Shown here: positions 1 through 32,953 of the stretch, in pieces
Layout of the letters: each line of letters starts with the position of its first letter
Numbering within the stretch: the stretch's first letter is position 1
Assembly (NCBI GenBank): GCA_020722085.1
Contig: DYLN01000019.1
Span: 4,828 to 37,780 of the forward strand
Direction: 5' to 3'
Length of the DNA stretch: 32,953 nt
DNA from: Melioribacter roseus
GTDB lineage: Bacteria; Bacteroidota; Ignavibacteria; Ignavibacteriales; Melioribacteraceae
The notes under the pieces: model-generated
Database searches by the model: none
Seen by the model: only the letters and a program-made list of their open reading frames with translations
Told to the model about the DNA's origin: nothing
Made by a program: the position numbers and the translations under genes

Positions 1-102
1 ACAACTCAACTTAGCGAGTATAAATGTAATATGCTAATAATTTTGTCAATGCGTCATTATTTTCATAAATTTCGATATTAAAAATCCAAGGATTAATCCA
101 AT
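1..102 (+). promoter_or_regulatory. Leader region upstream of glgA
   Basis: This AT-rich stretch holds no gene that I can support. It contains TAATTTTG (38-45), which fits the Bacteroidota -7 consensus TAnnTTTG, but I find no matching TTTG about 20 bases upstream, so the promoter reading is weak. A perfect 10-bp palindrome, GGATTAATCC (90-99), sits directly before the glgA start and overlaps the only purine-rich ribosome-site candidate (AAGG, 88-91). Confidence 0.2.
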
Positions 103-1596
103 ATGCCCTCAGGAAAAAAGCTTAAAATTCTTTTTGTAACTTCTGAAGTAGTTCCTTTCATAAAAACTGGTGGTTTAGCTGATGTTTCTTCTGCCTTACC
201 TCAAAAATTACAGGAATTGGGTCATCAAGTTCGAATTGTAGTTCCCAAATACGGCGCAATTGATGAACGGAAGAATAAAATTCATGAGGTCGTCAGATTA
301 AAAGATATACCTACAAAAATAGGCAATAAAGATGTAGTTTATTCTCTAAGGTCTTCCTTTTTAATAGGACCGAAAACCCGTGTTCAAATTTATTTTCTTG
401 ACAATATAGAATATTTCGGCAGCAGACGTAGCCTGTATGCCGATCCTCTGAGCGGCGAGGAATTTCCGGATAACGATGAAAGATTTATTTTATTGGCTAA
501 ATCTGTTTTTGAGTTAATCCAAAGGTTAGGCTGGACGCCGGATATTATTCACTGCAATGACTGGCAATGCGGATTGATACCTGCTTACCTCAAGACAAAA
601 TATAAAAATAACCCTATTTTTAATTCCATTAAAACGGTTTTTACTATTCATAATCTTGCTTTTCAAGGAATATTTCCAAAGACAACTTTTGATAAGACTG
701 AACTTCCATCCGAAGCACAAAGCGAAAACGGGGTTTTGCATAAAGGTAAATTTAACTTTCTTAAAGCAGGTTTGGTTTATTCGGATATCATCAATACAGT
801 AAGCGAAACCTATGCAAAGGAATTAAGCAGTGATAAAGAGATAGGCAAAGATTTGCTGCCGGTATTATCGAAAAGAAAGAAAGATATTTACGGGATCATA
901 AACGGAATTGATGAAACAATCTGGCACCCAGAAGTTGATTCGATGATAAAAAAGAAATATTCCTTAAAAAATATTGAAGCAAAACGCGAAAATAAAATTG
1001 CTCTTGCCGAAAATTTTGGTTTTAATTGTAATGAATCTATCCCAATTATCGGCATGATTTCCCGGTTATTCCCCGACAAAGGACTCGACCTGGTAGAAGA
1101 AGCATTCGACGAGATAATGAAATTAGACCTCCTTTTAATTCTTCTTGGGACAGGCGATAAAAAACTGCAAAAATTTTTCCAGTCGGCTGCCAATAAATAC
1201 CCTAAAAAGTTTTCATGCTATTTAGGCTTTGATGATGAACTGGCACATTTGATAGAAGCCGGTTCTGATATGTTTCTTATGCCGTCCAAGCATGAACCTT
1301 GCGGACTTAACCAAATGTATAGTTTAGTTTACGGGACGGTACCGATTGTAAGAGCGACAGGCGGACTTGCGGATACCGTAATACCTTTCGACCCGAAGAC
1401 GGAAACCGGCAATGGATTTGTATTCTATAAATATAATACTGCCGACATGATGGCGGAAATCAAAAAAGCTGTTAAGATTTACAGTTCTGATAAAGAAACA
1501 TGGCTCAAATTAATGAAGAACGGGATGAAGTCTAATTTTACATGGCTGACTTCCGCCAAGAAATATGTTGATTTATATAAGAAGCTTACCGATTAA
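103..1596 (+). CDS. glgA: Glycogen/starch synthase (GT5 family)
   Basis: ADP-glucose-dependent glycogen synthase, a cytosolic enzyme that extends alpha-1,4-glucan chains. The 497-residue length is normal for bacterial GlgA. The N-terminal Rossmann domain carries the signature KTGGLADV (21-28), where the KxGG segment binds ADP-glucose. The C-terminal GT-B domain has the PSKHEPCGLNQ motif (394-404) with the expected glutamate at 398, followed by the glycine-rich ATGGLADTV segment. The ATG start gives MPSGKKLKILFVTSE, which fits the family beta-strand start closely. It is followed after only 5 bases by a HAD phosphatase gene and then by a DUF4270-like lipoprotein. A glgA/DUF4270 neighbourhood is, from memory, common in Bacteroidota. 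No branching enzyme or ADP-glucose pyrophosphorylase gene is in the window, so glycogen genes are not clustered here. Confidence 0.95.
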   Translation: MPSGKKLKILFVTSEVVPFIKTGGLADVSSALPQKLQELGHQVRIVVPKYGAIDERKNKIHEVVRLKDIPTKIGNKDVVYSLRSSFLIGPKTRVQIYFLDNIEYFGSRRSLYADPLSGEEFPDNDERFILLAKSVFELIQRLGWTPDIIHCNDWQCGLIPAYLKTKYKNNPIFNSIKTVFTIHNLAFQGIFPKTTFDKTELPSEAQSENGVLHKGKFNFLKAGLVYSDIINTVSETYAKELSSDKEIGKDLLPVLSKRKKDIYGIINGIDETIWHPEVDSMIKKKYSLKNIEAKRENKIALAENFGFNCNESIPIIGMISRLFPDKGLDLVEEAFDEIMKLDLLLILLGTGDKKLQKFFQSAANKYPKKFSCYLGFDDELAHLIEAGSDMFLMPSKHEPCGLNQMYSLVYGTVPIVRATGGLADTVIPFDPKTETGNGFVFYKYNTADMMAEIKKAVKIYSSDKETWLKLMKNGMKSNFTWLTSAKKYVDLYKKLTD

Positions 1597-1601
1597 ATTT
1601 T

Positions 1602-2177
1602 ATGAGCTCTCGCGCTGTTTTTTTAGATAGAGATGGAACAATAAACTTTGATCCGGGGTATATAAGCGACCCAAATAAAGTGATACTCCTTCCTTTCGTT
1701 GGAGAGTCTCTTTTCAAACTAAAGGAAATTTATAAATTCAAGTTAATAGTCGTTTCTAATCAATCAGGTATATCCCGCGGACTGATGAGTCACGATGATG
1801 TGAAAAAAGTAAATAACAGAATAAACGAATTGTTGGCTGCATACAAAACTGGGATAGATGCTTTTTATTATTGTCCGTTTCATCCTGAATTCAGCAGTGA
1901 AGTTGAATTGGAATGCAGAAAGCCGTCACCTAAAATGATTTTCGATGCTTCCGGCGATCATGATATTGACCTAAAAAAATCTTATTTAATTGGTGACAAA
2001 GCTGCGGATGTCGGATGCGGTTTTAATGCCGGCGTAAAAACCGTATTAATCAAATCCGAAACTTATAATGAGGAAATTTCTATCTTGCTTAATGAAGGAA
2101 AATCTCCCAATTTTGTAGCCGAAAATTTTAAGGATGCTTCTCAATATATAATTTCTGACTTTTCCGGAGGCAAATAG
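1602..2177 (+). CDS. gmhB: HAD-IIIA phosphatase, GmhB-like (heptose 1,7-bisphosphate 7-phosphatase)
   Basis: A 191-residue cytosolic HAD-family phosphatase. Motif I is LDRDGT (8-13), giving nucleophile Asp9 and acid/base Asp11; motif II is VVSNQSGI; the substrate region is CRKPSPKM; motif IV is IGDKAADV. This pattern matches D-glycero-D-manno-heptose 1,7-bisphosphate 7-phosphatase, which acts in ADP-heptose synthesis for lipopolysaccharide. Oddly, the zinc loop is degenerate. E. coli GmhB has CPHH...CDC; here it reads CPFH...LEC, so as aligned by eye only the first and last cysteines are kept and the middle two ligands are not. Many HAD-IIIA relatives (histidinol phosphatase, other sugar phosphatases) are similar, so the substrate is inferred. 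It starts 5 bases after glgA and abuts the next gene with no gap. Confidence 0.75.
   Translation: MSSRAVFLDRDGTINFDPGYISDPNKVILLPFVGESLFKLKEIYKFKLIVVSNQSGISRGLMSHDDVKKVNNRINELLAAYKTGIDAFYYCPFHPEFSSEVELECRKPSPKMIFDASGDHDIDLKKSYLIGDKAADVGCGFNAGVKTVLIKSETYNEEISILLNEGKSPNFVAENFKDASQYIISDFSGGK
2166..2170 (+). promoter_or_regulatory. Ribosome binding site deciding a TTG start
   Basis: GGAGG lies 7 bases before the TTG at 2178, inside the end of the GmhB-like gene. It supports the TTG start of the lipoprotein gene, for which no ATG lies before its signal peptide. Confidence 0.7.
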
Positions 2178-3365
2178 TTGTATAAAAATTTTTTTGTTTA
2201 TTTATTAATTTTATTACTCAGCCTTAGCCTAATAGCCTGCAGTGACGACCCAACTTCAGTAGGGTCAAATTTAATTCCCGGCGAAGATAATATTAAATTC
2301 GATTTGCTGGATACATATCAAGATTCTGTAAACCAAAGTTCATCTTTTTACAAAGATACGCTTAACCTTGCTGGCTCGAGCGTTATTTTATTAGGGAAAA
2401 CAGATTTTGCAGAATCAAGATTTCTAATTAAATTTTTCCCAACCGTTCCGGATTCCATTTTAACCTATTATAAAAACGGACAGGCTTTTGTGAAGCAGGC
2501 TTGGATCAACTTTAAAACATTATACAGGCTCGGCGATAAGAACTCAAATTTTGATTTCTCAATACATCAGATAAGACGAAACTGGGCGCTCAATTTTAAT
2601 GAAGACAGTCTTGCTTCGTTCCAGTATGATAATGTAAATGTCGGCTCAAATGTAACTGTAACCGATACTTCTGTAAGCGTTAAACTGCAAACCGGCGTTT
2701 TAGATGAATGGATTCAGTACAGGGATTCTACAATCAGTACCGTTAACTATGGTTTGTATTTTGTACCCTCGCAAAATTCTGAGCAAATATTGGGATTTCG
2801 GGGAATTTCTTACGCTGCTGATACGGCTCAGCCGACAGTTTATTTTGTTTTTGAAAAGCCAAATGAATGGGTTGATACTTTGTACATTTTGCCTGCGCAA
2901 AATAAACATGTCATTTTGAGCAGTACTCCCCAAAGCAGCGATGAGATTTATCTTCAGGCGGGCTATGGATTAAGAGGTCAATTGTATTTTGATTTGTCTA
3001 AGTTGAAAAAGGGAAGTATTATTAATAAGGCTATTTTGGAATTAACCGGTGATATGTCAAAATCGGCACTCAGTAGTACCCTGAATGATTCGTCGGTTTC
3101 GGTTACGAGATACGGTGACAGTCTTAGAACTAAATTAACAAGTGACAGTTTAGTAGTTGTCAGCCTAACGAGATCCGGCAATGTTTATTCGGGCAACATT
3201 TCCTATTTTGTTCAAAACTGGGTTAATAACGGAAAGAATTACGGCATGAGATTAACGATGGGTGATGAACTTGGCTCAGCATCACGTCTTGTATTTTTTG
3301 GGAGCAGTTATATTGAAGCCGATAAAAGACCTCGCTTGAAAATTACTTATGTACAAAAAAATTAA
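2178..3365 (+). CDS. Outer-surface or periplasmic lipoprotein, DUF4270-like
   Basis: A 395-residue predicted lipoprotein. It has a charged start, a long hydrophobic stretch (about 5-20) and a lipobox ending in Ala20-Cys21, followed by Ser-Asp-Asp, so it should be lipid-anchored. The segment just after the anchor (SVGSNLIPGEDN) and the beta-rich, Ser/Thr-rich body resemble the DUF4270 lipoproteins of Bacteroidota. The C-terminal part (about 265-390), with RGQLYFDLSKL and ending in RPRLKITY, resembles DNRLRE-type beta-sandwich domains. The start is TTG immediately after the previous stop. It is followed by a beta-barrel protein and a TPR protein, which suggests an envelope-associated group. The function is unknown; a surface or polysaccharide-binding role would be a guess from context. 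Confidence 0.7.
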   Translation: MYKNFFVYLLILLLSLSLIACSDDPTSVGSNLIPGEDNIKFDLLDTYQDSVNQSSSFYKDTLNLAGSSVILLGKTDFAESRFLIKFFPTVPDSILTYYKNGQAFVKQAWINFKTLYRLGDKNSNFDFSIHQIRRNWALNFNEDSLASFQYDNVNVGSNVTVTDTSVSVKLQTGVLDEWIQYRDSTISTVNYGLYFVPSQNSEQILGFRGISYAADTAQPTVYFVFEKPNEWVDTLYILPAQNKHVILSSTPQSSDEIYLQAGYGLRGQLYFDLSKLKKGSIINKAILELTGDMSKSALSSTLNDSSVSVTRYGDSLRTKLTSDSLVVVSLTRSGNVYSGNISYFVQNWVNNGKNYGMRLTMGDELGSASRLVFFGSSYIEADKRPRLKITYVQKN

Positions 3366-3377
3366 TTCAATTTACCG

Positions 3378-4631
3378 ATGAAAAAATTTATATACATAAT
3401 AGTAGCTGCTGTTTTTATTTCTTCTGATTTGTTTGCAGGCGGAGGTTCTGTCTACACGAGGTACGGTGTTGGCGATCTAAAATTTTCTCAAACCGCTAGA
3501 AGATTAGCTTTTGGCGAAGGTGGAATCGCGCTGGCTGATTACGATTATATGAATAATCTAAATCCGGCAAGTATTTACCAGATAAAAATGACAAGATTTG
3601 AAACCGGTCTTGATTTCAACGGATACAACATAAGTGATAATTCAACAAATGTGTTTTATAATCAGCTTTATTTTTCTGGTTTTAAATTCGGTGTGCCTAT
3701 TGATAAAGACTACGGAATAAGTTTTGTAACCGGACTTGAACCGTACTCCCGCGTAAACTATGAAATACTGCAAAACGATTCAAGCGTGTATGTAGATCCG
3801 TACAAAGTTACATACAAAGGCACTGGCGGGGTTTCTAAATTTTATTTTGGTTTATCATATAGATTTCCCTTTGATGTTGCTGTCGGTGCTAACTTTGAAT
3901 ACTACACAGGTAAAATAGAACATCAATCTAATATTGAATTTCAATCCAGCTCTTCCTTTCGCAATGCCGCTTTCAGCAAAGATTACATTTATACAGGTGT
4001 TGGATTTACCTTTGGTTTATTAACCGGCGATTTATCTCATTTAATCGGAATAAATGAAATTTCCGATTTAAGATTTGGACTCAGCTACAGTAACGCTGTT
4101 AATATTTCTACGGACACCGTTTCAAACAGTTCAACTTCAGGCAGTTTGGGCAGTTCTTTATCTTATAATGAAGGTTATGGTAAAACATATCTGCCCGAAA
4201 GAATTGGTATCGGAGCAAGTTTCAAAATAAACAACTCGTATCTGATTCTTCTTGATTATTTTTATCAGCCGTGGAGTAAATATAAATTTCAGGATAAACA
4301 GCTTGAATATTACAAAGATTTGAACAGATTTAGTCTTGGAATTGAGTATAAAAAGGATGCGACAAAGTACAGTTCTTTTTTGGAACTGATAGCTTTAAGG
4401 GGTGGTTTAAGTTACCAGCAGTCGCAGTTCACATTTGACGGTTCCGACATTAATGAATTATCTTTTTATACTGGATTATCAATCCCGATAGGTTTTGAAA
4501 ACACAATAGACCTTGCGTTCCAGTACGGCAAAAGAGGTACAACAGATAATAATTTATTAAGTGAAAATATTTATAGATTTTCAGTAAGTTTCAGCTTCGG
4601 AGAACTCTGGTTTATCCGTTTAACTAGATAA
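3378..4631 (+). CDS. Outer-membrane beta-barrel protein
   Basis: A 417-residue exported protein. It has a clean Sec signal peptide (about 1-20, ending LFA before GGGSVY). The rest is made of alternating hydrophobic/polar strands rich in aromatic residues and short turns, such as FYFGLSYRFPFDVAVGANF and FRFGLSYSNAV-type stretches. The C-terminal strand is aromatic (RFSVSFSFGELWF), as expected for a BAM-recognised barrel. The opening YTRYGVGDLKFSQTARRLAFGEGGIALAD-like region resembles PorV/FadL-type barrels of Bacteroidota. It lies 12 bases after the lipoprotein gene and 23 bases before the TPR gene. I cannot assign a substrate. Possible roles are transport or a scaffold for the neighbouring lipoprotein. 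Confidence 0.75.
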   Translation: MKKFIYIIVAAVFISSDLFAGGGSVYTRYGVGDLKFSQTARRLAFGEGGIALADYDYMNNLNPASIYQIKMTRFETGLDFNGYNISDNSTNVFYNQLYFSGFKFGVPIDKDYGISFVTGLEPYSRVNYEILQNDSSVYVDPYKVTYKGTGGVSKFYFGLSYRFPFDVAVGANFEYYTGKIEHQSNIEFQSSSSFRNAAFSKDYIYTGVGFTFGLLTGDLSHLIGINEISDLRFGLSYSNAVNISTDTVSNSSTSGSLGSSLSYNEGYGKTYLPERIGIGASFKINNSYLILLDYFYQPWSKYKFQDKQLEYYKDLNRFSLGIEYKKDATKYSSFLELIALRGGLSYQQSQFTFDGSDINELSFYTGLSIPIGFENTIDLAFQYGKRGTTDNNLLSENIYRFSVSFSFGELWFIRLTR

Positions 4632-4654
4632 CAACATTATAAGGAATTTAGAAA

Positions 4655-5926
4655 TTGAATAAGCTATTAAAAATTTCCAGTCTTGCACTCTATATTGTTG
4701 TGACTGTGGTTTTGATGCCGTTAAAAAGCACTCTTGCACAAAACAGTGCCGAGAGCCAGCAGCAGATGGTAAATTTTAGTCTCTTCTGGGAATACCAAAA
4801 GAATAAAGATTATACAAGTGCCATCCCCTACGGCTGGAAAGTTATCAATTCAGATCCGACGAACTTTGTAAGATATAAACTATTTCAGAAAATGGAAGAA
4901 GCTCTATGGTATATTCACGATAGTACGAATGTTGGCGACAACGAAAAGAAAGCCGTAGCAGATACATTGCTTTATCTCTATGATAAAGCTATTAAATATG
5001 ATTCAAGCAATACAGGCTACTACCTTGCACGTAAGGCATTTGTTATGGAAGTCTGGGAACAATTTCCTCCCGATAAAGTAATTGCAACTTACGAAGAAGC
5101 CATTCATAAAGATTCAACCATATCATCTTTTTACAAGGATCGATTAGGACAGCTTTATGCACGGAATGCTACTGATGAAAACGGTTACAAACTGAAAGCG
5201 CTGGATTTATATTCAAAATTATCTGAAGCCGAACCTAATAACGAATTATGGATCCAGAGAATTGAAGGGCTTGCAGAGAATTTAGAACAATTGGTTGATA
5301 TTACAAAAAAATCGTGGGATTTAGATAAAGAAAACTTAGAGAAAGCATGGAAATATGCTTCCGTTTGTTTGAGAGCGAAGGATTTAAACAAAGCATTGGA
5401 ACCTTTGCAATTTCTTGTTGCCAAGGCTCCCAAAGTTATTAATTATTGGAAACAGCTTTCAAGTACATACGATAAATTGGAAATGAACGACAAGGCAATT
5501 CAAGCTTACAAAACATTAATTGAACTCGAGTCTAATAATAGAGACAATTATGTAAATATTGCTCTTGTCTATAAAAAGATAGATCAGCTTGCTGTTGCTA
5601 GAACTTATCTGCAAAAAGCAATAAATGTAAGCCCCAATTGGGATTATCCAATAATGATCGAGGCTCAATTATATGAGCAGGCTGCAAGATCATGTGATTT
5701 TGATTTTATGGCTAAGAATGTGTATCTGTTAGCCGTGGATACTTATAAAAAGGCTGCATCATTAAACGGCTCCTATGCATCGCAAGCGCTTGAAAGAATA
5801 AAAGCATTAGCTAACTCAGTACCGACTAAGGAAGATTATTTCTTTAGGCAGTTGAAAAGCGGCGATACGGTCAAAATTGAAGGTCCATGCTATGCGTGGA
5901 TACAACGAACTGTGATGGTGCCTTAA
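4655..5926 (+). CDS. Exported TPR-repeat protein
   Basis: A 423-residue protein with an N-terminal hydrophobic segment (about 8-28, ending STLAQ), most likely a signal peptide, so periplasmic. The body is helical with tetratricopeptide repeats. The clearest lie at about 225-340, with the usual A/Y/A spacing ([58 protein letters not shown]). The start is TTG, supported by AAGGA at 4641-4645, 9 bases upstream; no ATG precedes the signal-like segment. It closes the group lipoprotein/barrel/TPR, suggesting a shared envelope complex with the TPR as a protein-interaction platform. The partner and function are unknown. The C-terminus (about 390-423) has no repeat. Confidence 0.8.
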
Positions 5927-5970
5927 AAAATAGTGCTCTCAATAAAAAATTATTAAAAGACTTAGAGTGT

Positions 5971-7275
5971 ATGTTAGAATATTTACAGCAGGATCCCGAC
6001 ATTTTAAAGATTGCACAATTAGAGATTGAGCGGCAGGAAAACAATCTTGAACTAATTGCTTCAGAGAATTTTGTCAGCCTGGCTGTACTAAGTGCAGCCG
6101 GTTCCGTTTTAACGAACAAATATGCTGAAGGCTACCCGGGTAAAAGATATTACGGCGGTTGTGAATTTGTTGATATGGCAGAAGAACTTGCAAGAGAACG
6201 TCTCAAAAAATTGTTCAATGCCGAATATGCTAATGTTCAGCCGCACAGCGGTTCGCAGGCTAATATGGCTGTTTATATGGCTCTTCTTAAACCTGGCGAT
6301 ACAATTCTTGGGCTAAGTCTGGATCACGGAGGACATTTAACTCACGGTTCGCTGGTTAACTTTTCCGGACAAATATATCGTTCGGTTGGTTATACTCTAA
6401 ACAAAGAAAATAAACTTCTTGATTATAATATTATTGATGACCTCGCAAAGAAAGAAAAACCGAAATTAATTATTGCCGGCGCAAGCGCATATTCAAGAGA
6501 TTGGGATTATAAAAAATTCAGAGAAATTGCCGATAGATCAGGTGCATTCTTGATGTGCGATATGGCGCATCCTGCCGGTTTAATTGCAAAAGGTCTGCTT
6601 AATAATCCTTTGGAATATTGTGATGTTGTTACTTCTACTACTCACAAAACTTTGCGCGGACCAAGAGGAGGAGTAATTCTAATAGGAAAGGATAAAGAAA
6701 ATCCGCTTGGTATAAAAACTCCTAAAGGCGACAGACTTAAATTAATGTCGGAAATTTTTGATTCAATGGTTATGCCAGGCATTCAGGGCGGACCTTTGAT
6801 GCATATTATTATGGCTAAAGCAGTAGCATTTGGTGAAGCACTTCAGGATTCTTTTTCGGATTATGCAAAGCAGGTAATAAAAAATGCCAAAACTTTGGCT
6901 AAAGAACTTATGAGTTTCGGTTATGATGTTATCTCAGGCGGAACTGATAACCATTTAATGCTTGTTGATTTGACCAATAGAGGTATCAGCGGGAAAAAAG
7001 CAGAGAACGCTCTTGGTGCTGCCGGTATTACTGTTAATAAAAATATGATTCCGTTTGATACAAAAAGTCCTTTTGTAACAAGCGGCATTAGAATCGGAAC
7101 ACCGGCAGTTACAACCAGAGGGATGAAAGAAGACGAAATGAAATCAATTGCGCAATTTATTGACAGAGCATTGAACAATGCCGAAAACGAAACTGAATTA
7201 ACCACAGTCCGCAACGATGTTAAAAATTTATGCAGTAATTTCCCTATTTATTCGGAACTTACATTAAACAAATAA
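5971..7275 (+). CDS. glyA: Serine hydroxymethyltransferase
   Basis: PLP-dependent cytosolic enzyme that interconverts serine plus tetrahydrofolate with glycine plus 5,10-methylene-tetrahydrofolate, the main one-carbon source. The 434-residue protein shows [11 protein letters not shown] (26-36), [16 protein letters not shown] (48-63), PHSGSQAN (91-98), [13 protein letters not shown] (196-208) and the PLP lysine motif [12 protein letters not shown] with Lys226. I chose ATG 5971 because it gives the family-typical start just before QQDPDILKI. The frame is open from 5887, but that extension would overlap the TPR gene and looks unlike SHMT. The gap from the TPR gene is 44 bases; tatC follows after 3 bases. 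Confidence 0.96.
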
Positions 7276-7278
7276 CTT

Positions 7279-8037
7279 GTGCGATTCTTTAAAAGAAAAA
7301 ATTCCAGTTCCGCTGCATCCAAAGAAGCAGAGATGTCTTTCCTCGAACACCTAGAAGAATTAAGGTGGCGCATTATCTATTCTTTAATCGGGATTGTTGT
7401 CGGTACAATTATTGCATGGATTTTTGTTGACTTTTTAATTGATGGATTATTGCTGCTTCCGGCTAAACAAGCTCACCTTCATTTACAAAATCTAAAACCG
7501 TTCGGACAATTGTTTTTGTATTTTCAGGTTGCAATAATTGTAGGTTTCATACTAAGCATACCGAATTTTTTTTATCAGATGTGGAAATTTATTTCGCCGG
7601 CGTTAAAGTCAAACGAAAGGAGATATGTAACTTCTATCGTTTTTTTTTCAACATTCTGTTTTTTCTGCGGTGTTGTTTTTGCTTACTTTGTTATGCTTCC
7701 GCTGACGTTGAAATTTGCAGCTCAATTCGGTTCGCCTTCAATCGAAAATAATTTTGCAATTGACGAATACTTCTCGATAATATTAAGTGTAATACTTGGT
7801 GCCGGATTGGTATTTGAATTACCGATGCTTTCTTTTTTCCTTTCTAAAATTGGAATTATTACTGCCGGATTAATGAAAAAATACAGAAGACATGCAATCA
7901 TTGTAATAATGATTCTTGCTGCTGTTTTAACACCCGGTACGGATCCTGTCTCTCAAGTGATACTTGCTGTTCCGTTGGTTTTCTTATATGAAATAAGTAT
8001 ATTCGTTGCAAAAATTTCGCGGAAGAAGAGTGAATGA
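7279..8037 (+). CDS. tatC: Sec-independent protein translocase TatC
   Basis: Polytopic inner-membrane receptor of the twin-arginine pathway, which binds the RR signal of folded cofactor proteins. The 252-residue protein begins its conserved part at MSFLEHLEELRWR (19-31), the TatC hallmark. Conserved YQMWKFISPAL follows, and about six membrane helices are visible, including the conserved loop PLTLKFAAQFG and the LTPGTDPVSQ segment near the C-terminus. The GTG at 7279 lies 3 bases after glyA without an obvious ribosome site; an ATG start at 7333 (codon 19) is a real alternative. No tatA is in the window. A likely client is ActB, encoded about 2 kb downstream, which carries SRRKF. The 3' end overlaps the prenyl synthase gene by 8 bases. 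Confidence 0.95.
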   Translation: MRFFKRKNSSSAASKEAEMSFLEHLEELRWRIIYSLIGIVVGTIIAWIFVDFLIDGLLLLPAKQAHLHLQNLKPFGQLFLYFQVAIIVGFILSIPNFFYQMWKFISPALKSNERRYVTSIVFFSTFCFFCGVVFAYFVMLPLTLKFAAQFGSPSIENNFAIDEYFSIILSVILGAGLVFELPMLSFFLSKIGIITAGLMKKYRRHAIIVIMILAAVLTPGTDPVSQVILAVPLVFLYEISIFVAKISRKKSE

Positions 8038-9010
8038 TAAATCCCTTTCCCAGATAAGCCTTCCGATAGAAAACGAACTTGTGCGCTTCGGTGAAATATT
8101 TAAACAGTCACTGAAATCCAAAGTTGGTCTGGTGGATCTTGTTACTCGATATATTCTAAAACAGAAAGGTAAAAAAATAAGACCTTTACTTGTTTTATTG
8201 TCGAGTAAAGCTGCCGGTGAAGTTACCGAAAGATCTTACCGCGGCGCAATTCTGGTCGAACTGCTTCATACAGCAACTCTTGTTCATGATGACGTTGTGG
8301 ATAATGCCGAAACAAGAAGGGGCTTTCCTTCAATTAATGCTGTCTGGAAGAACAAAATTGCAGTGCTGATTGGAGATTATCTGCTGGCACGCGGACTGAT
8401 GATTGCTGTTGAAGGAAATGATTTTGATTTTCTGAAGGTAATCACTAGGACTGTTAAAAGAATGTCAGAAGGGGAGCTGCTTCAAATAAAAAAGACACGC
8501 AGTATGGATAATGATGAAAAAACATATTTCAGAATAATTGCGGATAAAACGGCTTCTTTGTTATCGACATGCTGTGAAATAGGTGCACGCGCCGCTACAA
8601 ATGACAATTCTGAAATTGAAGCAATGAGAAATTTTGGGGAAAATCTCGGAATTGCTTTTCAGATAAGAGATGATATCCTTGATTATATAGGCAAGACAAA
8701 TATTATCGGCAAACCGCTCGGTGGAGATATCAGAGAGAAAAAAATTACCTTGCCTCTGATTTATGCATTAAAAAATGCTGGTAATTCCGAATCGAAAAAA
8801 ATTATCAAAATTATTAAAAACGGCAAGACGTCCGCAGATGTTAAATATGTGATTGATTTTGTGAAAGATAAGGGTGGAATACAATATTCTGAAAAAGTGG
8901 CTGAACAATTCGCTTCCGAAGCAATATCGAATCTAAAAATTTTCAAAGAAAGTATTTACAAAAACTCATTGTTAGACTTAGTTGAGTTTATTGTAAAAAG
9001 AAAAAATTAG
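8030..9010 (+). CDS. ispB: Trans-polyprenyl diphosphate synthase (isoprenoid quinone side chain)
   Basis: Cytosolic or membrane-associated head-to-tail prenyltransferase that adds isopentenyl diphosphate to an allylic primer. With the GTG start at 8030 it has 326 residues, normal for octaprenyl/heptaprenyl synthases. It shows GKKIRP (47-52), the first aspartate-rich motif DDVVD (87-91) followed by ETRRG, and the second motif DDILD (214-218) in QIRDDILDY. I prefer GTG 8030 over an in-frame ATG at 8006: it overlaps tatC by only 8 bases, has GGAAG just upstream, and drops an Arg-rich stretch that reads through the tatC tail. Chain length cannot be told from sequence by eye. A role in menaquinone side-chain synthesis would fit the respiratory operon that follows. 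Confidence 0.88.
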   Translation: MNDKSLSQISLPIENELVRFGEIFKQSLKSKVGLVDLVTRYILKQKGKKIRPLLVLLSSKAAGEVTERSYRGAILVELLHTATLVHDDVVDNAETRRGFPSINAVWKNKIAVLIGDYLLARGLMIAVEGNDFDFLKVITRTVKRMSEGELLQIKKTRSMDNDEKTYFRIIADKTASLLSTCCEIGARAATNDNSEIEAMRNFGENLGIAFQIRDDILDYIGKTNIIGKPLGGDIREKKITLPLIYALKNAGNSESKKIIKIIKNGKTSADVKYVIDFVKDKGGIQYSEKVAEQFASEAISNLKIFKESIYKNSLLDLVEFIVKRKN

Positions 9011-9245
9011 TTCTTGCGCTAAATATTTTATATTCATAAACCTTTATCCTTTTATTTTCTGTTTATTTTGGAAATAAAAATTCTTTTGTTAATTTTACTG
9101 ACTAAATTATACTTCTTATCCTAATTTTAATATTACTTTTGCTTGTTGTCGGTAATAATAAAGTAAATTAAAATCCGACAATGAATCGTAAAAAGGTTAA
9201 ACAAAAGCAGATAAAAGATAATAGACTTCATAGATAATAGATATA
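9011..9245 (+). promoter_or_regulatory. Control region ahead of the act-cox operon
   Basis: The 235 bases hold no gene. In order I see: an all-A/T hairpin TTTATTT-TGG-AAATAAA (9062-9078), possibly a weak end for the tatC/ispB transcript; a sigma70-like pair TTGTTA (9086-9091) and TATACT (9108-9113) with a 16-base spacer; a perfect inverted repeat TTGTCGG (9146-9152)/CCGACAA (9175-9181); and a 10-base direct repeat AGATAATAGA (9216-9225 and 9232-9241). No good Shine-Dalgarno sequence precedes the actA ATG at 9246. Promoter use is inferred from position only. Confidence 0.45.
9146..9181 (+). repeat. Inverted repeat TTGTCGG-N22-CCGACAA
   Basis: The two arms, 9146-9152 and 9175-9181, are perfect reverse complements and relatively GC-rich inside an AT-rich leader. 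A G-T pair could extend the stem by one. It lies about 33 bases downstream of the candidate -10 and 64 bases before actA. It could be an operator for a dimeric regulator or an RNA hairpin in the leader; I cannot tell which. Confidence 0.5.
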
Positions 9246-9815
9246 ATGAAAAATACAGTTCTCGATTACGCTCTTAAAATCCGCCTTCCTTTAACTTTAT
9301 TCGTTATAGTTGTTTCTTTCATGTTGACTTTTTACATCTCGCGTGCAGAGAGAGACAGCATTGGCTACAGCCCTGAGCAGCCGATCAAATTTTCGCATAA
9401 ACTCCATGCAGGTACAATGTCAATAGATTGTCAGTATTGTCATACCGGAGTAACCAAAGGAAGGGCGGCACTTGTACCCTCGGTTAATATTTGTATGAAT
9501 TGCCATTCGATCGCGAGAAAAGACAGACCTGAAATAATAAAATTAACAAGATACTACAACGAAGATGAACCAATTCCTTGGAAAAGAGTGCATAAAGTTC
9601 CTGAGTACGCTTATTTTAATCACAGCGTTCATGTTAATAAAGGAATTCAATGTGAAACCTGCCATGGAAATGTGAGAGATATGGATGTAATTAAACAGGT
9701 TAAAGGCTTTACAATGACAGCATGTTTGGATTGTCACCGTGAACCGGAAAAATATGTTTCTTATTTAACCAATATTAAAAAAGGTCCTGAAAATTGTTTT
9801 GCATGTCATAGATAA
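9246..9815 (+). CDS. actA: Alternative complex III subunit ActA, pentaheme cytochrome c
   Basis: Membrane-anchored periplasmic pentaheme cytochrome of alternative complex III (menaquinol:electron acceptor oxidoreductase). The 189-residue protein has one N-terminal membrane helix (about 13-31) and exactly five CxxCH heme sites: Cys62-His66, Cys83-His87, Cys136-His140, Cys160-His164 and Cys184-His188. Extra histidines (FSHKLH, FNHSVH) are good distal ligands. The heme count and size agree with known ActA. It is the first gene of the respiratory operon, after a 235-base leader, and is followed by a 64-aa Tat-like protein and actB. No clear ribosome site precedes the ATG, but the helix begins soon after it, so the start is convincing. 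Confidence 0.93.
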   Translation: MKNTVLDYALKIRLPLTLFVIVVSFMLTFYISRAERDSIGYSPEQPIKFSHKLHAGTMSIDCQYCHTGVTKGRAALVPSVNICMNCHSIARKDRPEIIKLTRYYNEDEPIPWKRVHKVPEYAYFNHSVHVNKGIQCETCHGNVRDMDVIKQVKGFTMTACLDCHREPEKYVSYLTNIKKGPENCFACHR

Positions 9816-9827
9816 GCGAGAGTAAAA

Positions 9828-10022
9828 ATGATGGGAAGTAAAAAAATAAACCGTAAAAAATTTTTAAGTTCGATCGCAAAAAGTGCTGCCGCAGTGTTTT
9901 TAATATCTACTCTTTCTGGGAAATTTTTTAAATCAAAAAGCATTACACAATCTAAAGAAAAACTAAGCAGAATAAAAATTAATATACATCCTGATGCTGT
10001 TATGAGAAACGAGAAGGTCTGA
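9828..10022 (+). CDS. Small Tat-signal-like protein between actA and actB
   Basis: A 64-residue protein I cannot assign to a family. It starts with a basic region and NRKKFLSS, then a hydrophobic helix (about 16-30). This resembles a twin-arginine signal with RK in place of RR, and it is strikingly like the ActB signal (SRRKFVALL, then an Ala-rich core). The remaining 30 or so residues are basic and end in INIHPDAVMRNEKV. There is no cysteine, so no lipid anchor or metal site of that kind. It sits 12 bases after actA and overlaps actB by one base (TGATG), so it is translated within the operon. It may be a small accessory or assembly subunit of ACIII. An ATG at 9831 is an alternative start. 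Confidence 0.7.
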   Translation: MMGSKKINRKKFLSSIAKSAAAVFLISTLSGKFFKSKSITQSKEKLSRIKINIHPDAVMRNEKV

Positions 10023-13000
10023 TGATGAAAGACATTAACAAAGAAAAAAATAAAACATTCTGGAAAAGTTTAAGAGATTATTATGATGATCCCGAAGTAC
10101 TGGAGTTAAAGGCATGTGAGTTTAAGAACGGTGTAACAGACGAATTTAAACCTTCCGAGATGAGCAGTATTTCAAGAAGAAAATTTGTTGCGCTTCTTAC
10201 TGCTTCGGCTGCTTTTGCCGTTACGGCATGTTCAGATTACCGCGATAAGGGCGAAATAATTCCTTATAATAAAAGACCCGAAGGATTACTGCCCGGCACT
10301 GCAAATTATTATGCGTCTACATGCAGCGGATGTGCAAGTGCCTGCGGCATTTTAATTAAAACACGCGAAGGAAGACCAATTAAAGTTGACGGTAATCCCG
10401 AACATCCAATAAATCAAGGGAAAATTTGTGCTAAGGGTCAGGCAAGCATTCTCAACCTTTATGACCCGGATAGAATTTCCGATCCTATGATTTTAAAAAG
10501 AAAATCTTCTTGGAAACAAATTGATTCGGAAATTATTAGTATTTTAAAAGATGCTTCTGCTTCCGGGAAAGAAATTTCGATAGTGACACATCCGGTTTAT
10601 TCACCTACCTTACAAAAATTATTTGGTGATTTTCAAAAGAAGTTTCCTACTACACAAATTTATTCTTATTTGCTCTATGATAATTTGAACAAAGTTAATG
10701 CATGGGAAAAATGCTACGGAACAAGAGAGCTTCCTTCAATTAAATTTGATGAAGCCAAATTAATTTTAAGCCTCGATAGCGATTTCCTCGTAAATGAAGG
10801 AAACTTTATTGAAAATATGCGAAAGTACTCCACGAACCGAGAATTTGTGAACAATACAAATTATAACAGACTTTATGTTGTCGAAGGAAGAATGTCTGCA
10901 ACCGGGATGATGGCGGATTACAGGCTTCGTGTTCGTCCCGATTTACAGTTTGATTTTGTGATGGGATTAATTAATGAACTGTTAAAAAGAGGCGTCTCAG
11001 ATTTTACTGTCGACCCCCTTTTGACTGCACAGCTAAATAAATTTGATCTCACTTCTTTTGCAAAGAGAAATAACATTGAACAGGGAAAAATAAATTATCT
11101 GATTAATGACTTAATAAACTTCAAGAATAAGGCAATCGTAGTAGCAGGAAACAGTTTACCTGAGAAAGTTCATGTTCTTGTCAATTTGTTGAATGAGATA
11201 CTAAACGCAAAGGAGTTGTACGACTTTAACAGCACGTTTGTAGATTTCTATCAAAATAACATGAACGATTTTACAAATCTGGTTGATAAAATAAACAGCG
11301 GGAAAGTTGGAGTACTTATTCATTTTGATACTAATCCTCTTTATCATTTTCCGGCTGACTTGCATTACAAAGACGCTTTGAAAAAAGTTGGCGCTGTAAT
11401 AACCATGACGGAAGAGGAGAATGAAACTTCAGCGGAAAGTAAATATGTACTGCCTGTAAATAATTACCTCGAATCATGGGGAGATTATTATGTGCGGAAG
11501 GGTGTTTACAGTCTACAGCAGCCGGTGATTGCTCCAATTTTCAACACGAGGCAGAAAGAAGCAATTTTGTTGAACTGGCTTGGTGATCCTTCTAAATACA
11601 CGGAAGATATTTACCATAAATATTTGATTGAGAATTTTAGAACATTTGTCTACAGCAGAAAAAATACACCTGTTGCTTTCGAAGCTTTTTGGTATGCCGC
11701 ATTACAAACCGGATTTGTAACAATTGATGAAGAAGCAGATAAACAAAATAATTTTAATAATTTATCTTTAACTTCTATTGATTACTCACCTAACAATAAT
11801 AATAGTTATGCCGTTCAACTTTCAGAAAGCTATTTTATTGGAGATGGAAGATTTTTGAATAACGGCTGGCTTCTGGAATTACCACATCCTGTAACTAAAG
11901 TTACATGGGATAATTATGCAATGATCTCTCCAAGCACAGCCAAGGAACTAAATGTAAGTGATGGAGATTTTCTCGAAGTAACAATTGAAAAAAGAAAATT
12001 AAAAATTCCGGCTATGATTCAACCCGGATGTGCAGACAAATTTATTTCAATTGAGTTAGGTTACGGCAGAACAGTAGTTGGCGAAGCCGGCAAAAATGTT
12101 GGTTTTAATGCAGTAGATTTGATGTCAAAGAATTATACTGTTTCGCCTTGGATATTTGATAAAGCAGAGCTTGTTTCAGCGGGGGGCAGCTACGACTTAA
12201 TGTCCACTCAGGAACATCATTCACTAGATGATAAGTTTCTTAAAGATATTGAGCGCAGAAGAAAAATTATTCGAGAAGGAACGGTATTAAAGTTTCAGCA
12301 CAATCCTAAGTTTTTGCATGAAGAAAAAGAAGAATTGGTCAGCATTACTAACCCTAAAGAATACACCGGCTTAAAATGGGCAATGGCAATTGATCTTAAT
12401 AAATGCACAGCTTGTTCTGCTTGCGTGGCATCGTGCAATGTGGAAAATAATATTCCTGTCGTAGGCAAAGATCAGGTTGCTAAAGGAAGGGAAATGCAGT
12501 GGATGAGAATTGACAGGTATTATTCAGGAACGCCCGATGATCCTATTGTCAGCAATCAGCCGATGCTGTGTCAACAGTGTGATAATGCACCTTGCGAAAA
12601 TGTATGCCCGGTTAATGCCACGAATCATAGTCCCGATGGACTCAACCAGATGGTCTACAACAGGTGTGTTGGCACAAGATATTGTTTAAACAACTGTCCA
12701 TACAAAGTAAGAAGATTCAACTTCTTCAATTTCAGAGATCATTTTGCAGATGCATATTATGAAAATAATTTGACTGCATTGGTTAACAATCCTGAAGTTA
12801 CGGTTCGCTCCCGCGGCGTGATGGAAAAATGCACGTTTTGCATTCAAAGAATTATGGAAGCAAGACAAAATGCAATTAAAGAAAACAGAGAATTAAAGGG
12901 CAGCGATGTTAAGACGGCCTGCCAGTCTGCATGTCCGGCAGATGCAATTGTTTTTGGAGATATGAATGATCCGAATTCCGCTGTGAGCAAATACAGGAAT

Positions 13001-13099
13001 CACGATCTGGCTTATTATGTTTTAGAAGATCTCAACATCAAACCTAATGTAACATATATTGCTAAACTAAGAAATACTCATTCGGAGGAAATATTGTGA
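10022..13099 (+). CDS. actB: Alternative complex III subunit ActB, iron-sulfur protein
   Basis: Large periplasmic-side Fe-S subunit of ACIII. The 1025-residue size matches the ActB1-ActB2 fusion. A Tat motif SRRKFV (51-56) lies 50 residues in and is followed by a lipobox-like VTAC70, both typical. Residues about 95-790 form the molybdopterin-oxidoreductase-like domain, which in characterised ACIII binds no Mo. About 785-1010 is the ferredoxin-like domain with 15 cysteines: 795, 798, 801, 805; 850, 853, 858, 862; 882, 888, 892; and 937, 940, 967, 971. Fifteen fits three [4Fe-4S] plus one [3Fe-4S] cluster. Unusually, the N-terminal domain also keeps CxxCxxxC plus CAKG (101, 104, 108, 136). It overlaps the small gene upstream by 1 base and actC by 4. 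An ATG at 10025 is an alternative start. Confidence 0.95.
13084..13088 (+). promoter_or_regulatory. Ribosome binding site deciding a GTG start
   Basis: GGAGG lies 7 bases before the GTG of actC at 13096, within the end of actB. It supports a GTG start coupled to the actB stop (GTGA overlap). Confidence 0.7.
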
Positions 13100-14463
13100 G
13101 TGCAGTTGATTACACTCAAGAATTATCAGTAATAGAAGGTCGCCCGGCTCTCAGGTCATTAGATGATTTAATTTCTAAACCGCTTGAAGCAAAGCCGGAT
13201 AAAAAATTTTATGCTGCATTGTCTGTTACTTTAACTATGCTTGGGATCGGCGTCGTATGTCTTGCAGTTTCTTTTTACTACGGCGTTGGAATGTGGGGCA
13301 ATAATAATCCTGTTGGCTGGGGATTGCCGATCATTAACTTTGTGTTCTGGGTCGGTATCGGTCACGCCGGTACTCTTATTTCTGCAATACTATTTTTATT
13401 AAGACAAAAATGGAGAACCGGTATTGCACGATTCTCGGAAGGTATGACAATATTTGCAGTAATGACTGCAGGTTTATTTCCGTTAATACACGTTGGGCGT
13501 CCATGGTTAGCCGGCTACCTTCTGCCTTATCCGAATCAGCATTCTCTATGGCCTAATTTTATTTCTCCTTTGCTTTGGGATGTTTTTGCTGTTTCTACAT
13601 ACTTTACTGTTTCTTTGGTTTTCTGGTATATCGGTTTAATTCCGGATTTTGCTGTTTTGAGGGAACGTGCTGCAACAAAAATGAAAAAAATAATTTATTC
13701 TATCTTTAGTCTCGGCTGGAGATTTTCAAACAGACATTGGCAGCATTATGAAAGGGTATATTTAATCTTGGCTGGATTTGCAACACCACTTGTTCTTTCT
13801 GTTCATACAATTGTTAGCTTCGATTTTGCGGTTTCGATTCTGCCCGGCTGGCATTCGACAATTTTCCCGCCTTATTTTGTTGCTGGAGCTGTTTTTTCCG
13901 GATTCGCAATGGTGCAGAATGTTTTGATTTTTGTGAGAAAGATTTTCAACTACGAGCACATTATAACTCTTGATACACTGGAAAAGATGAATAAAATAAT
14001 GTTAGTTACCGGCTCAATGGTTGGCTATGCATATATCATGGAGTTTTTTATTGCTTGGTACAGCGGGTTGCCTACAGAAACATTTACATTTATAAACAGA
14101 GCCTTCGGTCCTTACATGTGGGCATACTGGATTATGTTTAGCTGCAATGTCATTTTCCCTCAGTTATTCTGGATAAGAAAAATTAGAAGAAACATTCCGA
14201 TAATGTTTGTAATCGCAGTTCTTGTAAATGTAGGGATGTGGTTCGAAAGATTTGTTATTGTTATTACTTCTTTATCAAGAGATTTTTTGCCTTCGAGCTG
14301 GGCATATTATAAACCGACATTGGTTGATATCGGGATTCTTCTTGGGAGCTTCGGTTTCTTCTTCACATGGATTTTGTTATTTACAAAAGCGTTACCCGTA
14401 GTTTCAATTTCAGAGGTTAAAGCTTCGGTAGACGGGTCGCAGCCTTCTCATAAGGGTTATTAG
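13096..14463 (+). CDS. actC: Alternative complex III subunit ActC (NrfD/PsrC-like membrane protein)
   Basis: Integral membrane subunit of ACIII, paralogous to ActF, and thought to hold a quinol site and a proton path. The 455-residue protein shows about ten membrane helices of the NrfD/PsrC type. Residues typical of ActC are visible: [17 protein letters not shown] with His90, [11 protein letters not shown] with His132, [12 protein letters not shown] with Asp162, and the [13 protein letters not shown] segment. The N-terminal tail of about 38 residues ([13 protein letters not shown]) is polar and cytoplasmic-looking. Translation starts at GTG overlapping the actB stop, with a strong ribosome site. 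The actD-actE fusion gene begins 2 bases after its stop. Confidence 0.94.
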
Positions 14464-14465
14464 TA

Positions 14466-15605
14466 ATGGATGAAAGAAAATTATATAGTTATACTGGAAT
14501 TTTTGATACGCCCGATGAAATAATTCATGCCGCTGATGCAGTAGCAGGAAAAGGTTATGTTAAATATGATGTACATACTCCTTATCCCTTGCACGGCATG
14601 GATAATGCAATGAGATTAAAGCCGTCAAAAATTGGTTATGCAACGTTAGTATTTGGTCTATCGGGTGCAGTAGCTGCCCTGCTCACTCTATTCTGGATGG
14701 CAGCGGTCGATTATAAACTGGTCATTGGCGGCAAACCGTTTTTTTCGTTTCCAGCTTATGTGCCGATCATATTTGAAGTAACTGTGCTTTCGGCTTCCGT
14801 CATAACTGTATTAACGATGCTTTTTATCTTTTTCAAACTGCCGAATAACAGCCATCCTCTCAATTCAACAGGTTACATGAAGAAAGTGTCGTCAGATAAA
14901 TACGGCATAAGCATTCAAGCAGATGATCCGAACTTTAACGAGGAAGAAGTTAAATTGTTTCTTTCATCGCTGCATGCTAAAGACATTACTCCGATTTATT
15001 ATGACCCAGAAGAAGTTAATTATAAGCATGTAATTCTTCAGCCGAAATTTCTCGGATTTCTTGCATTAGTAGCTTTCTTAACAAGTGGTATTACATATTT
15101 TACATTAAACAAATTAATGTACATGGTCCCGTTTAATTGGATGGATGAACAGGCAAAAGTAATTCCGCAGCAAAAAAGTGCCGTTTTTGCAGATGGATTC
15201 GGTATGAGGCAGCCGGTAAATGGAACGGTTGCACGCGGTCAGATGCCTTTCTTATATAATGATAAGCCGGAAGAAGCTGCTGTTAATTTGGTGAATCTAT
15301 TGTTGCCTTCCAAAGAAAATCTTTCGTTAGGCGAGACTAAATACAATATTTACTGCAGCCCGTGCCACGGTTATCATGCCGAAGGCGACAGCAGGCTTCG
15401 AGGGCAGTTCCCGAATCCGCCGAGCCTTCATTCAGAGAAGGTGAAAAACTGGACCGATGGAAGAATTTTTTATGTTATCACCGAAGGACAGAATATAATG
15501 CCGTCTTATGCTACGCAACTAACACCTGAAGAAAGATGGGCTGTTATCTTATACATAAGAGCTTTACAACGTTCTCTTAACGCTAAGGAGTCTGATTTAA
15601 AATGA
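14466..15605 (+). CDS. actDE: ActD-ActE fusion: DUF3341 membrane subunit plus monoheme cytochrome c
   Basis: One continuous 379-residue frame covers two ACIII subunits usually encoded separately. Residues 1-183 are ActD (DUF3341): a soluble start (YSYTGIFDTPDEIIHAADAV), helices at about 57-82 and 96-124, and a small alpha/beta tail. Residues about 184-379 are ActE-like: a membrane helix (about 194-221), then a class I cytochrome c domain with heme site Cys297-Cys300-His301 and likely axial Met345 (NIMPSYA), closing with PEERWAVILYIRALQ. In characterised complexes ActE is a lipoprotein; here the helix would replace the lipid anchor and keep the heme near the complex. There is no stop, slip run or other sign of an artefact at the junction. 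It overlaps actF by 4 bases (ATGA). Confidence 0.9.
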   Translation: MDERKLYSYTGIFDTPDEIIHAADAVAGKGYVKYDVHTPYPLHGMDNAMRLKPSKIGYATLVFGLSGAVAALLTLFWMAAVDYKLVIGGKPFFSFPAYVPIIFEVTVLSASVITVLTMLFIFFKLPNNSHPLNSTGYMKKVSSDKYGISIQADDPNFNEEEVKLFLSSLHAKDITPIYYDPEEVNYKHVILQPKFLGFLALVAFLTSGITYFTLNKLMYMVPFNWMDEQAKVIPQQKSAVFADGFGMRQPVNGTVARGQMPFLYNDKPEEAAVNLVNLLLPSKENLSLGETKYNIYCSPCHGYHAEGDSRLRGQFPNPPSLHSEKVKNWTDGRIFYVITEGQNIMPSYATQLTPEERWAVILYIRALQRSLNAKESDLK

Positions 15606-16792
15606 GTTCCAATTCTAGCATAATAGAATATCATAAAAAAGAATTACCCGGCAAAGTTTGGACTTTAGGGCTGGCGTTATTTTTAACAGGCTTATTGATT
15701 GTTGTAATTGGATATATTGTTGATCCTGAAAGAACGGCGTTTAATAATATTATTTTGTTAACGTTTTTAATAAGCCTTGGTGCAGGCTCATTATTCTTAA
15801 TTGCAATAGAATATGTTGCGGGTGCTGTTTGGAGCACTCCTTTTAGAAGAGTACCTGAAATATTATCATTTGCTCTTGTACTTGTTCCGATCTTTGCTGT
15901 TCCCTTGTTTTTTAATATGTACGACATTTTTAAATGGACGCATCCTGAAATATTAAAAACAGATGAATTACTTCAAAGCAAAGCGCCTTATCTTAATATT
16001 AATTTCTTCATAATCCGTGCATTGTTGTTTTTTACTGTTTGGATTGTTTTCTTTTTGATGCTATATAGGAATTCAATTAAACAGGATTCCTCCGGGGATC
16101 AGCTTTTAACGAAGAGAAATATTGTTATCTCGGCGATTTTTTTGCCGGTGTTCGCTTTCACAATTTCCTTTACGGCATTTGACTGGCTGATGAGCCTTGC
16201 GCCTCATTGGTATTCAACTATTTTCGGCGTCTATTACTTTTCTGGTACAGTGCTGTGTGCATTGGCTGCAAGCACTTTTATAATTGTTCTGATGAATGAG
16301 AGAGGTTTTTTTGTTAAAGGATTAACGAAAGACCATTATTATAGTCTGGGTGCTTTGATGTTTGCTTTCATAAATTTTTGGGCTTATATAGCATTCTCCC
16401 AGTTCCTGTTGATTTGGTATGCTAACCTGCCAGATGAGACATTCTGGTTTTTGCAAAGATGGGAAGGGAACTGGAAATTTGTTTCTATTGGATTAATATT
16501 TGTTCATTTTGTTATTCCTTATTTTGGCTTGTTATCGCAGCCGGCTAAGATGAATCCACGAAGGCTCCTTGTAATGTCTGTCTGGATTATGTTTGCTCAC
16601 ATTTATGATCTCTACTGGATGATTATGCCGGCATTCAGCAAAGAAGGAATTGCTTTCGGCTGGATTGAAATCGGGTTTCCTCTTTTCACCTTTGGGCTTT
16701 TGATACTTTTGTTTGTATCAAGGTCGAAGAAAGTAAATCTTGTACCTGTCGGAGACCCTAAACTGAAACGTGGAATTGACTTCAGATTATAA
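15602..16792 (+). CDS. actF: Alternative complex III subunit ActF (NrfD-like membrane protein)
   Basis: Second polytopic membrane subunit of ACIII, a paralogue of ActC. The 396-residue protein has about ten membrane helices. Hallmarks include SFTAFDWLMSLAPHWYSTIFGVYYF near the middle and the FWAYIAFSQFLLIWYANLPDETFWF segment, both highly typical of ActF. The C-terminus ends in a short basic tail (KLKRGIDFRL). In characterised complexes ActF sits beside ActC and ActD and may form a proton path. Its ATG overlaps the actD-actE stop by 4 bases, and an anchored cytochrome c gene follows 11 bases after its stop. Confidence 0.94.
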   Translation: MSSNSSIIEYHKKELPGKVWTLGLALFLTGLLIVVIGYIVDPERTAFNNIILLTFLISLGAGSLFLIAIEYVAGAVWSTPFRRVPEILSFALVLVPIFAVPLFFNMYDIFKWTHPEILKTDELLQSKAPYLNINFFIIRALLFFTVWIVFFLMLYRNSIKQDSSGDQLLTKRNIVISAIFLPVFAFTISFTAFDWLMSLAPHWYSTIFGVYYFSGTVLCALAASTFIIVLMNERGFFVKGLTKDHYYSLGALMFAFINFWAYIAFSQFLLIWYANLPDETFWFLQRWEGNWKFVSIGLIFVHFVIPYFGLLSQPAKMNPRRLLVMSVWIMFAHIYDLYWMIMPAFSKEGIAFGWIEIGFPLFTFGLLILLFVSRSKKVNLVPVGDPKLKRGIDFRL

Positions 16793-16803
16793 TGCGGTGA
16801 AGT

Positions 16804-17754
16804 ATGGAACAGAAAAGAAAAATTTGGAAATCCACCACTTCGTGGGAAGACGAAATAAAATTTAAAGATTTGTTAAAAAATCCTATCAGATTGTTTGGAT
16901 GGATATATCCTTACTTTGTAGTTATCTTTTTGATACTCGGAATTTTTTATGTAAAAAATTTAACTCAAATTTCTTTTAACGAACAACCCGGTGTTGTTCC
17001 GGATTCATCAAATATCATTAAAGAAATTCCTTTTAAAAAAGGCGGAGTAATGCCGGCAGTAGATTTGTCAATAATTCAAAAGCCGTCTTCCGATTTAATT
17101 GCTCAGGGCAGAAAATTATTTGAAACAAATTGTTCCTCATGCCACGGTGTTCAGGGAATGGGTGATGGACCTGCCGGTGCAGCATTGAATCCTAAACCAA
17201 GAAATTTTCATTCGAACGACGGATGGGTAAACGGGAGAAATTTCGGAGATATGTATAAAACATTGCAAGAGGGAATTCCAAATAGTGGAATGGCAGCTTA
17301 CGAGTATATGCCGCCGAAAGATAGAATTGCTATTATACAGTATGTTAGGACTTTTTCAGATTTCCCCGAAGTTACTGCAGAACAATTGATAGATCTGGAT
17401 AATACTTATAAATTATCGGAAGGAGTTGTTCAGCCTAACAACATTCCTGTAGAAGTAGCAATTGAAAAAATTTCTGAAGAAAATGAGAGTATTGCTGCTA
17501 AAACCGAACAGGCGCTCAATAAATTGACGGAAAACCCGAATGACGAGGGAGCTTTATTGGTCAATAAGTTTTCCCTTGATAAAAAAAGAGTTTTTGTATC
17601 TTTTTTGAAAGGAAATTTAAATAGAAGTTTTGATCAATTCATCAAAACCGTTTCTTCAGAGCCCGATCAATTAGGCTTTTCTTCAGAAATTATTGGCTTA
17701 AAGCAGACTGATTTGAAGAAGATATTTGATTTTTTAACAAAGGCTGCAGGCTAA
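16804..17754 (+). CDS. Membrane-anchored monoheme cytochrome c with C-terminal extension
   Basis: A 316-residue cytochrome, likely a carrier between ACIII and the oxidase. It has a cytoplasmic N-terminus (1-35), one membrane helix (about 36-51), a linker, then a class I cytochrome c domain (about 95-188) with Cys110-Cys113-His114 and axial Met candidates 163 and 169 (NSGMAAYEYMPP). The domain closes with RIAIIQYVRTF. Unusually, some 125 residues follow (190-316) with no heme site; they are charged and look helical, and I recognise no family. It sits between actF and the SCO gene. Subunit II of the oxidase in this operon has no fused cytochrome c, so this protein could supply that domain in trans. 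It has no lipobox or cleavable signal. Confidence 0.85.
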   Translation: MEQKRKIWKSTTSWEDEIKFKDLLKNPIRLFGWIYPYFVVIFLILGIFYVKNLTQISFNEQPGVVPDSSNIIKEIPFKKGGVMPAVDLSIIQKPSSDLIAQGRKLFETNCSSCHGVQGMGDGPAGAALNPKPRNFHSNDGWVNGRNFGDMYKTLQEGIPNSGMAAYEYMPPKDRIAIIQYVRTFSDFPEVTAEQLIDLDNTYKLSEGVVQPNNIPVEVAIEKISEENESIAAKTEQALNKLTENPNDEGALLVNKFSLDKKRVFVSFLKGNLNRSFDQFIKTVSSEPDQLGFSSEIIGLKQTDLKKIFDFLTKAAG

Positions 17755-17775
17755 AAAAATTTTTTCTTAAAAAAG

Positions 17776-18594
17776 ATGAAATGTATTAATAAAATATTTG
17801 CATCAATTCTGTTAATTTTATTGCCAGGCGTAATCGGAATTGACCACTTTTTGGCGGATGATTTATATGCTCAGGGAAAGCATATTGAAATAGGTATTGA
17901 TGAGAAACTTGGTAATTACCTGCCGCTCGATGCAAAGTTTGTTACTTCCGATGGCGACAGCGTAACACTTGGACGGATGCTTAATAAACCGACCTTGTTA
18001 GCTTTAGTTTATTATGAATGTCCGGGGATTTGTAGTCCCCTCCAGGCTAATCTTGCCGATGCTGTTGATAAAATAGAAATGGTTCCCGGCAAAGAATTTA
18101 AGGTTATTTCTCTTAGTTTTGATCAGCATGAAGGTCCTAAAATCTCATCCAAGTGGAAACCAAATTATTTGCATATCATTAAAAGACCTTTTGCAGACAG
18201 TGACTGGGTCTTTTTAACGGGCGACAGCGTTAATATTAAAAAAGTAACCGATGCTGCCGGTTTTTATTTCAAGCCGAATGACAAAAATTTTATTCACGCC
18301 GGAACTGTAATTGCTGTTTCTTCAAAAGGCAAAATCAGCCGGTATAATTATGGAATTGAATATAATCCGTTTGATCTGAAAATGGCGCTTCTTGATGCCG
18401 GTGCCGGAAAAACAAATCCAACAATCGCTAAGGTTTTGCAATTTTGTTTCAGTTACGACCCTGCCGGAAGAAGATATTCTTTAAATGCCACACGAATTGC
18501 CGGTTCGGTAATGCTGCTTGCCGTTGGAATTTTTATCGGCATACTTACTATTAAAAGAAGAAAACACAAAAAAGAAGAAAAGAAGGAGTTGTAA
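17776..18594 (+). CDS. SCO1/SenC-family copper chaperone
   Basis: A 272-residue thioredoxin-fold protein that delivers copper to, or reduces, the CuA site of cytochrome oxidase subunit II. The copper motif CPGIC gives Cys82 and Cys86, and the third ligand is His174 in KNFIHAGTVI. An N-terminal signal peptide (about 5-22) is followed by the mature periplasmic domain. A C-terminal membrane helix (about 243-262) then ends in a basic tail (KRRKHKKEEKKEL), so the protein is anchored at its C-terminus. It lies 21 bases after the cytochrome gene and 5 bases before oxidase subunit I, in keeping with an assembly role for this same oxidase. Confidence 0.92.
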   Translation: MKCINKIFASILLILLPGVIGIDHFLADDLYAQGKHIEIGIDEKLGNYLPLDAKFVTSDGDSVTLGRMLNKPTLLALVYYECPGICSPLQANLADAVDKIEMVPGKEFKVISLSFDQHEGPKISSKWKPNYLHIIKRPFADSDWVFLTGDSVNIKKVTDAAGFYFKPNDKNFIHAGTVIAVSSKGKISRYNYGIEYNPFDLKMALLDAGAGKTNPTIAKVLQFCFSYDPAGRRYSLNATRIAGSVMLLAVGIFIGILTIKRRKHKKEEKKEL

Positions 18595-18599
18595 ATAAA

Positions 18600-20240
18600 A
18601 TGTCTAACGGAACTATCGCTATTGCAGAAAAAAGCTTTTATGAGGTATCAACCAATAAGCATAGCGGTATTTTATCCTGGCTGCTTACCACCGATCATAA
18701 GAGAATCGGTATAATGTATCTTGTAACCATTGCATTTTTCTTTTTGGTTGGTGCTACCATCGGGTTATTTATGCGGCTGGAGCTTTTAACGCCGGGCAGA
18801 ACAATAATGGGAGCCCAAACATACAATACTCTTTTTACGCTTCACGGAGTAATAATGATATTTTTGTTTATTATCCCGGGTTTGCCTGCGATCTTTGGTA
18901 ATTTCTTTTTGCCGATTCAAATCGGTGCACGGGATGTTGCATTCCCCAGATTGAATTTATTATCATATTATATTTATGTAATTGGTGCAATTTTAGTTCT
19001 AGTTTCGTTGTTTATTCCTGGGGGTCCGATTGACACAGGATGGACTTTTTACATTCCGTATAGTATAAGAACCGGAACGAACGTATCAATGGCGATTTTT
19101 GCTGCATTTGTTTTAGGCTTCTCATCAATTTTAACAGGAATAAATTTTGTTACCACCGTTCATAGACTACGAGCACCCGGAATGACTTGGTTCAAAATGC
19201 CGCTGTTTGTATGGGCTACTTACGCAACCGCATGGATTCAAATTATTGCCACTCCTGTAATCGGTATAACAATTTTACTGGTAATAATTGAAAGGGTATT
19301 TGGCGTAGGGATTTTTGATCCGGCATTGGGCGGCGACCCGATTTTGTATCAGCACATGTTCTGGATTTATTCTCATCCTGCTGTTTATATAATGATATTG
19401 CCGGCAATGGGCGTTGTTTCCGAAATAATAACTACCTTTTCCAGAAGGACAATTTTTGGATATGTGCCGATTGCTATGTCGAGCCTGGCAATCGCTTTTG
19501 TCGGTTATCTTGTTTGGGCGCATCACATGTTTGTGAGTGGAATGAGCGATACGGCGACATGGATATTCTCGCTTCTAACTTTTATTGTAGCGCTTCCGAG
19601 CGGTGTTAAAATTTTCAACTGGGTGGCTACAATGTATAAAGGCTCCATTGACCCTCAGGTCCCTTTTCTATGGGTAATGAATTTTATTTTTCTTTTCTCG
19701 ATTGGGGGATTATCCGGACTGGTGCTCGGTTCTCTCGCAACTGACGTGCATGTGACCGATACTTATTTTGTTGTAGCTCATTTCCATTATGTAATGTTTG
19801 GCGGTACCGGAACCATTTTCTTCGGCGCCATGCATTATTGGTTCCCTAAAATGTTTGGAAGAATGTATAATAAAAAGTTTGCAACGATTTCTGTAATAAC
19901 TTTCTTTATCGGGTTTAACATGCTCTATTTCCCGAAATTTATTATGGGATATATGGGAATGCCGAGACGGTATTACGATTATTTACCTAAGTTTGCACCG
20001 CTGCAGGAAGTTTCCACAATTGGTTCGTGGATTTTAGTTGGAACGATTTTCTTTATAACAGGCTATCTTTTATATGCATTGAGAAATGGACCGAAAGCCT
20101 CAGGCAATCCCTGGGGAGGAGTAACGCTTGAATGGCATATTCCTTCACCGCCCCCAACTGAAAATTTTGAAGAAATTCCAACAATTACACACGAGCCGTA
20201 TGACTTCAGTCAGTTAAAGGAGATGGAATATGACAAATAG
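18600..20240 (+). CDS. ctaD: Cytochrome c oxidase subunit I, heme-copper type A2
   Basis: Catalytic subunit that reduces oxygen to water and pumps protons. The 546-residue protein shows all metal ligands: His82 and His396 for the low-spin heme, His394 for the high-spin heme, and CuB ligands His259, His308 and His309, with Tyr263 as the likely His-Tyr cross-link. Helix VI reads FWIYSHPAVY: the YS pair (257-258) in place of a helix VI glutamate marks family A2. The K-channel lysine is Lys337 (LPSGVKIFNW), and the D-channel entry aspartate is Asp112 (GARDVAFPRLN). The C-terminus carries a proline-rich tail. It overlaps subunit III by 11 bases. The order I-III-IV-II is less common than one starting with subunit II. 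Confidence 0.97.
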   Translation: MSNGTIAIAEKSFYEVSTNKHSGILSWLLTTDHKRIGIMYLVTIAFFFLVGATIGLFMRLELLTPGRTIMGAQTYNTLFTLHGVIMIFLFIIPGLPAIFGNFFLPIQIGARDVAFPRLNLLSYYIYVIGAILVLVSLFIPGGPIDTGWTFYIPYSIRTGTNVSMAIFAAFVLGFSSILTGINFVTTVHRLRAPGMTWFKMPLFVWATYATAWIQIIATPVIGITILLVIIERVFGVGIFDPALGGDPILYQHMFWIYSHPAVYIMILPAMGVVSEIITTFSRRTIFGYVPIAMSSLAIAFVGYLVWAHHMFVSGMSDTATWIFSLLTFIVALPSGVKIFNWVATMYKGSIDPQVPFLWVMNFIFLFSIGGLSGLVLGSLATDVHVTDTYFVVAHFHYVMFGGTGTIFFGAMHYWFPKMFGRMYNKKFATISVITFFIGFNMLYFPKFIMGYMGMPRRYYDYLPKFAPLQEVSTIGSWILVGTIFFITGYLLYALRNGPKASGNPWGGVTLEWHIPSPPPTENFEEIPTITHEPYDFSQLKEMEYDK

Positions 20241-20859
20241 CCATCAAGCTGCTGCAGCAATTCCTCATGTTCACCGCGACGATGTCGGTGCAAGAATGGG
20301 TATGTGGCTCTTCTTGTTTACCGAAGTTCTTCTATTCGGAGGACTGTTCCTGGCTTATTCGGTCTACAGATATGATTATCATGAACAGTTTCGTCTTGCT
20401 GCAATGGATCTGGATACAGGCATAGGAACATTAAATACATTAATTTTATTAACCAGCAGTTTAACTGTTGCACTTTCTATAGCAGCAATCCAAAAGAAAA
20501 ATAAATTCCTCGCTATGGCAATGATTTCTTTTACTCTGCTGTTAGCCTTGTTCTTTATGATTAATAAATATTTTGAATGGTCGGGACATATTGCTGAAGG
20601 TCTTTATCCAAAATCACCCGAATTGTTAAACATGAAAAACGGCGAAATAATTTTTTATGGATTGTATTATGTAATGACAGGTTTACACGGACTTCACGTT
20701 TTGGTTGGCATGGCTGTGCTTTCTTTTATGCTCGTATTTATTGCAAAAGATAAAATTACATTTGATAATTATGTAAAACTTGAAAATGCCGGTCTCTATT
20801 GGCACCTCGTTGACTTAATCTGGATTTTCTTATTCCCGCTATTTTATTTAATTCATTAA
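20230..20859 (+). CDS. ctaE: Cytochrome c oxidase subunit III
   Basis: A 209-residue membrane subunit with five visible helices, the short bacterial form. Characteristic stretches are GARMGMWLFLFTEVLLFGGLFLAY at the N-terminus (with the conserved Glu in helix 1), TLNTLILLTSSLTVALS, the loop before YYVMTGLHGLHVLVGM with paired histidines, and the closing LYWHLVDLIWIFLFPLFYLI. It stabilises subunit I and helps keep D-channel proton uptake going. Its start overlaps the end of subunit I by 11 bases; the likely ribosome site AAGGAG is at 20217-20222, inside ctaD. Subunit IV follows after 8 bases. Confidence 0.95.
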   Translation: MTNSHQAAAAIPHVHRDDVGARMGMWLFLFTEVLLFGGLFLAYSVYRYDYHEQFRLAAMDLDTGIGTLNTLILLTSSLTVALSIAAIQKKNKFLAMAMISFTLLLALFFMINKYFEWSGHIAEGLYPKSPELLNMKNGEIIFYGLYYVMTGLHGLHVLVGMAVLSFMLVFIAKDKITFDNYVKLENAGLYWHLVDLIWIFLFPLFYLIH

Positions 20860-20867
20860 GGATTAAG

Positions 20868-21164
20868 ATGGAACACGAAAAACACGAACATAAGGCTCAT
20901 CATCCAGGTTACGGAATTTATATTCTTGTGTGGATGGGGTTATTGGCTTTAACATCAATTACCGTAACAGTAGCCGGAATCGATCTCGGTGCGTACACTT
21001 TGTTTGTTGCTTTGCTGATAGCAGCAATAAAGTCAGGTTTAGTTATAAATATTTTTATGCACATAAAATTTGATGAACCGATTTTTAAAGTTTTTTTGTC
21101 TTTAAGCGGATTCACATTGTTTGTAATCTTTTTATTAACATTTTTCGACGTAATTTATCGTTGA
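20868..21164 (+). CDS. ctaF: Cytochrome c oxidase subunit IV (prokaryotic type)
   Basis: A 98-residue small membrane protein. A His-rich start (EHEKHEHKAHHPGYGIY) is followed by three hydrophobic helices (about 18-37, 40-60 and 72-96), with the family-typical KSGLVINIFMHIKFD between helices 2 and 3. This matches bacterial COX4-type subunits, which assist assembly near CuB. The position between subunits III and II supports the call. The ribosome site is AAGGA just before the ATG. The His-rich tail could bind metal, but nothing in the sequence proves that. Confidence 0.9.
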   Translation: MEHEKHEHKAHHPGYGIYILVWMGLLALTSITVTVAGIDLGAYTLFVALLIAAIKSGLVINIFMHIKFDEPIFKVFLSLSGFTLFVIFLLTFFDVIYR

Positions 21165-21174
21165 GGATATATAA

Positions 21175-21777
21175 ATGTTTTCAGGACCATCAGCTCATGC
21201 CGGTAATGTTGATTTTGTAATGTTCTACATCGTTTCTATTTCTGTAGTGCTTCTGCTGGGCATTACCGCAACAATGATATATTTTGTATTTAAGTATAAC
21301 AGAAAGAAAGGGCATAAACCAAAAGATATTCATGGTAACATTGTGCTGGAAACAGTCTGGATTGTTATTCCAACGATACTTGTACTTTCGATGTTTTATT
21401 ACGGGTATATGGGATTTAGGGAATTTCGATATGTTCCGAAAGATGCTTTTGTAATTGATGTTGTTGCGCGACAGTGGCAGTGGCAGTTTAAGTATGGTGA
21501 CGGTAAAACAACAGATACGTTGTATGTTCCAATTAACAAGCAGATAAAATTAAATCTAGAATCGTTAGACGTAAATCACTCACTCTATATACCGGCTTTC
21601 AGAATTAAACAGGATGTTCTTTACGGAATTAAGAACTATATGATGCTTACACCTGACGAGTTAGGCTCTTTCGATATTGCTTGTGCTGAATACTGCGGCT
21701 TGGATCATTGGCAGATGTATACTAAACTTGTTGTAATGCCTCAGGATAAATTTAACGAATGGTACAATACTAAGTAA
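21175..21777 (+). CDS. ctaC: Cytochrome c oxidase subunit II (CuA subunit)
   Basis: Electron-entry subunit. The 200-residue protein has two membrane helices (about 13-38 and 60-80) and a periplasmic cupredoxin domain with the full CuA ligand set: His135, Cys170, Glu172, Cys174, His178 and Met181 (CAEYCGLDHWQM). The aromatic patch WQWQF (101-105), used for electron entry, is present. There is no cleavable signal peptide: the chain opens MFSGPSAHAGNVDF, as in Rhodothermus/Bacteroidota relatives. There is no C-terminal cytochrome c domain, so this is not a classical caa3 subunit II and needs a separate donor. It comes last among the oxidase subunits and is followed 50 bases later by ctaB. Confidence 0.95.
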   Translation: MFSGPSAHAGNVDFVMFYIVSISVVLLLGITATMIYFVFKYNRKKGHKPKDIHGNIVLETVWIVIPTILVLSMFYYGYMGFREFRYVPKDAFVIDVVARQWQWQFKYGDGKTTDTLYVPINKQIKLNLESLDVNHSLYIPAFRIKQDVLYGIKNYMMLTPDELGSFDIACAEYCGLDHWQMYTKLVVMPQDKFNEWYNTK

Positions 21778-21827
21778 AGACACGAATTCCACTAATTACA
21801 CAAATAAATATAACTACGGCATTTGAA

Positions 21828-22709
21828 TTGAGTAGAATTAAAAGGCATATTGACATTTACTTTGAACTGGCAAAAGTACGCATTACCTTTTTTGTTGCTA
21901 TGACAACTTCAATCGGTTATTTATTTTATTCTAAAGGTTTAGATTGGCAGTTGATTTTGCCGACAATCGGTGTTTTTCTATTGGCAAGCGGTTCGTCTGC
22001 AATAAATCATTTCCAGGAGAAAAATACCGATGCATTGATGCTGCGGACAATGTCCCGTCCAATTCCTTCAGGTAAAATTACACCTGATAAAGCATTGCTG
22101 TTTGCACTTTTACTCGTTGCTGCCGGTTCAGTAGCTCTTTATTTTTCTTCGAATTTAATTTCACTTTTATTAGGCTGGACAGCATTAATTTGGTATAATT
22201 TCATTTATACACCGATGAAAAAGAAAAATGCTCTTGCTGTAATTCCGGGTTCGTTAATAGGAGCAATTCCACCGGTAATTGGGTGGACCGCAGCCGGCGG
22301 CAGTCCCGCTGATTTTGAAATTATCGCACTTGCTCTTTTCTTTTTCATCTGGCAAATCCCGCATTTCTGGCTTTTGCTTTTGATTTATTCACAGGATTAC
22401 GAAAGAGCGGGATTTCCTACATTGACAAAAATTTTTTCTAACCAGCAGTTAAGCAGAATTACTTATGTATGGATTGCTGCTCTTTCAACTTGGTGCCTGT
22501 TAATTCCTGCGGTTGAGTTTACTGCCAGTAAAATTACTGTGATTGTGCTGCTTCTATTGGGAATTTTACTTTTATGGACAACTAAAGGAATTCTTTCGAG
22601 ATATTTTGAAAAATCAATTTTTAGAAAAGCTTTTATCAGCATTAATTTATACGTAGTTGCTGTTGCTTTGTCATTGTCTTTAGATAAATTAATATTACAA
22701 GAATTATAA
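21828..22709 (+). CDS. ctaB: Protoheme IX farnesyltransferase (heme O synthase)
   Basis: Polytopic UbiA-family prenyltransferase that adds farnesyl to heme B to give heme O, the precursor of heme A. The 293-residue protein shows about eight or nine helices. The first polar motif reads N60-HFQ-E64-KNT-D68, then LMLRTMSRPIPSG; the usual family form is NxxxDRDxD, so Glu replaces the first Asp here. The second is YSQDYERAGFPTL. LAVIPGSLIGAIPPVIGWTA is a typical CtaB stretch. The start is TTG at 21828 with no clear ribosome site, so the exact start is less sure, though SRIKRHIDIYFELAKVRIT matches the family N-terminus. The polytopic cytochrome gene follows after 10 bases. No ctaA is in the window. 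Confidence 0.93.
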   Translation: MSRIKRHIDIYFELAKVRITFFVAMTTSIGYLFYSKGLDWQLILPTIGVFLLASGSSAINHFQEKNTDALMLRTMSRPIPSGKITPDKALLFALLLVAAGSVALYFSSNLISLLLGWTALIWYNFIYTPMKKKNALAVIPGSLIGAIPPVIGWTAAGGSPADFEIIALALFFFIWQIPHFWLLLLIYSQDYERAGFPTLTKIFSNQQLSRITYVWIAALSTWCLLIPAVEFTASKITVIVLLLLGILLLWTTKGILSRYFEKSIFRKAFISINLYVVAVALSLSLDKLILQEL

Positions 22710-22719
22710 TGGTCTGTTT

Positions 22720-24087
22720 ATGGAGTTTTTAGATAAACTGGTTATTCCGCAGTCTGCACATCACATGGTCTTATTGAAATACCTTCTGGTATTAACATTT
22801 ATTTTATTTATTTCGTATTTCAGCGTGCTTTTTGGCTCAACGGCTTTATCGTTGTATTTCAACCGTAAAGCACGGAAAACAAATAATAAAACCTTTTCAC
22901 GGTTTTCAAAAGATCTGATTGATTTGGTTACATTCAATAAGTCGATTGCTTTTGGACTTGGATTTATTCCGCTGTTGAGTTCCGCCTTTTGCTATTCGCA
23001 GCTTTTGCATCAAACACAATTGAAGGTTGCCGAATTTATTCTGATCTCACTAGTCTTTTATCTGTTCGGCGTTGTTTTAATTTATGTGTATAAGTATTCA
23101 TTTCACTTAAAGGATATTTTTGGGTACTTAGAAGGGAAAAATATTTTAAGTACAAATGAAAACGATTTGATTCTTGAAGAAGCAGCCCGTTACAAAACCA
23201 ATTCCGAACATTTACTTAGAAAATCCGGCAGATACGGATTGATATTTTTTATCGTTGCAGTTTACTTATTTTTAGGCGCAGTCAATTTGGCATCGGATGT
23301 TGATAGTTGGAAGGATGCCAACAGTTTATTCGGAATATTATTTTCTTTAAGGACAATAATTGCGTTTACCCAATTTATTTTTGCTTCACTTGCAATTACT
23401 TCTGGCTATTTTCTTTACATATACTTCAGACCAAATTCCGATAAAAAAATCAGCGATGAAGCCTATTCAAACTATTCAAAGAAATTTTTGTTAACCACAG
23501 GTTTAATTGCAACTTTGGTTTTACCTCTTGTTATTGTTGCTGGTGTGCTGCTTAAGCCGGTTGTCTCTTTATCTTTTGGTGTTTTTGGTCTAACTGTTAT
23601 TTTATTGTTCATAGTGCTTCTGCTTGCCAACTTTTTCTACTTTATGATTAAAGAGAACGAAGTAAAGTACAGTTCTTCACTTTTATATGTGCTGGTTTTG
23701 TTCTTCGTTTTTGCAATTATAAAAGATCAGCTTGCATTTGATACTTCTACGAAAGATCAGTTTGCAGTTCTTGCCGATAATTTTAATAAATATGAAAAGA
23801 AAGAACGGGAACTGCTTGGCGGCGTTGTAGAAGTCAAAATAAACGGTGCCGATATTTACAACGGACGCTGCATCGCCTGCCATGCTTTCGATCATAGAGT
23901 AGTAGGACCGCCCTATAATTCAGTTCTTCCCAAATATGAAGGCAAAGAAGATGAATTAATAAAATTTATTCTTAATCCGGTAAAGAAAAATCCGGACTAT
24001 CCTGCTATGCCTAATCAAGGATTAAAACCAAATGAGGCAAAGGCAGTTGCTGAGTGGCTGCTTCAAACCTACAAAAGCGGCAAGTAA
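22720..24087 (+). CDS. Polytopic membrane protein with C-terminal cytochrome c domain
   Basis: A 455-residue protein I cannot place in a named family. The first 335 residues contain about eight membrane helices (roughly 16-47, 75-95, 103-125, 171-190, 206-235, 256-278, 281-310 and 318-335). Between helices 3 and 4 lies a polar loop (about 126-170). The C-terminal part (about 368-452) is a class I cytochrome c domain: Cys384-Cys387-His388, VVGPPY after the heme site and axial Met430 (PAMPNQGL). The helices show few histidines suitable as paired heme b ligands, so I cannot claim a cytochrome b core. It is the last gene of the act-cox operon, 10 bases after ctaB and before a strong terminator. 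It may be an alternative donor or acceptor at the oxidase. Confidence 0.8.
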   Translation: MEFLDKLVIPQSAHHMVLLKYLLVLTFILFISYFSVLFGSTALSLYFNRKARKTNNKTFSRFSKDLIDLVTFNKSIAFGLGFIPLLSSAFCYSQLLHQTQLKVAEFILISLVFYLFGVVLIYVYKYSFHLKDIFGYLEGKNILSTNENDLILEEAARYKTNSEHLLRKSGRYGLIFFIVAVYLFLGAVNLASDVDSWKDANSLFGILFSLRTIIAFTQFIFASLAITSGYFLYIYFRPNSDKKISDEAYSNYSKKFLLTTGLIATLVLPLVIVAGVLLKPVVSLSFGVFGLTVILLFIVLLLANFFYFMIKENEVKYSSSLLYVLVLFFVFAIIKDQLAFDTSTKDQFAVLADNFNKYEKKERELLGGVVEVKINGADIYNGRCIACHAFDHRVVGPPYNSVLPKYEGKEDELIKFILNPVKKNPDYPAMPNQGLKPNEAKAVAEWLLQTYKSGK

Positions 24088-24104
24088 AACTAAACAAAGT
24101 TGAA

Positions 24105-24147
24105 AAAGGGGATGCAAATTATTTTTGTCATCCCCTTTATTTTTTTA
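24105..24147 (+). terminator. Rho-independent terminator of the act-cox operon
   Basis: A perfect 10-bp stem AAAGGGGATG (24105-24114)/CATCCCCTTT (24129-24138) with a 14-base loop is followed at once by a run of T (24140-24146). It lies 18 bases after the polytopic cytochrome stop and 27 bases before prmC, so it separates the two transcription units. Confidence 0.93.
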
Positions 24148-24174
24148 AATTGCCTTTGATTTTGAACGAAAATT

Positions 24175-25035
24175 ATGCTTACAGTACTTGAATCAATAAA
24201 ACTTTCTACGGAATATCTCGGCAAAAAGGGAATTGAATCACCAAGAGTTAATGCGGAACTCCTGTTGGCAGAAATTCTAAATTGCAAGCAGCTTGATCTT
24301 TACCTTTCGTTCGATAAACCTCTTAAAGAAAATGAAATATTAAAATACAGAGAGTGGATTGTTAGGCGAGGTAAGTACGAACCTTTGCAGTACATAATCG
24401 GCAGAACAGAATTTTACGGGTTAACTTTTTATGTCAACTCTAATGTTTTGATCCCAAGACAGGAAACTGAAATTTTAGTTGAAACAATTTTACAAGATTG
24501 CAAAGAAAAAGAAAGATATAATATTCTCGATATCGGCACCGGCAGCGGAAATATTGCTGTTTCCCTTGCTAAACATCTGCCTAATTCGGTGATAACTGCA
24601 ATTGATATTTCTGATTCTGCCCTGTCCTTAGCTCAGAAAAATGCCGAAGAAAATTGTGTGAAAGGAATAATACAATTCAAAAATATAGATATTACAAGTC
24701 CGAACTGCCTGAAACATCTCAATTCTAAATTTGATATTGTCGTTTCAAATCCTCCTTATGTGTCATTAGAAGAATACCAGACACTTCAAAAAGAGATTAT
24801 CGACTATGAGCCTGCCGCTTCTGTTACAGATGGCGAGGATGGTTATAAATTTTACCGTATTATAACCAGATTAGTCATCGAACTTTTGTCTTCCTCTGGG
24901 AAATTATATTTTGAACTCGGGAAAGACCAGGCAGAAGAAGTAAAATTGATTTTAAGTGAAAACGGCTTTAAAAACATTCAGACTTTCAAAGATTATTTAA
25001 ACGTAGAAAGAGTAATAATCGGGGAAAAATTATGA
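24175..25035 (+). CDS. prmC: Peptide chain release factor N5-glutamine methyltransferase
   Basis: SAM-dependent cytosolic methyltransferase that modifies the GGQ glutamine of RF1 and RF2, speeding peptide release. The 286-residue protein has the helical N-terminal domain (about 1-75), the PrmC-typical PRQETE (94-99), the SAM motif DIGTGSGN (119-126), acidic AIDIS (143-147), and the catalytic NPPY (192-195). It starts 27 bases after the terminator, and its stop overlaps dtd by 4 bases (ATGA). I see no clear promoter in the short gap. The partner gene prfA, often next to prmC, is not in the window. Confidence 0.95.
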   Translation: MLTVLESIKLSTEYLGKKGIESPRVNAELLLAEILNCKQLDLYLSFDKPLKENEILKYREWIVRRGKYEPLQYIIGRTEFYGLTFYVNSNVLIPRQETEILVETILQDCKEKERYNILDIGTGSGNIAVSLAKHLPNSVITAIDISDSALSLAQKNAEENCVKGIIQFKNIDITSPNCLKHLNSKFDIVVSNPPYVSLEEYQTLQKEIIDYEPAASVTDGEDGYKFYRIITRLVIELLSSSGKLYFELGKDQAEEVKLILSENGFKNIQTFKDYLNVERVIIGEKL

Positions 25036-25514
25036 GAGCTCTTGTGCAACGTGTTTCAAACGGGTCTGTAACAATTAAAGAGAATAATTATTACGCTGAA
25101 ATAGGGAGAGGAATGGTTGTTTTATTAGGAGTAAAAAGAAGCGATACTGAAGAAGATGCTATCTTTGTTGCCGACAAATGCTGCAATCTAAGAATTTTCT
25201 CCCAAAGAAATCCCGATAAAACGGGAGAAGATGAAAATGAAAAAATGAATTTGTCGCTCAAAGATATTAAAGGGGAAATGTTAGTCATTTCACAATTTAC
25301 ACTTTACGGCGATGCAAGAAAAGGGAACCGTCCCAGTTTCACCGAGGCTGCATCTCCTGAGAAAGCTAGAGAATTATATTCGAAATTTAATGAAAGAGTC
25401 GAATCTAACCTGGGCTCCAAGCAGGTTAAAAAAGGAATTTTTGGTGCTATGATGGAAGTAAAAATAATTAACGATGGACCCGTTACCATATTAGTTGAAT
25501 CTAAGGAGAAATGA
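25032..25514 (+). CDS. dtd: D-aminoacyl-tRNA deacylase
   Basis: Cytosolic proofreading enzyme that hydrolyses D-amino acids (and glycine) from mischarged tRNA. The 160-residue protein shows MRALVQRVSNGSVTI at the N-terminus, the SQFTLYGDARKGNRPSF active-site stretch and the C-terminal NDGPVT with the Gly-cisPro pair. It is a little longer than the usual 145-150 residues because of an acidic insert (about 57-68, NPDKTGEDENEK) before MNLSL, on the side where the family has a variable loop. It overlaps prmC by 4 bases, and the metalloenzyme gene starts 3 bases after its stop. Confidence 0.95.
   Translation: MRALVQRVSNGSVTIKENNYYAEIGRGMVVLLGVKRSDTEEDAIFVADKCCNLRIFSQRNPDKTGEDENEKMNLSLKDIKGEMLVISQFTLYGDARKGNRPSFTEAASPEKARELYSKFNERVESNLGSKQVKKGIFGAMMEVKIINDGPVTILVESKEK
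25503..25508 (+). promoter_or_regulatory. Ribosome binding site deciding a TTG start
   Basis: AAGGAG lies 9 bases before the TTG at 25518. The nearby ATG at 25511 is in another frame, so the TTG is the supported start of the metalloenzyme. Confidence 0.65.
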
Positions 25515-25517
25515 TCA

Positions 25518-26420
25518 TTGGATTCAACATTAATGATTTTTATAGACGGAGTTGGAATAGGTGAAAAAGATCAGTTCAGTAATCCATTTTTTAAGTATCG
25601 CTTCATGTTTCTCGAGGATTATTTCGGTGATACTCCTCACTTAGACAATCAGAGGATTTCGAAAAATAATGCGTTCATTTTCCCTGTTGATGCATGTATG
25701 GGGGTAGAAGGATTGCCGTTGAGCGGCACGGGACAGACATCTATTTTTTGCGGTGTTAATGCGCCGAAATTAATTGGTAAACATTTTGGTCCGTTTCCCT
25801 ATTCAACTTTAATACCGGTTATTGAAGGGAAAAATATTTTCAGAACTTTTCTTCAAAGAAAAATGAAAGCTGACTTTGCCAATGCCTATCCTAAAATATT
25901 TTTTGATTATATCGAGTCGGGTAAGAAGAGATTAAGCGTTACTTCATTGAGCTGCCTGCTAAGCGGAATAAAATTAAAAGGATCAACCGATGTGAGAAGG
26001 GGAAAAGCCCTTACTGCTGAAATAGATAACAGAAGATGGGTCGAAAAATTAAAGTACAATATGCGCATAATAAAACCGGAAACTGCGGCAGAGCGGTTGT
26101 TAAGACTGTCGCTGAAAAATCATTTCACGTTGTTCGAATATTTTTTGACTGATCATTTGGGACACGGAAGAATAATAAATGAGTTTGACTACGTAATTAA
26201 TACCCTTGATAGATTTTTGTTTTATCTGCTTAATCATTTGCCCCCCAATATTACTTTTATCATTTGTTCGGATCACGGCAACTTTGAAGATATTTCTATT
26301 AAAAGTCATACTTTGAATCCTGCTTTTGCTTTAACTGCTGGTAAGCATGCAAAACATTTAGCGGAAAAAATCAAAAAGCTGTATCACATTAAGGATGCAA
26401 TAATGGAGATTTATTCTTGA
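25518..26420 (+). CDS. Alkaline-phosphatase-fold metalloenzyme of unknown substrate
   Basis: A 300-residue cytosolic protein of the metalloenzyme superfamily that includes phosphopentomutase and cofactor-independent phosphoglycerate mutase. Expected two-metal residues are visible: Asp10 (FIDGVGIG), a nucleophile candidate Thr74 in SGTGQTS, Asp212 and His216 (TDHLGHGR), Asp252-His253 (CSDHGNFED) and His264 (KSHTLNP). It is much shorter than iPGM (about 510 residues) and lacks phosphopentomutase's usual motifs, so neither name fits. It has no signal peptide and no membrane helix. It sits between dtd and comEC, with its stop overlapping comEC (TTGA). The substrate, probably a phosphoester or phosphonate, cannot be read from sequence. 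Confidence 0.8.
   Translation: MDSTLMIFIDGVGIGEKDQFSNPFFKYRFMFLEDYFGDTPHLDNQRISKNNAFIFPVDACMGVEGLPLSGTGQTSIFCGVNAPKLIGKHFGPFPYSTLIPVIEGKNIFRTFLQRKMKADFANAYPKIFFDYIESGKKRLSVTSLSCLLSGIKLKGSTDVRRGKALTAEIDNRRWVEKLKYNMRIIKPETAAERLLRLSLKNHFTLFEYFLTDHLGHGRIINEFDYVINTLDRFLFYLLNHLPPNITFIICSDHGNFEDISIKSHTLNPAFALTAGKHAKHLAEKIKKLYHIKDAIMEIYS
26405..26408 (+). promoter_or_regulatory. Ribosome binding site deciding the comEC TTG start
   Basis: GGAG lies 8 bases before the TTG at 26417, inside the metalloenzyme gene. It supports the TTGA overlap start of comEC. Confidence 0.55.
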
Positions 26421-28834
26421 AAGATTATCCGCTGATAAAGTTTGTTATACTTTTTGCTGCGGGAATCGTTCTCTCCAGAATATTACATATATCTTTGCTG
26501 ACAGTTATTTTAATTCTCACCTTTGCTTTATTTGTAAGCACCTTGTTAATATTTTTTAGGAAAGGGAAATTCGGATTAATCAAACAAATATTTTTATTTT
26601 TATGTGTAATTACAACCGGTTTGCTGTATGGTTTATTTTTTTCTGAGGATAATGCTTCTTATCCGTTTAATGATCCCAAAATTTTGAATGCGGAACTTTC
26701 CGGTGAAATTCAATCAATAGAATTGCCCGGTAATGAGAAGCTGGCTTTCACTATGCTCGTAGATGAAACATCATCACAGCAATTAAAATCACCAAAAAAA
26801 TATTTGGCAATTGTTAACGTTTATGATTTACAAACCAAAATTTATCGATTGGCAAAAATTCTTTTGCCTGGCAGAGAAATAAAAATTACCGGCACATTAT
26901 CCGAACCACGAAACCAAAGAAATCCCGGGGAATTTGATTATAAAAAATATTTGAATAGAAAGGGAGTAGCTGCTGTTTTTTCCACATACAAAACTGATAA
27001 TGTTATTGTTTCTGGCAATTCGAGTGACATTTCCAAATCGTTCATCTATAAAATAAGAATGAGCATCAATGATAAAATCATGCATCTTTATGATCATAAA
27101 ACTGCGGGACTTTTACGAGGTTTGCTGTTAGCGGATAGAAGCCAGATCGATTATTCGGACAAAGAAAGTTTTATTAATGCCGGAGTTATTCATATACTTG
27201 CGGTTTCCGGTCTGCACGTAGGTTATATAATTTTGATTTTTTTGTTCTTATTCTCACGCTTAAATATTTATTTAAGGTATATTTTTACTTCTACAGGACT
27301 AATATTTTTTCTGCTGATCACAAACTCTCCACCTTCAGTCTTCAGAGCTGTGGCAATGGCTCTGGTATTGATAGTCTCGTTAATTACAAACAGAAGTTAT
27401 AACGGCTATAATGCAATAGCATTTTCGGCACTGATTATTTTGATTATAAATCCAAACGAACTTTTTAGTGCCGGCTTTCAGCTTTCATTCACTGCGGTAA
27501 TATCTATACTTTATTTCTATCCTATTTTTCAAAGGGTAATTTTGGATTGGAATATAAAATCAAAGACAATAAAAGCAATATTGTTGTTTGTTTGTGTTTC
27601 GGTCGCTGCACAGATTGGTACTTTGCCGATAACAATAATTTATTTTCAAAAACTTTCATTAGTATCAATATTTGCAAATTTAATTGTAATTCCGTTAGCC
27701 GGCGTAATTGTGGGACTAGGAATATTGACTATTGTTGTATCTTATTTCTGGTACTGGCTGGCGTTGGTCTATGCGGAGGTTACAAAACTTTGCTCAGAAT
27801 TCTTATTCTGGTTCGTTAGTAAAGCTGCCGGTCTGAAGCACTCTTACATACTTATTAATCATTTTACAAATCTCGATATACTTTTCTATTTCGTTTTTTT
27901 GGTCATAATAATAATCTTATTTAAAAAGTTTCCTAATGTAAAAACGAGAATCGTTTTCTTTATTTTGATTGTGCTTAATTATGCCGTATTTACTTCGCTG
28001 AATAACACAAGCATTCTTGCTGAAAATAAATTATCAATAGTTGGAATTGATGTAGGACAGGGCGATTCATTTTTAATAAAATTCCCCGATGGCAAAGCTG
28101 CTTTAATTGATGCTGGAAACGCCACGCCAAATTACGATAACGGAATACGAACAATCTATCCTTTGCTGAGATATCTTGATATTGATGCGATTGATTATGC
28201 TTTTATTACTCATATTGATGCGGATCATTATGCCGGATATTTGTCTTTATTTGAGAAGGGAATTATTAAAAAAGTATTTAAGCCTGAGCTGGATACTTCG
28301 CAGAAAAGAGATATTGATTTAGAAAAGAAAATTCGCCAAAATAAAATTCCTATTCGTTATTACGGGAAATCGATCTTGAAAATAGATAACGCAAGAATTT
28401 ATCTGCTTAACAATTTCGGTGCGGCTGACTACTATAATCTATCCAATAATAACCGCAGCGGATTTATGAAACTTGTATTTGGAAATACATCGTATTTATT
28501 TACAGGAGATGCAGGAATAATAGCTGAGAATTATTATGTTGATATGTACGGTGATTTTCTTAAGTCGGATTTACTTAAGGTGGGGCATCATGGAAGCAAA
28601 ACCAGTACAGGTAGTAAATTTCTGAATTACGTGTCACCCAAATATGCGCTAATTAGTGCCGGATTAAAAAATAAATTCAATCATCCGAATAAAGAAGTGC
28701 TCAACAAATTGAAAGCAAAGAATGTTGATATTTCCCGAACAGACCTTGAGGGTGCAGTTATTTTTGAATCTGACGGCTACTCAATTTCTAAAGTTGATTG
28801 GAGAAACAAAGAATCAGCTTTTAATTTGGAGTAA
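26417..28834 (+). CDS. comEC: DNA uptake channel ComEC/Rec2
   Basis: Inner-membrane channel protein for entry of single-stranded DNA during natural transformation. The 805-residue protein is full length: N-terminal helices (about 8-75), an OB-like periplasmic region (about 80-200), the competence domain with AGVIHILAVSGLHVGY, a set of further helices to about 520, and a C-terminal metallo-beta-lactamase domain. That domain has GIDVGQGDSFLI, THIDADHYAG (metal ligands), FTGDA and VGHHGSKTSTG. The ligand motif is HxDxDH, as in many ComEC proteins. The start is TTG. It overlaps the previous gene by 4 bases and murB by 1. An intact gene suggests possible competence, but no other com gene is in the window. 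Confidence 0.95.
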   Translation: MKDYPLIKFVILFAAGIVLSRILHISLLTVILILTFALFVSTLLIFFRKGKFGLIKQIFLFLCVITTGLLYGLFFSEDNASYPFNDPKILNAELSGEIQSIELPGNEKLAFTMLVDETSSQQLKSPKKYLAIVNVYDLQTKIYRLAKILLPGREIKITGTLSEPRNQRNPGEFDYKKYLNRKGVAAVFSTYKTDNVIVSGNSSDISKSFIYKIRMSINDKIMHLYDHKTAGLLRGLLLADRSQIDYSDKESFINAGVIHILAVSGLHVGYIILIFLFLFSRLNIYLRYIFTSTGLIFFLLITNSPPSVFRAVAMALVLIVSLITNRSYNGYNAIAFSALIILIINPNELFSAGFQLSFTAVISILYFYPIFQRVILDWNIKSKTIKAILLFVCVSVAAQIGTLPITIIYFQKLSLVSIFANLIVIPLAGVIVGLGILTIVVSYFWYWLALVYAEVTKLCSEFLFWFVSKAAGLKHSYILINHFTNLDILFYFVFLVIIIILFKKFPNVKTRIVFFILIVLNYAVFTSLNNTSILAENKLSIVGIDVGQGDSFLIKFPDGKAALIDAGNATPNYDNGIRTIYPLLRYLDIDAIDYAFITHIDADHYAGYLSLFEKGIIKKVFKPELDTSQKRDIDLEKKIRQNKIPIRYYGKSILKIDNARIYLLNNFGAADYYNLSNNNRSGFMKLVFGNTSYLFTGDAGIIAENYYVDMYGDFLKSDLLKVGHHGSKTSTGSKFLNYVSPKYALISAGLKNKFNHPNKEVLNKLKAKNVDISRTDLEGAVIFESDGYSISKVDWRNKESAFNLE

Positions 28835-29853
28835 TGATGGAGATCAAGGAAAATTATTCGTTAAAAAAGCACAATACTTTTGGTGTGGACGTAAAGGCAA
28901 AATTGTTTTGTGAAGCCCAAAATGAAGAAGAATTGTGGGAATTGTACAGCAATTCTAAGTATGATGGAATACCTAAATATGTTATCGGCGGCGGGAGCAA
29001 TATATTATTTACGCAAGATTATGACGGACTTATTATTAAAAACAACCTCAAGGGGAAGAAAATAATAAGCGAGGATGAAAACTCGGTTTTGATAAAAGTT
29101 GCTGCAGGTGAAGTATGGGACAACTTTGTAAAATACTGCGTTGATAATAATTATTACGGCATAGAAAACTTGTCGCTAATTCCTGGAAACGTTGGCGCTG
29201 CACCAATTCAAAATATTGGTGCGTACGGTGTAGAAATTAAGAATGTATTTAATTCTCTTTCCGGTATTAATCTTGACAAAAAGGAATTCGAAGAATTAGG
29301 TAAAGCGGGGTGCAAGTTTGGTTACAGGGATAGTATTTTCAAAAATGAATATCGCGGGAAATTTATTGTTACGTCTGTTGTCCTTCGTCTTAGCAAAATA
29401 AAAGACCTTCATTTAGAATATCCTTCTTTGAAAAGCAGTCTGCAAAATATTCCACAGGAAAATATAACATCGCGGATGGTTAGAAAGAGAGTAATTGCGA
29501 TTAGAAAAAGTAAACTGCCTGATCCTAAGTTTTTAGGTAACGCCGGAAGTTTTTTTAAAAATCCGGTAGTTGATTATAGTAAAATAGAAGAAATTCAGAA
29601 AGATTATCCAGATTTACCTTTCTATAAATTTGAAGACGAAAGTTATAAAATTCCTGCTGGCTGGCTGATTGAGAGGTGTGGATGGAAAGGTAAAAGAATC
29701 GGGAATGTAGGCTGTTATGAAAAACAAGCATTGATAATAGTTAATTACGGCGGCGCAGAAGGAAAGGAAATTTTACAGTTTACAAACGATATCGGAATTT
29801 CAGTAAAATCAAAATTCGATATAGAATTGGTTTCGGAAGTAAATATTATTTGA
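28834..29853 (+). CDS. murB: UDP-N-acetylenolpyruvoylglucosamine reductase
   Basis: Cytosolic FAD enzyme that reduces the enolpyruvyl ether with NADPH to make UDP-MurNAc, an early peptidoglycan step. The 339-residue protein is the E. coli-like type I form. It shows NTFGVDVKA (14-22), the FAD loop IGGGSNILF (51-59), IPGNVGAAPIQNIGAYGVE (116-134), YRDS with Arg165, the catalytic serine Ser239 in GNAGSFFKNPVV, and a C-terminal FDIELVSEV with Glu331 as the likely acid. Translation starts at TAATG, overlapping comEC by one base, with GGAG just upstream; a second ATG at 28837 is possible. It closes the prmC-dtd-metalloenzyme-comEC-murB group. Confidence 0.96.
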   Translation: MMEIKENYSLKKHNTFGVDVKAKLFCEAQNEEELWELYSNSKYDGIPKYVIGGGSNILFTQDYDGLIIKNNLKGKKIISEDENSVLIKVAAGEVWDNFVKYCVDNNYYGIENLSLIPGNVGAAPIQNIGAYGVEIKNVFNSLSGINLDKKEFEELGKAGCKFGYRDSIFKNEYRGKFIVTSVVLRLSKIKDLHLEYPSLKSSLQNIPQENITSRMVRKRVIAIRKSKLPDPKFLGNAGSFFKNPVVDYSKIEEIQKDYPDLPFYKFEDESYKIPAGWLIERCGWKGKRIGNVGCYEKQALIIVNYGGAEGKEILQFTNDIGISVKSKFDIELVSEVNII

Positions 29854-29911
29854 ATATATTTTTTGTTTTGTAAATAAATTCTTCAATTGAAATTTAACGG
29901 GAGTAAACTTT

Positions 29912-31534
29912 ATGGATTCTTCTGTACAAACTGAACTAAAAGAAGAAAAGAATCTAAGCAAAATAATTAAAGATGCCTTTAAGGAATTGGGAGAAACATT
30001 CGTGGCATTTGTAAAAGCCCCTCGGGCTTTATGGGGTGTAAATGTTCCGTATGTAATTGAGGGACTTGTATATTTCGGAATATTAACAATTCTTGGGAAA
30101 TTTTGTTCTGAAAATGTTGATCTGTCAGATGTTCAAGCGGGATGGGTTTATAGTTTTGTTACTGGTGGTATAACGCTTGCTATGGTTATTCTCGGAGGTT
30201 ATGCAGATAAAATTGGTGTGCGCAGTGCGATTATACTTTCGTTTTCCTCTATGGCAGCCGGTAGAATATTAGTTGCATTTTCCGATACTCTTCCTTTTGC
30301 AAACGGATTTCTTAGTCCAATGTTTTTTATGCTGATTGCAGGATTATTTTTGATGGTATCAGGTTATGGTCTTTATCAGCCTGCAGCCTATGCCGGGGTT
30401 AAAAGGTACACTACTCCCCAGACCGCTTCAATTGCGTACGGCGCAATTTACGGACTCATGAATCTGGGAGCGTTTTTCTCAGGATTTATTTCTCCGTTAG
30501 TCAGACACAACTCGGAGAAACTTTTACCGCCAAACGGTCTTGCTGCTGTTTTCTGGGTTTATGTTTTTCTGACGATTCTCTCATTAGTTCTAACAATAGT
30601 ATTAATCACAAAGAAAGCTGATAAAACCGCTTACGAAATTTCTTTAAGAGTCTCGAAGAAAGAAGACAATAAAGAAGAGCAATCGGAGTCTGCACGCCTC
30701 TCCGCCGAAAAAGCAAGCAAGAGTAAAATCAATAACAAAAATCTGTTTGTCTATTCAATTCTTACGGCATTCTTTTTTCTACTGTTTTTATTAACGTTCA
30801 ATAATGTTATTAGTGTAGGAAACCTTATCTTTTTCCCCGGTTTGTGCCTGACTCTTTCGGCTGTTGGTTTTATTATGTCAATATGGGAATTTTTAAGACA
30901 TAGACCGGAACATCCGTTCAGAGATAAAAGATTTGTATTCTTCATTTTTATTTTAATTCCCGTCCAAACACTTTTTGCGCACAACTGGCTAACAATCCCA
31001 TATTATACTGATAGAGCATTTACCGGTACGACAGTTAGTGAGTATTTTGAATTTTTCTCAAATATAAATCCGGTGTTAATATTTATTTTGGCTCCTCTTG
31101 TAGCCGGGTTGACAGCTAAAGCTAATGTATATAAAATGATGATATACGGAACATTTGTGATGGCTCTGCCCACCTTCTTGCTTGCATTGGGTACGAATGT
31201 ATATTTGTTTTTATCCTATGTTTTAATTACTTCAATAGGGGAAGCAATGTGGCAGCCAAGATTTTTACAATGGATAGCCGAGATTGCTCCCGAAGGTAAA
31301 ACCGGAGCATATATGGGGATTGGTCAATTACCGTGGTTTTTGACTAAGGTAATTACCGGTCTTTATTCCGGTTACTTTGTAGCAAAGTATATCCCACTGC
31401 CGGAAAGTGGGCTGATTCAAAATCCGCAGATAATGTGGCTTTTTTATGGATTTATCGCTGTAATCAGTCCGATTGCTCTCGTTCTTGCAAAAAATTGGAT
31501 GCTAAAAGATTTTAAGACGAAAAATAGTAAATAA
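29912..31534 (+). CDS. MFS transporter, POT/peptide-transporter-like
   Basis: A 540-residue inner-membrane carrier with about fourteen helices, the number seen in bacterial proton-dependent oligopeptide transporters (12 plus 2). The MFS motif A variant GGYADKIGVRSA follows helix 2. A polar, charged cytoplasmic loop (about 235-275, KKEDNKEEQSESARLSAEKASKSK) precedes helix 7. The N-terminus is amphipathic (about 1-45) before the first helix. I do not see the full POT ExxERFxYY motif: the first helix reads VPYVIEGLVYFG, which keeps one Glu, so the peptide role is inferred, helped by the dipeptidase gene 96 bases downstream. GGGAG at 29900-29904 is the likely ribosome site. Sugar or drug transport remains possible. 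Confidence 0.75.
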   Translation: MDSSVQTELKEEKNLSKIIKDAFKELGETFVAFVKAPRALWGVNVPYVIEGLVYFGILTILGKFCSENVDLSDVQAGWVYSFVTGGITLAMVILGGYADKIGVRSAIILSFSSMAAGRILVAFSDTLPFANGFLSPMFFMLIAGLFLMVSGYGLYQPAAYAGVKRYTTPQTASIAYGAIYGLMNLGAFFSGFISPLVRHNSEKLLPPNGLAAVFWVYVFLTILSLVLTIVLITKKADKTAYEISLRVSKKEDNKEEQSESARLSAEKASKSKINNKNLFVYSILTAFFFLLFLLTFNNVISVGNLIFFPGLCLTLSAVGFIMSIWEFLRHRPEHPFRDKRFVFFIFILIPVQTLFAHNWLTIPYYTDRAFTGTTVSEYFEFFSNINPVLIFILAPLVAGLTAKANVYKMMIYGTFVMALPTFLLALGTNVYLFLSYVLITSIGEAMWQPRFLQWIAEIAPEGKTGAYMGIGQLPWFLTKVITGLYSGYFVAKYIPLPESGLIQNPQIMWLFYGFIAVISPIALVLAKNWMLKDFKTKNSK

Positions 31535-31548
31535 ACTTAAGATAAAAT

Positions 31549-31575
31549 TTATAAAGAAATTATAACTCTTTATAA
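31549..31575 (+). repeat. AT-rich inverted repeat between transporter and dipeptidase
   Basis: TTATAAAGA (31549-31557) and TCTTTATAA (31567-31575) form a perfect 9-bp stem with a 9-base loop. No T run follows, so it is a poor Rho-independent terminator. It could be a leader hairpin, an operator, or chance in AT-rich DNA. Confidence 0.3.
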
Positions 31576-31618
31576 TAGAAAAAGATATACGATTTAGCTA
31601 AAGATATAAATTGTTTCT

Positions 31619-31626
31619 AAAGGAGG
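31619..31626 (+). promoter_or_regulatory. Near-perfect Shine-Dalgarno site of the dipeptidase gene
   Basis: AAAGGAGG is the strongest ribosome site noted in the window, although the spacing to the ATG at 31631 is short (4 bases). It suggests strong translation of the exported dipeptidase. Confidence 0.8.
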
Positions 31627-31630
31627 AAGT

Positions 31631-32845
31631 ATGAAATCAGTAATATTGCTTTTTATGTTTATGGCTTCATCTCTAATTCAAGCCGGTCAAAAAGAGGATC
31701 CTTTAATGGAAAAAGCTCGTGAAATTGCCCGTAAATATATTTTAGTTGATACGCACATAGATGCTCCGCTTTTGTTAGATGAAAAATGGACGGACATAAC
31801 ACAAAGGAATGACGACCGCAATTTTGATTATGTTCGTGCCAGGCAAGGAGGCTTGGATGTGCCCTTCATGTCTGTGTACACTCCTGCCAGTTACGAAAAT
31901 AACGGAGCAAAAAAATACGCCGAAAAAATCATATCAATTGTCGAAAGGGTTATTAGGGAAAATCCGGACAAGTTTGCAAAAGCTTATTCTGTTGAGGATG
32001 TATTAACGAATTTTAAAAACGGCAAGATTTCACTTCCGATGGGCATGGAAAACGGATCTCCAATTGAAGGTGATCTTGAGAACCTCAAATACTTTTATGG
32101 AAGAGGAATTAGATATATTACGCTCGCACACTCTAAGGCAAATCATATTTGTGATTCGTCTTATGATCCCGATAGAAAATGGAATGGTTTAAGTCCTTTC
32201 GGGAAAAAAGTTGTAGAGGAAATGAACCGGCTTGGAATTATGGTGGACGTTTCACATATATCCGACAGTGCATTTTATCAGGTAATAAGGATAACAAAAG
32301 CACCGGTTATAGCTTCACATTCTTCGTGCCGTTTTTTTACACCTGGATGGGAAAGAAATATGAGCGATGAAATGATAAAAGCTCTTGCAAAAAACGGCGG
32401 TGTTATTCAAATAAATTTTGGTTCCGACTTTCTGAGAGATGAAATTCTAAAAAATGAAGAAAGAGGAAAACAACAAATAAAGAAATACATTAATGAACAT
32501 AAGTTGAACGAAGACAGTAAAGAAGCTAATGAGTACAGAAAAAAATACTGGATTGAGAATCCAATGGGATTTGCAGATGTTAAAGATGTTGCCGACCATA
32601 TAGATCATGTGGTTAAACTGGTTGGAATTAATTATGTGGGAATCGGTTCTGATTTTGATGGTCTGGGGGATACATTACCGGCTGGTCTGAAAGACGTCTC
32701 TGAATATCCGAATTTGATTTATGAATTATTAAAACGCGGTTACAAGGAAGAAGATATTCAAAAGATTATGTCTGGGAATATATTGCGTGTTTGGGAAAAA
32801 GTTGAAGAAACAGCAAAGGATCTTCAAACTAAAGAACAGCAGTGA
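31631..32845 (+). CDS. Exported membrane-dipeptidase-family protein (peptidase M19)
   Basis: Zinc dipeptidase of the renal-dipeptidase family, cleaving dipeptides, including some with D-residues. The 404-residue protein has a signal peptide (about 1-18, ending LIQAG), so it is periplasmic or secreted. The binuclear zinc ligands are all visible: His42 and Asp44 (DTHIDAP), bridging Glu140 (MENG), His209 (VDVSHISD) and His230 (ASHSS), with catalytic Asp341 in GIGSDFDG. SGNILRVW near the C-terminus is also typical. It follows the MFS/POT-like transporter by 96 bases and may act with it in peptide use or in recycling of wall peptides. The last 15 residues are polar. Confidence 0.93.
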   Translation: MKSVILLFMFMASSLIQAGQKEDPLMEKAREIARKYILVDTHIDAPLLLDEKWTDITQRNDDRNFDYVRARQGGLDVPFMSVYTPASYENNGAKKYAEKIISIVERVIRENPDKFAKAYSVEDVLTNFKNGKISLPMGMENGSPIEGDLENLKYFYGRGIRYITLAHSKANHICDSSYDPDRKWNGLSPFGKKVVEEMNRLGIMVDVSHISDSAFYQVIRITKAPVIASHSSCRFFTPGWERNMSDEMIKALAKNGGVIQINFGSDFLRDEILKNEERGKQQIKKYINEHKLNEDSKEANEYRKKYWIENPMGFADVKDVADHIDHVVKLVGINYVGIGSDFDGLGDTLPAGLKDVSEYPNLIYELLKRGYKEEDIQKIMSGNILRVWEKVEETAKDLQTKEQQ

Positions 32846-32882
32846 AAACAAATGAAAATGAAATTATTGCAATAATTGTTTA

Positions 32883-32953
32883 TTGAGAATTTATTCATAG
32901 AAAGCAAAAATAATTTTCAATATTCAATTCTCAACTCTCAATATTCATCCCCC
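32883..32953 (+). repeat. Degenerate 7-bp tandem repeat with an inverted partner
   Basis: From 32917 the sequence reads as five 7-base units: TCAATAT, TCAATTC, TCAACTC, TCAATAT and TCATCCC (the last diverged), running to the window end. TCAATATTCA occurs exactly twice (32917-32926 and 32938-32947). An inverted copy lies upstream: TTGAGAATT (32883-32891) pairs perfectly with AATTCTCAA (32926-32934). The array may continue beyond the window. Confidence 0.55.

Follow-up and report, generated by a model that had tools for sequence, protein, structure and literature searches.

A cytochrome c with a predicted cytochrome bd-type membrane domain, a candidate electron relay in the ACIII–aa3 oxidase module of Ignavibacteria

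What does an unassigned membrane cytochrome c contribute to an operon that encodes ACIII and an aa3-type oxidase? The window, a stretch of 32,953 nucleotides, contains a gene run in the order actA-actB-actC-actDE-actF-actE2-SCO-coxI-coxIII-cox4-coxII-ctaB-target, in which the target gene comes last, starting 10 bases behind ctaB and separated from the following prmC by 87 bases (Table 1). A preliminary description of this DNA had placed the gene there and had read its product as an unassigned protein of eight membrane helices followed by a class I cytochrome c with C384, C387, H388 and M430, and the open reading frame, an AlphaFold model and Pfam agree with it on every point. The model has eight long helices (residues 13–54, 74–95, 103–139, 149–192, 210–236, 247–277, 286–312 and 318–343), while a hydropathy scan returned eight rows, of which 203–221 and 213–231 overlap and in which the scan starts 253–295 cover two helices. 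The heme c motif reads C384-x-x-C387-H388, and M430, the sole methionine beyond residue 309, supplies the distal ligand expected of class I. Pfam recognised the cytochrome c domain alone (PF00034, above cut-off); residues 1–350 matched no Pfam family (one match, E = 8.5), NCBIfam gave weak matches to the c domain and no family for the membrane part, and a membrane-part profile found nothing credible among PDB sequences (one chance match, E = 0.28). Orthologues are 30–76% identical to the window protein and keep the same gene order, a conservation of protein and position far beyond chance.

Table 1 Features of the window discussed in the text.
Feature	Position	Strand	Basis or remark
Protein with predicted bd-fold membrane domain and cytochrome c, 455 aa (target)	22720..24087	+	ORF translation (ATG at 22720, stop at 24087), AlphaFold model
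Eight-helix domain, residues 1–350, predicted fold of cytochrome bd subunit I	22720..23769	+	Models, structure alignment, profiles
Class I cytochrome c, residues 375–450, C384/C387/H388, M430	23842..24069	+	Sequence, Pfam
Conserved PQSxxH, residues 10–15	22747..22764	+	Alignment of family members
QLLH, residues 94–97, directly past helix 2	22999..23010	+	Alignment of family members
ActA, 189 aa, five CxxCH	9246..9815	+	Sequence; too short for sixth-heme domain
ActB	10022..13099	+	Name by position and M. roseus operon
ActC-like membrane subunit	13096..14463	+	Name by position and M. roseus operon
Fused ActDE, one CxxCH	14466..15605	+	Name by position and M. roseus operon
ActF-like membrane subunit	15602..16792	+	Name by position and M. 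roseus operon
Monoheme cytochrome c, ActE-like (actE2)	16804..17754	+	Name by position and M. roseus operon
SCO1/SenC	17776..18594	+	Pfam
coxI	18600..20240	+	Pfam
coxIII, 209 aa	20230..20859	+	Pfam
cox4-like small subunit, 98 aa	20868..21164	+	
coxII, 200 aa, CuA-type motif read from sequence, no cytochrome c domain	21175..21777	+	
ctaB, UbiA family, heme O synthase by position	21828..22709	+	Directly upstream of target

To place the membrane part, we compared AlphaFold models, built from 16 sequences, with known structures. Mean pLDDT was 82 for the whole protein (pTM 0.74) and 84 for residues 1–350 alone (pTM 0.84). For each of two models, the top ten entries in VIA-align 2 were cytochrome bd subunit I, aligned over 296–313 residues at 3.2–3.8 Å (Z = 21.9–24.9), with the best alignment to CydA reaching Z = 24.9 at 3.4 Å over 302–304 residues in two models. 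ActC/ActF of ACIII came next (Z = 17.0–18.6), PsrC scored about 14, and all other rows lay below 15. Foldseek ranked cytochrome bd chains at positions 1–18, subunits I and II mixed, with zero matches at E below 0.001. In both models, the membrane part is thus folded like cytochrome bd subunit I, which scores well above the NrfD type. The NrfD fold had been put forward for comparison in the preliminary description and does align, although cytochrome bd subunit I fits clearly better; kinship with NrfD/ActC was rejected in view of CydA being nearer in fold and of profiles that, unlike the folds, do not align (hhalign 0.2% and 2.4% for ActC/ActF). The resemblance is of separate interest: the ActC-like and ActF-like subunits of the window, which have the NrfD fold, align with the CydA-like model at the Z values given above without profile similarity, and the NrfD and CydA folds may, judging from the models, share a very old origin. 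PuuD, of the urate-oxidase type, likewise comprises eight helices plus a cytochrome c and was an early candidate, but the window protein gave no such Pfam match.

Sequence kinship with CydA was reached in steps. A profile of 33 family members, searched against 395 Bacteroidota genomes, matched 60, including distant proteins with histidines in helices 1 and 5. These distant CydA'-like proteins, which are encoded near CydA-like genes and which we call companions, adjoin CydA-like proteins bearing a C-terminal cytochrome c. With hhalign, the target family aligned to the companions at 99.2% (E = 1.3e-19), the companions to the CydA-like proteins with cytochrome c at 96.8%, and these in turn to ordinary CydA at 96.3%, whereas the direct comparison of target and CydA gave a nonsignificant 6.2%. 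As controls, six other families of the operon (actC, actF, coxI, coxIII, ctaB and SCO) reached at most 2.4%, from alignments of 34 rows each apart from actC with 5. In the reverse direction, a profile of four companions retrieved the window protein (E = 3.8e-9, positions 26–138), with part of the profile covered. The CydA-like link of the chain rests on five proteins with cytochrome c, two of which, both from locus L067, match PF01654 (9.5e-21 and 1.1e-16), while the other three (L066, L068 and L079) show no PF01654 match at E 0.1; their joint profile matches the CydA of 5doq at 2.6e-7. Two further CydA-like proteins divided in the same way, with L178 matching PF01654 (1.7e-17) and L181 not matching. 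The profile search of the membrane part that the preliminary description had proposed therefore ended without a Pfam or NCBIfam match, and with a kinship to CydA that it had not foreseen. This kinship holds at the sequence level via the profile chain only; together with the models, it indicates that the target is CydA-related and within reach of the cytochrome bd superfamily.

The companion family numbers 22 proteins (loci L066–L068, L079, L172–L183 and L186–L191). It was drawn from 24 companion-type loci, 20 of them profile-search matches and four found earlier, with matches such as G275, G370, G405 and G417 left out. A companion and a CydA-like protein lie within four genes of each other in 22 of these loci; this CydA-like protein carries CxxCH in 18 and lacks it in the four loci of one family, f21. 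The remaining two loci, L184 and L185, encode single CydA-like proteins of about 600 aa without a companion.

A bd-type fold raises the question of bd-type chemistry. CydA has nine helices and a C-terminal GRQPW motif. Although the target resembles CydA/AppC (PF01654; PDB 7oy2, 5doq) in fold over residues 13–350 (Z up to 24.9), identity is about 9%, the model has eight membrane helices and no ninth, the GRQPW end seen in an aligned CydA does not occur in the window sequence, and a cytochrome c is added at the C terminus. The model also has no Q-loop, with only 8 residues between helices 247–277 and 286–312. Alignments map the TM1 heme-ligand histidine of CydA, which we take to be E. coli H19, to F30, and the TM5 histidine for heme b558, presumably E. 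coli H186, to Q218. We then counted histidines at both positions in 88 distinct members, after removing duplicates and proteins under 320 aa and setting three companions apart. Position 30 is histidine in none of the members, nor is there one within one residue, and in all 22 companions; position 218 is histidine in 4/88 members and 9/22 companions. By these ligand and motif tests, the window protein is predicted to be neither a bd oxygen reductase nor a quinol oxidase of the bd kind.

We next asked how closely the gene follows its neighbours. Besides the window, the family has 87 distinct members, and 78 of these touch ctaB, which lies directly upstream in 76 and directly downstream in 2; of the other nine, two lie behind coxII, five in ACIII operons without coxI/coxII and two elsewhere. 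Homologues thus nearly always sit beside ctaB or act-cox operons, a point on which the preliminary description had asked for a check. The two members elsewhere (L080:5292-6566, a second copy in G035, and L082:5437-6705, the only copy found in G048) lie away from any cox/act operon, the former near two genes with four CxxCH each. A true target occurs in 53 of 58 related genomes (raw count 54; the match in G025, a 79-residue piece with a stop, is excluded). It is present in 46/46 related genomes with coxI, in 51/52 with orthologous actC, where the one exception is G025, whose ACIII genes lie on broken contigs, and in 0/4 with neither. At the level of the class, a match occurs in 130 of 245 genomes, a few of which have companions only. 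The target thus follows ACIII more closely than coxI, and in Ignavibacteria the ACIII-aa3 module almost always includes this gene. One contig of the set (L028), filed under Desulfobulbaceae, shares 82–88% DNA identity along 13 kb with L032, an Ignavibacteriae contig, which reflects either misbinning or transfer.

The cytochrome c domain, recognised by its CxxCH, is present in 82 of the 88 members, with a methionine at position 430 in 81 of those 82. Two of the absences (L033 and L076) arise only because contigs end. The other four fall among six ACIII operons without coxI/coxII (L071, L072, L073, L078, L138 and L166), two of which, L138 and L166, retain the domain; outside these operons, it is missing from none of 80 judgeable members (P = 7e-6, kinship ignored). 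The group of six includes L072, moved there from the automatic class 'other', which reflected a distant CoxI match, and L166, which was added. In a quick tree, in which L071 and L072 form long branches and many forks are weak, the four members without a c domain fall at three places, so that the domain has apparently been lost three times, and only in ACIII operons without coxI/coxII. Since the c domain is missing only in operons of this kind, we infer a function of this domain with the aa3-type oxidase and an association of the membrane domain with ACIII. A clean rule by which the domain occurs only where coxI is present fails on L138 and L166. The CoxII genes beside family members (n = 79) lack CxxCH in 72 cases and carry their own heme c in 7; at those 7 loci the target still retains its c domain, which weakens the idea that it simply replaces a CoxII c domain.

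The origin of the c domain points in the same direction as that of the membrane part. Its nearest relative is the c domain fused to the companion of L066 (63.3 bits, with the next at 26.2), so the fusion itself may, on sequence grounds, have been inherited from the companion branch; the caa3 CoxII type is not the closest in sequence, as all seven CoxII c domains scored only 9.8–15.2 bits. Residue 15 is H or N in 79 of the 82 c-bearing members; in the four that lack the domain it is R three times and E once. It may lie at the interface of the membrane and c domains. As a specific docking residue for the c domain, H15 was not upheld: the four c-less members are suggestive, but the c-bearing companion of L066 has E there. 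H97 is uninformative in this respect, being histidine in just 54/82 c-bearing members.

From the computed fold, remote family, missing ligands and near-fixed linkage, we propose, with a probability of roughly 0.6, that the target began as a bd-type subunit and now links ACIII to the oxidase, both as a scaffold and as an electron relay held in the membrane. Within the cytochrome bd superfamily, it would descend from a CydA'-like companion subunit of the c-type branch and, devoid of the bd heme-binding histidines, would have been built into the ACIII-aa3 oxidase module of Ignavibacteria. The eight-helix domain would act as a membrane scaffold, presumably free of heme b, that may dock on ACIII, CoxIII or both. 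The heme c at the C terminus, probably on the periplasmic side, would accept electrons from the ACIII hemes (ActA/ActE) and pass them, if the direction is as we suppose, to CuA of CoxII. Tethered hemes c between complexes III and IV are known from cytochrome cy and from the cytochrome cc subunit of actinobacterial bcc-aa3, both of which differ from the target in using other anchors. The role would be the one proposed, in passages of PMC8552683, for the sixth heme of ActA in Flavobacterium johnsoniae and, together with ActE, for the extra heme c of caa3 in Rhodothermus marinus, where a heme c is likewise able to join ACIII to an aa3-type oxidase; unlike the target, these links are other proteins and have no bd-fold anchor. 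In the F. johnsoniae supercomplex, the contact runs through CoxIII, according to a passage of PMC8361435. The window CoxII has zero CxxCH, and the window ActA five.

Several observations count against this relay. Two other monoheme cytochromes of the operon (ActDE and actE2) could serve CuA, the only copy in G048 is not near a cox operon, and there remain both the 7/79 loci with a second heme c on CoxII and the c domains of L138 and L166 without coxI/coxII. The nonsignificant direct profile match to CydA and the Foldseek result above also weigh against it. The gene's persistence beside ACIII in the six operons without coxI/coxII, four of them with a target that lacks the c domain, would be explained if the target were a structural or assembly subunit of ACIII, with a secondary heme c and a bd-fold domain that stabilises the complex together with the CoxIII-like and cox4-like proteins. 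These six operons have no coxI, coxII or ctaB nearby; in five, genes for a CoxIII-like and a cox4-like protein separate actE2 from the target, as though they were part of ACIII. We nevertheless consider this explanation unlikely, although the strongest of the alternatives, in that the c domain is kept in 80/80 judgeable members elsewhere, suggesting a redox function alongside the oxidase.

The membrane domain could also be redox-active itself, binding heme b or a quinone through H15, Q94, H97 or, in some members, H304, and so provide an extra electron entry. Among the first 33 sequences, Q94 and H97 vary little or not at all, and four columns hold histidine in more than 30% of members: 15 (69/88), 97 (56/88), 304 (33/88) and 129 (30/88). 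In the AlphaFold model, helices 1 and 2 have positions 15 and 97 at their ends, and position 304, an asparagine in the window protein, falls within helix 7. Among members with a c domain, Q94 persists in 80/82, but H97 only in the 54/82 given above, and a bis-His site of H15 and H97 was rejected because the two co-occur in 46/88 members only. Histidines at 218 and 304 occur jointly in a single member (L022, 6001-7347; 1/88), where the pair is possibly a remnant or a new heme site; because of this member, heme b in a few members is conceivable from the sequences. Set against the counts of 0/88 and 4/88 at the CydA ligand positions and the short connection where a Q-loop would be, an active membrane domain appears improbable. 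The preliminary description had suggested either an extra electron entry point or a link to another pathway, and a membrane part that binds a quinone or only anchors the heme. A link in electron flow is probable, and an extra entry from quinol is not favoured because the Q-loop and the bd heme-ligand histidines are missing; in the membrane part, the known bd-type quinone site was not seen, and a heme relay on a bd-fold anchor is favoured.

The orthologue in Melioribacter roseus connects the target to published work. In G009, a gene at 34.9-36.2 kb behind SCO-coxI-coxIII-cox4-coxII-ctaB encodes a protein of 446 aa, 49% identical to the window protein, with the whole membrane domain present. This is almost certainly MROS_0033, since the gene order fits the seven genes Mros0039-0033. 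Passages of PMC5492636 and PMC3534657 name the MROS_0033 protein a class I soluble c551/c552 cytochrome, and one of the two states that it was reliably identified in aerobically grown cells only, like CoxI, CoxII, ActC and ActDE. Because the G009 protein carries the whole membrane domain, the label 'soluble' does not fit what reads, from its sequence, as a membrane protein. Among the literature matches listed, seen as titles and abstract openings, the two M. roseus papers are the only account of the family, and a mention in the bd phylogeny of Murali et al. 2021 is possible. A figure by the M. roseus authors shows cytochrome c551/552 donating to cc(o/b)o3 and cbb3 oxidases, in line with a membrane-anchored donor that serves, in the manner of cytochrome cy, another acceptor such as a cbb3 oxidase or N2O reductase, and two genes downstream of the L072 target lies a gene that, read from its sequence, is CcoN-like (25% to CoxI). 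However, the L072 target itself has no c domain, and no such CcoN-like gene occurs among the few genes flanking the other loci, which makes this reading quite improbable. Least probable of all is an oxidase biogenesis factor acting with CtaB and SCO in heme or copper insertion, for which the adjacency to ctaB in 78/87 members speaks, but which conflicts with the gene's retention in six ACIII operons with neither ctaB nor coxI/coxII nearby and with a fold that is that of a respiratory subunit.

How a bd-type subunit might have come to partner ACIII is suggested by known relatives. In the OR-C/OR-N systems (labels as used in PMC13189123 and PMC10839748), CydAA' comprises two CydA-like subunits together, and passages of these papers and of PMC12342949 describe them as bd relatives thought to use cytochrome c, not quinol. 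The last of these sources reports the bd-like CydAA' of OR-N5 directly downstream of ACIII in Nitrospirales, and a move from bd partner to ACIII partner is therefore plausible. The target differs from these systems in lacking the CydA heme-ligand histidines, in having no catalytic CydA beside it and in sitting with an aa3-type oxidase. The companions are the nearest relatives of its membrane domain, the one in L066 even carrying the same kind of fused c domain; unlike the target, all of them retain the TM1 histidine, nine also the TM5 histidine, and each is encoded within four genes of a CydA-like protein. If the relay we propose is real, the target would be a cytochrome bd relative without oxygen chemistry that retained the fold and kept its heme c tethered, and the origin of complex III–IV connectors would become testable. 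Electron routes from ACIII to the oxidase vary by species and are partly known; the target points to a third, common in a whole bacterial class and running through a protein published as a soluble cytochrome.

Companion loci extend this pattern to the other kind of complex III. The four f21 loci (L181, L182, L183 and L190) encode coxI-coxIII-cox4-coxII(c)-ctaB, a small cytochrome c in three of four, a companion, a Rieske protein, a bc-type cytochrome b and a CydA-like protein without CxxCH, with the companion behind ctaB of the cox operon, the place that the target occupies in the window. Six loci of family f39 (L175, L176, L178, L179, L180 and L191) cluster a companion with Rieske, cytochrome b and a CxxCH-bearing CydA-like protein; Pfam confirms the Rieske protein and cytochrome b in L181 and L178, and elsewhere both are read from gene order and length. 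Proteins of the bd fold thus sit with complex III of both kinds. We tentatively suggest, at somewhat less than even odds, that they are general complex III–oxidase connectors, comprising the relay without heme b but with heme c in ACIII-aa3 modules and the CydA-like pairs encoded with Rieske/bc-type cytochrome b; a subunit of an oxygen reductase would then have become an electron-wiring part at least once. Two further types of arrangement were seen among these loci. L172:2043-4721 and L173:5940-8630 each encode, beside a companion, a CydA-like protein of about 890 aa in which a bd relative is joined to a multiheme cytochrome with eight CxxCH, and the lone CydA-like proteins noted earlier (L184:4699-6540, which matches PF01654 at E = 2.1e-26, and L185:4557-6371) are followed, in L185, by genes with CxxCH motifs.
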